From Hyphomonadaceae bacterium BRH_c29 (lineage in GTDB: Bacteria; Pseudomonadota; Alphaproteobacteria; Caulobacterales; Hyphomonadaceae), in assembly GCA_000961695.1 (NCBI GenBank), contig LADW01000077.1, forward strand, positions 95,964 through 159,963: a DNA stretch of 64,000 nucleotides, read 5' to 3'. The position numbers were made by a program, and so were the translations under genes. The notes below the pieces were generated by a model, which ran no database searches, was not told the origin of the DNA, and was given only the letters and a program-made list of their open reading frames with translations. Below are positions 1-64,000 of this stretch, in pieces. How positions within the stretch are numbered: the stretch's first letter is position 1; every line of letters starts with the position of its first letter.

Positions 1-825
1 AATAATATCGACTGGGGCAAACAGCTCGCCGATAACTGGCCCGTTCTGGCGGGATATGGCCTCAAGGCCGTCGGCGCTTTCATCGTGCTTATTGTTGGTC
101 TGCGTGTGTCCGGATGGGTCGCGTCCATGGCGCGCAAGGAAGCGCTCAAGCGGCCGAACATTGATGCCACGCTTGGCAGCTTCTTTGCCTCCATCACACG
201 CTGGTTCCTGACGGCCGCCACGATCATCGCCGCGCTCCAGCTGTTCGGCGTTCAGGCCACCAGCTTCGTCGCCATCCTCGGCGCCATGACCCTGGCCATC
301 GGTCTGTCACTGCAAGGCGCGCTCGGCAATATCGCGTCGGGCATCATGATCATGCTGTTCCGTCCGTATGGCGTTGGCCAGTATGTCGAGCTGTCGGGTG
401 AAGGCGGCACGGTGAAGGACATCAACCTGTTCCAGACGATCCTCGCCTCCCCGGACAATGTCCAGATCATCGTACCCAACAGCCAGGCCATCTCGGGCGT
501 GATCCGCAATTATGCGGGCTACCCGACACGCCGCGTGGATCTTCTTTTCAGCGTTGACTATGGCGATGGCCTGCAGAACGCGATGGACGTCATTGAGCGG
601 GCTGTAAAATCGGACTCGCGCGTTCTGGCAGACCCGCTTCCCGTGGTGCGGGTAAGCACGCTAGGCGCCAGTTCGGTTGACATTATCGCCCGGCCCTGGG
701 TGAAAACGGAAGACTATTGGGAAGTGCGCTGGGCGTTGACCAAGACAGTGAAAGAAGCCCTCGACGCAGCCGGCATCTCCATCCCGTATCCGCACCAGGT
801 CAACATAAACCGCGAGGCCAGCTGA
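1..825 (+). CDS. MscS-family mechanosensitive channel (5' partial)
   Basis: The reading frame is open from base 1, so the gene begins upstream; 274 codons are visible. It has hydrophobic N-terminal segments, then the MscS pore-lining helix (TLAIGLSLQGALGNIASG, roughly visible residues 98-115), the LFRPYGVGQYVEL beta-domain entry and a C-terminal alpha/beta vestibule ending in IPYPHQVN. These are hallmarks of small MscS channels, which sit in the inner membrane and release osmolytes on hypo-osmotic shock. A second, distinct MscS gene follows 41 bp downstream, suggesting co-transcription. Ion selectivity and exact subfamily cannot be read from the sequence. Confidence 0.93.
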   Translation, partial: NNIDWGKQLADNWPVLAGYGLKAVGAFIVLIVGLRVSGWVASMARKEALKRPNIDATLGSFFASITRWFLTAATIIAALQLFGVQATSFVAILGAMTLAIGLSLQGALGNIASGIMIMLFRPYGVGQYVELSGEGGTVKDINLFQTILASPDNVQIIVPNSQAISGVIRNYAGYPTRRVDLLFSVDYGDGLQNAMDVIERAVKSDSRVLADPLPVVRVSTLGASSVDIIARPWVKTEDYWEVRWALTKTVKEALDAAGISIPYPHQVNINREAS

Positions 826-866
826 TCCTTGTTGAACGCCTTCCCGGCGCATGACAGAACGCTTGC

Positions 867-1994
867 ATGACGTTTCAGATAGACACATCCGGCTGGCCTC
901 CATGGGCCCTCGCGATTGAACCCATTTTCGAGAAATGGGGCATCGTTGTCCTGTCGGCTGTGGTCATCGGGATCGTTGCGGGCCTGATGCGCCGTCTGGT
1001 CCTGTTGATCGGCCAAAGGGCGATCTCCAAGGACAAGGAGTTCGAAGGCTCGAACTGGGACCTCGCCGCTTCGGTGACCCGGATCTTTGCGCTGATCCTG
1101 CTCAGCCCCATTCCGCTCGGCTTTGCCGGGTATGACTGGGAAGTGCTGGTGGAGAAACGAGGGCCGGGCGCCGTCGGCGCGGTCGCCATCCTCGTCATCG
1201 CCGTTATCGTCGCCAACGGGGTCGCCCGTTCGCTTCGCCGGTTCGGACGCAAGGCGCATCGACGCGCAGGCGCAGACGATACGCTGTTTGCCTTTGCAGC
1301 CTCACTGTTCAAATACCTGATCTTTGCCGTCGCCATTGTCTTTGCGCTGACCCAGCTCGGCTTCCCGACGGCGTCGCTCGCCGCCCTGCTGGGCGCTGCT
1401 GGCCTCGCCATCGGCCTTGCCTTGCAGGACACGTTGAAAGCCGTTGCGGCCGGCATCATGCTCGCCATCTTCCGGCCGTTCCGGATCGGCGACTATGTCA
1501 GCGCAGCGGGGTTGGACGGTGAGGTGATCGACATCACACCCTTCCTCACGCAGGTGAAGCAGATCGACAACAAGATCGTCTCGATCACCAATGACAAGGT
1601 CTGGGCCGAACCGCTGATCAACCACACGCGCCAGACGCGCCGGCGGCTCGATCTCTATTTCGACATTTCCTACGACGACAATATGGACCTTGCGCTCGGC
1701 CTCGTGCGCGATGTGGCCAATGCCCATCCGCGTGTGCTGGCCAAGGACGAAACATGGGTCGGTGTCCATTCCCTCGCCTCTTCAAGCGTGCAGCTGCGCC
1801 TGCGCGCCTATGTGGCGACACCGGAATTTGTCGATGTTCGCGCCGGCATCACCAAGGGCGTGAAGGAAGCTTTCGATGCGAACGGGGTGACCATCCCCTT
1901 CCCGCATCAGGTCAATGTTCCGTACAAGGGAAAGGCCGACGCAACGGAAACCGGACCACTGGTGCAAACGGCCAAGCCGCCGGAAGATGACTGA
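867..1994 (+). CDS. MscS-family mechanosensitive channel
   Basis: 375 aa. Transmembrane segments are predicted near residues 24-45, 72-88, 102-120 and 149-165, then the Gly/Ala-rich pore helix (LGAAGLAIGLALQDTLKAVA, about 175-194), IFRPFRIGDYV at 201-211, the cytoplasmic domain and a terminal IPFPHQVNVPY. It is longer than the preceding MscS gene, with an extra N-terminal membrane segment, so it is a paralogue rather than a recent duplicate. The stop codon overlaps the start of the next small gene by 8 nt, which implies translational coupling. Role by family: inner-membrane tension-gated osmolyte release. Confidence 0.93.
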   Translation: MTFQIDTSGWPPWALAIEPIFEKWGIVVLSAVVIGIVAGLMRRLVLLIGQRAISKDKEFEGSNWDLAASVTRIFALILLSPIPLGFAGYDWEVLVEKRGPGAVGAVAILVIAVIVANGVARSLRRFGRKAHRRAGADDTLFAFAASLFKYLIFAVAIVFALTQLGFPTASLAALLGAAGLAIGLALQDTLKAVAAGIMLAIFRPFRIGDYVSAAGLDGEVIDITPFLTQVKQIDNKIVSITNDKVWAEPLINHTRQTRRRLDLYFDISYDDNMDLALGLVRDVANAHPRVLAKDETWVGVHSLASSSVQLRLRAYVATPEFVDVRAGITKGVKEAFDANGVTIPFPHQVNVPYKGKADATETGPLVQTAKPPEDD

Positions 1995-2364
1995 GACGTC
2001 GCCCCCCAGCGAGCCCGCGCAGCCGGTGACGCCGGAACACTCCGGTACGCCGACGCCGAAGCGCACGAAGCAAGCCCCTCAGAAGCGCTCGCTGCTGCGC
2101 CGCCTGTTCGGGATCAGCCCATGGGGCGCGCTGAAGCTGACCGGGCTCTGCATTCTTGTCGGCTTTTTCGTCATGGCCGCGAATTTCAATCCGGCCTCAC
2201 CGGACGCAAACATTCCGGCAGCGCTGGCCGCAATTGCGCGGCAGACGCTCGCAGCCGCGGGCTGGGCCGCGCGTAATTTCTGGAAGCCTGCATTGGCCGG
2301 CGCAACCATCGTGTTGCCGGTCTGGATACTTTGGCGCCTGATCAGCCTTCCGTTCCGGAAGTAG
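1987..2364 (+). CDS. DUF6460-like small membrane protein
   Basis: 125 aa from the ATG at 1987 (MTETSPPSEP); this start overlaps the MscS stop by 8 nt. The longer ORF in the track (from 1915) would run deep into the MscS gene. The N-terminal ~40 residues are Pro/Thr/Lys-rich and probably disordered. The rest has two hydrophobic segments (LTGLCILVGFFVMAANF and GATIVLPVWILWRLISLPF). This layout resembles alphaproteobacterial DUF6460 proteins, which I recall from family knowledge and have not searched. Coupling to the channel gene suggests a membrane-associated role. Its 3' end overlaps the convergent DUF2147 gene by 23 bp. Confidence 0.7.
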   Translation: MTETSPPSEPAQPVTPEHSGTPTPKRTKQAPQKRSLLRRLFGISPWGALKLTGLCILVGFFVMAANFNPASPDANIPAALAAIARQTLAAAGWAARNFWKPALAGATIVLPVWILWRLISLPFRK

Positions 2365-2788
2365 CCGCCGCATCCGCCACCGGAGCCCACTGCTGGGTCT
2401 GGCAGAGTGGCCCGATACAGCCCTTCACTTCCAGCACGCCATCGTCCAGCCGCTTGAGCCGCGAGGCATAGGTCTTGCCTTTCTTCGGATCATAGATCGT
2501 TCCGCCGGCCCAGCCTTTGGACTTCTTCTCAAACCCCTGCAGCATGGTCAGGCCGAGGATCTTCTGGCCTTCCGCGTCAGTCACGGTTTCGGGCGTCTTG
2601 CCTCCCGGCAGACTGGCCGGGTCAATCCAGACAACCGTTCCGCATGGCGAACCGTCACCGCAGTCGGCAATCCGGACATGAGAACTTGCGCCCTCGGTCG
2701 CAAACGTGCCGAACACATCCCCCGGATCGGCACAGGCACTGCCTGCCGCGAGGGCAAACGCGACAATCGGGAAAAACGTACGTTTCAT
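2342..2788 (-). CDS. DUF2147 secreted protein
   Basis: 148 aa. A Sec signal peptide (about residues 1-20, cleavage near ACA-DP) is followed by a small beta-rich DUF2147 domain with the family motifs DVFGTFATEG, CGTVVWIDPAS and GGTIYDPKKGKTYASRL. Four cysteines (CGDGSPC, CIGPLC) could form periplasmic disulfides. DUF2147 proteins are small exported proteins of unresolved function. The 3' end overlaps the convergent DUF6460-like gene by 23 bp. Family identity is strong; function is unknown. Confidence 0.88.
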   Translation of the reverse strand: MKRTFFPIVAFALAAGSACADPGDVFGTFATEGASSHVRIADCGDGSPCGTVVWIDPASLPGGKTPETVTDAEGQKILGLTMLQGFEKKSKGWAGGTIYDPKKGKTYASRLKRLDDGVLEVKGCIGPLCQTQQWAPVADAAATSGTEG

Positions 2789-2850
2789 GGGATGTCTCCG
2801 GCTTCAGGCGAGCTATAGTTGATACAAGAAAACACCGAGGGAGAATAGTA

Positions 2851-3753
2851 ATGGACACGTCAAAACTCATGTTCCGCGACGGCCTGATGAAGGGCGAACG
2901 CATCCTCATCACCGGTGGCGGCACCGGCCTCGGCAAGGAGATGGCTGAAGGCTTTCTGACTCTCGGCGCGGAGGTCCATATTTGCGGACGTCGCGGTGGC
3001 GTGTGCGAGGAAACCGCTGCCGAACTGATGGACAAACATGGCGGCAAGGTCGTCCCACACGCTTGTGATATCCGCGTGGGCGAAGCCATCACCGACATGA
3101 ATGACGAGATCTGGGCCAAGCACGGCCCGCTCACCGGCCTTGTGAACAATGCCGCCGGCAATTTCATCTCGCGCACGGAGGATCTCTCCATTCGCGGGTT
3201 TGACGCCATCGCAAACATCGTGTTCCGCGGCTCGTTCTACATGACGCACGACATCGGCAAGCGCTGGATCGACCAGAAGCTGAAGGGCAGCGTCTGCTCC
3301 ATCCTGACCACATGGGTGTGGAATGGCGGCCCGTTCGTGGTGCCGTCGGCCATGTCCAAGGCGGCCGTGAACACGATGACCCAGTCGCTGGCCGTCGAAT
3401 GGGGCCGCTATGGCCTGCGCTTCAATGCCATCGCACCCGGCCCCTTCCCGACCGAGGGCATGTCGAAGCGGCTCTCCCCCGATGCCGACGGTGCCGAGCG
3501 CATGGAGCGCGGCATTGCCAACCCGATGGGCCGGGTGGGAGAGATGCACGAACTGGTGAACCTTGCCGTCCTGCTGATGGGATCGGGCGCGGACTATATC
3601 AACGGCCAGACCATCGCCATTGACGGCGGCATGTACAATGCGTCCGGCGGCAATTTCAGCGCCCTGACAGCCTGGGGCGATGACCAATGGACCGCCGCCC
3701 GCGAGGCCATCGAAAGCACGAATGCAAAGGACAAGGCCAAACGAACCGTGTAG
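2851..3753 (+). CDS. SDR oxidoreductase, DECR-type 2,4-dienoyl-CoA reductase
   Basis: 300 aa from ATG 2851, preceded by GAGGGAG; the track ORF extends upstream without a ribosome site. The Rossmann motif TGGGTGLG is at 21-28 and NNAAGNF at 99-105. The canonical SDR tyrosine is replaced: YxxxK reads SAMSK (166-170), followed by AVEWGRYGLRFNAIAPGP. This pattern matches mitochondrial DECR1, which reduces 2,4-dienoyl-CoA with NADPH during beta-oxidation of unsaturated fatty acids and also lacks the usual YxxxK tyrosine. The acyl-CoA dehydrogenases and thiolase elsewhere in the window fit this role. Other SDR acyl-CoA substrates cannot be excluded. Confidence 0.85.
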   Translation: MDTSKLMFRDGLMKGERILITGGGTGLGKEMAEGFLTLGAEVHICGRRGGVCEETAAELMDKHGGKVVPHACDIRVGEAITDMNDEIWAKHGPLTGLVNNAAGNFISRTEDLSIRGFDAIANIVFRGSFYMTHDIGKRWIDQKLKGSVCSILTTWVWNGGPFVVPSAMSKAAVNTMTQSLAVEWGRYGLRFNAIAPGPFPTEGMSKRLSPDADGAERMERGIANPMGRVGEMHELVNLAVLLMGSGADYINGQTIAIDGGMYNASGGNFSALTAWGDDQWTAAREAIESTNAKDKAKRTV

Positions 3754-3786
3754 GTAGAGCGCGAGCGGGTACGGGGGAGATGCCGG

Positions 3787-4167
3787 ATGAGCCTGACGCG
3801 GATCGCCACTTTCTATGATCCCGAGGAAGCCTATTGCGCCCGCAGCTTCCTCGAATCGCATGGCTTCGAAGTTTGTCTGCTGAACGAGCATCACTTGACA
3901 GCCAATCCGGCCTTTCGGGTGGCGCTGGGCGGGTTTGGACTGGCTGTCCCCACCACTGACGCGGAGTCTGCCCGGCAGGCGCTCCGCGAGATCGAAACCG
4001 GCCCGGAGGCTTCGCCGCCTGATGCCTGCGTGTCCTGCGGCAGCACAGACCTTGTCCGCGCGCGCCGGATGAGCTGGCTGCCTCTGGCCCTGATGAGCGG
4101 GGTTCCGTTCCTACCCTTGCAACGGGCGCGCAAATGCGCTGCCTGTGGCAAGCGTGTTCAGGATTGA
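3787..4167 (+). CDS. DUF2007-like protein with C-terminal zinc ribbon
   Basis: 126 aa. The first ~70 residues (TRIATFYDPEEAYCARSFLESHGFEV...) look like the DUF2007 'putative signal transducing protein' fold, a small ferredoxin-like domain. The C-terminus has two CxxC pairs (C81/C84 and C117/C120), spaced like a zinc ribbon, separated by a hydrophobic stretch (WLPLALMSGVPFLP) that could be a short membrane segment. It lies 33 bp after the DECR gene and 12 bp before the kinase gene, so it is probably in the same operon. No biochemical role is known to me. Confidence 0.75.
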   Translation: MSLTRIATFYDPEEAYCARSFLESHGFEVCLLNEHHLTANPAFRVALGGFGLAVPTTDAESARQALREIETGPEASPPDACVSCGSTDLVRARRMSWLPLALMSGVPFLPLQRARKCAACGKRVQD

Positions 4168-4179
4168 GAAAGAATAAAG

Positions 4180-4911
4180 ATGGCCCAGGAACAGGCGCAA
4201 ACCGGTATTGAGGCGCTCGCGTCCCGGCTCGCAAAATTGCGGGCTGAACGCGACAGCCTCATCGCGGGCCTGACGGGCTCGGTCGCGTCCGGAAAGACGA
4301 CCCTGGCTGCAGCGCTCGCCGATGTGCTGGACGACACGCTGGAAGTGGAGACGGTCTCCACCGATGGCTTCCTGTTCCCGAACAGTGTGCTGGCCGAACG
4401 GGAGCTGACACTCCGCAAGGGCTTTCCGGAGACCTATGACCGGCAGGCCCTCGGCGAGGCGCTACAGTCCCTGCGGGGCGGCAAGGCCGCCTTCCCGACC
4501 TATAGCCATGTGACCTATGACGTGGACCCGGCCCTGACCCGGCTGATCCCCAAGCCGGATGTGCTGATCCTTGAAGGCCTGGGTTTCCAGCCGCTCTCTC
4601 CGCCGCCGCGCGGCATGCATGAACCAGACCTGTTGATCTATCTCGATGCCAGCGAGGAAGACCTGCTCGCCTGGTTCCTTGAGCGCTTCGTGCGCCTGTG
4701 GAATGCTGCGCGGGAAGACCCGGCGTCTTTCTACGCCAACTTCCTGCACATGTCAGAGCCGGAGCTGATGGAGTTTGCCGTATCCGTCTGGGAGCGGATA
4801 AACCTGCCAAACCTCAGAGAGAACATCGTCCCGCTGAAACAGCGAGCCGACATCGTTCTCTCCAAGACCCGCGACCATACAGTGACGATAGCAGAAGACC
4901 GGCTGGCCTGA
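4180..4911 (+). CDS. coaA: type I pantothenate kinase-like P-loop kinase
   Basis: 243 aa. The Walker A motif GSVASGKT (33-40) is followed by STDGFLFPNSVL, KGFPETYD, PTYSHVTYDV, DVLILEGL and, near the end, LPNLRENIVPLKQRADIVL. These blocks align in order with E. coli CoaA, which phosphorylates pantothenate in the first step of CoA synthesis. The protein is about 70 residues shorter, with most of the loss before the P-loop. CoA supply fits the acyl-CoA-rich neighbourhood. A specialised paralogue using another substrate is possible given the short N-terminus. Confidence 0.82.
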   Translation: MAQEQAQTGIEALASRLAKLRAERDSLIAGLTGSVASGKTTLAAALADVLDDTLEVETVSTDGFLFPNSVLAERELTLRKGFPETYDRQALGEALQSLRGGKAAFPTYSHVTYDVDPALTRLIPKPDVLILEGLGFQPLSPPPRGMHEPDLLIYLDASEEDLLAWFLERFVRLWNAAREDPASFYANFLHMSEPELMEFAVSVWERINLPNLRENIVPLKQRADIVLSKTRDHTVTIAEDRLA

Positions 4912-4917
4912 GCGGGC

Positions 4918-5688
4918 CTATTGGCTGAATATGATGGCGTCCAGAAAGGCAAGCGTTTCCGGCGTGGTCCAGACTTTTGGTTTGTCCATCTGTCCGCCCT
5001 GAAACATGGCATAGGGAACACCACCAGGCGCAAAGATCAGCGTTGTTGGCAGACTGGTATCTTGGGCCGATTGACCGCTTGCTGCCAGCAGAGCGTCGAT
5101 CATAGGCCCCTCAGCCACATAGGGCTCCAGGTTTTCGACGCCCTTTTCCGAAAACAAAGCACGCGCCGAGTCCGGCGTGTCCTTGCGCATGAGATCCGTG
5201 TTGACCGCGAGCAGTGTGACGCCCCGTTCGGCATAGAGCGGTGCTGCCTCCCCCATATCTGGCAGTTCATGAACACATGGAGCGCACCAACTGGCCCAGA
5301 AGTTCAGGACGACCCAGCCCTCCTTTGCCGCTTCCAGCGCAGCACTCAGGTCTCCGTCGACACCCTCAGGCCAGTGCGCCCCGCTGTGAGGTTCGAACAT
5401 GGCGCCGAGCGGTACAGAGGTCATTCCATCGGGAAGCTCCAGCGGTACACGCGCGGCCATCCGCGCATTGAATTTCGCCATCGCTTCTTTGCCGGCTTCA
5501 AATATCTGCACTTCTCTGTCCAGGTAGCTCTGGTCCCGATGCTGCTCCCGAAGTTCTTCCGGCAATGCGGAGAGATCATAGAGATTGGTGTCGGGTTTGG
5601 ACGGCAGAAGTTTGGGGCCCGCGAAAACGCCGACACCAAAACCTGCGGCCAGCGCGATCACGACTGGAAGCCAGAGTTTTCCCTGCAT
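4918..5688 (-). CDS. TlpA-like membrane-anchored thioredoxin
   Basis: 256 aa. An N-terminal uncleaved anchor (LPVVIALAAGFGVGVFAG, 7-24) is followed by a linker of about 85 residues with charged helices, then a TlpA-type thioredoxin domain with NFWASWCAPCVHELP (active cysteines 135 and 138) and a cis-Pro region (TSLPTTLIFAPGG). TlpA-family proteins face the periplasm and reduce disulfides in cytochrome biogenesis substrates. The linker is longer than in minimal TlpA. The gene is preceded by its own promoter inside a long inverted repeat and ends 6 bp from the convergent pantothenate kinase gene. Confidence 0.85.
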   Translation of the reverse strand: MQGKLWLPVVIALAAGFGVGVFAGPKLLPSKPDTNLYDLSALPEELREQHRDQSYLDREVQIFEAGKEAMAKFNARMAARVPLELPDGMTSVPLGAMFEPHSGAHWPEGVDGDLSAALEAAKEGWVVLNFWASWCAPCVHELPDMGEAAPLYAERGVTLLAVNTDLMRKDTPDSARALFSEKGVENLEPYVAEGPMIDALLAASGQSAQDTSLPTTLIFAPGGVPYAMFQGGQMDKPKVWTTPETLAFLDAIIFSQ

Positions 5689-5746
5689 GTAATATCACCC
5701 CTTTTGTTAAAATATAACACTCAACCAAAGGGGTGACAATATTACA
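5688..5746 (-). promoter_or_regulatory. long inverted repeat containing promoter and SD of the tlpA-like gene
   Basis: On the minus strand the arms are TGTAATAT(tgt)CACCCCTTT and AAAGGGGTGATATTACA, 17 paired bases with one 3-nt bulge; the loop holds a nested TGTTA/TAACA palindrome. A sigma70-like promoter reads TTGTCA (5734-5739), 17 bp, TATATT (5711-5716). The Shine-Dalgarno AAGGGG and the A of the ATG are in the downstream arm. A transcript from this promoter would start near 5704 and lack the left arm, whereas readthrough from the upstream gene would contain both arms and hide the SD. Confidence 0.7.
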
Positions 5747-5760
5747 ATTTACCGGAGAGC

Positions 5761-6900
5761 TTAAAGACTCGGGTCGATCAGGTATTTCTCGCCTGTCGCC
5801 TTGGCATTGTAGGCATGCAGAGTTTCCAGGTCGAGCGCTTCGGCCAGCGAGATCGTCTTCGTGTAATGGCTGGCAAAGGTCGTGTTCAGCTCATCGATAA
5901 CACGCTTGTACATACGCTCGCGCACATCCGGAGCGGCCTTCTGGAGGAACGGCGTCAGCAGGTAACCGCTGAGGTTCCAGGCAAATCCCACGCCGGGCGG
6001 CACGAGGGTCGGCGACATGTCGAGCCGGCCATAAATATAGACCTGCGTTTCCTTGCCCGAACCGTAGCGGGAATATTCCGTCATCTTGCGGCTGGCGGCA
6101 GCTTCCATTGCGACAAGGAGCTGACCCGCGAGCGGGCCGCCGCCGATGGCATCAAAGCCGAGCGTCGCGCCCGTTTCCATCAGCGCCGCGATCAGGTCTT
6201 CGAAGAAGGTCGGCGAAGAGGAATTGACGATATGTTTCGCGCCAATGCCGCGCAGGATTTCGGCCTGCTCTTCCTTGCGCACAATATTGACCAGAGGCAC
6301 GCCGTCCTTGAGGCAGATCTTGTTCAGCATCTGGCCAAGGTTCGAGGCGGCTGCCGTATGCACGAGGGAGGAATGCCCCGTCGCGCGCATGGTTTCCACG
6401 AAGGACAGAGCGGTCAGTGGGTTCACATAGCAGGACGCGCCCTGCTCTGCCGTCGTGCCGTCTGGTAGCGCGATACATTGTGAGACATGCAGGGTGCGGT
6501 ATTGCTGATACATGTCCCCGCCAAGGCAGGTGACCATCTTGCCGAGCAGCGCCTGCGCCGCCGGGGAGTCGCCCGCCGCTACCACAATGCCGGCGCCTTC
6601 ATTGCCGACGCCCAGCGACTGGCCAAGACGCGCTTTCATGGCGCGAAGGCCGGCTTCAGGCACATTGGCGGTGACCGTCGGATTGTCCTTTGTGCCGCCT
6701 TGGACGGCGGTCGACATATCTGCCCCGCCGACCAGAAGGCCAAGATCTGACGGGTTGATCGGCGTTCCGGCGACCCGAACCAGCACCTGATCCGGACCGG
6801 GTGTCTTGATCGGGGCCTCAGCGAGGGACAGCTCAAGCTTGCCCTCTGGAGTCACCAGTGTGCGGATCTGCAGGCTTTTCTCGGGAAGTGCGTTTGCCAT
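5761..6900 (-). CDS. zinc-type MDR alcohol dehydrogenase/enoyl reductase-like protein
   Basis: 379 aa MDR-superfamily protein: an N-terminal GroES-like domain (VLVRVAGTPINPSDLGLL), then a Rossmann domain with VHTAAASNLGQM and AKHIVNSSS. It lacks an obvious catalytic-zinc set, and the nucleotide loop is AAASNLG rather than GxGxxG, so it is an atypical MDR. An insert (STAVQGGTKDNPTVTANVP) and a C-terminal extension are visible. It lies 29 bp downstream of a quinone-oxidoreductase-type MDR on the same strand. Substrate is unknown; a 2-enoyl reductase or quinone reductase activity is possible. Confidence 0.8.
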   Translation of the reverse strand: MANALPEKSLQIRTLVTPEGKLELSLAEAPIKTPGPDQVLVRVAGTPINPSDLGLLVGGADMSTAVQGGTKDNPTVTANVPEAGLRAMKARLGQSLGVGNEGAGIVVAAGDSPAAQALLGKMVTCLGGDMYQQYRTLHVSQCIALPDGTTAEQGASCYVNPLTALSFVETMRATGHSSLVHTAAASNLGQMLNKICLKDGVPLVNIVRKEEQAEILRGIGAKHIVNSSSPTFFEDLIAALMETGATLGFDAIGGGPLAGQLLVAMEAAASRKMTEYSRYGSGKETQVYIYGRLDMSPTLVPPGVGFAWNLSGYLLTPFLQKAAPDVRERMYKRVIDELNTTFASHYTKTISLAEALDLETLHAYNAKATGEKYLIDPSL

Positions 6901-6929
6901 TGGGTTTCCTTTGTTTTCTTGTTTTCTTC

Positions 6930-7904
6930 TCAGGGTCTGATGATGACCTTACCGACAACTTCGCGGTCGGTCAGCAGGCGCCAGGCTTCACGCCAGTCCT
7001 GCAGCGGGATTTCTCTGAACACGTGAGGATGAATCTTGCCGTCTTCGGCCCATTGCCGGATGGCGGCCTGATTTTCACGGCCCCGCTCCGGGAACTGCCG
7101 ACCATACTCGCCTGCCCGTACACCGACCACGGAAAAGCCCTTGATCAGCGGCATGTTCACTTTGACTTCCGGGATACGGCCCGAGGTAAATCCAACGACC
7201 AGCAGCCGCCCGTCAAAGGCGATGCAGCGCACACTCTCATCGAACACGTCACCGCCAACGGGATCGAAGATCACATCGGCGCCGCGCCCATGCGTCAGTG
7301 TTTTCACCTTGTCGCGAAAACCCTGACTTGAATTGATCGCGTAATCGGCGCCGTATTGCAGTACCTTGTCGAGCTTCGCGTCCGAGGCAGACGTCGCAAT
7401 CACCGTCGCGCCGAGCAGTTTGCCAACATCCACTGCCGCCGTACCGACGCCGCCACTCGCCCCGTGCACCAGCAGCGTTTCGCCCGGTTGCAGGTTTGCG
7501 CGGCGGACCAGTGCGACATAGGCGGTGAGGTAAGCGGCGGGAAAGGCGGCGGCTTCGGCAAAGCTGAACGGCGTGGGTTTGCGTGACAGGCCCGCCGCTG
7601 GGAGCACAGCATATTCGGCATAGGCGCCGGTCTTGTTGCCGCCGATGACTTCATCGCCAATAACCCAGTCCGTCACACCCTCGCCGACCGCCTCGACAAT
7701 GCCCGCGCATTCCATGCCGAGCGTAAATGGCAGTTCCGGCTTGAACTGGTACTTGCCCTGGCTCATCAGCATGTCCGGGAAGTTCACCCCGGCGGCTTTA
7801 ACGTGCACAAGCACCTCGCCCCTTCCCGGCTGGGGCACAGGGATGTCTTGCACCTCAAGACCGGAGAAGTCTTCGGTGACCCGGGAACAGACGAGCGCCT
7901 TCAA
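6930..7904 (-). CDS. NADPH:quinone oxidoreductase family protein
   Basis: 324 aa, full length for the zinc-free MDR group. The N-terminal GroES domain (VLVHVKAAGVNFPDML) leads to LLVHGASGGVGTAAVDVGK (NADPH-binding AxxGxxG loop), VIFDPVGGDVF, and the C-terminal VVGKVIIRP. QOR-like proteins reduce quinones or enones with NADPH; within this group some are acryloyl-CoA or acyl-CoA related. It is followed by another MDR gene and preceded 9 bp upstream by an esterase, so an esterase-MDR-MDR operon is likely. Confidence 0.87.
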   Translation of the reverse strand: MKALVCSRVTEDFSGLEVQDIPVPQPGRGEVLVHVKAAGVNFPDMLMSQGKYQFKPELPFTLGMECAGIVEAVGEGVTDWVIGDEVIGGNKTGAYAEYAVLPAAGLSRKPTPFSFAEAAAFPAAYLTAYVALVRRANLQPGETLLVHGASGGVGTAAVDVGKLLGATVIATSASDAKLDKVLQYGADYAINSSQGFRDKVKTLTHGRGADVIFDPVGGDVFDESVRCIAFDGRLLVVGFTSGRIPEVKVNMPLIKGFSVVGVRAGEYGRQFPERGRENQAAIRQWAEDGKIHPHVFREIPLQDWREAWRLLTDREVVGKVIIRP

Positions 7905-7913
7905 CCAGCGCTC

Positions 7914-8948
7914 CTAAAGTTTGGCGTAGACGGCGCGGACCATGTCCGCAATTTCGAGGCAGGCCTTGCGCGAGCCCGGCGAAATCAGCGTGAAGGCCGT
8001 AAAAGCGTGCGGCAGGCTGTCATAACGCTTGTGGGTCACCGGCACACCGGCATCCTTCAGGCGCTTGGCATAGTCGTCGCCCTCATCGCACAGCGGGTCA
8101 TGCCCGGCCGTGATGACGACCGCTGGCGGCAGGCCGTCGAGATGCCCCGTCTGGCCCGGCGACAGCATCGGGTCTGCCCGGTTAAAGCCTTCCGGCAGAT
8201 ACTGGTCCATGAACCAGTTCATCGTGTCGGTGGACAGCGAGAACGTGTTGCCGAATTCCGTGCGGGAGGGGAAATCCTCCACAATGTCGACCGCCGGGTA
8301 AATCAGCAGCTGCATCACTGGCAGCGGCTTGTCCTCGCGCTGCATCTCCTGGGCGATAATGGCCGAGAAGTTTCCGCCCATGGAATCCCCGCCAACAGCA
8401 GCTGCGCCTTCCGGAGCCCCGAACTTCGCGGCATTGCGCATGCCCCATTCATAGGCGGCGATACAGTCGTCGATGCCAGCCGGGAATTTGTGCGGCGGCG
8501 CGAGGCGATAGTCGACCGACAGGACCGGGCATTTCACCTGGGCCGCCAGGATCGAGCACCAGGCATGACAGGTCTCGAGATCGCCGATCACGCCGCCGCC
8601 CATATGGAAGTACACCATCAGCGGCGCCTTGGGGTTCTGTCCGTCGGGCCGGTAGATGCGGGCCGGAATCTCGTTGCGATCAGGCCCTGGAATGGTCAGG
8701 TCTTCCGTCCGCACGCCGGGTTCGGCGGGCGCCTGGATCGCCGCCAGCGTGTCTTTGGTCACGGCCTGAACCGTTTCGGCTGGCAGGCTGGAAAGTGGCG
8801 GCGCATTGCGCCCGTTCCACATGACCAGTTGCAGCTGGGGCTCCAGCGTCCGGCCCCGGATCGTCAGCGGCTTGCCACCGGCCATTTTCACAAGGATGCC
8901 GCCCGGCAGTTTCATGATGAGCCGGGTGATGGTCTGTTGAAGGCTCAT
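7914..8948 (-). CDS. alpha/beta hydrolase, HSL-type esterase
   Basis: 344 aa. The oxyanion block appears as YFHMGGGV (113-120, a variant of HGGG), followed by DYRLAPPHKFPAGIDD and the nucleophile elbow GDSMGG (Ser189), where most HSL enzymes have GDSAGG. Asp in AGHDPLCDEG and His in LPHAFTAF complete the triad. The hormone-sensitive-lipase family hydrolyses short to medium acyl esters in the cytoplasm; no signal peptide is visible. It is the first gene of the minus-strand run with the two MDR genes and faces a TetR regulator gene 73 bp away on the same strand. Confidence 0.87.
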   Translation of the reverse strand: MSLQQTITRLIMKLPGGILVKMAGGKPLTIRGRTLEPQLQLVMWNGRNAPPLSSLPAETVQAVTKDTLAAIQAPAEPGVRTEDLTIPGPDRNEIPARIYRPDGQNPKAPLMVYFHMGGGVIGDLETCHAWCSILAAQVKCPVLSVDYRLAPPHKFPAGIDDCIAAYEWGMRNAAKFGAPEGAAAVGGDSMGGNFSAIIAQEMQREDKPLPVMQLLIYPAVDIVEDFPSRTEFGNTFSLSTDTMNWFMDQYLPEGFNRADPMLSPGQTGHLDGLPPAVVITAGHDPLCDEGDDYAKRLKDAGVPVTHKRYDSLPHAFTAFTLISPGSRKACLEIADMVRAVYAKL

Positions 8949-9021
8949 AGCCTCTCCCCTGTTGTGTTTCTTCGGGAAAGCTTAGACCTGCCTTCCCTCG
9001 CTCGCCAAGGGGGCAACAAGC

Positions 9022-9645
9022 TTACTTCGCGGCAAGCTCGCGCACGCCTGCCATCACCATCCGGGAGGCAAACGCGGTCGCACCCTCCACATCTACAGGC
9101 CGGCGCATCAGCATGATTTCGCCCATCTCGCGGGCGATGCCGATGGCGGCGGCGGTCAGATAGTCGATGTCGAGATTGGACGAGGTGTCGGCAGACAGGA
9201 TGCGTTCGAGGTCCGTCCGGATTTCGGCGGCGACAGCGGACATTTCCGGCGTGTCCACGCGCACACCGATCAGGGCGAGGTGCGAAGATCCCCCTTCAAT
9301 CGCCTGCAGGTTTTCCTCGGCAATGAAGCTGAAATAGGCGCGATAGGCATCGTTCATGTAATCCTGCGCAGTGCGGGCGCGGGCGCGTACGTCTTTCAAC
9401 AGGAACCGGAAACGATAGGTGGAATCCTCGGCAATGGCCTCGAACACCTCCTCCTTGGATTTGAAGTAATTGTAGAACGTGCCTGCGGCGAGGTCCGTCT
9501 CGCGGATGATATCGCGCACGGTGGTTGCCTCGAAGCCAATCCGGGCGAACACGCGCCGGCCCGCATCGAGGATCGCCCGTCGGTTCGCCGCCTTGGAGCG
9601 CGCACGCTTGCCGGTTTCCGTCGCACCTGTGAGATCAACTGTCAT
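9022..9645 (-). CDS. TetR/AcrR family transcriptional regulator
   Basis: 207 aa. The N-terminal TetR HTH spans about residues 20-68 (RRAILDAGRRVFARIGFEATTVRDIIRETDLAAGTFYNYFKSKEEV region), followed by an all-helical ligand domain. It lies directly upstream of the esterase/MDR genes on the same strand, so it is the obvious candidate regulator of that operon. An imperfect 20-bp palindrome just upstream of its start may be an autoregulatory operator. The ligand cannot be predicted, though acyl-CoA or aromatic ligands are common for this family. Confidence 0.9.
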   Translation of the reverse strand: MTVDLTGATETGKRARSKAANRRAILDAGRRVFARIGFEATTVRDIIRETDLAAGTFYNYFKSKEEVFEAIAEDSTYRFRFLLKDVRARARTAQDYMNDAYRAYFSFIAEENLQAIEGGSSHLALIGVRVDTPEMSAVAAEIRTDLERILSADTSSNLDIDYLTAAAIGIAREMGEIMLMRRPVDVEGATAFASRMVMAGVRELAAK

Positions 9646-9649
9646 GAAA

Positions 9650-9669
9650 TACCGTCCTACCTGGCAGTA
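9650..9669. promoter_or_regulatory. candidate TetR operator
   Basis: TACCGTCCTACCTGGCAGTA is an imperfect 20-bp palindrome (outer TAC/GTA arms match, two inner mismatches) lying 5 bp before the TetR start codon. The position suits autorepression. Weak by sequence alone. Confidence 0.35.
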
Positions 9670-9780
9670 TCGTGGCCGAAGGCGTCATGATGTGTCAACT
9701 TTCTTCGCGTGCAGAGCTGCAATGCGTTTCGGCTGAAATTTCAGGGAATTGGCGAGGCGGAAGTCTTCGGGACCGCTCCG

Positions 9781-10479
9781 CTAGCCCGCTTTGGCCAGAG
9801 TATTCAGCACTTTGTTGCCACCGCCTTCAATCTTCTTCTGCCGCATCATGTTCAGGATCATGCCGAACACGACGCGCAGGATAATCAGGATCAGCACGCC
9901 CAGCAGAGGCTGGCCAAACGCCAGCATCAGGCCCGCACCGAGAATGATCGCCACATGCAGCGTCACGATCCGGCCATAGGGTGCGAACATCTCCACCTGG
10001 ATCTCGGCTGTGCGATAGCCGCCTCGCAGGATGAAATCGACGAGGTAGAAAAGCGCGTTCACCGCAATGATGGCGGTGACGAACCAGGTCATGTGGCTGC
10101 CGGTGCCGAGCGCCCAGTCGATCAGCGACCGCATCCCGTTTACCCCCGGCCCTTCAATGTCTCCATCGCCACCGGCAAAGGCACGCAGGAAAATGCCGTG
10201 GCCGAAACAGAACATGCCGTAGTGGACTGTGAAGAAGGGCACCATGAACAGGGCAATCGCCAGATTGACGATATTGCCCGCCACCGTGCCGATCATGCGC
10301 AGCGCCGTGAAAGCCCCGATGATCAGGTTCTCCAGCCAGTAGAGCGCTACCAGCGGCACGGCCTTCCAGCCGAAAAAGACCACGGCGATCACGGGCAACA
10401 GGTCTACCAGCAGGCTCGCCCAGGCGAGCGGGTCGCGATAAGTCCGCGCGAACAGGTCCGGATCGAAAAAGCGCTTCAT
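9781..10479 (-). CDS. DUF6498 membrane protein
   Basis: 232 aa. Hydrophobic segments are visible near residues 20-38, 60-85, 125-150, 170-190 and 195-212. The sequences YWLENLIIGAFTALRM and FFTVHYGMFCFGHGIF match my recollection of DUF6498, an integral membrane family of unknown function. The C-terminal tail is basic (MMRQKKIEGGGNK). It lies 24 bp downstream of the M23 peptidase gene on the same strand and may be the last gene of the FMO-M23-DUF6498 operon. Confidence 0.8.
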   Translation of the reverse strand: MKRFFDPDLFARTYRDPLAWASLLVDLLPVIAVVFFGWKAVPLVALYWLENLIIGAFTALRMIGTVAGNIVNLAIALFMVPFFTVHYGMFCFGHGIFLRAFAGGDGDIEGPGVNGMRSLIDWALGTGSHMTWFVTAIIAVNALFYLVDFILRGGYRTAEIQVEMFAPYGRIVTLHVAIILGAGLMLAFGQPLLGVLILIILRVVFGMILNMMRQKKIEGGGNKVLNTLAKAG

Positions 10480-10503
10480 TGAGGGTCCCCACCCGTGTCT
10501 CGA

Positions 10504-11175
10504 CTAGCTGCCCGGATTGTAGGCCGGGAACTCGAACGGGTTGCGGGGATCAAGCCCCTTGGACCCTCTGGGATTGTTGTAGTTCCCTGTGAGGATCTCG
10601 AAGTGGAGATGGATGGCCGTCGCATTGCCGGACTGCCCCATCATGCCGAGTTCCTGGCCGAAGCCGACTTCCGCGCCGGCCTGAATGCCCTCAGAAAAAT
10701 AGGCCAAGTGGGCATAGCGCGTGTAGACCCCGCCGCCATGATCGATCAGCACCATATTGCCATAACCAGTCGACACGCGCGCCTCGAGGATGCGCCCCGG
10801 CGCTGCGGAATAGACCGGGCCAGCTGGCACGGATTGCAGGTCGATCCCGTCATGACGGCGCGCCGAGCGGAAGCCGAAGCCGGACGAGAGGCAGACATCG
10901 TTCGACGGCGCCGTCGCCAGCACGATCTGCCCCACCACGATGATCGGCTTGTAGTCGGTGACCCAGAAGTCAGAATCCATGGGCGGCGCGTTGGTGACAT
11001 AGATGCCGCCGCACGAGCGCAGGTAAGCATTCGGCTGGAAGGTGCCCTGGACAGTGGCCGTGACCTGTGGCGGGCCGGGGGGCGGCGTGTAGGTTCGCAC
11101 CTGTACTGGCGCCGGCGCGGACGCACACGCAGCCAGGAAAACAAGTGTGAGGGCAGCCCCCAGCAGCCTTATCAT
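10504..11175 (-). CDS. M23 family metallopeptidase lipoprotein (LytM domain)
   Basis: 223 aa. A lipoprotein signal (LVFLAACAS, lipidated Cys17) is followed by a Pro-rich linker, then an M23 domain with RRHDGIDLQ (H108, D112), YGNMVLIDHGGGVYTRYAH (H156) and HLHFE (H189/H191). The canonical zinc ligands H, D and HxH are all present, so the enzyme should be an active peptidoglycan endopeptidase rather than a degenerate LytM activator. Its ATG overlaps the stop of the upstream flavin monooxygenase gene (ATGA), which implies translational coupling despite the unrelated functions. Confidence 0.9.
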   Translation of the reverse strand: MIRLLGAALTLVFLAACASAPAPVQVRTYTPPPGPPQVTATVQGTFQPNAYLRSCGGIYVTNAPPMDSDFWVTDYKPIIVVGQIVLATAPSNDVCLSSGFGFRSARRHDGIDLQSVPAGPVYSAAPGRILEARVSTGYGNMVLIDHGGGVYTRYAHLAYFSEGIQAGAEVGFGQELGMMGQSGNATAIHLHFEILTGNYNNPRGSKGLDPRNPFEFPAYNPGS

Positions 11176-12503
11176 GCCGTTACCTTCACCCGTTTCGCGC
11201 CCCGCTCAATCTCCTTTGTGAGGTCTCGACAATAAAGGTTAAAATCAACCTGCATCCGGTGGCGCGGGCTATCATAGAAATGGCCGAGATGGGCCTTTTC
11301 GTCAGCCGCCGTGACGCGGTCCATCTCTGCAGCATCCGGGAAGGCATAGTCGCCATTGAGGGCCGCGCCGACGAGCTTGGACTGCTGCTCGGCAAAGTTC
11401 ACCAGCGTCGGCAGCGGCTGGGCGAGACCGAGGAAGAAGATCGTCTCCCGGCCCGGTTTCACCATACGCTTGAACAGCGGGAACGTGTTGTCCTTTGGCG
11501 TCAGGTCAGGCTGTTTCAGGAACGGGAAGGTCACGTTGTAGCCGGTCGCCCAGATGATCGCGTCGACCTTCTCGCGGGTCCCGTCGGTGAAGACCACGCC
11601 ATCGCCATCCAGCTTCTCGATGCCGGGCTTCGGCGTGATGTCGCCGCATCCGACGCGCGTGAGGAACTCACCTGACACAGAGGGGTGGCCTTCAAGCGGC
11701 TCGTGATCGGGCTTGGGCAGGCCGTAGTCTTCCATCATGCCGATGGTCTTCTTGATCTTGGCCCGCGCCAGCTTGCGGCCGAGGCTGGACGGCAACCAGG
11801 CCGGCAGCACCGCCTTGTCGGCCGGCTTTCCGTCCATGTATTTCGGCAGCACCCAAACGCCCCGGCGCATCGAGATCAGCAGCTTCGCAGCCAGCGGGCG
11901 CTGGGACAGTTCCGACGAGATGTCCATCGCCGAATTGCCAGCCCCGACAATCATCACGTGCTTGCCGCGGAAATCGTAGGGTTCGAACGGGTCTGTGTAA
12001 TTGTGGGAGTGAACCTGGTAACCATCGAAATGGCCGGGATAGCTCGGCATCCGCGCGTCCCAGTGGTGGCCGTTGGCGACCACGACCGCATCATATTCCC
12101 GGCTCTCCCCCGTCGACAGGGTCACCTTCCAGCGCCCGCCCGGCAGATCTTCGACACTGGTCACGGCCGTATTGAATGTGATCGTGTCGCGCAGGCCGAA
12201 ATGATCTACGTAATCGTGGAAATACTGCAGCAGCTGGGCGTGATGGGGAAAGTCCGGCCAGTGTTCCGGCACGGGATAATCCTCGAAAGCGAGGCGCCAT
12301 TTCGACGTGTCGATATGCAGGCTCTGATAGCAGGACGAGGCGCCGTTGGGGTTCTTGTAATACCAGTTCCCGCCGATATCGTCCGACATCTCGAAACAGT
12401 CATACGGCAGGTCATAATCCTTGAGGCGCTTGGCCATCGTAAAGCCCGAGCACCCCGCCCCGATAATGCAAGTTTTTGGCTTGCTTCCTGCGTCAAATGC
12501 CAT
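11172..12503 (-). CDS. flavin-containing monooxygenase family protein
   Basis: 443 aa from the ATG at 12503, preceded by a strong AGGAGG; the 641-aa track ORF runs through the promoter and the divergent thioesterase gene, so the long start is rejected. The FAD motif is IIGAGCSGF (14-21), the FMO signature-like FDGYQVHSHNY, and a second dinucleotide motif MIVGAGNSAMD. The family uses NADPH, FAD and O2 to oxygenate soft nucleophiles or perform Baeyer-Villiger oxidation. It is divergent from two thioesterase genes, with a palindromic site between them. Confidence 0.87.
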   Translation of the reverse strand: MAFDAGSKPKTCIIGAGCSGFTMAKRLKDYDLPYDCFEMSDDIGGNWYYKNPNGASSCYQSLHIDTSKWRLAFEDYPVPEHWPDFPHHAQLLQYFHDYVDHFGLRDTITFNTAVTSVEDLPGGRWKVTLSTGESREYDAVVVANGHHWDARMPSYPGHFDGYQVHSHNYTDPFEPYDFRGKHVMIVGAGNSAMDISSELSQRPLAAKLLISMRRGVWVLPKYMDGKPADKAVLPAWLPSSLGRKLARAKIKKTIGMMEDYGLPKPDHEPLEGHPSVSGEFLTRVGCGDITPKPGIEKLDGDGVVFTDGTREKVDAIIWATGYNVTFPFLKQPDLTPKDNTFPLFKRMVKPGRETIFFLGLAQPLPTLVNFAEQQSKLVGAALNGDYAFPDAAEMDRVTAADEKAHLGHFYDSPRHRMQVDFNLYCRDLTKEIERGAKRVKVTA

Positions 12504-12513
12504 TGTTTCCTCC

Positions 12514-12526
12514 TGACCTGAGGTCA
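12514..12526. promoter_or_regulatory. palindromic operator candidate TGACCTGAGGTCA
   Basis: Perfect inverted repeat TGACCT-G-AGGTCA in the 90-bp divergent region between the monooxygenase and thioesterase genes, immediately upstream of the monooxygenase SD. A possible minus-strand promoter upstream of it reads TTGACG, 16 bp, TAACAT, which would place the palindrome in the 5' UTR, a repressor-like position. A second palindrome, CGGATGTTATCCG, lies at 12547-12559. Confidence 0.5.
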
Positions 12527-12593
12527 TGTGTATTTTATAAGCTTCCCGGATGTTATCCGAGGCAAAAGGCACGTCAAATGAATGAGGCCCGAT

Positions 12594-13073
12594 ATGACTG
12601 ATGACGCCACGCCAACCCAGGAACCCTGGCAGATCATGGGCGAAAACATTGAGCTGATGACCGGCGGCATCCCCTGGGGACGCCGGATGAGCTTTCGCGT
12701 GACCAAGCTGGAAAAGGGCCGTGTCTGGGGCGTGCAGCCCTGGAAAGAGCGCCTTGTGGGCGACCCGGACACAGGCGTGATCCATGGCGGCGTGCTGACG
12801 GCCTTCCTCGACAACCTGTCCGGCATGGCGGCAAGCTCGTCCCTCAACGAGGCCCGGTTCGTCTCCACGCTGGACCTCAGGATCGATTATATGCGACCGG
12901 CCGAGCCAAAGCGTGAGATCATCGGCGAGGCCGAGTGCTATCACATCACCCGCAATGTCTGCTTCACCCATGCCTGGGCCTATCATGAGAACCGAGACAA
13001 GGTGATCGCCACTGCCGCAGGTGCCTTCGCCATCAACATGCCCCGCGCGATCAGCACGATGAGACCCTTCTGA
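12594..13073 (+). CDS. PaaI-type hotdog thioesterase
   Basis: 159 aa from ATG 12594, chosen because GAGG lies 6 nt upstream; the track start at 12582 has no SD. The hotdog domain has the family signature HGGVLTAFLDN and ends with a strand pair (VIATAAGAFAIN). PaaI-type enzymes hydrolyse acyl-CoA or aryl-CoA thioesters in the cytoplasm. The gene is followed 1 bp later by a second, divergent PaaI paralogue, so the two probably act as a pair or heteromer. Divergent from the flavin monooxygenase. Substrate unknown. Confidence 0.88.
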   Translation: MTDDATPTQEPWQIMGENIELMTGGIPWGRRMSFRVTKLEKGRVWGVQPWKERLVGDPDTGVIHGGVLTAFLDNLSGMAASSSLNEARFVSTLDLRIDYMRPAEPKREIIGEAECYHITRNVCFTHAWAYHENRDKVIATAAGAFAINMPRAISTMRPF

Positions 13074-13074
13074 C

Positions 13075-13509
13075 ATGACCGACGACACCCCCCTCATCAG
13101 CCGCGCTGACCAGGTTTATGCCTTCCTTGGCCGCACACCCTTTGCGCAGGAAATCGGCATGCGCTGTGAGGTCATGGGCGACGAGATGACCGCGATCATG
13201 CCGTTTCAGGACAAGCTGATCGGGAATATCGCGATCAAGGCCCTGCACGGAGGCGCCATCGGCGCGTTTCTGGAGCTGACCGCCATGGCGCAGGTTTTCC
13301 TTGTCGCCGAGCACCTGACCCGCCCGCCGCGGCCGATCAATATGACGATCGACTATCTGCGCCAGGGCCACGCAAAGGACACGTATGCGCGGGCGACCAT
13401 TACAAAGATGGGCCGGCGCATGTGCTCGGTACAGGCAGAGGCCTGGCAGGATGAGCGTTCGAAACCGGTCACGACCTTGCTGGCGCACTTCATGGTGGGC
13501 GGTGAGTAA
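13075..13509 (+). CDS. PaaI-type hotdog thioesterase
   Basis: 144 aa hotdog protein with LHGGAIGAFLELTAMA, the helix equivalent to HGGVLTAFLDN in the preceding gene, and IDYLRQGHAKDTYARATI in the sheet. The start codon is 1 bp after the upstream stop. Paired PaaI-like genes of this type occur in acyl-CoA degradation regions of alphaproteobacteria; the second copy may be catalytic or structural. The gene ends 24 bp before the first ACCGTATAAAC repeat array. Confidence 0.85.
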   Translation: MTDDTPLISRADQVYAFLGRTPFAQEIGMRCEVMGDEMTAIMPFQDKLIGNIAIKALHGGAIGAFLELTAMAQVFLVAEHLTRPPRPINMTIDYLRQGHAKDTYARATITKMGRRMCSVQAEAWQDERSKPVTTLLAHFMVGGE

Positions 13510-13533
13510 GCTGTTGGATAAGCCCGCCTTCAG

Positions 13534-13578
13534 ACCGTATAAAACACCGTATAAACACCATGTAAGGACCGTATAAGC
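13534..13578. repeat. four-unit 11-bp array (copy A), unit ACCGTATAAAC
   Basis: Four head-to-tail units: ACCGTATAAAAC (12 bp), ACCGTATAAAC, ACCATGTAAGG and ACCGTATAAGC. A homologous array with the same 12-11-11-11 layout is at 55259-55303. Both lie between the stop codons of convergent genes. The 11-bp period is close to one helical turn. Not a recognisable terminator, since no long hairpin or T-run is present. Confidence 0.85.
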
Positions 13579-13593
13579 GGCCAGAACGTCGCC

Positions 13594-14841
13594 CTAGTCC
13601 GCGCTGACTTCCGGAAAGGCGCGGGTGAGCTGACGGTTCCACTCGAACTGGACCTGCCAGTTGACGTCGGTCTCGTCCATCAGCGCCAAGCGCACAATGA
13701 CGAGATCCCGGCTGGGAACGATCCAGATCGTCTGACCTTCATGGCCCTGCGCGTAGAAGGCGTCCTCCCAGGCAGGTGTCAGCCAGAAGCCCATGCCGTA
13801 GAAATCCGCGTTTGAGCCCGGCGCCGGGCTGCGCGCCTGATCGACCCAACCTTCCGGCAACAGGCGCGCCCCATCCCACACGCCATCGCGCAGGTAGAGA
13901 TAGCCGAATTTCGCATAGTCCCGCGCAGAGGCCCAGACGTTCGAGCCGCCGAGATACGTGCCAGCCGGATCAAACTCCGGCTGGGCATCCATGCCGAGCG
14001 GCTTGAAGAATAGTCGCCGAAACAGAGCCGCTGTCCGACAGGGCTTTGTTTTCTCAAACGCGTCGTTCCATACGTCTTCCGGACCATCATTCGGCAACGT
14101 ATCGGTACAAGAATACAATTCCGGTGCTTCGAGCACTTCCTTCAAACTCAAAGGGGATTCTTGCGGAATCTCATTTTTGCTGACGGCGTCAAGGAGCCGG
14201 TCCTGAACTGCACGCCCGGCCGCATCAAAGCCAGCCGTCGAATAGTTCCAGACCGTGCCCGGCTTGTGCGCCAGCGGGAATTCATCCCGGATGAAACGGA
14301 TGACGTCAAACCGTCCGGGTCCGAACATCATCCGGATCGCGTCGAAGGATTCGAATTCCCCGCCTGCATCTTCCTGATAGTCCAGCCCGTCGGTCATGGT
14401 GATCCATTGGCGCCAGGTGATGGCCGCGCGCGGGTCGCCGACTTCAAAGACGCCGGGCATGGGTGCGTCGATGTCTTCAATCAGGCCGAGTTGGACGGCG
14501 CGGCCGACCAGTGCCGACGTGATGGATTTTGCCAGGCTCCACGAAATATGTTTCGTGTCCGGGCCAAAGCCGTCGCCATAGGCCTCTGCCACAAGCTTGC
14601 CCTTGTAGATGATGACCACACCATGGGTCACGCCCGCCACGTCGTTGCGGCCCCCGGCCATGGCATTGGCGATCAGTTCCCGAACCGCTGCTTCAGCCTC
14701 CGGCGGAATCTCGCCCGTCTCCCAGCTAGATGTCGGCCAGGCGAGGCCCTCGGGCTGCGCCGGCAGCGGCACAAGCGGCTGGGCTGCTACCGCAAAGGGC
14801 ATCAGCAATGCGGCGCACGCGATGAAAAAGTTGCGCACCAT
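13594..14841 (-). CDS. serine hydrolase, class C beta-lactamase-like
   Basis: 415 aa. The signal peptide (about 1-20, VAA-QP) is followed by the active-site SxxK motif SLAK (S102, K105) and a YST triplet (WNYSTAGF, Y200) in the place of YxN. This pattern matches the beta-lactamase/6-aminohexanoate-dimer hydrolase and esterase EstB group rather than a true AmpC. Periplasmic amide or ester hydrolysis is expected; resistance is not implied. It is convergent with the thioesterase gene across the repeat array. Confidence 0.85.
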   Translation of the reverse strand: MVRNFFIACAALLMPFAVAAQPLVPLPAQPEGLAWPTSSWETGEIPPEAEAAVRELIANAMAGGRNDVAGVTHGVVIIYKGKLVAEAYGDGFGPDTKHISWSLAKSITSALVGRAVQLGLIEDIDAPMPGVFEVGDPRAAITWRQWITMTDGLDYQEDAGGEFESFDAIRMMFGPGRFDVIRFIRDEFPLAHKPGTVWNYSTAGFDAAGRAVQDRLLDAVSKNEIPQESPLSLKEVLEAPELYSCTDTLPNDGPEDVWNDAFEKTKPCRTAALFRRLFFKPLGMDAQPEFDPAGTYLGGSNVWASARDYAKFGYLYLRDGVWDGARLLPEGWVDQARSPAPGSNADFYGMGFWLTPAWEDAFYAQGHEGQTIWIVPSRDLVIVRLALMDETDVNWQVQFEWNRQLTRAFPEVSAD

Positions 14842-14885
14842 GGCGCTTCTCTCCTACTGTTACAGTTCAGACTTAGGGGAAAAAG

Positions 14886-15218
14886 GTGAGATACGTCAAA
14901 GCGCTTCTCGCGATAACTGTCGCATTGGCCGCAGGGTGCGGGCTGGGGTCGCCCCAGCCGGTGGAGCCTCAGGCGGCTGAGACCAGCGAGACAAGCCATG
15001 CCCAGACCTATACAGCGTTCGGCGCGGTTCATGTCTGTTCCTGCGTGCATGTTTCCGGCCGCAGCATGGAAAGCTGCGAGCAGGATTTCACGACAGATAT
15101 GACGGGTATTTCGTTCAGCAGCGACGGCGATGTCATGCGCGCCTCCGCTTTGGACGGCCAGGTCAGCGCGGAAGCCCGGTTCACGCCGGGCCTCGGCTGC
15201 ACGCTGGTCGCGCCATGA
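14886..15218 (+). CDS. small hypothetical lipoprotein
   Basis: 110 aa from a GTG start with AGGGG 6 nt upstream. The lipobox ITVALAAGC places the lipidated Cys at residue 18. The mature part is short and has cysteines in VCSCVHVSG and SCEQDF plus a late GLGCTLV, suggesting disulfides. I do not recognise a family. Its stop overlaps the next lipoprotein start (ATGA), so the two are co-translated. Confidence 0.72.
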   Translation: MRYVKALLAITVALAAGCGLGSPQPVEPQAAETSETSHAQTYTAFGAVHVCSCVHVSGRSMESCEQDFTTDMTGISFSSDGDVMRASALDGQVSAEARFTPGLGCTLVAP

Positions 15219-15673
15219 AACGCGCCGCCTTTCTTCTCGTCCTCGCCCTGCTTGGCGCCTGCGTCAGCGCGCCTGAGCAGACGTCAGACCATCCACTTGG
15301 CTGGATCAGTGGCTGCTGGGAAAATATCGATGGCGATTACCGCGAAGTCTGGTCCCGGCCGGACCATGGCTATCTGTTCGGCTATGCCCTCTCTCTGAAG
15401 GGCGACGCGGTGACCTTTTTTGAACAGTCGCGCATCGATCCAGGTAAAGCCCCCGGCGAGGCTTATGTGTTCAATGCCTATCCGGCCGGGAAAGGTCCTT
15501 CCGCCTTTACGGAAATCGAACGCAGCGAAACCAGCATCACCTTCGCAGACCCCAGCCACGACTATCCTCAACGCATCCGCTATGCCCGCGACGGAAACCG
15601 GATGATTGCGGAGATTTCCCTGATCGACGGATCAAAAGGCCAGGGCTTCGCCTTCCGGCGCTGCAGGCACTAG
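15215..15673 (+). CDS. DUF6265-type lipoprotein
   Basis: 152 aa. The signal ends in LLGAC (lipid Cys16). The domain begins LGWISGCWENIDGDYREVWSRP and ends SHDYPQRIRYARDGNRM; these blocks match DUF6265, a small lipocalin-like exported family without known function. Start codon overlaps the upstream lipoprotein stop. The gene ends 3 bp from the convergent PdaC/DUF3298 gene. Confidence 0.8.
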   Translation: MKRAAFLLVLALLGACVSAPEQTSDHPLGWISGCWENIDGDYREVWSRPDHGYLFGYALSLKGDAVTFFEQSRIDPGKAPGEAYVFNAYPAGKGPSAFTEIERSETSITFADPSHDYPQRIRYARDGNRMIAEISLIDGSKGQGFAFRRCRH

Positions 15674-15676
15674 CGC

Positions 15677-16552
15677 TCAGTCGTCCGCCCGGTCGATGTC
15701 TGCCGGCTCACCTGCGAAGAGGCTCTGATATTCGGGCTTCAGGAATTCGTGAAAGTCAGCCTGCGGGATGGTGACATGGTAAGACCCCTCCGCATACGAA
15801 CCGATCTCATACGGCGCATAGTGTAACACAAAGCCGCCCAGCTTGCCGTCTTCAGTCGATGCGATGAGGCTGATATTCCCGGACAGGATATCCGAGACGG
15901 AGATTGCGTCCTTCGATTCGCCAAGGAACATCTGATAGCCATCTGACGTGCCGCTGCGCGACACTTTGGCGTCAGCAATTGCCTCGTAGACCGTGCCTGA
16001 AAGCGCGGTGGCGGCCGCCTCCTGATCGGTGAACAGAAGTCCAATGCGCAATTGGTCTCCCGTCAGCGCATTGTAGATGCGCCCATCGGTCAAGTAGTTG
16101 CCGTGCGCGCCGCCGGTGAACGTGTACTGAAACCCTTCCAGTCCAACCAGAGTGCCTGCGGCGCCGGTGACCCTCCAGTCGATCTTCAGGCCATAGGGGC
16201 GAAAATAGGTCGGGTCGGCCTGCTTGTAGGCTTCGGCGTCAGCCGTCATGGCGTCCAGCCGGATACGGGCATCTTCCACAACGTCCATCGCGATGGCGGG
16301 CGCAAAGGAGAAGACAGCCTCGTCAAAGCGGATATCGGCCTTGATGACGTCATCATCCACGACAATGGAACGCGGCAGGTCCGCGATCCTGGTTGCCATC
16401 GGATCTGGCAGAGCCGCTGCAGGTTCGACAACCGGGGGCTCTTCCGGTTGCGGATCGGTCGCCGGCACTTCGGCGGTTTGCCCCGCCTGGCCACAGGCAC
16501 TGGGAACTGACGCAAGTAACAGCGCCGTGGACAGGATCAGGACGTTTCTCAT
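15677..16552 (-). CDS. DUF3298/DUF4163 (PdaC/RsiV-like) lipoprotein
   Basis: 291 aa. A lipoprotein signal (VPSACGQ, Cys20) is followed by a Pro/Glu-rich linker, then the two-part DUF4163-DUF3298 module: VDDDVIKADIRFDEAVFSF and YTFTGGAHGNYLTDGRIYN near the middle, YEIGSYAEGSYHVTIPQADF near the end. Related modules occur in PdaC deacetylases and in the RsiV anti-sigma/lysozyme receptor, but no deacetylase domain is attached here, so a binding or envelope sensing role is more likely. It sits 9 bp from the end of putA on the same strand, downstream of it. Confidence 0.82.
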   Translation of the reverse strand: MRNVLILSTALLLASVPSACGQAGQTAEVPATDPQPEEPPVVEPAAALPDPMATRIADLPRSIVVDDDVIKADIRFDEAVFSFAPAIAMDVVEDARIRLDAMTADAEAYKQADPTYFRPYGLKIDWRVTGAAGTLVGLEGFQYTFTGGAHGNYLTDGRIYNALTGDQLRIGLLFTDQEAAATALSGTVYEAIADAKVSRSGTSDGYQMFLGESKDAISVSDILSGNISLIASTEDGKLGGFVLHYAPYEIGSYAEGSYHVTIPQADFHEFLKPEYQSLFAGEPADIDRADD

Positions 16553-16561
16553 TTTGCGAAC

Positions 16562-19500
16562 CTACAGGCTGAGAAGTTCGGCGTCACCTCCCTGTGCCGT
16601 GATATTCACCGTGACCGCTCTTTCTGTGGCGAAGCGGTGAAGATAGTGCGGCCCGCCGGCTTTTGGTCCGGTGCCCGACAGGCCCTCCCCGCCGAACGGC
16701 TGAACGCCCACGACAGCGCCGGTCATCGAGCGGTTGACGTAGCAATTGCCCGCCGGCACCGCCGCCTGAACAGCCTTGTGGAAGCTTTCGAGACGGGAAT
16801 GGATGCCCAGCGTCAAGCCATAGCCCTTGGCATGCAGCGCCGCGCCGACCTTGGCCACATCGTCCGGATCATAGCGGACAATGTGCAGGATCGGACCGAA
16901 CTTCTCTTCCGTGATCTGATCGAGGGAGGAGAGTTCCACCAGCGCAGGGCCGAAGCCGTAGCCGTCGCGGCCAATGTCGCCGGCATCGATCTGATGCAGC
17001 ACTTTCACGCCGTCAGTCGCCTTCATTGTCTCCAGGTGGGCCTCCAGCATTTCGCGGGACTCCCCATCAATGATTGGACCGACATCCGTGTCAGGCTGGG
17101 CAGGGTCGCCGAGCTTCAGCTCGTTCATGGCACCGATCAGACCTTCAATCAGGCTGTCTGCCGTGGCTTTCGGAAGGAAGGCGACGCGCAGCGCCGAACA
17201 GCGCTGGCCCGCAGAGCCGAACGCGGACGTGATCATGTCGTCGAGCACTTGCTCGCGCAGGGCGGTCGTGTCGACGAACAGGCCGTTCAGGCCGCCCGTC
17301 TCGGCGATCAGTGGAATGATCGCGCCATCGCGCCCGGCCAGCGTCCGGTTGATCAGGCGCGCCGTGCTCGTGCCGCCCGTGAAACAGACGCCGGACACAC
17401 GCAGGTCTGATGTCAGCTTCGCGCCAACCGTCTCGCCCTTGCCGGGAAGAAGGTGAAGCGCCTCCACCGGCAGGCCGGCCTTGTGGAACAGTTTCACGGC
17501 TTCAAAAGCGATCAGCGGCGATTGCTCGGCAGGCTTTGCGACGACCGTGTTGCCGGCGGCAAGCGCAGCGGCGAGCTGTCCGGTGAAGATGGCCAGCGGG
17601 AAGTTCCACGGGCTGATACAGCAGAAAACGCCTCGTCCGTGCAGGGACAGGTTGTTGGTCTCCCCCGTCGGGCCGGGCAGACGGATCGGGGCGGAGAAAT
17701 CCTTCTCGGCGCCCATCGCATAGTATCGCAGGAAGTCGACCGCTTCGCGCACTTCGGCGACGCCATCATTGAGCGTCTTGCCTGTCTCTTGTGCCATCAG
17801 CGCGATGAGGCGCGGGGCGCCCTCTTCCAGCGCATCGGCCATGGCGCGCAAATGGCTCGCCCGTTTCGGGCCGCCGAGCTTGTTCCAGCCGGGCTGGAAC
17901 TTCACGGCCACATCAAGGGCGCGGTCGATCGCGTCTTCGCTGGCTTCCTTGCAGGCGCCCAGTACCTTTTCCGTGTCGAACGGTACGCGGCAGAGATCTC
18001 CGCCGCCTGTCTCCGCCTTGCCGGACACGATAGCACCGGCGGCGATGGCCGGGCTGTCGCGGAAGGCGCGGACGGCGGAGGCGATGTCATCGCGCACATA
18101 TTGTTGCGACAGGTCCATGCCGGTCGAGTTGCGGCGCTCAGGCCCATAGAGGCGTGGCGGCGTCGGAATGCGCGGGTGCCGACGCGGGCCGGCTTCGACC
18201 TTGGTGATCGGATCGGCGACGACCTGTTCGGCGGGCACGTCCGGATCGAGGAAGGAATGCACGAAGCTTGTATTGGCGCCATTCTCCAGCAGGCGGCGAA
18301 CGAGGTAGGGCAACAGATCCTTATGTGCCCCGACCGGCGCATAGACGCGCACACGATTGCCCGCCTTGGCCGCGCCGTAGAGCGCTTCGCCCATCCCGTG
18401 CAGGCGCTGGAATTCAAAACCGGTGACGCCCATGGAGTCTGCCATCAGGTCCACGGTTGCCAGCGTGTGGGCATTGTGGGTCGCAAATTGCGGATAGAGA
18501 ACAGGGCTCGCCTCCAGCAGCTGTTTCGCGCAGGCGAGATAGTGGAAGTCCGTACCCTGCTTCGTCGTGAAGACGGGGAAGTTGGGGAAGCCTTCGACCT
18601 GGGCATGCTTGATCTCGCTATCCCAGTAAGCGCCTTTCACGAGGCGCACCATGAAGCGCTGGCGCGTGTCGCCGGCCAGCTGTTTCAGCTTTTCGATCAC
18701 ACCGCCGGCACGTTTCTGATAGGCCTGCACGGCAAGGCCAAGTCCCGTCCAGCCTTTCAGGGAAGGCTCGCGGGCCAGATGTTCGAACAGTTTGAGGGAG
18801 AGGACCAGCCGGTCGGCTTCCTCCGCATCGAGACAAAGATTGATGTTCGCATCGGCGGCCTGTTTGCAGAGGCCGAGCAGGCTCGGATAGATTTCCTTGA
18901 TCACGCGAGCCTCATTGACGGCCTCAAAGCGCGGATGCAGCGCGGACAATTTGACCGAAACCCCATTGGCCGCTTCCGGCGCAAGGGCTTTGTCTTTTTC
19001 GGCGGCGACCTGTTCAATCGCGGACTGATAGGCTTTCAGGTAACGCTCGGCATCGGACGCGGTACGCGCGCCCTCCCCCAGCATGTCGAAGCTGAAATGC
19101 GCCGCGTCGCCCTGGCGCACCATACGGCCGCCGCGCTTCAGCGCATCCTTCACGTTCCGGCCAAGGACGAATTGCTCGCCCATGATGCGCATGGCCTGCA
19201 TCATGGCTGCGCGGATCACCGGCTCACCGCTCTCGCGAACCAGGCCGGAGATGAAATCCCCCGGCCCCTTGCGGGCAGCCGCTGGCACGCCGATGACGCG
19301 TCCGGTCAGCATCAGGCCCCAGGTGGAGGCATTGACCAGCCAGGACTCCGACTGACCCTTATGGGTGCCCCAGTTGCCGGAGCGGATCTTCTCTGCGATC
19401 AGGTCGTCGCGGGTCTCGGCGTCCGGCACGCGCAACAGCGCCTCGGCAAGACACATCAGGGCAAGGCCTTCGGCGTTCGACAGGCCGAACTCCTCAAGGA

Positions 19501-19702
19501 AGCTTTCCATCATGCCTTTGCGGCGCCCCATGGCCCGGGCTGTCTCCACCAGATCCAGCGCCCGGCGTGTGGCCGCCTGACGCAATTCGTCACTTACGGG
19601 CGCCTCCTTCAGGAGCGCATCCAGCAGCGCCTCCTCGTCAACGAATTTGTTGGAGTCGAGGGCGTCCCAGACGAAGTGGGTGGAAGTCAGCGTGTCGGTC
19701 AT
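16562..19702 (-). CDS. putA: bifunctional proline dehydrogenase/P5C dehydrogenase PutA
   Basis: 1046 aa from the MTDTL start; the track start adds seven residues. The N-terminal third is a FAD-binding PRODH barrel (FMVRLVKGAYWDSEIKHAQ, YPQFATHNAHT). The ALDH half has CCISPWNFPLAIFTGQ, GNTVVAKPAEQ and the catalytic Cys in SAGQRCSALRVA. It oxidises proline to glutamate with channelling of P5C. No ribbon-helix-helix DNA-binding domain is present at the N-terminus, so it is not an autogenous repressor as in E. coli, and control likely comes from another factor. A 15-bp palindrome upstream is a candidate Lrp/PutR site. Confidence 0.95.
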   Translation of the reverse strand: MTDTLTSTHFVWDALDSNKFVDEEALLDALLKEAPVSDELRQAATRRALDLVETARAMGRRKGMMESFLEEFGLSNAEGLALMCLAEALLRVPDAETRDDLIAEKIRSGNWGTHKGQSESWLVNASTWGLMLTGRVIGVPAAARKGPGDFISGLVRESGEPVIRAAMMQAMRIMGEQFVLGRNVKDALKRGGRMVRQGDAAHFSFDMLGEGARTASDAERYLKAYQSAIEQVAAEKDKALAPEAANGVSVKLSALHPRFEAVNEARVIKEIYPSLLGLCKQAADANINLCLDAEEADRLVLSLKLFEHLAREPSLKGWTGLGLAVQAYQKRAGGVIEKLKQLAGDTRQRFMVRLVKGAYWDSEIKHAQVEGFPNFPVFTTKQGTDFHYLACAKQLLEASPVLYPQFATHNAHTLATVDLMADSMGVTGFEFQRLHGMGEALYGAAKAGNRVRVYAPVGAHKDLLPYLVRRLLENGANTSFVHSFLDPDVPAEQVVADPITKVEAGPRRHPRIPTPPRLYGPERRNSTGMDLSQQYVRDDIASAVRAFRDSPAIAAGAIVSGKAETGGGDLCRVPFDTEKVLGACKEASEDAIDRALDVAVKFQPGWNKLGGPKRASHLRAMADALEEGAPRLIALMAQETGKTLNDGVAEVREAVDFLRYYAMGAEKDFSAPIRLPGPTGETNNLSLHGRGVFCCISPWNFPLAIFTGQLAAALAAGNTVVAKPAEQSPLIAFEAVKLFHKAGLPVEALHLLPGKGETVGAKLTSDLRVSGVCFTGGTSTARLINRTLAGRDGAIIPLIAETGGLNGLFVDTTALREQVLDDMITSAFGSAGQRCSALRVAFLPKATADSLIEGLIGAMNELKLGDPAQPDTDVGPIIDGESREMLEAHLETMKATDGVKVLHQIDAGDIGRDGYGFGPALVELSSLDQITEEKFGPILHIVRYDPDDVAKVGAALHAKGYGLTLGIHSRLESFHKAVQAAVPAGNCYVNRSMTGAVVGVQPFGGEGLSGTGPKAGGPHYLHRFATERAVTVNITAQGGDAELLSL

Positions 19703-19725
19703 GGTAAAGCCCCATTCAAGCAATG

Positions 19726-19740
19726 ATTTTGGTACAAAAT
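19726..19740. promoter_or_regulatory. Lrp-like palindrome upstream of putA
   Basis: ATTTTG-GTA-CAAAAT, perfect 6-bp arms, centred 31 bp upstream of the putA start codon. Lrp/AsnC regulators commonly bind ~15-bp AT-rich palindromes, and PutR of that family activates putA in alphaproteobacteria. An Lrp/AsnC gene is in this window at 41273-41779, but any link is inference. Confidence 0.5.
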
Positions 19741-19903
19741 GTAATAACGGGGCAGGTCTTGCACGAGTTCCTGCCGAATTGCAGCAAATCTATATCGCCG
19801 GAAAAGGTCCAACGCGAGAGGGCCGGACAGCTAATCGGGCCTTTACGGTCACGCCCAAGCCCGCCATGTTGCGCGCGGCTGCGTGGCATTGATGGGAGTC
19901 CAC

Positions 19904-21079
19904 ATGCGGATCATGCTCGTGACAGACGCCTGGGACCCCCAGGTGAACGGCGTCGTGCGCACCATGAAGCGCGTGATCGCCGAATCAGAGGCGATGGGCC
20001 ATGTCTGGGAGGTCGTCCACCCGGGGCAGGGCTTCATGACCATGCCGCTGCCGACCTATCCGGAGATCAAGCTGGCCCTGTTCGCCCGTGGCGAGATTGA
20101 GGAACGCTTCAACGAGTTCGAGCCGGACGCCGTGCATATCGCGACCGAAGGCACGCTGGGCATGGCCGGGCGCGCTATGTGCCTGACGATCAAACACCCC
20201 TTCTCGACCGCCTATCACACACGCTTCCCGGAATATGTCTCCGCGCGCCTGCCCGTCCCATTATCCTGGGGCTACTCCTTCGTGCGCTGGTTCCACAAAT
20301 ATTCCGGAAAAGTGATGGTGCCGACACCCTCCATGGTGGAGGAGCTGCGCGCCAAGCAATTCATCAATCTTGTGGCCTGGGGCCGCGGCGTCGATACCGA
20401 GCTGTTCCACCCGTCCCGCCGCATTGAAGAAGGCCAGCCGGGCGACCCGTTCGAGGGCTTCGAGCGGCCGATCTTCCTGAATGTCGGCCGGGTGGCCGTC
20501 GAAAAGAATATCGAAGCCTTTGCCGAGCTGGACCTGCCGGGCACGAAAGTCATCGTCGGCGACGGTCCGCAGCGAGAAGAGCTGAAGAAGCGCTATCCGG
20601 AAGTCAAATTCCTGGGCGCCCGCTTCAATGAAGACCTCGCCACCTGCTATGCGAGCGCCGATGTCTTCGTCTTCCCGAGCCTGACTGACACGTTCGGCCT
20701 GGTCGTGCTGGAAGCCATGTCGTCGGGTACGCCGGTGGCCGCCTATGAAGCGACCGGCCCGCGCGATGTGATCCCCGGCTCGAATGCCGGAACCATAACG
20801 CCGATTGACGGCGACCTGGCTGCGGGCGCTGTGGCGTGTCTCGACCTCGACCGGGAAACCTGCCGCAAGTATGCCGAAGGCTTCAGCTGGCGCGCCTGCG
20901 CCGAAGCCTTCATCGAAAACCTGCAGCCGCTGCCAGCCCCTGCCCGCAAACGCTTCTGGCAGAAGATACGTCTGCGCCGACGCAAGAAGCCGCTGGAACT
21001 GGTCATTCCACCCCAGCTCAATCTCAATCCGAAATCCGAAAAATCCAAAAAGCCCGAAGACACTGACAGGAAGTCTTAG
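19904..21079 (+). CDS. GT4-type glycosyltransferase
   Basis: 391 aa from ATG 19904 (MRIMLVTDAW), with GGGAG 6 nt upstream; the track start is 7 codons earlier. GT-B fold: the N-terminal domain starts VTDAWDPQVNGVV, and the C-terminal domain has LNVGRVAVEKNIEAF, VIVGDGPQREEL and the EX7E region (SLTDTFGLVVLEAMSSGTPV). The pattern resembles mannosyltransferases of the MgtA/PimB type that build glycolipids. A basic, Lys/Ser-rich tail (about 345-391) may bind membrane. Its stop overlaps the convergent pstS-like stop. Confidence 0.87.
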   Translation: MRIMLVTDAWDPQVNGVVRTMKRVIAESEAMGHVWEVVHPGQGFMTMPLPTYPEIKLALFARGEIEERFNEFEPDAVHIATEGTLGMAGRAMCLTIKHPFSTAYHTRFPEYVSARLPVPLSWGYSFVRWFHKYSGKVMVPTPSMVEELRAKQFINLVAWGRGVDTELFHPSRRIEEGQPGDPFEGFERPIFLNVGRVAVEKNIEAFAELDLPGTKVIVGDGPQREELKKRYPEVKFLGARFNEDLATCYASADVFVFPSLTDTFGLVVLEAMSSGTPVAAYEATGPRDVIPGSNAGTITPIDGDLAAGAVACLDLDRETCRKYAEGFSWRACAEAFIENLQPLPAPARKRFWQKIRLRRRKKPLELVIPPQLNLNPKSEKSKKPEDTDRKS

Positions 21080-22179
21080 TCCTCAGAGCCTGCCTCCAGG
21101 GCAGCGGCCTTTGCCTGTTCGGTCGACCGGTCTTCATCCGTCAACGGAATGAGACCCTTGTCGAGCAGATAGCCGTCCTCACCCATGGCGCTGTCGGAAA
21201 CGAACTCGGCCGCAAAGTCTGCGATCCCCGGCACAGAGCCGAGGTTTTCCCGCTTCACATAAAAGTACAGCATGCGCGAGAGGCCGTAGTCGCCATCCTT
21301 GATGTGCTCGAAATCTGGTGTCACGCCGGACAGCAGGCTGGCCTTCACCCGGTCGGAATTATGCTCCAGGAAGGAGTAACCGAGAATACCGATGGCCGTC
21401 GGCGTCTTGGTCAGCGCCTGAACAACGGCGGCGTCGTTCTCACCGAAATCAACCCATGCACCGTCGGTTCGGATCGTATGCGCACGGTCAAGGAACCTGT
21501 CTTCGTCGAGCTGCTGCAGCACCGTCATGTGCGGATCCTCGAGGGCCCCGTGCTCCATACCAAGCTCGACAAAGGCATCCCGCGTGCCAGAGGTCGGCGG
21601 TGGACCGAAGACGAGGATGGGCTCGTCCGGCAGGGACGGGTCAACCTCACGCCAGGTGCGGTAGGGGTTCGGTTTGAAACCGCCCTCCCCGTCCGGCAGC
21701 TCCTTTGCGAGGGCCCGGTAAAGCTGGGCCTTGGTGATGTCGAAATCAGGCCCGGCCTTCGCATTGGCGATGACGATGCCATCATAGCCGATCCGGATCT
21801 CGATCGGGCGGCTGATGCCGTTCCCCGCGCAAAGCGCCAGCTCACTGTCCTTGATCGGACGGGAGGCATTTGAAATGCTTGGCTGTTGCGGCCCCGTGCC
21901 GAGGCAGAAGGCCTTGAAGCCGCCGCCAGTTCCGGTCGTCTCGACCACAGGCGTCGGCCATTTGGACACCGCCCCGAACTGCTCGGCCACCGCCGTGGAG
22001 AAAGGCGACACCGTGGACGAACCGACGATCTTGATCTTCTGCGCATCGGCGCCCGTGATCGACGGCGTGACGATCTTGTCGCCGACCTCCAGCTTGGACA
22101 GGTCCGTACGTCCGCAGGCTGCCGCCAGGATCAGGGCGGCCAATACCAGGACGATGGCCGGACGGCAGACAGGCTTCAT
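21076..22179 (-). CDS. PstS-like phosphate-binding lipoprotein
   Basis: 367 aa from MKPVCRPAIV at 22179. The lipobox LAAACG (Cys22) is followed by the PstS-type entry KIVGSSTVSPFSTAVAEQF, TGTGGGFKAFC, and PPTSGTRDAFVELGME; these form the phosphate-binding site in PstS proteins. No pstCAB genes adjoin it, so it would act with a transporter elsewhere, or serve as an independent phosphate sensor. Some family members bind other oxyanions. It converges on the GT4 gene with overlapping stops. Confidence 0.83.
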   Translation of the reverse strand: MKPVCRPAIVLVLAALILAAACGRTDLSKLEVGDKIVTPSITGADAQKIKIVGSSTVSPFSTAVAEQFGAVSKWPTPVVETTGTGGGFKAFCLGTGPQQPSISNASRPIKDSELALCAGNGISRPIEIRIGYDGIVIANAKAGPDFDITKAQLYRALAKELPDGEGGFKPNPYRTWREVDPSLPDEPILVFGPPPTSGTRDAFVELGMEHGALEDPHMTVLQQLDEDRFLDRAHTIRTDGAWVDFGENDAAVVQALTKTPTAIGILGYSFLEHNSDRVKASLLSGVTPDFEHIKDGDYGLSRMLYFYVKRENLGSVPGIADFAAEFVSDSAMGEDGYLLDKGLIPLTDEDRSTEQAKAAALEAGSED

Positions 22180-22286
22180 GCTCAAATCTTTCCCACTTGT
22201 GTGCACATCTATCCGCAAAGCTTCCCAAGACCTAACAACGTTAACCAATCCCAACAATTACGACAGACCGAGGGGGAGAAGTTTTC

Positions 22287-22315
22287 ATGACAAAATTTCA
22301 GCCCCGTAAAATATT
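22287..22315 (+). promoter_or_regulatory. candidate promoter of the ornithine decarboxylase leader
   Basis: ATGACA, 17-bp spacer, AATATT. The predicted start site is near 22322, giving a 5' UTR of about 134 nt before the ATG at 22456. Confidence 0.45.
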
Positions 22316-22321
22316 TTCTCT

Positions 22322-22455
22322 TGCGTGCCCGGAATTTGTCCACTACATCGCAGTTCGAAATAGAGATGTGGCGGACACTCTGCGCTAACCCACTCAGTGG
22401 GGGCCCCCGTACTAACGCCCAAAGCTGGTTAAAAGCCCTTTGGAGGTTAGGTGTC
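22322..22455 (+). ncRNA. structured 5' leader of ornithine decarboxylase, candidate speF element
   Basis: Three helices can be drawn. P1 pairs GTCCACTACATC (22338-22349) with GATGTGGCGGAC (22365-22376), 11 of 12 positions. P2 is CCCACTCAGTGGG. P3 pairs CTAACGCCCAAAG (22412-22424) with CTTTGGAGGTTAG (22438-22450), 11 bp around a 2x2 internal loop, and includes the SD GGAGG. An upstream CTAACC (22385-22390) could pair with GGTTAG instead, giving a rival structure. Alphaproteobacterial ornithine decarboxylase genes are known to carry the speF RNA motif; membership here is inferred from position and SD masking. Confidence 0.65.
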
Positions 22456-23649
22456 ATGCACTCCTATGCTACCCCCATTCACGTTGTACGTGAGTCCCAA
22501 CCGGACATGCCTGTCTGGTGTTTTCGTCCCGAGCGCGTCACCGCGTCGGCGAAATGGTTCCGCGAGTCTTTCTCGGCTGAGCCATTCTATGCCGTGAAGG
22601 CAAACCCTGGCGTGCACGTTCTTGACGCGCTCTGGGCTGGCGGCGTTCGCAGCTTCGATTGCGCTTCCGACAGGGAAGTCGAACTGATCCGTACGCGGTT
22701 CCCTTCGGCACGCATTGCCTTCCTGCACCCGGTGAAGAACCGCCGCGCCATTGCCCGTGCCTATCACGAGTTCGGCGTGCGCATCTTCGTCACCGACACG
22801 ATGGCTGAACTGAACAAGATCCTCGAGGAAACCGGCCACCCGTCGGACCTGACGATCATTGTTCGTGTCGCTGTGTCCTGTGAGGGTGCTGCCCTGCCGC
22901 TGGCCGGCAAGTTTGGTGCGAGCGCGGACGATGCTGCAGAAATCCTGCGCGAAGCCCGCCGCTATGCTGACGAACTGGGCGTCTCGTTCCATGTCGGCAG
23001 CCAGGCGCTGAAGCCGACGGCCTGGGCGACTGCCATGGCTGACGTGTCGCGGATCATCATCACGGCTGGTGTCACGGTCGACATCGTGGATGTCGGCGGC
23101 GGCTTCCCGTCCATCTATGCCGATGGCGCGCCGCCCTCGCTGGAATCCTATGCCGCCATGGTCGAAGCTTCGTTCGAGAACATGTTCGTTCTCGAAAACG
23201 CTGACCTCTGGTGCGAGCCGGGCCGTGCGCTGGTCGCCGAGTCGGAAAGCCTGCTGTGCCGCATCGACCTGGTGAAGGAAGATGCGATCTACATCAATGA
23301 CGGCTCCTATGGCGCCCTCTACGATGCCGTGCACGAGCGCTGGCAGTTCCCGATGCGCGTGATCTCTGGCAATGGCCGCAAGATGAAAGGCATGAAAGCC
23401 TACACCATCTACGGCCCGACCTGCGACTCGACCGACAAGTTCCCGGAGCAGATCATGCTGCCGGCAAACCTTGGCGAAGGCGACTATATCGAGTTCGGCA
23501 ACCTGGGCGCCTATGGCCGTGCCATGTCCAGCCGCTTCAATGGCTTCGGTGAAACCGAAGTTGTGGAAGTGCAGGACGCCCCCTGGCCGAGCCTCTACGG
23601 TTCTGTCGGTGCCGAAGTCGTGTCCATCGGCTCGATCGCCACGCGCTGA
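22456..23649 (+). CDS. odc: type III PLP-dependent ornithine decarboxylase
   Basis: 397 aa from ATG 22456, preceded by GGAGG with 9-nt spacing. Alanine-racemase-fold group IV decarboxylase: PLP lysine in FYAVKANP (K48), HVGSQ (179-183), CEPGRALVAES (EPGRA at 254-258) and the inter-subunit catalytic cysteine in GPTCDSTD (C323). This matches eukaryotic-type ODC or bifunctional lysine/ornithine decarboxylase. It makes putrescine and requires a dimer, since each active site uses residues of both subunits. The track ORF extends upstream through the leader and is not the real start. It overlaps convergent murI by 55 bp. Confidence 0.92.
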   Translation: MHSYATPIHVVRESQPDMPVWCFRPERVTASAKWFRESFSAEPFYAVKANPGVHVLDALWAGGVRSFDCASDREVELIRTRFPSARIAFLHPVKNRRAIARAYHEFGVRIFVTDTMAELNKILEETGHPSDLTIIVRVAVSCEGAALPLAGKFGASADDAAEILREARRYADELGVSFHVGSQALKPTAWATAMADVSRIIITAGVTVDIVDVGGGFPSIYADGAPPSLESYAAMVEASFENMFVLENADLWCEPGRALVAESESLLCRIDLVKEDAIYINDGSYGALYDAVHERWQFPMRVISGNGRKMKGMKAYTIYGPTCDSTDKFPEQIMLPANLGEGDYIEFGNLGAYGRAMSSRFNGFGETEVVEVQDAPWPSLYGSVGAEVVSIGSIATR

Positions 23650-24464
23650 ACTTCCGGGAAACCGTACCGCCTGAGGACGAGTGCAAGATCTGCCTCGTCC
23701 TCAGGCGAACTCGTCAAAAACGCCTCACCGCCAATGCCGCGCGCTTCCGTCTCAACCGGCAGGACACGGATGGTCTGGCGCGCAATCGCGGCGCCGGAAT
23801 CCACATAGCTGACAGGCCGGGGCGCGCTGGCGATCAACTGGCCGCGCACCAGCGGAAAGTGCGTGCAGGCGAGCACCACCGTATCGATCTCCTCTCCGCC
23901 CGGCACATCGAACAGCGGCGCCTGCGCCTCTGCGAACCGGTCGATGGGAATGTCTTCGCCGCGCGCGTGCGCTTCAGCGAGACGGACAAGCTCGATGCTG
24001 CCATGCATGATGACATGCAGGTGTCCGGCGTATGTCTGGATCAGCTCAGAGGTGTAGGCGCGCCGGATCGTGCCGGGCGTTGCCAGCAGGCCGACCGTGC
24101 CGGTCCGCGTCAGGCCAGCGGCGGGCTTGATCGCAGGCACGGTGCCGACGACCGGGATATCCAGCACGGCGCGCACCTCGGCAAGGGCCAGCGTCGAGGC
24201 CGTGTTGCAGGCAATCACGAATACGTCCGGACGGACACGGTCGCAGAGCGCCTTCGCCACTTTCGGCAGGCGCTCGCGCAGCGCATCGTCTGACTTGTCG
24301 CCATAGGGGAAGAACCCGGAATCGGCGGCATAGTGCACGCCCAGCGCCGGTCCGAGCGCGCGGATCTCCTCCGCAACGGTGAGGCCGCCCACACCGGAAT
24401 CAAACACAAGCACCCGCCCACGGGCAGGAGACGGCACAAAATTTCCGGGCAGCGCTTCAGACAT
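23595..24464 (-). CDS. murI: glutamate racemase
   Basis: 289 aa. FDSGVGGLTVAEEI, FFPYGDKSDD and the two catalytic cysteines, in ACNTAS and ACTHFPL, are all present. The enzyme makes D-glutamate for peptidoglycan. The C-terminal ~18 codons overlap the 3' end of odc on the other strand, an unusually long convergent overlap of 55 bp. It lies 46 bp downstream of an IMPase-family gene on the same strand. Confidence 0.93.
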   Translation of the reverse strand: MSEALPGNFVPSPARGRVLVFDSGVGGLTVAEEIRALGPALGVHYAADSGFFPYGDKSDDALRERLPKVAKALCDRVRPDVFVIACNTASTLALAEVRAVLDIPVVGTVPAIKPAAGLTRTGTVGLLATPGTIRRAYTSELIQTYAGHLHVIMHGSIELVRLAEAHARGEDIPIDRFAEAQAPLFDVPGGEEIDTVVLACTHFPLVRGQLIASAPRPVSYVDSGAAIARQTIRVLPVETEARGIGGEAFLTSSPEDEADLALVLRRYGFPEVQRVAIEPMDTTSAPTEP

Positions 24465-24510
24465 GATGGAACTCTAATCGCATTCGCAAAAGGCGAAAAC
24501 GGGGCAAAAC

Positions 24511-25239
24511 TCAGGTCCAGCGGGCATCAACACAATAACGGCCCGGCGCGATATTTCTGACATCGACGGCCATCCCGGCTTCGCGGCAGATGACCTCTGC
24601 CGCCGCAACGTCCCACAGCCCGCAGCCATTCTCGAAATAGCCGTTCATCCGCCCCAGCGCGGCAGACGCCAGAGAGAAAACAGCGCAGCGATAGCGGACC
24701 ACGGCAAAGCCCTGATCCCTGTAGGCCTCTGCGCGAGCGTCCGTTGTCGAGCCCGGTTCGAAGTCGTTCTCGCCGAGCGCCGTCACTTTTACGGAGCGGA
24801 GACGAGAGCCTCCCTTCTGCGGGAGACAGTTCACGCGAAGACCAGTTCCCGTTGCCGCTGAGAGCAGCAGGCCGAGCTCCGGCAAGGCAATCGCGCCCAT
24901 CACCGAAACACCGTTTTCCAGATAGCCCGCAGAAATACCCCAGAGCGGCAAGCCCAGCAAAAAGTTGGATGTTCCATCAATTGGATCGACAGCCCAGCCG
25001 GTGACATCAGCCCCCAGATCGCCGCCCAACTCCTCGCCAAGGATCTGGCTGTCACCGAAGGCCTGCGACAGATCACGCCTCAGATGCTCTTCGATGTCGA
25101 TGTCTGCGTTCGAGGCAAATTGCCCGGCAGACTTTTCATCGACAACAAGTTCGCCTCTGCGGGCTGTCCAGACCATAGCCAGCTCAGCAGCGTCCTGCAT
25201 GATCGTCTCAAGCTGATGCAGGGCTTTTGCGGACTTCAT
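24511..25239 (-). CDS. inositol monophosphatase family protein
   Basis: 242 aa. Metal-binding motifs GEELGG, WAVDPIDGTSNF and GLWDVAAAEVICREAG appear in the usual order for the IMPase/FBPase superfamily. Mg2+-dependent phosphomonoester hydrolysis is expected; candidates include inositol-1-phosphate, histidinol-phosphate and 3'(2'),5'-bisphosphate. Size and lack of an obvious CysQ signature leave the substrate open. It precedes murI on the same strand. Confidence 0.87.
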   Translation of the reverse strand: MKSAKALHQLETIMQDAAELAMVWTARRGELVVDEKSAGQFASNADIDIEEHLRRDLSQAFGDSQILGEELGGDLGADVTGWAVDPIDGTSNFLLGLPLWGISAGYLENGVSVMGAIALPELGLLLSAATGTGLRVNCLPQKGGSRLRSVKVTALGENDFEPGSTTDARAEAYRDQGFAVVRYRCAVFSLASAALGRMNGYFENGCGLWDVAAAEVICREAGMAVDVRNIAPGRYCVDARWT

Positions 25240-25328
25240 ACCAAGGCGCCTCTTTGGGGTCCGCGAACTCTCGGCGGACGGGCGCGGCAGATCAAGAGCT
25301 GGCCCGGCTTGCTTTGCGCGCGCGGCGC

Positions 25329-25371
25329 ATCATGTATATGATCCAAGTCAGGATCGGTGCACCCGCACCGA
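25329..25371. promoter_or_regulatory. palindromes upstream of the copper operon
   Basis: ATCAT-GTAT-ATGAT (25329-25342) and TCGGTGC-ACCC-GCACCGA (25354-25371) are adjacent perfect inverted repeats upstream of the first copper gene at 25389. The second could be a repressor site or a 5' UTR hairpin. No clear CueR-type promoter is recognisable. Confidence 0.4.
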
Positions 25372-25388
25372 CCGAACCGGCAGTATAA

Positions 25389-25787
25389 ATGACCCTGTTC
25401 CGCCCTTTCCTTCTGGCAGGTCTTGCCCTGTTCCTGGCTGCGCAGCAGGCGCTTTGCGCTTGCGCCGTGCCGCAGGACATGGCGCCCGCAGCGATGGCGA
25501 TGGCGCATGAGATGCCCGCCGGTCATGCCTGCGACGAGACCACCGCGCCGGAGCATGACACAGCGACCTGCCCGCATTGCGGCACCGATACGCAGCTGAT
25601 CCTGCAGATCGCTCAGACTGTGCCGACACCGGCCATTCCTATCAGCCCGGCCCCTGCCCTGTTCCAGCTGGCAGACGTGGCGGCGCTACCGCAAATGCAG
25701 GTGAGGCCACCCAAGCGCGCGCTCTATGAGGCCGCCGGGCCACCCCGGCAGACACCGAGACAGTTGAAAACCCGCTTCCTGAATTGA
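25389..25787 (+). CDS. Cys/His/Met-rich exported protein of the copper operon
   Basis: 132 aa. A signal peptide (MTLFRPFLLAGLALFLAAQQALC) is followed by a stretch rich in Met, His and Cys (MAPAAMAMAHEMPAGHACDE, CPHCGTD) and a Pro-rich C-terminal part with LPQMQVRPPKR. Ligand spacing resembles copper-handling proteins. No SD is obvious before the ATG. It lies 78 bp before copA, so a role in periplasmic copper binding or delivery is plausible. I do not recognise a named family with certainty; small DUF2946-like proteins are one possibility. Confidence 0.7.
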   Translation: MTLFRPFLLAGLALFLAAQQALCACAVPQDMAPAAMAMAHEMPAGHACDETTAPEHDTATCPHCGTDTQLILQIAQTVPTPAIPISPAPALFQLADVAALPQMQVRPPKRALYEAAGPPRQTPRQLKTRFLN

Positions 25788-25865
25788 GACCGGCCCGGCC
25801 GGACGTGCCCTGAAGGCGCGCCCGCTTACCATGCCCTTTTCCTCTCAATTCAAGAAGGTGTTCCC

Positions 25866-27785
25866 ATGTTTAACAGACGGCGATTCCTACAGACCTCCCT
25901 GCAGGGCGGGCTATTGCTCGGCCTATCCTCCCTGCTGCCCGCCTGGGCTCGCAGCGCCAGCGACGGCAATACGGGCCTTGAGCCGGTGACGGCCACGAAG
26001 TTTGACCTCTCCATCGGCAAGTTCCCGGTCCGCATTGACGGCCGTGCCGGTGAAGCGACGGGGGTGAACGGCACATTGCCCGCCCCGCTGATCCGCTTCC
26101 GCGAAGGAGACGAGATCACGCTCAACGTCACCAACACACTGGATGAGGACACGTCCGTGCACTGGCACGGCCTGCTCGTGCCGTTCCAGATGGACGGTGT
26201 GCCGGGCGTCACCTTCCCCGGCATCCGCCCGGGTGAAACCTTCACCTACAAATACGCCGTGCCGCAGGCGGGCACCTATTGGTATCACTCCCATTCCGGT
26301 CTTCAGGAACAGGTCGGTCTCTATGGCCCGCTCATCATCGACCCGAAGCATCACGATCCGGTCCAGCATGACCGCGAATATGTGCTGGTCCTGTCAGACT
26401 GGAGCTTTGAGAGCCCGCACCGGATCTTCGCCAAGCTGAAGAAGATGAGCGCGGCCTATAATTTCCAGCAGCGCACGATGGGCGATTTCCTCAAGGACGC
26501 GAAAGAGAAAGGTCTCGGCGCCGCATGGGATGAACGGGCCATGTGGGGTCAGATGCGCATGTCGCCGCGCGACATCGCGGATGTGACCGGGTCGACCTAT
26601 CATTTCCTGATCAATGGCCACGCCACCGCCGACAATTGGAACGGTGTGTTCAAAACCGGCGAGCGTGTGCGCCTGCGCATCATTAATGCCTCGGCCATGA
26701 CGATTTTCAATGTCCGCCTGCCCGGCCTGCCGATGACCATCGTCGCAGCCGACGGCCTGAGTGTGCAACCACTGGAAGTCGACGAATTCCAGATGGGTGT
26801 CGCCGAGACGTATGACGTCATCATCGAGCCGAAGGAAGATCGCGCCTATGCCTTTGTGGCGGAGAGTATCGACCGGTCCGGACAGGCGGTCGCGACCTTC
26901 GGCCCACAGCCCGGAATGCGCGCGGAAGCGCCAACCATCCGCGCCGTCCCCACATTGACGATGAAGGACATGGGCATGGATCACGGGTCCATGGACATGG
27001 GTGGCATGGATATGGGCGAGATGGATATGAGGAGCATGGACCATAGCAAGATGGATCATTCCACCATGCCCGGCATGGACCATTCCGGCCACGACATGAG
27101 CGGCATGGAGATGGATCATTCCAAGCACGACATGACAGCAGACGCCAACTGGCCCGTCGAGAAGAAGACCCTCACCCGAGGCCCCGGCGTTACCAATATC
27201 GCCATGATGCCAATGAGCCGCCTCGATGAGCCCGGCATCGGCCTGGAAGATGTCGGCCATCGCGTGATGCGGTATTCGCAGCTGCGGAGCCTGACGCCGA
27301 ACCCGGACCCGCGCCCGCCGGGCCGGGAGATGGAGATCCACCTCACCTCCAACATGGAACGCTACATGTGGAGTTTCGACGGGGTGAAGTTCTCGGAAGT
27401 GAGAGAGCCCATCATCTTCCATGAGGGCGAACGCCTTCGGGTGACGCTGATCAACAACACGATGATGCCGCACCCGATCCATCTGCACGGCATGTTCTTC
27501 GACCTCGTGAATGGCGGCGGCGACCATAGCCCGCGCAAACATACCGTGATCGTGAAACCCGGCGAGAAACTCTCCTTCGATGTCTCGGCAGATCATGTCG
27601 GCGACTGGGCCTTCCACTGCCACCTGCTCTATCACATGCATGCGGGCATGATGCAGGTCGTGTCGGTTCTTCCGTCTGGTGACAAAATGCCGATGGATCA
27701 TGAGCACATGGACCATGAGAAAATGGATCACGACATGATGGATCATTCCGCCATGGGTCATGACATGAATGGGGAGATGAAGTGA
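25866..27785 (+). CDS. copA: copper resistance multicopper oxidase CopA
   Basis: 639 aa. Twin-arginine signal (NRRRFLQ) for export folded. Copper ligands: HWHG (99-102), HSHS (141-144), HPIHLHG and HCHLLYHMHAGM, the full set for T1, T2 and T3 sites of a three-domain oxidase. Between domains 2 and 3 is a Met/His/Asp-rich stretch (about 370-420) built of MDHxxM/MDMG units, and a second at the C-terminus. These probably bind Cu(I), which the enzyme oxidises in the periplasm. Stop and copB start overlap by ATGA. Length is normal for CopA-type enzymes. Confidence 0.96.
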   Translation: MFNRRRFLQTSLQGGLLLGLSSLLPAWARSASDGNTGLEPVTATKFDLSIGKFPVRIDGRAGEATGVNGTLPAPLIRFREGDEITLNVTNTLDEDTSVHWHGLLVPFQMDGVPGVTFPGIRPGETFTYKYAVPQAGTYWYHSHSGLQEQVGLYGPLIIDPKHHDPVQHDREYVLVLSDWSFESPHRIFAKLKKMSAAYNFQQRTMGDFLKDAKEKGLGAAWDERAMWGQMRMSPRDIADVTGSTYHFLINGHATADNWNGVFKTGERVRLRIINASAMTIFNVRLPGLPMTIVAADGLSVQPLEVDEFQMGVAETYDVIIEPKEDRAYAFVAESIDRSGQAVATFGPQPGMRAEAPTIRAVPTLTMKDMGMDHGSMDMGGMDMGEMDMRSMDHSKMDHSTMPGMDHSGHDMSGMEMDHSKHDMTADANWPVEKKTLTRGPGVTNIAMMPMSRLDEPGIGLEDVGHRVMRYSQLRSLTPNPDPRPPGREMEIHLTSNMERYMWSFDGVKFSEVREPIIFHEGERLRVTLINNTMMPHPIHLHGMFFDLVNGGGDHSPRKHTVIVKPGEKLSFDVSADHVGDWAFHCHLLYHMHAGMMQVVSVLPSGDKMPMDHEHMDHEKMDHDMMDHSAMGHDMNGEMK

Positions 27786-28594
27786 TGCGCAAATTCTTCC
27801 TCACCTCACTCGCGGCCTGCGCCATTGTGGCCAGCGCCTCAGCGCAGCCGCATGACCATGACGCCGCGCCGTCCGGGGATAAACTCTGGTCACAGGCCGA
27901 TGCCTATTTCGACCCGGCCGAAATGGATGCCGCCCGCACCCACGTTCAGGCGCATTCCGGCAACACGCCCTTCGCCAAGATCATGTTCGACCGGGCTGAA
28001 GTGCAGCTCACGGATGATAAGACCGTCGGCGTGTGGGATGCCAATGCCTGGTATGGCGGCGACATCAACAAGATCTGGCTGAAGACCGAGGGCGAGTATT
28101 CCTTCGACACGCAGGAATTCGAAGACGCCGAAGTCCAGCTGCTCTGGTCGCATGCCATCTCGCGCTATTTTGATCTCCAGACGGGTGTCCGCTATGATTT
28201 CGAGCCGAAGGGCCTCGCCCATGCCGTGCTCGGCTTTCAGGGGCTGGCGCCCTATTGGTTCGAAGTCGATGGGGCGGCCTATCTCAGCGAGAAAGGCGAC
28301 CTGACCGCCGGTTTCGAGACCGAGTATGATCTGCTGCTGACCAATCGGCTGATCCTCCAGCCCCGGCTCTCGGCGGCCTTCTCGGCGCAGGACATCCCCG
28401 AGCGCGAGCTTGGCACTGGCCTCACCAGCCTGCAGGCAGGCCTGCGGCTGCGCTATGAGATCAAGCGGGAAATCGCGCCCTACATTGGCGTCGAATACCA
28501 CAGCGCCTTCGGGGACACAGCCGACCGGATCGAGGCGGCGGGCGGTGACCCGGACGAGACAGTTTTCGTCATCGGCCTGCGCAGCTGGTTCTGA
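27782..28594 (+). CDS. copB: copper resistance protein B, outer-membrane CopB
   Basis: 270 aa. Signal peptide ending ASAQ, then a His-rich start (PHDHDAAPSGD) and a beta-barrel body ending in ...FVIGLRSWF, a terminal aromatic as expected for an outer-membrane barrel. CopB proteins partner CopA in periplasmic copper resistance. Start overlaps the copA stop by 4 bp, so the pair is translationally coupled. The N-terminal Met/His region found in many CopBs is short here. Confidence 0.92.
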   Translation: MMRKFFLTSLAACAIVASASAQPHDHDAAPSGDKLWSQADAYFDPAEMDAARTHVQAHSGNTPFAKIMFDRAEVQLTDDKTVGVWDANAWYGGDINKIWLKTEGEYSFDTQEFEDAEVQLLWSHAISRYFDLQTGVRYDFEPKGLAHAVLGFQGLAPYWFEVDGAAYLSEKGDLTAGFETEYDLLLTNRLILQPRLSAAFSAQDIPERELGTGLTSLQAGLRLRYEIKREIAPYIGVEYHSAFGDTADRIEAAGGDPDETVFVIGLRSWF

Positions 28595-28617
28595 ACCGGC
28601 GCCCAAATCTCATGCCT

Positions 28618-28666
28618 CGCGGCGCGGAATGCCTTGTTTTAAATCAGAAACAGGGTCCGCGCCGCG
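28618..28666 (+). terminator. large hairpin downstream of copB
   Basis: CGCGGCGCGGA (28618-28628) pairs perfectly with TCCGCGCCGCG (28656-28666). Inside, TGTTT and AAACA extend the stem with a bulge. The 11-bp GC-only base is far stronger than most intrinsic terminators; a short TTT follows. It lies between copB and the next small gene and may end the copper transcript or form a stable mRNA 3' end. Confidence 0.55.
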
Positions 28667-28738
28667 TTTGGCACGAGTCTTGTTGTGCAATGCAGCATAG
28701 AGGCGTAGTCTAGAAGGCAAGAAAAGGAATTGGGTAAT

Positions 28739-29035
28739 ATGGAATATTGGCTCATGCCTTGGCGTTCGGCTCTGTCCGTTGCCGCCGCAACACTCGAAAC
28801 CACGCTCGTCATGCAGAAAAGCCTGACCGGAATGACTGGGATGAACAGCTTCGAACCGCTCGATGAGAACCGCCTGCGCGATGCGTTCCATGCTGCGGCC
28901 GACGTAAACCTGCGCCGCTGGGGCGATACGGCGGAAATGCTGCAGAACCTGCCAGACTGGTATCGTGACCTTGGCCGGATGCCGGGCGACCTGATGACCG
29001 ACTGGTTTGACGCCCGCAACCGCGCCGCCGACTAG
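28739..29035 (+). CDS. small orphan protein
   Basis: 98 aa from ATG 28739 with AAGGA upstream; the track uses a TTG 9 bp earlier. Mostly helical and amphipathic: LRDAFHAAADVNLRRWGDTAEML followed by LPDWYRDLGRMPGDLMTDWFDARN. The Trp/Arg-rich amphipathic pattern is reminiscent of phasin-like or membrane-associated small proteins, but I cannot assign a family. It is separated from copB by the strong hairpin and convergent with phoR (3 bp between stops). Confidence 0.6.
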   Translation: MEYWLMPWRSALSVAAATLETTLVMQKSLTGMTGMNSFEPLDENRLRDAFHAAADVNLRRWGDTAEMLQNLPDWYRDLGRMPGDLMTDWFDARNRAAD

Positions 29036-29038
29036 AGT

Positions 29039-30424
29039 CTAGACGCCGCCGGTCTCGCGACGCATGGCCGGCAGCCAGACCCCGAAGGCCGACCCCTTCC
29101 CCATCGCCGTTTCCACCGCCATGCCGCCGCGATGGTGGGCCATGATGTGTTTCACAATGGCGAGGCCAAGCCCGGTGCCGGTGATCTTGCCGCCCCGGCT
29201 CTGGTCTGTGCGATAAAAGCGCTCGCCGAGACGCGGCAGGTGTTCCCGCTCGATGCCGGGGCCTTCATCTTCCACCCGCACCCAGACGGCCGGCTCCCCC
29301 GGACCTGGCCTGTTGATCGACTGCAGCAGCGTCATCCGCTCGCTGTCATCCCAGGCCTGTCCGGCACGCGCGCGGGCCTCTGACATATCAGAGGCGAAGC
29401 CATAGGTGACGCGTACCGTGCCATCTTTCCGGCAATACTTGATGGCGTTCGAGATCAGGTTTTCGACGACCTGGATCAGCTCGTCCCGGTTACCGATCAC
29501 GGGCAGCGGCGCATCGGTGCCGGATACGTCAAGGCGAATGCCGCGCTCATCTGCAAAGCCTTCCAGTGCGGCCGTACCAGAGGACATGATCTCCTGCACG
29601 TCTTCCTGATCGCGCGGGGCAACCTGCTCAGAGGACTCGATCCGCGACAGGGACAACAGGTCGGATATCAGGCGCGACATGCGTTCAGATTCGACCGCCA
29701 TGATGTCGAGGAAACGGCCCCAGCTTTCCTTGTCGTCCTTGGCCGGGCCGCGCATCGTCTCAATGAAACCGGACAGCGCCGTCAGCGGCGTGCGCAGCTC
29801 ATGGCTGGCATTGGCGATAAAGTCCGAACGGGCACGGGCCGCGCGACGCAGCGGGGTCAGGTCTTCCAGGACGATTAGCACCCGGTCGATATCTGACGGC
29901 CGGGAGATGTGCGCCCGCCAGGTCTCGTTCGGTCCGGCATCCACTTCGACAGACAAAGGGGCATCGATCTTTTCGTGGATGGCCTTGTCGATGGCCGACA
30001 GGAGCGCAGGTGAGCGGATCACGGTCGAGGCGCGGGGGCGAACCCGGTTGTCGAGGCGCAAAATGTCTTCGGCTTCGGCATTGAACGCAACGATGCGTTC
30101 GTCCAGATCGATCTCAAACGCTGGCAGTGGCAGGGCTTTCAGCGGAATTGAGGCTGTCGAAGAACTTGGCACGATGCTGGCCGGCACGCCATCAGATACG
30201 GCTGAAGCTGGCAATACGGTGGCCGATCCGACATAATAGGCCGCCGCCACAGCGCCCGCAGCGATCAGGGCCACAATCGCCTCGATCAGGCCAATCGAGC
30301 CCGTCACAAGCAGCAGGATCAGGACAGCGGTGAAGCAGGAAACAAGCACGATGAAGTCGCGCACGCGCAGCGTTGTTGCACGTCGAACGCCTTTCCGGGC
30401 ACCATTTGCGAGGACTTCACTCAT
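29039..30424 (-). CDS. PhoR-like membrane sensor histidine kinase
   Basis: 461 aa from ATG 30424, nine codons inside the track ORF. Two hydrophobic segments (about 22-42 and 45-66), then a PAS-like domain (LPLPAFEIDLDERIVAFN...), the HisKA box SDFIANASHELRTPL (His208) and HATPase_c with NLISNAIKYC, DEGPGI and GTGLGLAIVKH. No periplasmic loop of note, like PhoR. PhoR-type kinases control the Pho regulon with PhoB and PhoU; neither they nor pstCAB are beside it here, so the assignment rests on architecture alone. A phosphate-binding gene occurs 7 kb away. Confidence 0.83.
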   Translation of the reverse strand: MSEVLANGARKGVRRATTLRVRDFIVLVSCFTAVLILLLVTGSIGLIEAIVALIAAGAVAAAYYVGSATVLPASAVSDGVPASIVPSSSTASIPLKALPLPAFEIDLDERIVAFNAEAEDILRLDNRVRPRASTVIRSPALLSAIDKAIHEKIDAPLSVEVDAGPNETWRAHISRPSDIDRVLIVLEDLTPLRRAARARSDFIANASHELRTPLTALSGFIETMRGPAKDDKESWGRFLDIMAVESERMSRLISDLLSLSRIESSEQVAPRDQEDVQEIMSSGTAALEGFADERGIRLDVSGTDAPLPVIGNRDELIQVVENLISNAIKYCRKDGTVRVTYGFASDMSEARARAGQAWDDSERMTLLQSINRPGPGEPAVWVRVEDEGPGIEREHLPRLGERFYRTDQSRGGKITGTGLGLAIVKHIMAHHRGGMAVETAMGKGSAFGVWLPAMRRETGGV

Positions 30425-30547
30425 CCGGATTCCCGACGGGCCACCTTCCACACACTTGTAAGATTTAGCCGCTATCGCGACAGCGGAAGAATGCCAAGCC
30501 CTTCAGGGCGGATCACCTGTCCTCGGGCCCTTATCTGACATGTATGT

Positions 30548-30602
30548 AATTATTGAAAATCGATAATTTATCATTGACAGTCGACTAGTGCGAGCGTAAC
30601 GC
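30548..30602 (+). promoter_or_regulatory. promoter and palindromes upstream of the RND efflux operon
   Basis: TTGACA (30574-30579), 17 bp, TAACGC (30597-30602). Immediately upstream lie AATTAT-N9-ATAATT (30548-30568) and GATAA-T-TTATC (30562-30572), AT-rich palindromes in a GC-rich genome. Likely the regulated promoter of the pump. The regulator is not in the window. Confidence 0.5.
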
Positions 30603-30635
30603 ACTCCAAGATAGACAGGGAGCGATGCCGAAGGC

Positions 30636-32090
30636 ATGAAACGATCAATCCTACTCGCGGGCACAGCAATTCTTGCGGCATGCGCGTCCTCACCGGCAAA
30701 ACTGAGCGGTCTGGCGGGCGAACCCGTTGAATTCTTTGCGCAAGCTCCGGACGCCCCGTCAGAATGGGCCGCCAGCGGTGTGGCTGGCAAGGCGCCGAAG
30801 GGCGACTGGCTCGCCCAATTCAATGATCCGGTCATGCTGTCACTTGTCAGCGAAGCCCTCACCAACAACCCGACCCTGAAGTCGCGCGCCGCAGCTGTTC
30901 GAGCCGCCGAAGCCGCAACGCGCTCGGCCCGTTCATCTGGCCGGCCATCGCTCGACGCATCCGTTTCCGCCGGTGAGACATCGACCGGGTTTGCCACCAC
31001 CTCCGGCAGTGATCGCACCAATAGCGAAGTCTATGGCGTTGGCCTTGATGCCAGCTGGGAACTGGACCTCTGGGGCCGGATCCGTGCGTCCGTAAACGCC
31101 GCTCAGGCGGACTATACCGCCAGCGAAGCCGATCTCGCCGCTGCTGAACTGTCGCTGGCCGCCCAGACCGCGATTGCCTGGATCAATCTCAACGACGCCC
31201 TCGCCCAGGAACACGTCGCCGAGCAGACTTATGACGCCCGCGACCGTGTGCGCCTGCTGACCGAGCGCCGCTTCCAGCGCGGCGTGGCAGACGCCCTCGA
31301 CGTGCGCACCGCCCGCTCTGCCCTGGCCAATGCCGAAGCCACAATTGCCGCCCGTCGCCAGATCACTGGCGAAACGGCCCGCTATCTCGAAACCCTTCTT
31401 GGCCGCTATCCGGCTGCCGAGATTGCCGCGTCCGCAGAACTTCCCGCGCTTGGCCCACTCCAGCCGGAAGGCAATCCTGCCCTGCTCCTGTCCCGCCGCC
31501 CTGATATCGCTGCCTCCGAAGCGCGGATCGAGGCAGCCGGCATGCGCGCAGAAGCCGCTCGCCTTGCCATGCTGCCTGCCCTGCGCCTGACGGGCAGCGT
31601 CTCGACCAGCCAGGCCGAGCTCGCCGATGCCTTCGATCCCGAATTGATCGCCGCCCGGCTTGTCGGCAGCCTGATCGCCCCGATCTTCACCGGCGGCCGG
31701 CTGGACGCGCAGCGCGATGCGGCTGTGGCGCAGGCCGAAGCGGCGGTGGCAAATTATGTCTCCACCACGCTGTCGGCCTGGTCCGAGGTCGAAAATGCGC
31801 TGGCTGCAGACGAATATCTATCCGTACAGGAACAGGCTCAGGCCCGCGCGCTGGAAGAGGCACGCGCCGCCGAAGACCTGGCCCTGCGCAACTATACGAC
31901 CAGCGGTTCGGTCACGATCTTCAACCTGATCGATGCCCAGACGCGCCGCCTGACCGCGGAAAGCCAGCTCATCTCGGTCCGATCCAATCGCGCCACCAAC
32001 CGTATTTCCTATCACCTCGCCCTCGGCGGCGGACTGCCTGTCCTGACCGCCTCGACCCCAACGACGTCCGCCGAAGCCGCAGCCGAGTAA
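30636..32090 (+). CDS. NodT-family outer-membrane efflux lipoprotein
   Basis: 484 aa. Lipobox ILAACAS (Cys16), then two TolC-type repeats with long coiled coils (LTNNPTLKSRAAAVRAAEAA; NAEATIAARRQI) and the barrel segments. NodT/OprM proteins form the outer-membrane tunnel of tripartite RND pumps. It is the first gene of the operon, before the adaptor and permease, the reverse of the usual order. The start codon overlaps the stop of a 4-codon upstream ORF (ATGCCGAAGGCATGA). Confidence 0.92.
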   Translation: MKRSILLAGTAILAACASSPAKLSGLAGEPVEFFAQAPDAPSEWAASGVAGKAPKGDWLAQFNDPVMLSLVSEALTNNPTLKSRAAAVRAAEAATRSARSSGRPSLDASVSAGETSTGFATTSGSDRTNSEVYGVGLDASWELDLWGRIRASVNAAQADYTASEADLAAAELSLAAQTAIAWINLNDALAQEHVAEQTYDARDRVRLLTERRFQRGVADALDVRTARSALANAEATIAARRQITGETARYLETLLGRYPAAEIAASAELPALGPLQPEGNPALLLSRRPDIAASEARIEAAGMRAEAARLAMLPALRLTGSVSTSQAELADAFDPELIAARLVGSLIAPIFTGGRLDAQRDAAVAQAEAAVANYVSTTLSAWSEVENALAADEYLSVQEQAQARALEEARAAEDLALRNYTTSGSVTIFNLIDAQTRRLTAESQLISVRSNRATNRISYHLALGGGLPVLTASTPTTSAEAAAE

Positions 32091-32109
32091 GCCCCAGGAG
32101 TTCCCGTTC

Positions 32110-33381
32110 ATGGCCCGTGTTATTGCCATTGCAGCCCCCATTCTGATCATTGTCGGCCTCGGTATCGGCGGCACGGTGGCGCTGAGCGCCCTGAAGCCCG
32201 TGCCCGAAAAGGCCGAAGAAGCCCGCACCGGCCTCAACGTCTTTGCCGAAAAAGTCCGTCGCGGTGACCTGAAGATCGCCGTTGAGGCGCAAGGCGAAGT
32301 GCGCCCACGCCGCGAAATCGTGGTTGCCCCGCAGATTTTCGGCCGGATCGCCTATGTCTCGCCGGACTTCATCGATGGCGGCTTCATCAAGCAGGGCCAG
32401 CTACTGGTCCGCGTCGAGGCGGCCGACTATGAGCTGGCCGTCGTCAGCGCACGCTCCGGCGTCGCCTCCGCCGAACAGGGCCTTGCCCGCGAGATGGCTG
32501 AAGCTGAACTCGCACGCCAGGACATCGAAGACCTTGGCCTGACCGACGTGTCACCGCTGGCGCGCCGCGAGCCTCAACTCGCCCAGGCACAAGCCGCACT
32601 CAACGCAGCGAAAGCCAAACTGAAGGACGCCGAACTCGCGCTGGAACGCACGGCGGTCTACGCACCCTTCTCCGGCCGCGTGCGGGAGCGCAATGTCGAT
32701 ATCGGTCAGGTGGTTGCGACCGGTCAGTCGCTGGGCGGCATCTTTGCCAATGACGTTGTCGAAGTTTCCCTGCCGCTGGACGATGATGAGATGGGCCGCC
32801 TCGGCCTGCCGCTGGCCTTTGCCGCCAGCGCGCAAAAGCCGGGTCCGAAGGTGGACTTCTCTGCCATCGTTGGCGGGGTCAAGCGCCACTGGACCGGCGA
32901 AGTCGTGCGCACCGCTGCAGCTGTGAACTCCCAGACCCGGCAGATCAACGTCATCGCCGAACTGAAAGACCCTTATGGTGCCGGTGCGGACGATGGTGCC
33001 CCGATGGCGCCCGGCCTGTTCGTCAATGCCGTGATCGAGGGTGACACGATCCCCGACGTCCTGATCGCACCGCGTGCTTCGCTGCGCGGCGACGACCGGA
33101 TCTATGTGGGTAATCCTGACAAGGGCACGCTGTCGATCAAGACGGTGGACCTGATCTATTCCGACACCGAAGGCGCCTATATCCGCTCTGGCGTCGATGA
33201 GGGCGATTTCGCCATCACTTCCCCGATTCAGGCCGCCTTTGACGGCATGAGCATTACCGTGATGGAGCGCCAGCCAGATGGCACCATCAAGATCTTCGAA
33301 CCGACGGACATCACGTCGGACGAGACAAAGACTGAGGAAACCGCCATGCGCATGACCGCCACCGATGGAGCGTCCGAATGA
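32110..33381 (+). CDS. RND periplasmic adaptor (HlyD/MFP family)
   Basis: 423 aa. An N-terminal hydrophobic segment (IAIAAPILIIVGLGIGGTVAL) is followed by lipoyl half-domains (VEAQGEVRPRREIVVAP, VYAPFSGRVRERNVDIGQVV), a coiled-coil hairpin (about 120-190) and membrane-proximal strands. It bridges the permease and the outer-membrane factor. Stop and permease start overlap by ATGA. The C-terminal 25 residues are Thr/Glu-rich and look unstructured. Confidence 0.93.
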   Translation: MARVIAIAAPILIIVGLGIGGTVALSALKPVPEKAEEARTGLNVFAEKVRRGDLKIAVEAQGEVRPRREIVVAPQIFGRIAYVSPDFIDGGFIKQGQLLVRVEAADYELAVVSARSGVASAEQGLAREMAEAELARQDIEDLGLTDVSPLARREPQLAQAQAALNAAKAKLKDAELALERTAVYAPFSGRVRERNVDIGQVVATGQSLGGIFANDVVEVSLPLDDDEMGRLGLPLAFAASAQKPGPKVDFSAIVGGVKRHWTGEVVRTAAAVNSQTRQINVIAELKDPYGAGADDGAPMAPGLFVNAVIEGDTIPDVLIAPRASLRGDDRIYVGNPDKGTLSIKTVDLIYSDTEGAYIRSGVDEGDFAITSPIQAAFDGMSITVMERQPDGTIKIFEPTDITSDETKTEETAMRMTATDGASE

Positions 33382-36300
33382 ACGGAATCGTCGCCTGGTT
33401 CGCGCGCAACGCCGTTGCTGCGAACCTTCTCATGATCGTCTGCTTTGTCGGCGGCATCTTCGGATATACCGCGATGGAGCGGGAAATGTTCCCGGTCGTC
33501 GCCGTCAACGGCGCCACGGTCTCCGTGGCCTGGCCGGGCGCCTCGCCGCAGGATGTCGAAGAGCAGATCGTTACCCGGATCGAGGAAGCCGTGGCCGACA
33601 TTGACGGCCTCAAGCGCGTGACGTCCACGTCCGCCGAAGGATCAGGCTACGTCAATATCGAAGGCAACAACGATATCGACATGATCCAGTTTCTCGACGA
33701 GGTGAAACTCCGCGTCGACCAGATCAACAACTTGCCGCAAGCGGCCTTCCAGCCGCAGGTGACGCGCTGGGAACAACGTGGCCAGTACATGGGCCTGGCG
33801 ATCCACGGCAAGGTCGAGGGACGCGAACTGAAGCGGCTTGCTGACCGCATCCGCGATGACATCGCCCAGTTGCCAGGCGGCGAACTCGCCCAACTTCAAG
33901 GCACGCTGGACGAGCAGGTGAACATCGAAGTGACCGAGGAATCGCTGCGCCGCTTCGGCCTCAGCTTCGGCGATGTCGCCAATGCCATCCGGCAATCCTC
34001 GCTCAACTCGTCCGGCGGCCGGATCGAATCCTCCACCGGAGACGTCGCGATTACGGCGCGCCAGCTGGCCGACACGAAAGACCAGTTCAACAAGATCATC
34101 ATCCGTCAGACCTCGGAACAGGGAACGGTTCGCGTCGAAGACGTCGCCAATGTCATTGACGGCTTCGTGTCAGACAAGTTCAGCGCCATCTATGGCGGCG
34201 AGCCCACCGCTTTCGTCATGATCCCTGCCCCGGACAAGATGGATGTCGTGAAATACACCAAGGGTTTCCGCGATTATATCGAGCGCGCAAACGACCCGAA
34301 GAACAGCATTCTGCCGGAAGGCGTGAAGGTGGACGTGCTGTGGGACGATTCCGAAGCCTTCAATGACCGCATGCACCTGATCACCTCGTCCGCCCTGCAA
34401 GGCGCCGTGCTGGTGATGATCGTGCTGCTCCTGTTCCTGCGCCCCCTTGTGGCCCTCTGGGTTACGGTCGGCATCTTCACCGCCTTTGGCGGCGGCATCC
34501 TGATCCTGCCGTATCTCGGCGTATCCTGGAACATCCTGTCGACCTTTGCTGTGCTGCTGGTCATCGGGGTGATCGTCGATGACGCGATCGTCGTCGGCGA
34601 AAACATACACAAGGAAGTCGAGAGCGGACGGCGCGAGGGTATCGACGCCGCCATTGTCGGCACGCAAATGGTTCTGAAGCCGATCATCTTCGGCGTTCTG
34701 ACGACGGTTATCGCGTTCCTGCCATGGGCCTTCCTGAGCGGACCGGAGCGGCAGTTCACGCAGCAAATCACGTTCGTCGTGGTCGCGGCCCTCGCCTTCT
34801 CGATCATCGAGTGCATGCTGATCCTGCCGGCTCACCTGGCACACATGAAGAAACAGAGCTTCGAAGGCGCCAGCGGCACATTGATGAAACTGCAGCGCAG
34901 GATCGCAGACAGCCTGCTTTGGTTTGCTGGCAACCTCTACAAGCCTGCACTCGAATTCGCGCTGAAGTTCCGCTATGCGACGGCCGCCTTCTTCTTCTGC
35001 CTCTTCTACCTGGCCTACAGCCTGTCGGGCATGAAGATCGTGCCCTTCGCCTTCATGCCGGAAATCGAAGCCGACCTGATCCAGGTTCAGATTTCGATGC
35101 CGGACGGGACGCCCTATGACCGCCTGATCCAGGTGCGCGACCAGCTCCAGGCTGGCATCGAGAAGAGCGAACAGCAAACCAAGGACGAGCATCCGGAAGT
35201 GAAAGATGGTCTGATCCGTGACGCATCCGTGATCGCATATGGCACCCGCGTGCGCGCTTTCGTTGGCCTGGCGGCCCCCGAAGACCGTCCGGAAACCATC
35301 CGGTCAAAAGACCTCGCCCAGATTCTGCGGGACAATGTCGGCGAGATCCAGGATGCCGAAGAGATCGATTTCGCCTTCACGTTCAATGACAATGACAGCG
35401 GTGTTCGCTTCGCGCTGAGCAACCAGAACCTCGACCACCTCCGCGATGCCGCGAATGATGTGAAGGCGCAATTGGCGACCTATTCCAGCGCCTATGACAT
35501 CGGCGACAACCTGTCCTCGGCTGCCGAAGAGATCCAGATCAGCATGAAGCCGGGCGCCGAGACGCTGGGCATCACGCTGGCCGATGTCACGCGACAGCTC
35601 CGTCAGGCCTATTATGGCGAAGAAGTGCAACGCCTGCCCCGTGAAGGCGAAGACGTCCGCGTCATGGTGCGCCTGCCGGAAGCGGCACGCGAAGACCTCG
35701 ACAGCCTCAACTCACTCCGTGTCCGCACGGCGGACGGCCGCGAAATTCCGGTCACCCAGGTAGCAGACTTCTCGTATGCACCAGGCATCAACCGGATCCA
35801 GCGGCGCGACCGCATGCGCTCGGTCTATGTCTTTGCCGAAGTCAAAGGCGAAGGCGGCCGCGGCGAGATCATGCAGGACATGGAAGCTAATTTCTGGCCC
35901 GACTTCCAGAAACGTTTCCCCGATGTGAAACGCGGCGAGGCCGGTGGCTTCGAGGAAGAAAACCAGTTCATGACCGATATCGGCAGGCTCAGCCTGATCG
36001 CCATCGGTGCCATGTACATCTTGCTGGCCATCGCCTTCCATTCCTACACCCAGCCACTGCTGCTGATGATGGCCCTGCCCTTCGCGTATGCCGGGGCGCT
36101 GTACGGCCTCTGGATGTGGGACACACCGATGGCGCTGTTCTCCTTCTTCGGGATCGCGGCGGCGGCGGGGGTCGTGATCAACGACAACCTTGTGCTGATC
36201 GACTATGTGAACAAACGAAGGGATGAGGGCGCTGGCGCCGTGCAGGCGCTGGTCGATGCGGGCGTCTCGCGCTTCCGGCCGATCCTGTTGACCTCGCTGA

Positions 36301-36599
36301 CGACCATGGTGGGGATCCTGCCCCTGCTGTCACAGCGCTCAGTGCAGGCCCAGTTCCTGAAGCCCATGCTCGTGGCTCTTGGTTCGGCGGTCGGCTTTGC
36401 CCTCTTCATCACCTTGTTCCTGGTTCCGGCGCTTTACGTGATTGGAGCCGAGATCAAGCGGATCTTCGCCTGGACCTGGGGCGGCCACCCCTTCCAGCAT
36501 ATTGGCGACGGATATTCCGGCCATGTCACAATTGACGAGGAAGAGTTGATCGGAACCAGTGGCAGAACTGACAGTTCGCCTATGGCGCCAGCAGAATGA
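33378..36599 (+). CDS. RND efflux permease, AcrB/HAE-1 superfamily
   Basis: 1073 aa, full length. Starts MNGIVAWFARNAVAANLLM, TM1, two large periplasmic loops and 12 TM helices; TM4 carries the proton-relay DD in VIVDDAIVVGENI, and FFGIAAAAGVVINDNLVL is its second-half counterpart. Loop sequences such as SVAWPGASPQDVEEQI are typical of HAE-1-type multidrug or heavy-metal-like pumps of proteobacteria. No selectivity motif I can name with confidence. A 7-bp GC hairpin 26 bp after the stop may terminate the operon. Confidence 0.94.
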   Translation: MNGIVAWFARNAVAANLLMIVCFVGGIFGYTAMEREMFPVVAVNGATVSVAWPGASPQDVEEQIVTRIEEAVADIDGLKRVTSTSAEGSGYVNIEGNNDIDMIQFLDEVKLRVDQINNLPQAAFQPQVTRWEQRGQYMGLAIHGKVEGRELKRLADRIRDDIAQLPGGELAQLQGTLDEQVNIEVTEESLRRFGLSFGDVANAIRQSSLNSSGGRIESSTGDVAITARQLADTKDQFNKIIIRQTSEQGTVRVEDVANVIDGFVSDKFSAIYGGEPTAFVMIPAPDKMDVVKYTKGFRDYIERANDPKNSILPEGVKVDVLWDDSEAFNDRMHLITSSALQGAVLVMIVLLLFLRPLVALWVTVGIFTAFGGGILILPYLGVSWNILSTFAVLLVIGVIVDDAIVVGENIHKEVESGRREGIDAAIVGTQMVLKPIIFGVLTTVIAFLPWAFLSGPERQFTQQITFVVVAALAFSIIECMLILPAHLAHMKKQSFEGASGTLMKLQRRIADSLLWFAGNLYKPALEFALKFRYATAAFFFCLFYLAYSLSGMKIVPFAFMPEIEADLIQVQISMPDGTPYDRLIQVRDQLQAGIEKSEQQTKDEHPEVKDGLIRDASVIAYGTRVRAFVGLAAPEDRPETIRSKDLAQILRDNVGEIQDAEEIDFAFTFNDNDSGVRFALSNQNLDHLRDAANDVKAQLATYSSAYDIGDNLSSAAEEIQISMKPGAETLGITLADVTRQLRQAYYGEEVQRLPREGEDVRVMVRLPEAAREDLDSLNSLRVRTADGREIPVTQVADFSYAPGINRIQRRDRMRSVYVFAEVKGEGGRGEIMQDMEANFWPDFQKRFPDVKRGEAGGFEEENQFMTDIGRLSLIAIGAMYILLAIAFHSYTQPLLLMMALPFAYAGALYGLWMWDTPMALFSFFGIAAAAGVVINDNLVLIDYVNKRRDEGAGAVQALVDAGVSRFRPILLTSLTTMVGILPLLSQRSVQAQFLKPMLVALGSAVGFALFITLFLVPALYVIGAEIKRIFAWTWGGHPFQHIGDGYSGHVTIDEEELIGTSGRTDSSPMAPAE

Positions 36600-36624
36600 T
36601 CTGATACCTAAACAGCATAAAATT

Positions 36625-36647
36625 GCCCCCTGCCGGCGGTAGGGGGC
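36625..36647 (+). terminator. hairpin after RND operon
   Basis: GCCCCCT pairs with AGGGGGC around a 9-nt loop, followed by ATAAAATTT. Acts as a plausible terminator of the efflux operon just before the M13 peptidase gene. Confidence 0.55.
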
Positions 36648-36675
36648 ATAAAATTTGAGCAAGGAGAGACCAAAC

Positions 36676-38844
36676 ATGAAACATCTGCTGATGGGCGCTG
36701 CAGCTGTAGCGCTTCTTGCCGGTTGCACACCGAAAGCGACAGCACCGGCTGAGGAACTGACCGCCCCGCCGGTGGCCAATGCCGACGGAAAATATGAAAC
36801 GGCTGACGGGCTTCTTCTGTCCGCGCCGGACTATTGGGGCAGCTGGGGTATCGACCTCAGTGTGCAGAAGACAGACATCAAACCGGGCGATGATTTCTAT
36901 GTCTGGACCAACGGCAAATGGCTCGACTCCTTCGTGATCCCGTCTGACCGCTCGCGCTACGGCTCCTTCGACCTGCTGTCCGAAAAGTCCGAACAGCGCG
37001 TCCTCAAGATCATCAACGATCTCGCCGCGACCAAGCCTGCGACGGACACGCCCGAAGGCAAGATCGGCGCCTACTACAACGCCTATCTGAACACCGATAC
37101 GATCGAAGCCGCAGGCCTGACCCCTGCCCAGCCTTATCTCGACAAGATCAACGCGATCCAGTCGCTGGACGATCTGGCCGTCCTGTTCGGCACACCGGGC
37201 TTTGCGTCTCCCATCAACGGCTTCGTCTTCGCGGATGACAAAGACCCCGAAACCAACATTTTCCAGATGGGACTTGGCGGCCTCGGCATGCCGGACCGCG
37301 ACTACTATCTGAAGGATGACGCGAAATCGGTTGAACTGCGCGGCAAGTATCTCGAGCTCCTCACCTTCCTTCTCGGCAAAGCCGGGTATGAAGATGCCGC
37401 TGGCGAAGCCCAGAAAGTGCTCGACCTCGAAACCGCCATCGCGAAAGCCGACTGGGATCGCGCCCTCTCCCGCAATCCGGACATCACCTACAACAAGGTG
37501 AGCAAGGATGATTTCGTCGCCATGGCCGGCACTTTCCCGGTCCTTCGCGCGCTCGACACGATCGGTGTCGGCAATGAGCAAAACTATCTGGTCGCGCAAA
37601 TTCCGCCGACGCAGGAAGAACTCGACGCCGCCGGCATCTCGGCCGAAGACGCCACCAAACTGGGCGGCGGTTTCCCGGCCATGTTCAAGCTGGCCGCCGA
37701 GACCCCACTCGACACCTGGAAGGCCTATCTGACGGCGCACTTCCTGTCCGACTATGCAGGCGTCCTGCCGAAGGACATTGATGATGCAGACTTTGCCTTC
37801 TACGGCACCGCGCTGCGCGGCCAGCCGGAACAGCGCGAACGCTGGAAGCGGGCCGTCTCTGCAACTCAGGGCACGCTGGGTGAAGCCATCGGCAAAGTGT
37901 TCGTCGCGCGTTACTTCCCGCCGGAAAACAAGGCGGCGATGGATGACCTCGTCAAGAACCTGCGCAAAGCCATGGCCGCGAATCTCGAAGACCTCGGCTG
38001 GATGAGCGATGCGACCAAGGTGAAGGCGGAAGAGAAACTCAACGCGTTCACGCCGAAGATCGGTTATCCGGACAAGTTCGAGACCTATGATACGCTGGTC
38101 GTGGGCGACAATGCGCTCGACAATATCATTTCGGCTCAGGTCTGGCAGACCCAGGACAACCTGTCCGATCTTGGCCAGCCGGTCGACAAGACCAAATGGT
38201 TCATGACCCCGCAAACGATCAACGCCTATTACAATCCGGCCTTCAACGAGATCGTTTTCCCGGCCGCCATCCTGCAACCGCCTTTCTTCAACATCTCGGC
38301 GGATCCGGCCGTGAACTATGGCGCCATCGGCGGCGTCATCGGGCACGAAATGGGTCACGGCTTCGATGACCAGGGCGCGAAGTATAATGGCGACGGCGTG
38401 CTTCAGAACTGGTGGACCGACGAAGACCTCGCCGCCTTCCGCAAGCTCGGCGACGCGCTGGTTGCACAATACTCGGCCTATTGCCCGTTGGACGATGGCG
38501 AAACCTGTGTGAACGGCCGGCTGACGCTCGGCGAGAACATTGGCGACCTCGGTGGCCTCTCCCTCGCCTACCGCGCTTACAAGATGTCCCTGAACGGCAA
38601 GGAAGCCCCGGTGATCGACGGCCTGACCGGCGACCAGCGCTTCTTCATGGCCTGGGCTCAGGTCTGGCGCTCGAAATACCGGGATGAGGCGACCCGCCAG
38701 CAAATGGCATCGGACCCTCACTCGCCGGCAAACTACCGTGTGAACGGCATCGTCCGGAACCTCGACGAATGGTACACAGCGTTCGACGTGAAGCCTGACG
38801 ACGCACTCTACCTGCCGCCAGAAGCCCGCATCCGTATCTGGTAA
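36676..38844 (+). CDS. M13 family metallopeptidase lipoprotein
   Basis: 722 aa from ATG 36676, with AAGGAG upstream; the track ORF begins 7 codons earlier. Lipobox VALLAGCTP (Cys16). Neprilysin-type catalytic centre: INAYYNP, HEMGH (557-561) and ENIGDLGGLSLAYRA with the third zinc ligand Glu. The C-terminus is ...EARIRIW, short of the usual CRVW, as in bacterial PepO-like enzymes. Periplasmic zinc endopeptidase acting on small peptides. It follows the efflux operon but has its own SD and an intervening hairpin. Confidence 0.93.
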   Translation: MKHLLMGAAAVALLAGCTPKATAPAEELTAPPVANADGKYETADGLLLSAPDYWGSWGIDLSVQKTDIKPGDDFYVWTNGKWLDSFVIPSDRSRYGSFDLLSEKSEQRVLKIINDLAATKPATDTPEGKIGAYYNAYLNTDTIEAAGLTPAQPYLDKINAIQSLDDLAVLFGTPGFASPINGFVFADDKDPETNIFQMGLGGLGMPDRDYYLKDDAKSVELRGKYLELLTFLLGKAGYEDAAGEAQKVLDLETAIAKADWDRALSRNPDITYNKVSKDDFVAMAGTFPVLRALDTIGVGNEQNYLVAQIPPTQEELDAAGISAEDATKLGGGFPAMFKLAAETPLDTWKAYLTAHFLSDYAGVLPKDIDDADFAFYGTALRGQPEQRERWKRAVSATQGTLGEAIGKVFVARYFPPENKAAMDDLVKNLRKAMAANLEDLGWMSDATKVKAEEKLNAFTPKIGYPDKFETYDTLVVGDNALDNIISAQVWQTQDNLSDLGQPVDKTKWFMTPQTINAYYNPAFNEIVFPAAILQPPFFNISADPAVNYGAIGGVIGHEMGHGFDDQGAKYNGDGVLQNWWTDEDLAAFRKLGDALVAQYSAYCPLDDGETCVNGRLTLGENIGDLGGLSLAYRAYKMSLNGKEAPVIDGLTGDQRFFMAWAQVWRSKYRDEATRQQMASDPHSPANYRVNGIVRNLDEWYTAFDVKPDDALYLPPEARIRIW

Positions 38845-38868
38845 CTGGATCGCAGAATCACGCAATCT

Positions 38869-38908
38869 GAAGGCGGCACGACAGATCGTGCCGCCTTCAT
38901 TCTTTTGT
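38869..38908 (+). terminator. intrinsic terminator of M13 peptidase gene
   Basis: GAAGGCGGCACGA pairs with TCGTGCCGCCTTC, a perfect 13-bp stem with loop CAGA, followed by ATTCTTTTGTT. A textbook rho-independent terminator. Confidence 0.9.
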
Positions 38909-38990
38909 TAAATGAGATATTAATCGTTTTGGCCCACGACTTGCCCTACGGGTGGAGTGCAAGTGCAACTGGAGCGTTTTGAATACACTC

Positions 38991-39347
38991 ATGTCCCTGA
39001 AACCGCGCCTTTTTGGAACAAAAAAGCCTGACGGGCCTGATGCCAGTCGGATTCAGCGAACACTTGCGCAATCCACCATACCTCAGTCATCGATTCCGAA
39101 AACCGTGAACCAGTCGCGCCCGAAGCGCGCCATGGTCTATCGGGAAGCTGCGATCGCCTATGATTCCGGCTATCGCCGCAAAGGCATCGTGCTGGACTAT
39201 TCTGCCTCGGGCGCTCGCATTCGTTTCCCGACCAATGAGCAGCTGCCTGCGACTGTGTATCTGCATGCCCGCGCCGTTGGTCTTGAGGGCCCAGCACGGG
39301 TCGTCTGGCAGCATGGGTCGGAAGCCGGACTCGCCCTGCAAATCTGA
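38991..39347 (+). CDS. PilZ domain protein
   Basis: 118 aa from ATG 38991; a TTG at 38979, with GGAG 4 nt upstream, is an alternative start, so the start is uncertain. The C-terminal ~70 residues form a PilZ domain: RPKRAMVYREAAIAYDSG, then GIVLDYSASGARIRFP, the D/N-x-S-x-x-G signature (DYSASG). Upstream arginines of the RxxxR type suit c-di-GMP binding (R-x-x-R spacing differs, so affinity is unknown). The N-terminal 45 residues are Ser/Pro-rich. No c-di-GMP enzyme is adjacent. Confidence 0.8.
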   Translation: MSLKPRLFGTKKPDGPDASRIQRTLAQSTIPQSSIPKTVNQSRPKRAMVYREAAIAYDSGYRRKGIVLDYSASGARIRFPTNEQLPATVYLHARAVGLEGPARVVWQHGSEAGLALQI

Positions 39348-39537
39348 ACTGGCACCTGCCATTCCCACGCATCACAGGACCTGAGCCCTCCGCCCGCCCG
39401 GAGACCGGCCCCGCGACGCCATCGATCCCAGTTTGCCGCACCTCGAATGACCCCTGGTCGGGCTTGACGCGCCCCCTTGTCAGGCGCTTTGTGCCTTCCG
39501 AAATAAAGAATTACGCAGATGCAGCAAGGAGACGCAC

Positions 39538-40719
39538 ATGGCTGACCAGGATCCGGTCGTAATCGTTGGTATGGCCCGCACCCCAATGGGTGGGCTTTTG
39601 GGAGACCTCGCCGGTCTCAGCGCCAACGAACTTGGGGGCATCGCAGTCGCCGCCGCCGTCAAGGAAGCCGGCCTCGCGCCAGGCGAAGCAAATGAGATCA
39701 TCATGGGCAACTGCCTGCCCGCTGGCCAGGGTCAGGCCCCTGCCCGCCAGGCTGGTTTCAATGCCGGTCAGGACAAGGGCCTCGAAGCCGTCACCATCAA
39801 CAAGATGTGTGGCTCCGGCATGCAGGCAGCCATCATGGGTCGCAACGCCATCCTCGCAGGCGACGCCGATATCGTGATCGCCGGCGGCATGGAATCCATG
39901 ACCAATGCCCCGCACCTGCTGAACGTCCGCAAGGGCCACAAGTACGGCACCATGGCCGCTGAAGACCATATGGCGCTGGACGGCCTGTCTGACGCCTATT
40001 CCAAAGGCCCGATGGGCCTGTTCGCGGACAAGATCGCCGGCGAATACCAGTTCACCCGCGAACAGCAGGACGCTTACGCCATTGAAACGCTGAAGCGCGC
40101 CCAGGACGCCACCACGTCCGGCAAGTTCAAGCGCGAGATTGCCCCGGTCACCGTGAAGACCCGCAAGGGCGAAACCGTGGTCGACACCGACCAGCTGCCG
40201 CGCGAAGCCATGCCGGAGAAAATCCCGCAGCTGAAGCCTGCCTTCTCGAAAGACGGCACGGTCACCGCCGCCAACGCCTCGGCGATTTCCGATGGTGCAG
40301 CCGCGCTCGTCCTGATGAAGAAATCAGAAGCCGACAAGCGCGGCCTCAAGGCGCTCGGCACGATTGTCTCGTCTTCCAGCCACGCGCATGAGCCGGAATA
40401 CTTCACCACAGCACCTGTGCCGGCGATGAAGAAGGCCCTCGCAAAAGCGGGTTGGAGCGTCGACGATGTCGATCTCTGGGAAATCAACGAAGCCTTCGCG
40501 GTCGTCCCGATGATCGCGATGAAGGAACTGGGCATCAGCCACGACAAGCTGAACGTGAATGGCGGCGCCTGCGCCATGGGTCACCCGATTGGTGCCTCCG
40601 GTGCCCGCGTGATCGTCACGCTGCTGGCCGCCATGGAAGACCGCGGTGTCAAGAAGGGCGTCGCTTCGCTCTGCATCGGTGGCGGCGAAGGCATCGCTGT
40701 GTGCATCGAGCGCGACTGA
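39538..40719 (+). CDS. acetyl-CoA C-acyltransferase (thiolase)
   Basis: 393 aa. Catalytic Cys91 in NKMCGSGM, the HPIGASG histidine and the C-terminal CIGGGEGIA cysteine are all present, with GGMESMTNAPHLL as in biosynthetic thiolases. It forms or cleaves acetoacetyl-CoA, in beta-oxidation or toward polyhydroxybutyrate. The closest types are AtoB/PhaA, but no phaB lies next to it, so the symbol is left open. GGAG is 8 nt upstream of the start. A good terminator follows. Confidence 0.93.
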   Translation: MADQDPVVIVGMARTPMGGLLGDLAGLSANELGGIAVAAAVKEAGLAPGEANEIIMGNCLPAGQGQAPARQAGFNAGQDKGLEAVTINKMCGSGMQAAIMGRNAILAGDADIVIAGGMESMTNAPHLLNVRKGHKYGTMAAEDHMALDGLSDAYSKGPMGLFADKIAGEYQFTREQQDAYAIETLKRAQDATTSGKFKREIAPVTVKTRKGETVVDTDQLPREAMPEKIPQLKPAFSKDGTVTAANASAISDGAAALVLMKKSEADKRGLKALGTIVSSSSHAHEPEYFTTAPVPAMKKALAKAGWSVDDVDLWEINEAFAVVPMIAMKELGISHDKLNVNGGACAMGHPIGASGARVIVTLLAAMEDRGVKKGVASLCIGGGEGIAVCIERD

Positions 40720-40756
40720 TCCCCTCGCCTTCGAGCAGGACATAAAATAGATGATG

Positions 40757-40790
40757 ACGGGCCTGGAGTTTTCCGGGCCCGTTTTCTTTT
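40757..40790 (+). terminator. intrinsic terminator of thiolase gene
   Basis: ACGGGCC (40757-40763) pairs with GGCCCGT (40776-40782), followed by TTTCTTTT. Simple rho-independent terminator. Confidence 0.85.
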
Positions 40791-40799
40791 GAGGCCCCC

Positions 40800-41258
40800 A
40801 TGATCGTGAAGCCCGGCGACTTTGCCGATCCGCAAATCCTCGACCTGCTGCGCCAGCATCTGCAAGGCATGCAGGAGACGTCCCCGCCAGGCCACAGTTT
40901 CGCACTGGACCTGTCCGGCCTTCAGCGGCCGGATGTGACATTCCTGTCGGTTTGGGAGGGCGACACGCTGCTCGCGATGGGTGCGATCAAACAGCTGGCG
41001 CCTGATCATGGCGAACTGAAATCCATGCGAACACGGACGGACAGCCTGCGACGGGGCGCGGCGACGGCCATATTGAATGCTCTGCTGGATCTGGCCCGGA
41101 CACGCGGCTACCGGCGCGTAAGCTTGGAAACCGGCTCAGGCGCACCGTTCGAGGCGGCCCTCACCCTCTACCGCAAGCATGGGTTCCGGGATGGCGAAGC
41201 CTTTGCGGATTATGTCCGCAGCGATTTCAACCAGTTCCTCCATCTGGATCTGACCTGA
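40800..41258 (+). CDS. GNAT family N-acetyltransferase
   Basis: 152 aa. The acetyl-CoA region reads GELKSMRTRTDSLRRGAATAILNALLDLA, with the R/Q-x-x-G-x-A-like loop (RRGAA), and YRKHGF in the final helix, as in GNAT proteins of the YsnE type. Substrate unknown. It lies 10 bp after the thiolase terminator, so it is read separately or by readthrough. Ends 14 bp from the convergent Lrp gene. Confidence 0.85.
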   Translation: MIVKPGDFADPQILDLLRQHLQGMQETSPPGHSFALDLSGLQRPDVTFLSVWEGDTLLAMGAIKQLAPDHGELKSMRTRTDSLRRGAATAILNALLDLARTRGYRRVSLETGSGAPFEAALTLYRKHGFRDGEAFADYVRSDFNQFLHLDLT

Positions 41259-41272
41259 AACCGGACTGAAGC

Positions 41273-41779
41273 CTACTTCACGTGTTCGACGAGATCGAGC
41301 GGCAGCGCCGTCGTGCGCTTGGCGACGCGGATGACGATGCGCGACTGCACATCCGACACGAGGGCGGAACCTAGCAGCTTGTCACGCAGGAAATTGTCAT
41401 AAGCGTGCATGTCGGTGGTCACGACGTGGACCATGTAATCCACTTGGCCCGTCACGGTCATGCACTCGGTCACTTCCGGCCAGGCCAGGACCATGTCCTC
41501 GAAGGCTTGCAGGTTTTCCCGGTTCGGCAGAGCGAGCTTGACGCTGGCGATCACTTCGAAGTTCAGGCCGAGCGCGAAATTGTCGAGGATGGTCACCCGG
41601 CCGCGAATGAAGCCAGCCTCTTCCATGCGCTTGATCCGGCGCCAGCAGGGTGAGGAAGAAAGTCCCACACGATCGGCGATTTCCGCAACGGAGAGCCCCG
41701 CATCGCGCTGGATGATATCCAGAATCTTAGCGTCGACTGAGTCTATTTCTTGGGCCAATTTTCTAACATCTCCCCGCAT
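41273..41779 (-). CDS. Lrp/AsnC family regulator
   Basis: 168 aa. N-terminal winged HTH (LDIIQRDAGLSVAEIADRVGLSSSPCWRRIKRMEEAG) and the C-terminal RAM domain (VTECMTVTGQVDYMVHVVTTDM). Divergent from the indolepyruvate oxidoreductase gene, so it probably controls that gene in response to an aromatic or branched amino acid. Palindromes in the 106-bp gap, GGCAT-TTT-ATGCC and CGATTT-AACA-AAATCG, are candidate binding sites. Possible regulator of putA also, by operator resemblance. Confidence 0.92.
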   Translation of the reverse strand: MRGDVRKLAQEIDSVDAKILDIIQRDAGLSVAEIADRVGLSSSPCWRRIKRMEEAGFIRGRVTILDNFALGLNFEVIASVKLALPNRENLQAFEDMVLAWPEVTECMTVTGQVDYMVHVVTTDMHAYDNFLRDKLLGSALVSDVQSRIVIRVAKRTTALPLDLVEHVK

Positions 41780-41782
41780 AAA

Positions 41783-41812
41783 GGCATTTTATGCCCCGAT
41801 TTAACAAAATCG
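41783..41812. promoter_or_regulatory. Lrp-like palindromes in the divergent region
   Basis: GGCAT-TTT-ATGCC (41783-41795) and CGATTT-AACA-AAATCG (41797-41812), adjacent perfect inverted repeats just upstream of the Lrp/AsnC gene. The second shares the ATTT/AAAT half-site core with the palindrome before putA. Confidence 0.5.
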
Positions 41813-41885
41813 TCGCAAGAAAGGCAAGCATTTTCATGTAATTTGTCGAATAATCTGCCAAACCCCAAAATTGGACAGACTATCC

Positions 41886-44800
41886 ATGCAGCATCGTGAA
41901 GTTACGCTGGACGACAAATACGATCTTGTCGAGGGCAACGCGTACATGACAGGCATTCAGGCGCTGGTTCGCCTGCCGCTTGACCGCAAGCGCCTGGACC
42001 TCAAAAACGGCGCCAGCACGGCCGGTTTTATCTCCGGTTATCGGGGCTCTCCGCTGGGCGGATACGACCAGCAGCTGAGGGCAGCCCAGAAATGGCTCGA
42101 CACGCATGACATCAAATTCTGGGAAGGCCTGAACGAGGACCTCGGCGCAACGGCCGTCTGGGGCTCGCAACAGCTCGGCCTGTTCCCCGGCGCGAAATAT
42201 GATGGCCTGTTCGGCATCTGGTACGGCAAGGCCCCCGGCGTCGACCGCACGGGTGACGTCTTCAAGCACGCAAACGCCGCCGGCACGTCCGCGCTGGGCG
42301 GTGTGCTCGCCATTGTCGGCGACGACCATAATTGCAAATCCTCCACCCTGCCCTCGCAGTCCGAATTCGCGATGATGGATGCCGAGATCCCGGTGCTGAA
42401 CCCGGCCTCGATCCAGGACGTGCTGGACTATGGCATCCATGGCTGGGAGATGAGCCGCTTCTCCGGCGCCTGGACCGGCATGGTCGCCCTCGCCGACACG
42501 ATGGATTCCGGTTCGGTGGTCAATGTCGACCTCTCACGCTTTCACATCACGGCGCCTGACTTTGCCGTGCCGGATGAAGGCGTGCACATGCGCCGGGGCG
42601 ATACGCCGCTGCTCAAGGAACAGCGTCTGCGCCAGGTGAAGCTGCCCGCCGCGCAGGCCTATGTCCGCGCCAACCGGCTGGATCATGTGATCCTGCCCTC
42701 GCCCAAACCGCGTGTCGGCGTGATTGTCACCGGCCAGGCCGCCCGCGACGTGTTCGAAGCGCTCGCCGCCATCGGCATCGATCCGCAGGAAGCCGGCCGG
42801 CTTGGCCTCGCCGTCTACAAGGTGGCGATGCCCTGGCCGCTGGAACCGGAAGGCGTGCGCGAATTCTGCGCCGGCCTTGAGCGCGTCGTCGTGATCGAGC
42901 ACAAGCGCCCGCTGATCGAAGACCAGCTGCGTTCGGCCCTCTACACCCTGCCCGATGGCCAGCGCCCCGCCATCGAAGGCAAGCGCGACCGGAACGGCAA
43001 GCCGCTCCTGTCCGACATCGCCTCCATCACCATTCCGGAAATGGCCTCCGCCCTGATGCACATCATTCCCGAAGGCTGGGACACGTCCCGCGCCGAGGCC
43101 TATTTCGACCGGGTCGGACGTTCGGGCGAAGCGGCGCGATCCAACGCCTCCCCGACCATCCGCACCCCGCACTTCTGCTCGGGCTGCCCGCACAACACGT
43201 CCACCAATGTGCCGGAAGGCTCACGCGCCCTTGCCGGTATCGGCTGCCATTACATGGCGAACTTCATGCCCGACCGGAAAACCGACATGACCAGCCAGAT
43301 GGGGGGCGAAGGCATCGCCTGGGTCGGCCAGCACTGGGCGACCGAAGAGCCGCACGTCTTCGTGAACCTTGGCGACGGCACCTATTCGCACTCCGGCAGC
43401 CTCGCCATCCGCGCGGCAGTCACGTCCGGCGCGACCATGACCTACAAGATACTCTACAATGACGCCGTCGCCATGACCGGGGGCCAGCATGTGGAGTCCG
43501 GCCAGACACCGGCCCAGATCGCCCAACAGGTCCGCGCTGAAGGCGTGAAGACAATCGTCGTCGTCACCGAAGACCCGACACGCTACGCCAATGTCAAAGG
43601 CCTGCCCGGCGGCGTGAAGATCTATGACCGCGACGAACTTGATGACGTGCAGCAGACCCTGCGCCAGACGCCCGGCGTCTCGGTCATCATCTATGACCAG
43701 ATCTGCGCGACGGAGAAACGCCGCCGCGCCAAGCGCGGCCTGCGTGCACCGGATCGCACACGCGTCATCATCAATACCGATGTCTGCGAGGGCTGCGGCG
43801 ACTGTTCAGTCAAGTCGAACTGCCTGTCTGTAGAGCCGGTGGAAACAGACCTCGGCCGCAAGCGCCGGATCAATCAGTCCACGTGCAACACAGACCTCTC
43901 CTGCCTCAAGGGCTTCTGCCCGAGCTTTGTCACCATCACCGATGGCGAGGAAGCCTGGGAAGACCAGCCACGCCCGGTGTTCAGCGCTGAGGGCCTGCCC
44001 CTGCCCGAGACACCAAGCCTGGCACAGCCCTACAACGTCCTGTTCACCGGCGTCGGTGGCACGGGTGTCACCACGGTTGCCGCCGTGCTCGCCATGGCGG
44101 CCCATGTGGACGGACACGCCGCTTCCAGCCTCGACATGACAGGCCTCGCCCAGAAGGGCGGCCCGGTCCTGTCGCACATCCGCTTCGCGCGGGAGCCGGA
44201 CATGATCTCGACCGGCCGCGTGCCGCCTGCCAGCGCCGATGTCGTCATCGCCTGCGACCTGGTCGTGGCGGCGGGCGGCGACGCCCTGAACCTGATGGAT
44301 GCAGACCGCACGGCGGCCTATGCAAACTCGGACGTCACCCCGACCAGCGAATTCATCCGCAACCGGTCGAAGCGTTTCGAAAGCGATCTCCTCTCTGCCC
44401 GCGTGAAGCGGCAGGCGACGGAGTTCGAAGCCTTCGACGCCGAAGCGCTCGCCATGGGCTATCTGCACGAAGCGATCTACACCAACATGATCATGGCAGG
44501 CTTTGCCTGGCAGAAGGGTCGCCTGCCGATCTCGCTGCGTGCGCTTTACCGCGCCATCCGCCTGAATGGCACGAAGGTGGAAGACAATATGGCCGCCTTT
44601 AATATCGGCCGCATCGCTGCGGCGGATCCGGCCCGCCTGATCAAGCAGGAAGACCCGCGCGGTGAAACCGCCGAGAAGCCGCTGGACGAGCTGATCGAAG
44701 ATCGCGCCGCCCGCCTTGTCGCCTATCAGAACGATGCCTATGCCGCCAAATATCGCGACATCGTCGCCAAGGTGCGCGCCGCCGAAGAGGCCGCCGGGCT

Positions 44801-45344
44801 TGGCGACAAGCTGACCCGCGCAGCGGCGACCTATGCCTACAAGGTCATGGCCTACAAGGACGAGTATGAAGTCGCCCGTCTCTTCACCGATGGAAGCTTT
44901 GCAAAACAGCTCGCCAGCCAGTTCAAGGGCGGCAAGCTGCGCTTCTGGCTCGCGGCGCCGATGATCGCCAAGAAAGACCAGCACGGCCATCTGCAGAAAA
45001 AGCATTTCGGCCAGTGGATGATGCTGGGCTTCAAGCTGCTCGCCAAGTTCAAAGGCCTGCGCGGCACCCGGCTGGACTTCTTCGGTTATACCGAGGAACG
45101 TCAGCATGAGCGCAAGCTGCGCGACGATTATCTCGCGGGCCTGACGCGCATCGCATCCGAGCTGTCGGCGAAGAACCTCGATCTCGCCATCGCGCTCGCC
45201 AGCGTGCCGGACGAAATCCGCGGCTTCGGCCACGTGAAGGATGCCGCCCTCACCCAGGCAAAGGCCAAAGAAGCCGACCTCTGGGCCGGCTGGCCGGAGG
45301 GCAAGCTGCCGACCACAAAAACCACGCTGATCGCCGCAGAATAG
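41886..45344 (+). CDS. fused indolepyruvate ferredoxin oxidoreductase (IorA-IorB)
   Basis: 1152 aa from ATG 41886 (TTG 15 bp upstream is the track start). The N-terminal pyrimidine/TPP domains include STAGFISGYRGSPLGGYD and GDDHNCKSST; the TPP-Mg site lies near NLGDGTYSHSG (about residue 495). Then a 4Fe-4S region (CEGCGDCSVKSNC; CLKGFCPSF) and the gamma domain NVLFTGVGGTGVTTVAAVLA. The C-terminal ~350 residues resemble DUF6537. The enzyme oxidatively decarboxylates aryl pyruvates to acyl-CoA. IorA and IorB are fused, as in many proteobacteria. No clear SD upstream. Confidence 0.93.
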   Translation: MQHREVTLDDKYDLVEGNAYMTGIQALVRLPLDRKRLDLKNGASTAGFISGYRGSPLGGYDQQLRAAQKWLDTHDIKFWEGLNEDLGATAVWGSQQLGLFPGAKYDGLFGIWYGKAPGVDRTGDVFKHANAAGTSALGGVLAIVGDDHNCKSSTLPSQSEFAMMDAEIPVLNPASIQDVLDYGIHGWEMSRFSGAWTGMVALADTMDSGSVVNVDLSRFHITAPDFAVPDEGVHMRRGDTPLLKEQRLRQVKLPAAQAYVRANRLDHVILPSPKPRVGVIVTGQAARDVFEALAAIGIDPQEAGRLGLAVYKVAMPWPLEPEGVREFCAGLERVVVIEHKRPLIEDQLRSALYTLPDGQRPAIEGKRDRNGKPLLSDIASITIPEMASALMHIIPEGWDTSRAEAYFDRVGRSGEAARSNASPTIRTPHFCSGCPHNTSTNVPEGSRALAGIGCHYMANFMPDRKTDMTSQMGGEGIAWVGQHWATEEPHVFVNLGDGTYSHSGSLAIRAAVTSGATMTYKILYNDAVAMTGGQHVESGQTPAQIAQQVRAEGVKTIVVVTEDPTRYANVKGLPGGVKIYDRDELDDVQQTLRQTPGVSVIIYDQICATEKRRRAKRGLRAPDRTRVIINTDVCEGCGDCSVKSNCLSVEPVETDLGRKRRINQSTCNTDLSCLKGFCPSFVTITDGEEAWEDQPRPVFSAEGLPLPETPSLAQPYNVLFTGVGGTGVTTVAAVLAMAAHVDGHAASSLDMTGLAQKGGPVLSHIRFAREPDMISTGRVPPASADVVIACDLVVAAGGDALNLMDADRTAAYANSDVTPTSEFIRNRSKRFESDLLSARVKRQATEFEAFDAEALAMGYLHEAIYTNMIMAGFAWQKGRLPISLRALYRAIRLNGTKVEDNMAAFNIGRIAAADPARLIKQEDPRGETAEKPLDELIEDRAARLVAYQNDAYAAKYRDIVAKVRAAEEAAGLGDKLTRAAATYAYKVMAYKDEYEVARLFTDGSFAKQLASQFKGGKLRFWLAAPMIAKKDQHGHLQKKHFGQWMMLGFKLLAKFKGLRGTRLDFFGYTEERQHERKLRDDYLAGLTRIASELSAKNLDLAIALASVPDEIRGFGHVKDAALTQAKAKEADLWAGWPEGKLPTTKTTLIAAE

Positions 45345-45458
45345 CCGACTCTACGCTCCTCCTAATCCTGTTCCAGCCTGAATTCTCAATGTTGTCCGAC
45401 ACAATCACTGTGTTACTTATAGTTGATATTCGCGGACCGCACCGGCTGGAGAAACAAA

Positions 45459-47087
45459 ATGAGAATCGATTGGCGGGAATGGCTACGGCCAGTTTCGATG
45501 CGTGTTTTGTCTCCTGAGGGCAAGCCCTCCAGAGGCGAGTTGATTCTGTTTGCCGGCATCGTTGTGACAGCGATTATCTTCCGCTTCGTCACCCTCACAA
45601 AGGACGCTTTCTGGATCGATGAGGGGTTGACCTGGGCGATTGTCGATCTGCCGTTCAGCTATCTGTGGACCGTGCCATTCGATGCGCACCCACCGCTTTA
45701 TTATACGATACAAAAGGCCTGGCTAATCTTTGGCGACAGTGAATTCGCAATGCGATCCCTGTCAGCCCTGCTCGGTTTGGCCCTGCCGGCCGTCATGTTC
45801 CCCTTCATCCGAAAACATCTCGGCGTCCGGTCCGCGGCACTGGTCGCCTGCTTGGTCCTGCTGTCCTACACGCTGATCGTACACTCCAGCACGATACGCT
45901 CCTACGCCCTATTGCTGATCTTCGGCACGGCAGCGGCGATACAGATCATCGAGCTGACCTCGCTCAGCGACCTGAGCCTAAAAAGCCGGGAAGTCCGCAA
46001 CCGCAGCTTGTTATATATCCTGTACCAGACGGCCGCTCTTTACACGCACTTGATCGCGATCGTGCACGCAGCGGCCTTGGGCGCCTCGATCGTGCTGGTA
46101 AGTTTCCTGATTCATAGGCGCCTCACACCGACGCTGAAAGTTCTTGGCGCCGTTGCCGCTATAAATGCCATTGTCGTGGCATTATGGGCGCCCTGGCCGT
46201 TGTTCATGATGGCCTCTGCGGACGATTTCGGCTGGTTACACCAGGCAAGTATCATCGGTGCCATTAAGACCTTCAGCGAGACCGTGGGCCCGAACGGGTT
46301 CGGCAAGTTTGGCGAAGCCCCGATTCTGCTATTACTGGCGACAGGACTGATCTTTTCCATACGCCGGGCGCCACCCCCGATTCTCGTGTTCATCATCGCC
46401 AATCTGGTTGCCATTCCGGCGGCCGTCTATGTCACGGGCTTTATCAAGCCGGTCTTCATGGAGCGGACGATCCTGCAGGCAATCCTGGGAGGGAGCGTGG
46501 CTCTGGTGGTGCTGCTCCGCTGCCTGCCGTCAAATACCCTGCGCCAAGGTCTGACCGCCGGCCTCCTGATGATCTATGGCGCGTCTTGCGTCACCTACGT
46601 TACACGGAGCGGTCAGCTGAAATACCAGGGCGACAAACTTCAGCTGGTCGAGAATTTTCGTAATGTAGCAGCGCAAATTTCCAAAACCGGAAATTCCGAA
46701 GCAATCCTGATCTGCCGCGAGGATCAGGAGATCCCGGCGCTCTATTATTACATGCGGAATTACCCGGAAAAGACATGGCTGCTAATCAAGGACGACCAGA
46801 CCTACACGATTGACCCGGAACACTGGATCAATTTCAAGAAGGTCCCGGTCAGCCAGCGAACACTGGACCTGATCGCGAAACCAGTTCCTGCGACAGCCGT
46901 CGAAAGCCGATTTGATCGGCTGGACCTCGTTATCAGTCGGGGCTGCCTCTACACATGGCAAAGTCAGGAACCGATGGTCCAATCCATGGGCTATGAATTT
47001 TCTGGCGAATCCCATTTCGCCTGGGTGACAGACCGGGTCTACTTACTCCACAATACACCGCGGAAACTGACGCCCTCGCAAAAGTAG
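45459..47087 (+). CDS. GT39-type membrane glycosyltransferase
   Basis: 542 aa from ATG 45459 with GGAG 7 nt upstream; the track ORF is 12 codons longer. GT-C fold: about ten hydrophobic segments to residue ~390, first-loop motif WIDEGLTWA and DAHPPLYYT, typical of PMT/ArnT-like enzymes that use polyprenyl-phosphate sugars. The C-terminal ~150 residues face the periplasm. It uses A/T-ending codons (for example TTA, ATA, TAT) more often than its neighbours, hinting at different origin. No partner sugar-lipid gene is adjacent, so the acceptor (protein, lipid or polysaccharide) is unknown. Confidence 0.83.
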   Translation: MRIDWREWLRPVSMRVLSPEGKPSRGELILFAGIVVTAIIFRFVTLTKDAFWIDEGLTWAIVDLPFSYLWTVPFDAHPPLYYTIQKAWLIFGDSEFAMRSLSALLGLALPAVMFPFIRKHLGVRSAALVACLVLLSYTLIVHSSTIRSYALLLIFGTAAAIQIIELTSLSDLSLKSREVRNRSLLYILYQTAALYTHLIAIVHAAALGASIVLVSFLIHRRLTPTLKVLGAVAAINAIVVALWAPWPLFMMASADDFGWLHQASIIGAIKTFSETVGPNGFGKFGEAPILLLLATGLIFSIRRAPPPILVFIIANLVAIPAAVYVTGFIKPVFMERTILQAILGGSVALVVLLRCLPSNTLRQGLTAGLLMIYGASCVTYVTRSGQLKYQGDKLQLVENFRNVAAQISKTGNSEAILICREDQEIPALYYYMRNYPEKTWLLIKDDQTYTIDPEHWINFKKVPVSQRTLDLIAKPVPATAVESRFDRLDLVISRGCLYTWQSQEPMVQSMGYEFSGESHFAWVTDRVYLLHNTPRKLTPSQK

Positions 47088-47117
47088 ATCAGCCGACCGT
47101 TCCGAATAGTCACGGAC

Positions 47118-47157
47118 TCCGCCCAAAGGTGGTATGGTTCAAAAAACCATACGGAGG
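47118..47157 (+). promoter_or_regulatory. hairpin abutting the serpin SD
   Basis: GTATGGTT (47132-47139) pairs with AACCATAC (47145-47152) around loop CAAAA, and the SD GGAGG (47153-47157) follows directly. An upstream CTCC (47118-47121) could pair with GGAG, closing an outer stem that hides the SD. The stem could be a translation switch or a protein-binding operator. Confidence 0.5.
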
Positions 47158-47163
47158 ATTCCC

Positions 47164-48492
47164 ATGCGCCGTTTGATCATTCCCGCCGTCACAGCGCTCG
47201 CCGCGCTGGGCGCGTGCCAGCAGCCTGTGACGGAAGAACCAGCTGTGCCGGGCGCCGAAACAGAGCCTGCGCAATATGTGCCTCCAAAACAGGAGCTTCA
47301 GCCCGTGCCGACCACTGTGATGAAACCAGGCCCCGGCGATCCACTGGTCGAGGGCAACAATCGTTTCGCTTGGTCCTTGTATGACGCGCTGAACGATGCG
47401 CCGGGCAATGTGTTCGTCTCCCCTGCTTCGGTGAGCGAAGCCTTCGCCCTGCTCTATCCGGGCGCCGCAGGCGACACGGCCACGCAGATGGCGGGCGTGT
47501 TCGGCTTTGACGGCGTTCCAGCCGAGGCCTTCGTGGGCGGCCAATACGTGTTGAACCACGCCGTGACGGCCGACACCGAGACGGCGAAGCTGACCATCGC
47601 GAATGCCGTCTGGCTGCGCGAGGGCTCGGCGCTTCAGGCGCCTTACCGGCAGGCCGTGGAAGACATCATGAAGGCCAAGGTCGCGCTGGTCGACTTCACC
47701 CAGCCGGTCGCCGCTGCAAAGCTGATCAATGACTGGGTCGAGGATCACACAAACACGCATATCAAGGACCTGATACCGGCAGATGCGATCAATCCTGCCA
47801 TGACCGAACTGATCCTTACCAATGCTGTCTGGTTCAAGGCCGACTGGCAAAGCCCGTTCAAGGCCGAAGCGACCTATGACGGTGCTTTTTACGCGCCGGG
47901 CGGCGAGATCACAGCGAAGCTGATGTCCCAGACGCTGAAGCATGCGCGCTATCTCTCGCGCGACGGCTATGCCGCGCTCGACCTGGATTATGCCGGGGAT
48001 GACTACGCCCTCACCGTGATCCTGCCGGACGCGCAGGACGGCCTCTCCGATATGACCTCGCAGATGGACCCGGCCACCTTCACGAAACTGCTGTCAGACA
48101 TGGACGGCGCAGCGGAGCAGCGCGTTCACGTCGTGCTGCCAAAAGTGAAGATCGAGGCCAACTATGAGCTGAACGATGCCATGATGGCCCTCGGCCTCAG
48201 TGATGCCTTCTCCAGCGATGCAGACTTCTCCGGCCTGATCGAAGGCGCAGGCCCCGGCGATCTCGCGATCAGCAAAGTGCTGCACAAGACCTTCCTGGAG
48301 ATCGACGAGAAAGGCACCGAAGCGGCGGCTGCCACGGCGATCATGATGGAACGCGCCATGATCATGCAGCCGATGGAGGACCCGGTCGAGTTCCGCGCCG
48401 ACCATCCGTTCCTGCTTGCGCTGCGCCACAAGCCGACGGGCATGGTCATGTTCATGGGCCGGGTGGAAGCACCGCCAGCGGCGGAGGAATAG
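47164..48492 (+). CDS. bacterial serpin, lipoprotein
   Basis: 442 aa from ATG 47164, seven nt after GGAGG; the upstream in-frame ATG lies in the hairpin. Lipobox AALGAC (Cys14) anchors it in the envelope. The serpin fold is complete: NVFVSPASVSEAFALLYPGA, NAVWFKADWQSPF, LPKVKIEANYEL and the terminal PTGMVMFMGRV. The hinge EIDEKGTEAAAAT (about 379-391) fits the inhibitory consensus. The reactive loop is Met-rich (IMMERAMIMQPME) and about 4 residues longer than in antitrypsin, so the scissile bond is uncertain. Confidence 0.94.
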   Translation: MRRLIIPAVTALAALGACQQPVTEEPAVPGAETEPAQYVPPKQELQPVPTTVMKPGPGDPLVEGNNRFAWSLYDALNDAPGNVFVSPASVSEAFALLYPGAAGDTATQMAGVFGFDGVPAEAFVGGQYVLNHAVTADTETAKLTIANAVWLREGSALQAPYRQAVEDIMKAKVALVDFTQPVAAAKLINDWVEDHTNTHIKDLIPADAINPAMTELILTNAVWFKADWQSPFKAEATYDGAFYAPGGEITAKLMSQTLKHARYLSRDGYAALDLDYAGDDYALTVILPDAQDGLSDMTSQMDPATFTKLLSDMDGAAEQRVHVVLPKVKIEANYELNDAMMALGLSDAFSSDADFSGLIEGAGPGDLAISKVLHKTFLEIDEKGTEAAAATAIMMERAMIMQPMEDPVEFRADHPFLLALRHKPTGMVMFMGRVEAPPAAEE

Positions 48493-48495
48493 GCC

Positions 48496-48822
48496 CTAGC
48501 CTGCGGGCGAGACTTCCACGTCGACGATCTTGCCCTTCTTGCCGATCTTCTTCAGCTCGCGCTCAAGGTTCTTCTTCTTGACCGTTTTGCGGACATGCTT
48601 GCCGTTCTTCATCGTTACGTCGAGGCGGACATGCTCGTCTGGCCCGTCCAGCGCGTCACCGGTCACGCGGACGGCCGTCCCACCGACATAGACGACGCTC
48701 TTGCCGGCCAGGCCCACCGCATCCACCGCGAGGCCAACGGGCACCGTGACGATCTTGGTGGCGACACAGGCCGGCAGCGTGCCGATCAGGCCCGCGATCA
48801 GGAGGGTTCGGATAACGGACAT
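48496..48822 (-). CDS. small lipoprotein
   Basis: 108 aa. Signal ending in TLPAC (Cys19), then VATKIVTVPVGLAVDAVGLAGKS and a Lys-rich C-terminal half (MKNGKHVRKTVKKKNLERELKKIGKKGK). Resembles the NF038104-type lipoproteins, with ATKIVTVP after the Cys, but function is unknown. It ends 3 bp after the convergent serpin stop and lies 72 bp downstream of lysS on the same strand. Its SD lies in an inverted repeat. Confidence 0.75.
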   Translation of the reverse strand: MSVIRTLLIAGLIGTLPACVATKIVTVPVGLAVDAVGLAGKSVVYVGGTAVRVTGDALDGPDEHVRLDVTMKNGKHVRKTVKKKNLERELKKIGKKGKIVDVEVSPAG

Positions 48823-48827
48823 GGGCA

Positions 48828-48850
48828 GTCTCCCCTTTTTAAAGGGAGAC
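48828..48850 (-). promoter_or_regulatory. inverted repeat covering the lipoprotein SD
   Basis: GTCTCCC and GGGAGAC (7-bp perfect arms, read on either strand). On the minus strand GGGGAG of the downstream arm is the SD, so the hairpin would cover the ribosome site. A second short hairpin, GCACC-TTAC-GGTGC, lies at 48872-48885, between lysS and this one. Confidence 0.5.
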
Positions 48851-48894
48851 TAGCGCAGAGGAGTGTTTAAGGCACCTTACGGTGCTGACAGCCC

Positions 48895-50487
48895 CTAGCC
48901 CCGCGCGAGGGACTCGTCGATCAGGCGGGCCGTATTGTCCTTGCCGTAGAGCGCGGCGAAGCTGCCGAAGCGCGGACCCTGCTCCTGGCCGAGCAGCACT
49001 TCGTAGAGCGCCTTGAACCAGTCTCGCAGGTTCTCGAACCCGTGTTCCTTGCCGATGCTGAAGGTCAGCGTCTGCAGGTTTTCCGGCGTCGGCTCGTCGG
49101 CAAATGTCTTGAGCTGGGCCGAGAGGTCCACCATCGCCGCGCGCTCCTGATCGGTCGGAGCACGATAGGTCTTCGCTGGCAGGATGAAGTCCCGGTAATA
49201 GCTCATCGCATAGCCGGCGAGTTCGTCCAGCAGCGGGTGCGTCTCTGGCGAAGCTTCCGGTGCATAGCGCGAGATGAAGCCCCAGAGCTGCGAGCGGTCT
49301 TCCGGGTTCGCCACGGCGACAAGGTTCAGCAGCAGCGCGAAGCTGACCGGCATGTCCACTTTCGGCGGGTTGCCGGAATGGATGTGCCAGACCGGGTTCT
49401 CGATCTGCCGCTCCGGCTCTTCCGTCGGGTACTTTTCCAGGAAGGTCAGATATTCGTCGACCGCTTTCGGGATGACGTCGAAATAGAGCTTCTTCGCCAC
49501 ACGCGGCTTCTGGAACTGGAACAGGCTGAGGCTCTCGTCCGGCGCATATTTCAGCCAGTCCTCGACCGAGATGCCATTGCCCTTGGTCTTGGAGATCTTC
49601 TCGCCCTTGTCGTCCAGGAACATCTCGTAGACGTATTGCTCCGGCGGCCGCTTGCCGAGGATCTTGGTGATCTTGGAATAGATCGGCGCATTGGCCTGGT
49701 GGTCCTTGCCGAACATTTCGAAGTCGACGCCGAGCGCCGCCCAGCGCATGCCGAAATCGGGCTTCCACTGCATCTTCACATGCCCGCCGGTGACCGGAAG
49801 GGTGAATTCCTTGCCGGACTCGTCCTCAAACGTGACCGTGCCTTTGGCACCATCGACGGACTTCATCGGCACATAGAGGACGTGTCCCGTTTCCGGGTGG
49901 ATCGGCAGGAACGGGCTGTAGGTCGCGCGGCGCTCTTCGCCGAGCGTCGGCAGCATCACGTCCATGATTTCCTGATACTTCTCCGCCGAGCGCAGCAGCA
50001 TCTCGTCGAACCGGCCGGACTTGTAGCAATCGGTCGCCGAGAGAAATTCATACTGGAAGCCGAATTGATCCAGGAAGGCGCAGAGGCGCGCATTCATGTT
50101 GCGGCCATAGGACTCGGCCGTGCCGAACGGGTCCGGCACAGAGGTCAGCGGCTGTTGCAGATAGGCCTGCAGCTTTTCCGGGTTCGGCACGGTCGGCGGC
50201 ACTTTGCGCATGCCGTCCATGTCGTCGGACACGCAGATCAGACGCGTCGGGATCTGACCCTTTGTCAGCACTTCAAACGCGTGGCGCACCATCGTGGTGC
50301 GGACAACTTCGCCGAACGTGCCGATGTGCGGCAGGCCCGAGGGGCCATAGCCTGTCTCGAAGATGACCGGGTCGCCGTCCTTTCGCTGGCCAGCCTGCTT
50401 CTGCTGCTCGACGCGCTTGTTCAGCGCGCGTGCCAGCTCGAAGGGCCATGCCTTGGCAGTTTCGGCGAGGACGGAGAAATCGGTCAT
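48895..50487 (-). CDS. lysS: class I lysyl-tRNA synthetase
   Basis: 530 aa. The class I signatures are present: PHIGTFGE (HIGH-like, 53-60) and KISKTKGN (KMSKS-like, near residue 300). Class I LysRS, unrelated to the class II form, is typical of alphaproteobacteria and archaea. The C-terminal part is the alpha-helical anticodon-binding bundle. Adjacent genes are unrelated. It should be essential unless a second LysRS exists elsewhere. Confidence 0.95.
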
Positions 50488-50575
50488 CTTGGATTGTCAG
50501 TCATTGTTGAGAATTAATGGGCTGGCCGGGCGTAATGGCCCCACCCCACAGCGTCAAGCGAGCCCGGCCATCGCG

Positions 50576-50639
50576 ATGTAAGAAATATTTGACATGTCAA
50601 ATATCTTTGACTACATGGCATGTAAGAAATCTTTTACAT
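50576..50639. promoter_or_regulatory. cluster of three operator-like palindromes before the membrane protein-XRE pair
   Basis: O1 ATGTAAGAAATATTTGACAT (50576-50595), O2 ATGTCAAATATCTTTGACTACAT (50594-50616) and O3 ATGTAAGAAATCTTTTACAT (50620-50639). O1 and O3 are direct near-copies, 44 bp apart. O1 overlaps a perfect 20-bp palindrome ATATTTGACATGTCAAATAT (50585-50604). Probably bound by the XRE regulator encoded at 51081. Confidence 0.7.
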
Positions 50640-50655
50640 CACAAAGGACGCGCAG

Positions 50656-51078
50656 ATGTCATTCCGAGAGAAAACCGCCTGGGGCATGGGCCTCATCCTG
50701 ATCCTGGCCGGAGCCTGGTATTTCAGCAAAGTCGTCAGCGTTTCGACAGCGCTGGGACATACGTCACCGCCCGATCTCCGCTTCTTCATCGGCTATGTCA
50801 CTCTGGTTGTGATCACTTCGATCATCGTGAACGTCATGCTCGCCATCATGTCCGGCAAGGAGGCCAACGCCCCGGCGGATGAGCGCGAGAAGGCCATTCT
50901 CGACAAGGCAGGCCACTGGGCCGGCTATGTGCTGGCGGTCGGCGCCTTCGGTGGCCTCTGGCACTTTGGCTGGCTCGGCGACGGCAACCTGATGTTCCAC
51001 ATCGTCTTCGGCTCGCTGATGCTGAGCCAGATTGCGGAATATGCGTTCCAGATATTCCTCTATCGCCGGGGCGTTTAA
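50656..51078 (+). CDS. four-TM membrane protein, DUF2178-like
   Basis: 140 aa. Hydrophobic segments near residues 8-24, 43-66, 86-106 and 112-134. The loop ADEREKAILDKAG between TM2 and TM3 is typical of DUF2178-type proteins, which I recall as often paired with a small XRE regulator; family match is not tested. It is followed 2 bp later by the XRE gene, so the two form one transcript under the three-operator promoter. Function unknown; membrane stress or antimicrobial protection is possible. Confidence 0.7.
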   Translation: MSFREKTAWGMGLILILAGAWYFSKVVSVSTALGHTSPPDLRFFIGYVTLVVITSIIVNVMLAIMSGKEANAPADEREKAILDKAGHWAGYVLAVGAFGGLWHFGWLGDGNLMFHIVFGSLMLSQIAEYAFQIFLYRRGV

Positions 51079-51080
51079 CC

Positions 51081-51308
51081 ATGGCCAAGCGCCCCCCGAT
51101 CGGGAATCGCATCCGCGAGCTGCGCGAGCAGCATGGAAACATGAGCCAGGCGGCCCTTGCCGAAGCCATCGGCGTGACGCGCCAGACCGTGATCGCCATC
51201 GAACAGGGCCGCTACTCCCCGTCCCTCGAAAGCGCCTTCCGCATCTCACGCGTCTTCGACGTCGGCCTGGAAGACGCCTTCAGCTGGTTGGAAGCCCAAG
51301 ATAGCTGA
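51081..51308 (+). CDS. XRE-type helix-turn-helix regulator
   Basis: 75 aa, consisting almost only of the HTH_3 domain (IGNRIRELREQHGNMSQAALAEAIGVTRQTVIAIEQGRYSPSLESAF). Short regulators of this type (YgzD-like) usually repress their own operon. The start is 2 bp after the membrane protein stop. The 3' end overlaps the convergent TetR gene by 29 bp. Confidence 0.88.
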   Translation: MAKRPPIGNRIRELREQHGNMSQAALAEAIGVTRQTVIAIEQGRYSPSLESAFRISRVFDVGLEDAFSWLEAQDS

Positions 51309-51897
51309 GCACGGCATGGCGGATGCGGGCATTCAGATGCGCCCGGTCCGTCTCGCCATTCAAACCGGCGGCATCGGTGATGCCGTGGGCCAGCGCGAAG
51401 ACGTCCTGCGTCGTCGTATCGAGATCGAAGGGCAGGTCGATCTCGCTGCTCTCCAACAAATTACGAACCACCATGACGATCTTCTGCTTCGCCGCCTTCA
51501 AGCCGAAATCCTGACCGAGCCGGTGTTCTTCCAGATCGATCAGGCGCGCCAGCATGGGCCGGTCGAACTGGTGGCACACGGCCACATCGATCAGCGCATC
51601 GATACACTCGCGGATGGGCCGAGCGGTATAGCTGGCCCTCACCTCTTGCATGCGCGTCGCCATCAACTCGGAGTCTGACAGGACCAGCGCGGCGGTGATC
51701 GCGTCCTTGTTCGGGAAGTACTGGTAGAGCGATCCGACCGAGACGCCGGCGCGCTTTGCGATGGCGTTCGTCGTGTAACCGTCCAGCCCTTCACTTTCGA
51801 GAATGCGAGCCGCCGCTTCGAGGATGGCCTCGACGGTCGCGGCCGAGCGGGCCTGTACTGGTGACTTTCTGGGCTTTGGCAGCGTGTCTGGGGTCAT
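51280..51897 (-). CDS. TetR/AcrR family regulator
   Basis: 205 aa. N-terminal HTH near residues 17-63 (VEAILEAAARILESEGLDGYTTNAIAKRAGVSVGSLYQYFPNK). Divergent from an O-methyltransferase gene, with 78 bp between starts, so it probably controls that gene. The 3' end overlaps XRE by 29 bp, in the convergent direction. A partly palindromic stretch ATGCGAGCTATTGCTCAT (51916-51933) lies in the shared promoter region. Confidence 0.9.
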   Translation of the reverse strand: MTPDTLPKPRKSPVQARSAATVEAILEAAARILESEGLDGYTTNAIAKRAGVSVGSLYQYFPNKDAITAALVLSDSELMATRMQEVRASYTARPIRECIDALIDVAVCHQFDRPMLARLIDLEEHRLGQDFGLKAAKQKIVMVVRNLLESSEIDLPFDLDTTTQDVFALAHGITDAAGLNGETDRAHLNARIRHAVLSYLGLPTS

Positions 51898-51975
51898 GGT
51901 CGAATGCGAGTTTTAATGCGAGCTATTGCTCATATTTATAAAGGTAGGCGCAGAAGAGACAAAAGGAAAGCCGTC

Positions 51976-52683
51976 ATGCCTTTCGATTGCGAAGTCACCT
52001 CCGTCGCAAACCGCGGCCTGAACCATCCGGATGTGGTGCACACGCTGAAGCGGCTCCACCGCGAGGCCGCCCGCCGTGACGCCCGCGTCTTCGCACGCGC
52101 CCTGCCTGCCATCATTGCGGGCAAGTTCACCGGCCGGTCTACATTCGAGTCGGCAGAGCCCTACCTCTCGAAAGCCTTCATTCCGGTCTCCGAGGAGTTC
52201 GGCCGCTTCATGTACCTGACGGCCCTCTCCCGACAGGCCCGGAACATTGTCGAGTTCGGCTCATCCTACGGCATTTCGTCGATCTACCTGGCCGCCGCCG
52301 CGCGGGAGATGGACGGTTTCTTCACCGGCAGCGAGATGGACGCCGAAAAGACCCGGATCGCCGTCGCGAACCTGCACGAGGCGGGCCTGTCACGCTGGTC
52401 GGACATTCGCGAGGGCGACGCGCTGGAAAGCCTCGCCCCGCTGGAAGGCCCGGTGGACTTTCTGTTCCTGGACGGCTGGAAAGACCTCTACATCCCGGTC
52501 CTGAAGCTGATGGAGCCGAAACTTGCCCCCGGCGCCGTGATCTTTGCCGACAATATCCGGAGCTTCCGCAAGACGCTGAAGCCCTTTGTCGACTATGTTT
52601 CAGACGGCGCGAATGGCTATGAAAGCACCATTCTGGGCATTGGCAGCGGCGTGTCCCTCTCCGTCTGGCACGGAAAAAGTTAA
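51976..52683 (+). CDS. class I SAM-dependent O-methyltransferase
   Basis: 235 aa from ATG 51976 with AAGGAAAG upstream; the track ORF begins 24 codons earlier without an SD. SAM motif I: NIVEFGSSYGISSIYLA; acidic motif II in GSEMD; FLFLDGWKDLYIPVL and VIFADNIRSFRK as in catechol/caffeoyl-CoA-type O-methyltransferases. Metal-dependent methyl transfer is likely. Divergent from a TetR regulator. Substrate not predictable. Confidence 0.85.
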   Translation: MPFDCEVTSVANRGLNHPDVVHTLKRLHREAARRDARVFARALPAIIAGKFTGRSTFESAEPYLSKAFIPVSEEFGRFMYLTALSRQARNIVEFGSSYGISSIYLAAAAREMDGFFTGSEMDAEKTRIAVANLHEAGLSRWSDIREGDALESLAPLEGPVDFLFLDGWKDLYIPVLKLMEPKLAPGAVIFADNIRSFRKTLKPFVDYVSDGANGYESTILGIGSGVSLSVWHGKS

Positions 52684-52703
52684 GCCCCGTTAAAACTCCG
52701 TAT

Positions 52704-52738
52704 TGACAATCATTCGCAGTGACTGCAAATGGTTCTCA
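52704..52738. promoter_or_regulatory. two Fur-box-like sites over the bfd start
   Basis: TGACAATCATTCGCA (52704-52718; reverse TGCGAATGATTGTCA) and TGCAAATGGTTCTCA (52724-52738), each a 15-bp 7-1-7 Fur-type site. A -35 TTGACA at 52703-52708 overlaps the first. The predicted start site falls at the ATG, so the message may be leaderless. Iron-bound Fur would repress. Confidence 0.72.
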
Positions 52739-52938
52739 TGATCATTTGTGTCTGCAACGCCATTAACTGCAAGAGTGTGCGCGCCGCCGTCGAGGCCGGT
52801 GCGGACAATCCGAGAGCCGTGCAGGCGCACCATGGCTGCAGGTTCCAGTGCGGCAAATGCCGGTCGTCCATCGGCGAAATGATCGCCGACACGTCGAATG
52901 ATCGCGGCCCGGCACCGTCCCTGATGGCGGCTGAGTAG
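52738..52938 (+). CDS. bfd: bacterioferritin-associated ferredoxin
   Basis: 66 aa. With the start at 52738 the cysteines fall at 4, 6, 38 and 41 (CVC ... QCGKC), exactly the 2Fe-2S ligands of E. coli Bfd. The track start (52729) would shift them by three. Bfd reduces bacterioferritin to release stored iron. Two Fur-like sites overlap the start region and no SD is present. Bacterioferritin is encoded 1.8 kb downstream, with a protease gene on the opposite strand between. Confidence 0.92.
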   Translation: MIICVCNAINCKSVRAAVEAGADNPRAVQAHHGCRFQCGKCRSSIGEMIADTSNDRGPAPSLMAAE

Positions 52939-52944
52939 AAAACC

Positions 52945-54474
52945 CTATTTGACGCCAAGCGTTGTCAGGCTGGTCACGTGGTGACGTAGCCAGGCCTCGT
53001 CGACATATTCATACCCGCAATCACCGCGCAATTTGCCCCACGAATTGCGGATGATGAAATAGCCCTTTCCCGCAGGAGCAGGCGCGCCTTCGGACAGGTT
53101 TCCTTTTGGGACATATCCAACAATCAGCACGGCATGGCCCGATGACTGGGTCTTGTCGCTCGAACTGTACTTCAGATATCCTTTCGGCAGGGAAGCCATA
53201 TAGCTGTCACTGACTGAAATGGATGCCATGACCGGCGCGATCCTCAGTTTTGCCGGTAATTGCTGCTGGACGGCATACGTCTTCCACGAAGCCCCACTCC
53301 ACACGATCGAAGACCGGCCATGGGCGTTGATATTGTCCGCCGCGAAATTCATTGGCGGGTAGTGATACTTGAACTCGACCACGTAGCCGGACGAGGGACT
53401 GTTCGTCATGTGCGGATTGTCCTGCTTCCCCTGAAAGTTCAGCTCGGTGCAGTAGCCTGAATATCCGTCACAGGCCTTGGGATAGACATCGTCATACATC
53501 GCACCGGTACCGCGTGTGTCCACAGTGGTGATCATGTTCCGGGACGGATTATACGGCCAGGCCATCTCACGTCCGAAACTGGTTCCGAGATTGTCGAACC
53601 GCTTCACGCTCATATAGAGAGGCAGACCCTCGCGATACTTGGCATATCCCGTCAGGATTTCGGCCCTCAGATACGTGAATTGTTCGGACAGATTGTATCT
53701 CTGCTTCCGCTTCATGTTCGCGCGCATTTCGATATTCGCGGTGAGCGCGAACGCGGCGCAGGATCCACGCCTTCCCTGATTCCGGATGCAGTTCAGGTAG
53801 GGTTTCATCGGGAAGCTCCACTTCGCGAGCAGTCCGTTTGCGTTCGGCGTACAGGAGGTGGATCCGTCGGTGATCGTGCGCGGCGTGCCACGCTCCACCG
53901 TGCAGACGGAGGCCGCAGCAGCCGACGTCTCCGGCTCGCCATAGAAACCGGATGAGGCGGACGCCTCGTCGTAAACCTCGGTCAGGGCTGGCAGGAGCTG
54001 CGATGTGCTGAGCTTTGTGTTGCGGACAATTTTCAACGCCCTGTCGCGGAACGGCTCGGGCAGGTCGGCGGCGCTGCCGGCAAGCGTTTCACGAAAAGCC
54101 TTGTCGTCCCGTGCGATCTGCGCCGTGGAGCCAAGGTCTGCGAGCACATCGACCGCCGGGTTCAGACGCACATCATAGACGGCGCCCTTCGCGAACCTGC
54201 CGGTATCCAGACGGGCGACATAGTCTGCCAGCGCACCATCACGCAGCGCGGCAGTGATCGCGTCGAGATCCTTCGTCTGGATATAGTCGCCCACCTCTTT
54301 CGGGTTTGCCCGCAGATAGGCGACGCCGGCACGGACAGCCGCCTCATACTCGCGGTCAGCAGCGGCATCATCCGCTTCTGAAATCGTGAAGACATCCCCG
54401 TCTTCCTGAGCCAGGGCGCCCTGCCCGGCCGTCAGCATGGCAAAAGCTGCGAGAACCTGTTTCCAGTGCTTCAT
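52945..54474 (-). CDS. secreted papain-like (C1) cysteine protease
   Basis: 509 aa from ATG 54474 with GGAG 6 nt upstream. Signal peptide ending ALA-Q. Residues 25-220 are a predicted helical/acidic region, possibly a propeptide. The catalytic domain is complete: NQGRRGSCAAFA (Gln233, Cys239), GHAVLIVGY (His447), IIRNSWG (Asn477). Likely processed and active in the periplasm or outside the cell. The long N-terminal portion is not a recognisable cathepsin propeptide. A serpin is encoded 5 kb away, and some serpins inhibit papain-type enzymes. Confidence 0.9.
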   Translation of the reverse strand: MKHWKQVLAAFAMLTAGQGALAQEDGDVFTISEADDAAADREYEAAVRAGVAYLRANPKEVGDYIQTKDLDAITAALRDGALADYVARLDTGRFAKGAVYDVRLNPAVDVLADLGSTAQIARDDKAFRETLAGSAADLPEPFRDRALKIVRNTKLSTSQLLPALTEVYDEASASSGFYGEPETSAAAASVCTVERGTPRTITDGSTSCTPNANGLLAKWSFPMKPYLNCIRNQGRRGSCAAFALTANIEMRANMKRKQRYNLSEQFTYLRAEILTGYAKYREGLPLYMSVKRFDNLGTSFGREMAWPYNPSRNMITTVDTRGTGAMYDDVYPKACDGYSGYCTELNFQGKQDNPHMTNSPSSGYVVEFKYHYPPMNFAADNINAHGRSSIVWSGASWKTYAVQQQLPAKLRIAPVMASISVSDSYMASLPKGYLKYSSSDKTQSSGHAVLIVGYVPKGNLSEGAPAPAGKGYFIIRNSWGKLRGDCGYEYVDEAWLRHHVTSLTTLGVK

Positions 54475-54627
54475 CTTTGTCTCCAACAACTTGGCCGGGG
54501 CGCCCGTTCACACTGGCCTTCTGGAATCAATCACGTCGCCCGCAGGCAAACTCCGCCATCAGGGCATACGGACCAGAGCAGTAGGGGACGGCCCTGCAGT
54601 GTCGCCTCCGAGTTGCCCCTATGCTTG

Positions 54628-54644
54628 GTGAGACTGTGTCTCAC
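54628..54644. promoter_or_regulatory. 17-bp perfect palindrome GTGAGACTGTGTCTCAC
   Basis: GTGAGAC-TGT-GTCTCAC, in the 280-bp gap between the C1 protease gene (minus) and bfr (plus). Likely an operator for one or both. No Fur consensus match. The rest of the gap has only an AT-rich stretch (TTGATTTAATTAGG) near bfr that may be part of its promoter. Confidence 0.5.
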
Positions 54645-54754
54645 TATCATATGCATTTGATTTAATTAGGTTTTTCCTTGCCGTTCCGCCCCAATCAGCC
54701 TATCTGCTACGTATATTCACGTAGGCATTCCGATAGCATTGAAGGAGCTCCCCC

Positions 54755-55243
54755 ATGAAAGGCGACAAGAAGGTCATCGAATACCTGAACAAGGCGCTGA
54801 AGAACGAGCTCACCGCGATCAACCAGTATTTCCTGCACGCGCGCATTCTGCAGGACTGGGGCGTCTCCAAGCTGGGCGCGAAGGAACACAAGGAATCGAT
54901 TGAGGAAATGGAGCATGCCGACTGGCTGATCCAGCGCGTCCTCTTCCTTGGCGGCCTGCCGAATCTGCAGGATCTGGGCAAGCTCAATATCGGCGAAAGC
55001 GTGCTCGAAATCCTCGAATGCGACCTGAAGCTGGAAAACCTGGCGATCCCGCTGCTGCGCGAAGCTATGGCCTATAGCGAGTCCGTTCAGGACTATGTCA
55101 GCCGCGACCTGTTCGGAAAAATTCTCCACAATGAGGAAGAACATGTCGATTTCCTCGAGACCCAGTTCGAGCTGATCGAACGCATCGGCATCGAGCGCTA
55201 CACCATGCTCCAGTCCGAAGCGAACGCCTCGCCGGGAAGCTGA
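54755..55243 (+). CDS. bfr: bacterioferritin
   Basis: 162 aa, normal length. Diiron ligands E18, E51, H54, E94, E127 and H130 are all present at the canonical positions, and haem ligand M52 is in EEMEHADWL. The protein forms 24-mers storing ferric iron. AGGAG is 7 nt upstream of the ATG. Its release partner bfd lies upstream on the same strand. The gene ends 15 bp before the second 11-bp repeat array. Confidence 0.96.
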   Translation: MKGDKKVIEYLNKALKNELTAINQYFLHARILQDWGVSKLGAKEHKESIEEMEHADWLIQRVLFLGGLPNLQDLGKLNIGESVLEILECDLKLENLAIPLLREAMAYSESVQDYVSRDLFGKILHNEEEHVDFLETQFELIERIGIERYTMLQSEANASPGS

Positions 55244-55258
55244 TTTCCGGCCGGCGGC

Positions 55259-55303
55259 ACCGTATAAAACACACTATAAACACCGTGTAAGCACCGTATA
55301 AAC
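55259..55303. repeat. four-unit 11-bp array (copy B)
   Basis: Units ACCGTATAAAAC, ACACTATAAAC, ACCGTGTAAGC and ACCGTATAAAC, in the same 12-11-11-11 register as copy A at 13534-13578. The first unit is identical in both. It lies between the stop of bfr (plus) and the stop of the DUF4105 gene (minus), the same convergent context as copy A. Confidence 0.85.
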
Positions 55304-55319
55304 GGACCCCGGAACCGGC

Positions 55320-56135
55320 TCATTCCGCCGCGGCGATGAGTGCTGCGTTGAAGGCCGGTTCGGGCAAAGCCGCCATCTCGCGCACCGTTTCATCCACACG
55401 GGCCCGCGCGCGCACCGCTTCGAACCCGCCTTCCCCCTTGATCCGCCCCAGCCGGTAGAGCCCGGCATCGGCGCCGCCGGTCAGGATGAAGGCCGGATCC
55501 CAGGGCAGCCTGGCTGCCTTGGCGAGTTCGTTCGTGCAGTTCGAGGTCAGCGTGTTGTAGAAACGCGGGCGGTGTTCGATGGAGACCGTTTTCTCCAGCA
55601 GCGCGGTGAGATAGGCCTCTGCCTCACCCTGGCTGAGCGCCAGCGGGTACATATAGAGTTCCCGGTCCATCATGACGGCGCGCCTTGTCATCAGGTCGCG
55701 CGGACTGGCCCAGTAATACATCAGCTCATACTTGTTGAACGCACCGGCCAGGGCGGAATACTGCTCCCGCGTTTCCTTGCGCGCCTCGATGGTGAGGCCG
55801 ACCAGATCCCCTTCCCCGAATTCGAACAAGATGAATGTGTGCGCCATGAGCTTCAGGCCCGGATGCGGCTCCATCACGAACCAGACGCGGCGGACATCCG
55901 AGATCTGATGCGGCGGCACAGCGGTCCAGACCCTCTCGTCCGGATCATCTTCCGTATACGTCCAGTCCCCATAGGGGGCGATGGAGAAAACCCCATCCGC
56001 CAGATCAACATGCGGCAGGCGGGAAAGATGGGGATACCAGTCCCGGTCATGCCGCGGCTGTTTCGCCATCACGGCGATCAGGAACACACAGAGCGACGCC
56101 GCCACCGCACAAAGGACCGGGGCGACCCAGCGCAT
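55320..56135 (-). CDS. DUF4105 membrane protein
   Basis: 271 aa from MRWVAPVLC at 56135; the track ORF (385 aa) runs into the upstream gene. An N-terminal TM segment (VLCAVAASLCVFLIAVM) is followed by a domain with LPHVDLADGVFSIAPYGD, MYYWASPRDLMTRRAV and NTLTSNCTNELAK. This last motif is typical of DUF4105, a predicted envelope family of unknown activity. It starts 5 nt after the upstream FMN enzyme's stop, suggesting co-translation. Confidence 0.82.
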   Translation of the reverse strand: MRWVAPVLCAVAASLCVFLIAVMAKQPRHDRDWYPHLSRLPHVDLADGVFSIAPYGDWTYTEDDPDERVWTAVPPHQISDVRRVWFVMEPHPGLKLMAHTFILFEFGEGDLVGLTIEARKETREQYSALAGAFNKYELMYYWASPRDLMTRRAVMMDRELYMYPLALSQGEAEAYLTALLEKTVSIEHRPRFYNTLTSNCTNELAKAARLPWDPAFILTGGADAGLYRLGRIKGEGGFEAVRARARVDETVREMAALPEPAFNAALIAAAE

Positions 56136-56140
56136 GGGGG

Positions 56141-57733
56141 TCAGCGGCTCGCCGGCTTGAAACTGTCGGCCTGCGCCATCGCCCATTCGCTGGCGAGGTG
56201 CGTACCTTCCGCATCCGACAGGAGCTGGCCACGCGCGAGCAGATCGTACGCCTCGTCTGCCGGGCGGGCGATGTCTTCGGTCACCCGGTGCATGATATGG
56301 CGCGGGGTGAGTTCGCCCGGATGCTTGCAGCCGGCCGCGCCGACCACTTCCATCAGCGCTTTCACCGTGTTGCGCTGGAAATTTGCAACGCGCACCGCCT
56401 TGTCCGACACGTCCAGCCCGTGCTGACGGCTCGGGTCTGAGGTCGCGATGCCGGTCGGGCACGTATTGTTGTGGCAATTGAGCGACTGGATGCAGCCCAG
56501 CGAAAACATGAAGCCGCGCGCCGTATTCACCCAGTCCGCACCGAGCGCCATGGAGGAGGCAATCGCAAAGGCGCTGATCTGCTTACCAGAACAGGCAAGA
56601 CGGATTTCATCCTTGAGGCCCGTGCCGACCAGCGCGTTGCGGGTCAGGATCAGGCCCTGACGCAATGGCGCGCCGACATGGTCGAGGAATTCGGCCGGGG
56701 CCGCGCCTGTGCCACCCTCCCCGCCATCAACGACCATGAAGTCCAGCCGGACACCCGTCGCCAGCATCGCCTTGCAAAGCGCCAGCACTTCCCAGCGATT
56801 GCCGACCGCGAATTTCGCGCCGACCGGCTTGCCGCCGGACAGCTCGCGCAGCTTCGCGACGAACTCCATCATTTCGGTCGGCGTGGAGAAGGCCGAATGC
56901 CCCGGCGGTGAGATACAGGTCTGCCCCACTTCAATACCGCGCGCTTCGGCGATGGCATGGGTTACCTTCGCGCCGGGCAAGACGCCGCCATGGCCGGGCT
57001 TGGCGCCCTGGCTCAATTTGATCTCGATCATCTTGATCTGCGGATCGGAAGCGACGTCTTTGAATCTCTCCGCATCGAACGTGCCGTCCGGCGCACGGCA
57101 GCCGAAGTAACCTGATCCGATTTCCCAGACGAGATCGCCCCCGCCCTTGCGGTGGAAGCGCGAGACACCGCCCTCACCCGTATCGTGATAGAAGCCGCCG
57201 CGCTTTGCGCCGGTCGACAGGGCTTCGATCGCGTGGGCGCCGAGCGCGCCATAGCTCATCGCAGAAATGTTGAGCACGCTGGCGGAATAAGGCTGCGCCG
57301 TGCCGGGCGCGCCGACCATGACGCGTGGATCGGTTTCGTCGCAATGCACCGCCGCCATGGAATGGGCCAGCCATTCATAGGGCGGACGGTCCATGTCCAG
57401 ATGGCTGCCGAAGGGCTCGACCGAGGTCACATCCTTGGCGCGGCGATAGATCATCGCGCGGTCTTCATGATTGAAGGGCCGGCCCTCGGTTTCGCTTTCG
57501 ACGATGTAGGATCGCAGGAAGGGCCGCATTTCCTCCGCCAGCCAGCGAATGCGCGACAGAAGCGGATAGTTGCGCCACAGCGTATGGCGTCGCTGTACCA
57601 GGTCCGACAGACCCAGCAGCGTGAGCAGTCCGGCCAGAATGGCCGCGATCTGCGCAAGCGATCCGGTAGACCAGAAAAACACACCGCCGATAAAAATCAG
57701 CGCAACGATGATCAATGCTGAATAGCGTGACAT
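56141..57733 (-). CDS. FMN-binding glutamate synthase family protein
   Basis: 530 aa. Two N-terminal TM segments (about 5-23 and 27-46), then the FMN-barrel of glutamate synthase large subunit: GAKPGHGGVLPGAKV, CISPPGHSAFSTPTEM, MVVDGGEGGTGAAPAEF and CHNNTCPTGIA with its 3Fe-4S-like cysteines. No glutamine amidotransferase domain and no GltD partner beside it, so it is not a full GOGAT. Members of this family are membrane-anchored and of uncertain substrate. Followed by DUF4105 in the same transcript. Confidence 0.88.
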   Translation of the reverse strand: MSRYSALIIVALIFIGGVFFWSTGSLAQIAAILAGLLTLLGLSDLVQRRHTLWRNYPLLSRIRWLAEEMRPFLRSYIVESETEGRPFNHEDRAMIYRRAKDVTSVEPFGSHLDMDRPPYEWLAHSMAAVHCDETDPRVMVGAPGTAQPYSASVLNISAMSYGALGAHAIEALSTGAKRGGFYHDTGEGGVSRFHRKGGGDLVWEIGSGYFGCRAPDGTFDAERFKDVASDPQIKMIEIKLSQGAKPGHGGVLPGAKVTHAIAEARGIEVGQTCISPPGHSAFSTPTEMMEFVAKLRELSGGKPVGAKFAVGNRWEVLALCKAMLATGVRLDFMVVDGGEGGTGAAPAEFLDHVGAPLRQGLILTRNALVGTGLKDEIRLACSGKQISAFAIASSMALGADWVNTARGFMFSLGCIQSLNCHNNTCPTGIATSDPSRQHGLDVSDKAVRVANFQRNTVKALMEVVGAAGCKHPGELTPRHIMHRVTEDIARPADEAYDLLARGQLLSDAEGTHLASEWAMAQADSFKPASR

Positions 57734-57851
57734 GGGTGTCTGGAGCCCTCCCGGCAGATTCCCGATTAAGCAAGCCTAGCGGGCTCCGCAGAAGTGTGGA
57801 AGACCTGCACGCAGGGGGGCGGTGTTCCCTGCCCGTATGAAAGGATCCGTT

Positions 57852-58751
57852 ATGAAGCCCGTTGTGTCTCTTGCGATTGCTCTTCTTGTTGCTGCGCCTG
57901 CAGCATTTGCCCAATCCGGCTCGCCGACGGGCGGACGCGATTACCAGGAAGACGTCTACGTCACGCCCTACTGGACGCGCATGCCGGTTATCGAAGCCAT
58001 TGGCCGCGCCAACATGCAGGTCGCGCCAAACCGCGCGTCTTTCTCGGTGACCTATCTGGAAACCGACAAGAATGCCGAAGATGCGATGAAGCTGGCCGTG
58101 CAGCGCGGCAAGCTTGCCTACGAGACCGCCAAGAAGATCGCAGGCGACAAGGCCATCGTGCAATCCTCCGTGTCGGTTGATGCCTATTACGAGCAGTATC
58201 GCGACAAGGACGGCAACAAGATCGAGAATGATCGCGCTGACAAGATCGCAGGCTATGAAGCACGCGTTTCTTTGAGCGTGCTCGTCGAAGATATTTCCGT
58301 TGCCGGCAAGGCCCGCGCAGGCGTGCTGGCGCTTGGCCCGGAAAGCTCCACGCCGCTCAACACCTATCTGGAGGCAACAACGGAAATGAACCGCGCCGCT
58401 TATGAAGCCGCGGTGTCTGATGGGGCTGCGCGCGCAAAGGCAACCGCAGAGGCGGCCGGTTCAAAACTCGGCAAGCTTCTGGCCGTGCAGGAAGGCAGCG
58501 GGCCGTGTCTTGGCCGCTGGTCAACAAATGCCGGAACGGATGACGACTACTATTATCGCTCTGCCGGCGCGCCGCCGCCTCCGCCTGCCCCGATGGCGAG
58601 CATGGACTCGGTTGTCGTGACAGCGGCCAAGATCGGCCGCAAGAACGTGACCATCACGCAGGCAGACATTGATGCACTCGATCTGCCGTCTGACACGCGC
58701 AAGCAATCCATTTCTTCCAGTGTCTGCATGATTTACGCATCCGGTAATTGA
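57852..58751 (+). CDS. SIMPL (DUF541) domain secreted protein
   Basis: 299 aa from ATG 57852 with AAAGGA upstream; the track ORF is 10 codons longer. Signal peptide AAPAAFAQ. The DUF541/SIMPL fold is evident: EAIGRANMQVAPNRASFSVTYL with repeated charged helices and a C-terminal QSISSSVCMIYASGN. A Tyr/Pro-rich insert (DDDYYYRSAGAPPPPPAPM) lies before the last strands. The family has variable oxidative-stress or envelope roles. Divergent from the FMN enzyme. Confidence 0.85.
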   Translation: MKPVVSLAIALLVAAPAAFAQSGSPTGGRDYQEDVYVTPYWTRMPVIEAIGRANMQVAPNRASFSVTYLETDKNAEDAMKLAVQRGKLAYETAKKIAGDKAIVQSSVSVDAYYEQYRDKDGNKIENDRADKIAGYEARVSLSVLVEDISVAGKARAGVLALGPESSTPLNTYLEATTEMNRAAYEAAVSDGAARAKATAEAAGSKLGKLLAVQEGSGPCLGRWSTNAGTDDDYYYRSAGAPPPPPAPMASMDSVVVTAAKIGRKNVTITQADIDALDLPSDTRKQSISSSVCMIYASGN

Positions 58752-58786
58752 CACATCATCCGAATACGGATCTTATAAAAGTTCAC

Positions 58787-58820
58787 AACCCTGCGCGATT
58801 CCTGATCGTGCAGGGTTGTT
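58787..58820 (+). terminator. intrinsic terminator of SIMPL gene
   Basis: AACCCTGC-G-CGAT pairs with ATCG-T-GCAGGGTT (58787-58817), followed by GTTTCC. Confidence 0.8.
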
Positions 58821-58861
58821 TCCTTGTGGAAATCGTGGCTTGGGTCTTTTCACGTTTCATT

Positions 58862-58889
58862 TTGATTCGTGAACAGTGCTGCGTAATCT
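58862..58889 (+). promoter_or_regulatory. promoter of the DUF2853 gene
   Basis: TTGATT, 16 bp, TAATCT; a CCCGT-ATG-ACGGG hairpin (58900-58912) then lies in the 5' UTR before GAGGAG. Good match to a sigma70 promoter. Confidence 0.6.
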
Positions 58890-58932
58890 GAAAATCACGC
58901 CCGTATGACGGGCCCATAGAGGAGACTCTCCC

Positions 58933-59361
58933 ATGGCAAAAGCAACCAAGCCTAAAAAAGCTGCTGCGCCGAAGAAAGTAACTGCACCCGCTGCAGTCGC
59001 AAAGCCTGCAAAGGCTCCGTCGCAAAAAGAAGTGCTGATGGAAAAATATATCGCCGACCTGAAAGAGAAGGTTGGTGAAGCACGTCCTGACATGGCGCTG
59101 CTCGAAGGCGCCGTGAAAGCGTGCGGTCCTTCGATCTACAAATCTGACTCTGCAACGGTCGCCGCGTCGTCGAAAGACGAAATGGCCCGCATCAAGAAAA
59201 CCTTCATTGCGAAGAAGCTTGGTGTGACCGACGAAGCCAAGGCCGATGCGGCTCTGGCAGAAGCCATCGAAAAGTATGGCCGCTCGGTGCGCGCAAAGCA
59301 TCGCCCGGTGGTCTACTATCTCGTTGCCAAGGCGCTGCGCAAAGGCTCCGTGCTGAAGTAA
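58933..59361 (+). CDS. DUF2853 family protein
   Basis: 142 aa. Residues 1-32 are Ala/Lys/Pro-rich (KPKKAAAPKKVTAPAAVAKP), like a histone H1-type tail, then a DUF2853 domain (DMALLEGAVKACGPSIYKSD, TFIAKKLGVTDEAKADAAL, RPVVYYLVAKALRKGSVL). DUF2853 is a small helical family of unknown function. The basic tail raises a DNA- or RNA-binding possibility. GGAG lies 8 nt upstream, and a strong promoter and terminator flank it, so it is a monocistronic gene. Confidence 0.87.
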   Translation: MAKATKPKKAAAPKKVTAPAAVAKPAKAPSQKEVLMEKYIADLKEKVGEARPDMALLEGAVKACGPSIYKSDSATVAASSKDEMARIKKTFIAKKLGVTDEAKADAALAEAIEKYGRSVRAKHRPVVYYLVAKALRKGSVLK

Positions 59362-59382
59362 GCGATCTTCCGGAAACGGAAA

Positions 59383-59422
59383 AAAGCCGGGCCAGCTTGC
59401 GCTGCGCCCGGCTTTCCTTTTT
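59383..59422 (+). terminator. intrinsic terminator of the DUF2853 gene
   Basis: AAAGCCGGGC pairs with GCCCGGCTTT around a 13-nt loop, followed by CCTTTTT. Because the stem is symmetric with A-rich and T-rich flanks it could also end the convergent acyl-CoA dehydrogenase transcript. Confidence 0.9.
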
Positions 59423-59440
59423 GCCCGAAGGTATTTCGGC

Positions 59441-60577
59441 CTAGTAGCCGTTCAGCTTCGCATAGCGATCGCGGTGCCAGCTGGCAGAGCCGTACATCGC
59501 TTCCTGCACGCGGGCGCGTTTCATGTAGAGGCCGGGGTCTGCCACATCGGTCATGCCGATGCCGCCATGCATCTGCACGCACTCATTCGACACGAGATGC
59601 ACCAGCTCGCTGGCACGCGCCTTCGACAGGCTTGCCAGTTCCGCCACATCATTGCGACCGGAATCGACAGCGTCCAAAGCCGCCGCGATGCAGGACCGCG
59701 TCATCTCGATTTCGGTGAACATCTTTGCGGCGCGGTGCTGCAGAGACTGGAACGATCCGATCAGCTGGCCGAACTGTTTGCGGCTGTTCAGGTATTCCAG
59801 CGTCATGTCGAACGCAGCCTGCGACGAGCCCAGCATTTCGGCGGCCTGCCCGATCGCGGCGCGATCCAGCACAGGCTCCAGAATGTCCGCGCCTTCATCG
59901 GCCGCGCCAATCAGCGCATCCGCGCCCACCATCACATCCGTGAAGGTGATGTTGGCGGCGCCATGACTGTCGACCGTCTTCAGTTCCTGGATCGAAACGC
60001 CTTTGGCATTTGCCGGCACAAGGAACAGCGACAGGCCATGACGGTCGCCCGGCTCGCCAAAGGTGCGGGCGACGACAATCAGCATGTCCGCGTGATGGCC
60101 ATCCGGCACGTAGCGCTTCTCGCCGTTCAGCGTGTAGCCCTGCCCGTTGCGTTCGGCTTCGGTGGCAACGTTCAGCGGATTGAAGTGCGCGCTTTCATCG
60201 AGGGCCAGCGCGAAGGTGACCTCGCCGCCAGCAATCTTCGGCAGCCACTCGGCCTGTTGCGCCGGAGAGCCGCCGAGCTGGATCGTGCTTGCGCCGATCA
60301 GGGCGGTCTGCAGCAGCGGCGTTGCGGCCAGCGTGCGGCCTTGCGCCTCAAGGATCTGGCCAAGGCCGACGAGGCCGAAGTGTTCGCCGCCCGGCTCTTC
60401 CGGAACGATCACGCCAAAGAAGCCAAGCTCCGCCAGTTTCTGCCGGGTGGCCGGGTCTTTGCCATTGGCGCCACTGTCGCGCAGCTGGCGCAGGTGCGTC
60501 ACCGGCAGTTCATCACGCGCGAAGGCCATCGCCGTTTCGCGCAGCATTTCCTGATCTTCGGTCAGAAGGAAGGTCAT
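59441..60577 (-). CDS. acyl-CoA dehydrogenase
   Basis: 378 aa, full length for the family: N-terminal helical domain (MLRETAMAFARDELPV), middle beta-barrel (VTFALALDESAHFNPLN) and C-terminal helices (AAEMLGSSQAAFDMTLEYLNSRKQFGQ, VHLVSNECVQMHGGIGMTD). Uses FAD to desaturate acyl-CoA. Its partner lies 33 bp upstream on the same strand, so the two may form a heteromeric ACAD, a pattern known for steroid side-chain degradation. No electron-transfer flavoprotein gene is adjacent. Confidence 0.92.
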   Translation of the reverse strand: MTFLLTEDQEMLRETAMAFARDELPVTHLRQLRDSGANGKDPATRQKLAELGFFGVIVPEEPGGEHFGLVGLGQILEAQGRTLAATPLLQTALIGASTIQLGGSPAQQAEWLPKIAGGEVTFALALDESAHFNPLNVATEAERNGQGYTLNGEKRYVPDGHHADMLIVVARTFGEPGDRHGLSLFLVPANAKGVSIQELKTVDSHGAANITFTDVMVGADALIGAADEGADILEPVLDRAAIGQAAEMLGSSQAAFDMTLEYLNSRKQFGQLIGSFQSLQHRAAKMFTEIEMTRSCIAAALDAVDSGRNDVAELASLSKARASELVHLVSNECVQMHGGIGMTDVADPGLYMKRARVQEAMYGSASWHRDRYAKLNGY

Positions 60578-60610
60578 GTCATTTATCTCCGTTTATCTTC
60601 TGCCGTCGGC

Positions 60611-61825
60611 TTACTGATGGTCTTTCAGTCCAAGCACGCGCTTGGAGATGACGTTGAGGTTTATCTCGCTGGTGCCGCCCTCGATGGAGTTGCCCTTCGA
60701 GCGCAGCCACTGACGCGTGACCTTCTTGGCCCCCTTGTCGAAGCCCTCCCCTTCCCAGCCGAGGCCTTCGGAACCGAGCGCTTCGATCAGAAGCTCATGG
60801 CGGTCCTGGTTCATCTTGGCTGCGCCATATTTCAGGATCGACGCGGTGTGGCTGACGGCCTGACCGGCCTTGGCCTGTTCGGTCTGGCGCGCGACGGTCA
60901 GATTGAACGCCTTGGCGTACATCTTGTGATCGGTGATGCGTCCGCGCAGGTCACCGTCCAGCAGCTTGCCGTCACTGTCAGTGCCGATGTGGATCTTGGC
61001 ATACTCATCCGGGCCAAGAATGCCCGAGCCGCCCGTGCCGCCGAAGCCGCCTGCGGAAATGGAAGAGCGTTCGAACTGAAGCAGCCGCTTGGCGATCTGC
61101 CAGCCGCCATTCACTTCGCCGACCAGCTGGTCCTTCGGCACTTTCACGTCGGTGAAGAAGGTTTCGCAGAACGGGCTCTCGCCCGAGATCAGCAGGATCG
61201 GGCGCGCTTCCACGCCGGGGCTTTCCATGTCGAACAGGATGAAGCTGATGCCTTCATGCTTCACGCTCGTATCCGTGCGCACGAGGCAGAAGATCCAGTC
61301 AGCCTTGTCGGCGTAAGAGGTCCACACTTTCTGACCGTTGATCAGATAGTGATCGCCCTTGTCCTCACAGCGCGTCTGCAGGTCGGCGAGGTCTGAGCCT
61401 GCGCCCGGCTCGGAATAGCCCTGGCACCAGCGCGTCTTGCCTTTCACGATGTCCGGCAGGAAGCGCAGCTTCTGCTCCTCATTGCCGAACTCCAGCAGAG
61501 CCGGGCCGAACATCCAGAGGCCGAACGAGAACAATGCCGGGCGCGCCTTGATGCGGCGCAGCTCTTCCTGCAGCACGCGGTCTTCCGCGCGGGAGAGACC
61601 ACCGCCGCCATATTTCTTCGGCCATTGCGGCGCGGTCCAGCCCTTCTCGCCCATGCGGTCGAGCCAGAGTTTCGACTCCGGGTTCTTGAACGTCCCACGC
61701 TTGCCGCCCCAGACGATCTCGTCGTCTTTCATCGGCGTGCGCATGGAGGGCGGGCAGTTCTCTTCGAGCCAGCTGCGCGTTTCGGCGCGGAAGGTCTCGA
61801 GCTCGTCGACGATCGTGTCGGCCAT
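60611..61825 (-). CDS. acyl-CoA dehydrogenase
   Basis: 404 aa. The N-terminal helices include PQWPKKYGGGGLSRAED, the middle strand GYSEPGAGSDLADL, and the C-terminus GGTSEINLNVISKRVLG. These fit FadE-like ACADs. Paired with the second ACAD in one operon, likely forming an alpha2beta2 enzyme; which of the two carries the catalytic glutamate cannot be settled by eye. With DECR, thiolase and thioesterases elsewhere in the window, acyl-CoA degradation is well represented. Confidence 0.92.
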   Translation of the reverse strand: MADTIVDELETFRAETRSWLEENCPPSMRTPMKDDEIVWGGKRGTFKNPESKLWLDRMGEKGWTAPQWPKKYGGGGLSRAEDRVLQEELRRIKARPALFSFGLWMFGPALLEFGNEEQKLRFLPDIVKGKTRWCQGYSEPGAGSDLADLQTRCEDKGDHYLINGQKVWTSYADKADWIFCLVRTDTSVKHEGISFILFDMESPGVEARPILLISGESPFCETFFTDVKVPKDQLVGEVNGGWQIAKRLLQFERSSISAGGFGGTGGSGILGPDEYAKIHIGTDSDGKLLDGDLRGRITDHKMYAKAFNLTVARQTEQAKAGQAVSHTASILKYGAAKMNQDRHELLIEALGSEGLGWEGEGFDKGAKKVTRQWLRSKGNSIEGGTSEINLNVISKRVLGLKDHQ

Positions 61826-61901
61826 GGCGGTCTCCCTTGATAGATTTCGCTGGGAGTGACCCTATTCCGCTGCCGCAGCTGAGCCAAGCATTGTCGCAGG
61901 G

Positions 61902-63323
61902 TCAGATACGCGGTGTCTTCACCCAATAGTGTGGTGTGCGCACGAGGCTCCAGAGCGCGCGGACCATGGCGATTGTCTGCAGCGGCCAGTAGAGCGGCAG
62001 GGTCAGCAGGTCGAACAGGCGCCGCCTGCTCCAGGTGCCCGGTGCCAATCCTGCTGAGAGCAGACCAACCGACAGGGACGAGATCAGCGCCGCAAGCCCG
62101 AACGGCCCGAGCGAGAGGTCCGGGCTGAGCAGGCATACCGCGCACCAGACCGCCCAGGGCCCATGCACCATGGCCGACAGGATCGCCGCGCCGAGCGTCA
62201 GCTGTACCGCGGCAAAGCCTGAGAGCGTCAGGCCCGGCGCCTCGCTGCGGCTGCGCATCAGCACGCACCATGTCTGCATATAACCTTTCAGCCAGCGCGA
62301 GCGCTGGCCGCGCCAGACAGCGCCCTCTTCCGGCGGGGCCTCCAGCGTCGGCGAGGTGATCGCACCGACCCGGTGGCCGAGCCGGGCGAGGCGCAGGCCA
62401 AGGTCCGCGTCTTCGGTGACATTCCAGGCGTCCCAACCGCCCGCCTTGACCAAAGCCGTGCGCCGGAAGTGATTGCTGGTGCCGCCAAGGGCGACCGGCA
62501 GGCGGAGGCGTGCCAGCGCGGGCACGATCAGGCCGAACTGGATGGCGTATTCCAGCGCCCATTGCCGCGCGAGCCATCCGCCTTTGGCGGGCACGCCAAC
62601 CAGCGGCGCCTGCAGGCAGACCGTCTCCGGCCCGGCCGCATTGAAAGCGCGGACAGCGGTCTTCAGCTGGCTCGGGTGCGGCCTGTCCTCGGCATCATAG
62701 ACCACGACATAGGTGCCCTGGGCGCGGGCGAGCCCATAGTTCAAGGCGCGCGGCTTGGTCTGCGGATTGCCGGGCGGGACGATCAGCAGTTCCGTCTGCG
62801 AAGGCCACTGAACCGTCTGGATCGCTACCTGGGTGCGCAGGTCGGATTCCTCCACCAGCAGTTTCAAATCGATCAGTGCTTCGGGATAGTCGAGCCCCGC
62901 CATCGCCGTCGCCAGCTGGGGCATCACGGCTGCCTCGTCCTTCAGAGCAATCAGGATCGTGTAGACCGGCAGCAAGGGGGCCGATGTATCCGCCTCCAGA
63001 CAGGTGAGCCGCTGCCACCGCGCGACGCAAAGCAGCCATAGGCGGAACAGAATGATGGCCGCGAAAACCGGCGGAGCAAAGACGGTCACCAACAGTCCCG
63101 GCAGTTCCGGCACCAGCAGGGTCAGGAGGCAGAGCGCCAGCAAAATGCGCCTTCCGGCCTCTTCCTGCGATGGACTGAGCGTCTGCCGGGCGGACAGACC
63201 GGGCGAACGGCGATGGAATCCGTAGGCCGCATGATCGGCCAGTAGCCAATCTTGCGCCGGGCGCAAAAGCGGTCTGCGCAACCGCGCGCGCCCATCTGCA
63301 TCGTTGAACCCCTCACCACCCAT
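61902..63323 (-). CDS. GT2-type membrane glycosyltransferase
   Basis: 473 aa from ATG 63323; the SD is poor, so the start is moderately uncertain. Two N-terminal TM segments (about 58-77, 80-100) precede a GT-A domain: VYTILIALKDE, VYDAEDRPHP (DxD-like), TEDADLGLRL and the QRSRWLKG (QxxRW) motif, as in processive or dolichyl-type GT2 enzymes. Three or four more TM segments follow. Likely inner-membrane, making polysaccharide or transferring sugars to lipid. It is divergent from the photolyase gene over 229 bp with DnaA-like boxes. Confidence 0.86.
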   Translation of the reverse strand: MGGEGFNDADGRARLRRPLLRPAQDWLLADHAAYGFHRRSPGLSARQTLSPSQEEAGRRILLALCLLTLLVPELPGLLVTVFAPPVFAAIILFRLWLLCVARWQRLTCLEADTSAPLLPVYTILIALKDEAAVMPQLATAMAGLDYPEALIDLKLLVEESDLRTQVAIQTVQWPSQTELLIVPPGNPQTKPRALNYGLARAQGTYVVVYDAEDRPHPSQLKTAVRAFNAAGPETVCLQAPLVGVPAKGGWLARQWALEYAIQFGLIVPALARLRLPVALGGTSNHFRRTALVKAGGWDAWNVTEDADLGLRLARLGHRVGAITSPTLEAPPEEGAVWRGQRSRWLKGYMQTWCVLMRSRSEAPGLTLSGFAAVQLTLGAAILSAMVHGPWAVWCAVCLLSPDLSLGPFGLAALISSLSVGLLSAGLAPGTWSRRRLFDLLTLPLYWPLQTIAMVRALWSLVRTPHYWVKTPRI

Positions 63324-63337
63324 AGGTTTAGGAAGCC

Positions 63338-63460
63338 TGTGGATAACTTTCAGACTACAAATCACAGGTTGAATTTATTTCGTTTCCGAAACGATTCTTC
63401 CGAAAGGCGAGGATATTCGCCTCAAATACGACCCCAGACCTATCCACAGACCTGTCCACA
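63338..63460. promoter_or_regulatory. cluster of DnaA-like boxes
   Basis: TGTGGATAA (63338-63346) is an exact DnaA box (TTATCCACA on the minus strand). CTATCCACA (63440-63448) has one mismatch and CTGTCCACA (63452-63460) two. A GANTC methylation site (GATTC, 63393-63397) and the palindrome CGTTTC-C-GAAACG lie between. An oriC is unlikely; DnaA-dependent transcription control of the GT2 or photolyase gene is more plausible. Confidence 0.6.
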
Positions 63461-63517
63461 GCCCGAATTTCCGGCGCGTCCCGCCCCCCGGCGAAACCTC
63501 CCCGGAAAACAACGCAC

Positions 63518-63551
63518 TTGCGAGTCTTCCTCGGATGTTCTATATTTGTTC
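63518..63551 (+). promoter_or_regulatory. photolyase promoter with LexA box
   Basis: TTGCGA, 17 bp, TATATT. The -10 lies inside GTTC-TATATTT-GTTC (63537-63551), the alphaproteobacterial LexA operator GTTC-N7-GTTC. Predicted start site coincides with the ATG at 63553, so the message may be leaderless. Confidence 0.78.
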
Positions 63552-63552
63552 C

Positions 63553-64000
63553 ATGAAAGGTGTTCACCTCATCTGGTTCCGGCGCGATTTACGGGTGCAT
63601 GACCATGCCGCCCTGAACGCCGCCATCGCGAGCGGCGCCCCGGTGCTGCCCCTCTATATATTTGAGCCGGGCCTCTGGGCCTTGCCGGAACACTCACGGC
63701 GCCAGTTCGACTTCCTCATGGACTCCCTGACAGAGCTGGATGAGGCCCTCACGGAACGCGGCGCCCGTTTGATTGTGCGCACGGGCAGTGCGCTGGACGT
63801 GCTGGCAGACATTCACCGCCGCCACGGCATCGAAGCCATTCACATGCATGAAGACACCGGCCTGCCGTGGACGCGGGCGCGCGACCGGGCCGTCCGCCGC
63901 TGGGCGATGCAGGCGGGGATCTCCCTGCGCGAGCAGCCTCAAGCAGGTGTGGTTCGCGGGCTGAAGACGCATGAGGACTGGGCCCCGCACTGGAATGCCG
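63553..64000 (+). CDS. phrB: photolyase/cryptochrome family protein (3' partial)
   Basis: Not in the ORF track, because the frame has no stop before the window end; 149 codons are visible. The N-terminus MKGVHLIWFRRDLRVHDHAALNAA is the classic photolyase antenna-domain start, followed by LPLYIFEPGLWALPEHSRRQF and HMHEDTGLPWTRARDRAVR. Light-driven DNA repair flavoprotein; subtype (CPD photolyase or proteobacterial cryptochrome) cannot be fixed without the C-terminal FAD domain. No SD; an overlapping LexA box suggests SOS control. Confidence 0.87.
   Translation, partial: MKGVHLIWFRRDLRVHDHAALNAAIASGAPVLPLYIFEPGLWALPEHSRRQFDFLMDSLTELDEALTERGARLIVRTGSALDVLADIHRRHGIEAIHMHEDTGLPWTRARDRAVRRWAMQAGISLREQPQAGVVRGLKTHEDWAPHWNA

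Follow-up and report, generated by a model that had tools for sequence, protein, structure and literature searches.

In Escherichia coli, the leader of the ornithine decarboxylase gene speF encodes a leader peptide, SpeFL, and ornithine is the signal. The enterobacterial speF leader (described for Salmonella in PMC6386406) resembles the leader reported here in that an ornithine decarboxylase is placed under leader control, but it acts via its leader peptide, whereas no conserved upstream ORF is present in our leader. The spermidine riboswitch (PMC10853860) also lies in an mRNA leader of the polyamine pathway but its aptamer is a SAM-I variant; no SAM-clan Rfam family matches the leader described below. 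In the alphaproteobacteria, leader-RNA control of polyamine synthesis so far consists of two orphan motifs, speF and odc1. The alphaproteobacterial speF motif is a 153-position element that is followed by more than 150 nt before the start codon, and its RNA displayed no measurable binding of ornithine, putrescine or spermidine (Corbino et al. 2005, PMC1273637). The odc1 motif (uORF-25-1) was reported with 272 alphaproteobacterial examples and, in the outline given by its authors, comprises a hairpin, P1, with the ribosome binding site in its right shoulder, a pseudoknot between the 5' end and the loop, an 11-amino-acid uORF and a pair of UUG codons spaced by two nucleotides; the example from Sphingomonas echinoides was assayed in E. 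coli by fusion to lacZ (Brewer et al. 2021, PMC8632094). The leader analyzed here would add a third system to these two, one that is compact and very conserved.

The leader lies in a 64,000-nucleotide stretch of DNA (the window) and precedes a gene of the ornithine decarboxylase family (Table 1). Pfam detected the two halves of the ornithine/arginine/DAP decarboxylase fold in the product, whose best relatives of solved structure are lysine/ornithine decarboxylases (5gjm, E 1.2e-37), and the NCBIfam lysA model gave 152 bits, far under its cut-off of 298. The protein also contains a GPTCDSTD stretch, which we take to be a mark of ornithine, not diaminopimelate, decarboxylases. The main start, ATG 22456, is backed by homology. 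Identity of 89-93% to the counterparts in Hyphomonas jannaschiana and further members of the genus places the window in a Hyphomonas genome, and the gene was found in about 25 genomes of that genus. At 23595-23649 its 3' end shares about 55 bp with that of a glutamate racemase gene running toward it on the minus strand (23595-24464).

Table 1. Positions of the leader, its predicted parts and the downstream gene in the window.
Feature	Position	Strand	Remarks
Predicted promoter	22321..22348	+	TTGCGT 22321-22326, 16-nt spacer, CTACAT 22343-22348
5' leader RNA	22355..22455	+	start inferred at about 22353-22356; identity changes from 0.63-0.65 upstream to 0.82-1.00 inside, 29 Hyphomonas loci
GGCGGAC block	22370..22376	+	5' part of the core conserved across the order; also seen in f1, f2 and f3 (GGCGGAG in f4)
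GACAC	22374..22378	+	5' strand of predicted closing helix with GTGTC 22451-22455 (MFE)
Variable hairpin insert	22381..22411	+	CCCAC 22389-22393 / GTGGG 22397-22401 (MFE)
CTAACC	22385..22390	+	possible rival partner of GGTTAG 22445-22450; perfect complement
CTAACGCC block	22412..22419	+	3' half of the conserved core
P3 hairpin masking the Shine-Dalgarno sequence	22412..22450	+	CTAAC 22412-22416/GTTAG 22446-22450 and CCAAAG 22419-22424/CTTTGG 22438-22443
Shine-Dalgarno GGAGG	22442..22446	+	9 nt before ATG; inside P3
Pair of possible start codons spaced by 2 nt	22451..22458	+	GTG 22451-22453, ATG 22456-22458 (GTG-TC-ATG)
Ornithine-decarboxylase-family gene	22456..23649	+	397 aa; Pfam PF02784 E 2.7e-40 and PF00278

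Mean pairwise identity among the 29 Hyphomonas loci was 0.34-0.65 upstream of position -88 (0.63 in the promoter region), 0.82 at -87 to -60, 0.91 at -60 to -40, 0.94 at -40 to -20 and 1.00 at -20 to -1. As a reference, within the gene itself, 96 fourfold-degenerate sites averaged 0.59 and the second codon positions 0.90. The conserved leader is about 100 nt long, and its identity boundary coincides with the predicted promoter, which sits directly 5' of it; a -35/-10-like pair is found at the same place in the genus and in the leaders of the order. The initial annotation had begun the RNA with a strong hairpin, also called P1, and its arms (GTCCACTACATC 22337-22348 with GATGTGGCGGAC 22365-22376) do form 11 of 12 pairs in the DNA. 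However, the 5' arm covers the predicted -10 box and is not maintained across the genus (for example in L004, L009 and L011), while the right arm is constant. We therefore rejected it as an RNA helix and read it as probably promoter DNA, with a transcription start that is inferred. An alternative E. coli-type promoter match at 22287-22315 would, if used, put this hairpin in the transcript.

The minimum free energy fold predicted for the transcript (22355-22458, -31.4 kcal/mol) is a three-way junction formed by the GACAC/GTGTC helix, the middle CCCAC/GTGGG hairpin and P3 with the Shine-Dalgarno (SD) sequence. P3 pairs CTAACGCCCAAAG (22412-22424) with CTTTGGAGGTTAG (22438-22450) as 5 and 6 bp flanking a 2x2 internal loop, and SD residues G 22442, 22443 and 22446 are paired in this prediction. 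All sequences named in the initial annotation are present where it placed them, including the 11-bp hairpin that holds the SD and the CCCAC/GTGGG helix. Its rival pairing of CTAACC with GGTTAG survives as a perfect complement in the window but not throughout the genus, since one Hyphomonas clade has CCAACC with no compensating change. The same annotation named two findings that would count against it, no match to the speF model and no covariation in P3. The first of these was obtained (see below); as to the second, the only change seen in the helix within the genus is an A-U to G-U exchange, and different pairable sequences take its place in two further genera of the family. In L027 and L028, P3 is replaced by CCAGT/ACTGG, which can mask the SD, and in L061 an SD-masking helix CCGGGTTT/AGACTTGG is predicted. 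Because the helices are invariant within Hyphomonas, covariation there is essentially absent. Elsewhere in the leader, the closing strands read GACAT/GTGTC in other Hyphomonas clades, the insert differs in length and sequence within the genus with a CCC/GGG hairpin retained, and the stretch after the core is CTGGTTAA in Hyphomonas.

The folding energy of 22355-22458 is ordinary (z = -0.39, with 68 of 200 shuffles equally stable), so that stability alone is no proof of leader structure; for 22322-22470 the value was z = -1.77. Predicted accessibility of the SD and start is low without being extreme (12th lowest among the 53 ORF starts in the window), and no transcription terminator was found. 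The case for the leader stands on conservation, and the contributions of folding energy and covariation are weak.

Conservation extends well beyond the genus. We read 102 non-Hyphomonas leaders of the same gene from five sampled families (f1-f5) of the order, which, judging by its named members Hyphomonas, Hyphomonadaceae and Parvularcula, is presumably Caulobacterales in the broad sense. In f1, f2 and f3, GGCGGAC comes immediately after a -35/-10-like pair, for which CTTTACA is typical in f2-f4, and is itself followed by an insert and (A/G)CTAACGCC. The core was recognized by reading in 8 of 8 non-Hyphomonas f1 loci and by script in 7 of these 8 (the eighth, L064, carries it outside the scanned part), in 36 of 36 f2 leaders and in 18 of 21 f3 leaders, where most have two full GGCGGAC...ACTAACGCC units. 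The script found the full core in 0 of 33 f4 and 0 of 4 f5 leaders; all 33 f4 leaders contain GGCGGA, in a reduced form (GGCGGAG, without CTAAC) whose unit is CCGGC-GGAGG(N)GACGAT-GCCGG. The element or its reduced form thus occurs in four of the five families, as a single copy, in tandem or with large extra domains. No such leader precedes the decarboxylase of genus g12 or of the f4 genera g11 and g40, whose enzyme is more divergent. Downstream of the core, most f1-f4 leaders contain (C/T)TGGGTT.AAC. The CTAACGCC block is retained in genera that have no downstream GTTAG (L027, L028 and f3, for example), and its GCC (22417-22419) is complementary to GGC 22370-22372, a pairing that is possible and invariant in the leaders compared. 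At the level of sequence, these comparisons show that the leader is conserved and non-coding and that its core is tied to the same gene in most of the order.

In f2 the two blocks are mostly separated by an insert of 14-30 nt and in Hyphomonas by one of about 35 nt; several further f1 genera, namely g13-g16 (L062-L067, L179, L215, L216), have inserts of about 70-165 nt. In g13, g14 and g16 this large insert is itself highly conserved (GGCTCGAGGCTCTGC..TTGATTCCACGTGGCGTCTG..GGATGACGTGTGCGGGTTGAG) and looks like an extra structured RNA domain; it had no Rfam match in L063 or L067. In f3 (L077-L087, L097, L180-L188), the tandem units are split by a conserved CCCCTCGGCCCAGGCCAC..CCGGCGTAAGCTCCC stretch and are possible tandem aptamers. 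The first codons of f3 genes (L077-L086, L181-L187) contain a small start-codon hairpin, GGAC-NNN-GTCC, whose counterpart in other genera is GGAT-NNN-ATCC (a C-G to U-A exchange), and the codons of f2 and f4 contain a similar GGACCTGGTCC.

A covariance model of the core, R1, found the core in its own genome (E 1.5e-6) and matched 32 of 41 relatives, with the main match just 5' of the decarboxylase wherever the position of the gene was known and a few weak extra matches elsewhere (E about 0.001-0.006). Both R1 and its alignment A1 were built from sequences chosen for holding both blocks, so the invariance of the blocks in A1 follows from that choice, of which the f1-f5 counts are free. Among 279 genomes of the class, R1 gave three matches outside the order (best E 5e-5), none upstream of this gene; these three, and weak second matches in G000 and G037, lack CTAACGCC. 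A further leader type was seen in other alphaproteobacteria (L107, L110, L124), where a short conserved block, approximately GACGC.AAGCGTCCTTTT..GAGCCGGTCT..GTGGACCGGTGC, lies 5' of decarboxylases 44-46% identical to ours.

Outside Hyphomonas the SD has other potential partners. The SD of f2, f4 and most of the remaining f1 genera, CAGGGG, is complementary to CCCCTG in the first codons; in these leaders TGGGT is complementary to ACCTGG slightly further into the gene, and the start codon lies within a small hairpin such as ACGTG-AATTGCG-CACGT. In an alignment of 30 sequences (A2), these three helices are 95.6, 95.2 and 68.2% paired, compared to at most 49% for the whole structure when partners were shifted by 1-3 columns. 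Covariation amounts to one G-C to A-U change in genus g14, where the SD pairs with a synonymous codon position, plus a few exchanges within the start hairpin; 94 of 500 shuffles equaled the covariation score, and the structure is only marginally above shuffles. We count these helices as conserved pairing potential, short of proven structure, and predict that the SD can be masked in most leaders, with burial of both SD and start possible in each of the families studied in detail. Pairing of the f4 loop with an SD-proximal GTCNC was no better than shuffles (p = 0.59).

Based on these observations, we propose that the leader is a cis-acting RNA that controls translation initiation of ornithine decarboxylase, a reading to which we give a probability of about 0.68. 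Translational control had already been suggested for this gene, and it is the natural reading of a conserved leader that lies 5' of a genuine ornithine-decarboxylase-family enzyme and holds the SD within a helix. In our model, transcription would start just upstream of the core, which would fold into a module with a GGC:GCC helix, GGAC facing CTAAC and the variable hairpin on top. This module may sense the state of the ornithine/polyamine pathway, with ornithine, a polyamine or a protein as candidate signals. In Hyphomonas, the module and SD masking are mutually exclusive, because both need CTAAC 22412-22416 and GCC 22417-22419. The simplest reading would be a two-state switch, in which the masked form (P3 and the GACAC:GTGTC three-way junction by the start codon) is OFF and the form with the module is ON. 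If the module is the sensing state, the signal would open the SD and turn expression ON, which would suit the substrate ornithine, as in E. coli speF. If P3 with GACAC:GTGTC is the sensing state, the signal would close the SD and turn expression OFF, as would suit a polyamine end product. We lean slightly toward the module as the sensing state, on the geometry of the predicted folds.

A specific form of this proposal, which we consider possible at odds short of even, is a small-molecule riboswitch of a new class with the GGCGGAC/CTAACGCC module as its candidate aptamer. Short conserved blocks flank a variable insert, the f3 leaders carry tandem copies as known tandem riboswitches do, and the element is tied to one biosynthetic gene. 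On the other hand, the putative aptamer has no covariation support, f4 leaders lack the CTAAC half, and neither odc1 nor speF has an identified ligand, the binding assays on speF RNA having been negative for ornithine, putrescine and spermidine (PMC1273637). A related and about equally speculative statement is that the module forms the binding core of an undescribed, order-wide class of ornithine- or polyamine-sensing RNA that opens or closes the ribosome site of the decarboxylase. No Rfam family matches the window leader or the leaders of the other sampled families, and in the open-access literature we found no paper that describes this leader. The natural variants, which differ in insert length (about 14 to 165 nt), in the presence of tandem copies and in how the SD is masked, make the question of sensing directly testable.

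The leader could also be a divergent odc1 element that chooses between starts 2 nt apart, an alternative that we entertain tentatively, alongside the riboswitch. Both are alphaproteobacterial, lie 5' of ornithine decarboxylase, and have the SD in a helix and start codons exactly 2 nt apart. The published outline of odc1 includes the RBS in the right shoulder of P1, the pseudoknot and the start spacing (PMC8632094); in the window, a candidate for the pseudoknot would be GGC:GCC and one for P1 would be GACAC:GTGTC. The spacing is kept in the window's relatives: Hyphomonas has GTG-TC-ATG, and almost every leader of f1, f2 and f4 has GTG-NN-(T/A/G)TG, with TTG mostly as the second codon. Furthermore, the order itself holds odc1-like leaders: those of f5 (L093-L096 and L048, Parvularcula-like) have ATG-AG-ATG and a conserved 13-residue upstream peptide, MRW.....RLRWS, and look like a sister form of odc1, which makes a common ancestor plausible. 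Two f17 loci, L106 and L109, fit odc1 itself, with TTG-AA-TTG and 11-residue peptides that read MNCTVIPTQKL and MNCIRFLTPRL. In contrast to odc1 as its authors outline it, the window leader has GTG/ATG (GTG/TTG in relatives) in place of the UUG pair and no fixed 11-amino-acid uORF (the would-be peptides range from 2 to about 48 residues, 29-48 in Hyphomonas), and its family is marked by large variable inserts and tandem copies. It carries the GGCGGAC and CTAACGCC blocks and lacks the pattern CUGCC..GGGAC..CCGCAAGGCAG..GGUCCC of the odc1-like loci L103, L106 and L109, and R1 had no match in the f17 and f5 genomes searched. The complementarity between GGAC and the pre-start region (the GACAC:GTGTC type) has no covariation support in f1-f4 and is not above shuffles there (p = 0.20), whereas it is strong in odc1 and f5, which drive the value of p = 0.0006 obtained when they are added. 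Our leader is set apart from odc1 by the description of odc1, not by its alignment; it resembles odc1, may share its origin, and its family may overlap in part with the 272 odc1 members.

It is unlikely, in our view, that the conservation marks the site of an RNA-binding protein and not metabolite sensing by the RNA. Short conserved blocks in predicted loops and the GGAC/GUCC hairpins repeated in the leader and early coding region would be consistent with such a site, but no candidate protein has been identified.

Very little can be said for reading the conserved stretch as coding sequence, with the enzyme extended at its N-terminus by translation from a start further upstream. Many genomes do have the frame open into the leader (open frames of 431-473 aa versus 397). 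Insert lengths, however, differ by non-multiples of 3, the observed changes are mostly non-synonymous and alter the would-be peptide, the frame is interrupted by a stop in L027, and conservation over the last 20 nt exceeds that at second codon positions (1.00 versus 0.90); the leader is therefore non-coding. Three upstream ORFs were likewise considered and rejected. One from ATGTGG 22367 keeps neither its frame nor its ATG. Another, ATGCCGGATTGGGTT.., is seen in f4 leaders and owes its existence to a GAT before GCCGG; f1-f3 have ACGCC at this place, followed by a stop in many f2 leaders. The third, from the first of the paired starts, has no conserved length or end, and its PWTWS-like stretch is a by-product of conserved main-frame nucleotides.

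Membership in the speF family, as put forward in the initial annotation, is excluded at the level of the covariance model and should be dropped: the leader shares with speF the bacterial class, a downstream ornithine decarboxylase of COG0019 type (PMC1273637) and the absence of a known ligand, but RF00518 has no match here at the gathering score or at E <= 10 and none in the 41 relatives, although it works elsewhere, with matches in 11 of 289 alphaproteobacterial genomes. No conserved blocks are common to our leader and the true speF loci, which have their own conserved sequence, a much longer leader (ours ends at the start codon) and enzymes of a different branch of the decarboxylase family, 30-36% identical to that of the window. 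One of these loci, L052, was re-found by the model at 55.6 bits, and immediately 5' of its speF leader lies the sRNA family ar45 (RF02347; L052:1408-1492), with which it possibly shares a promoter.
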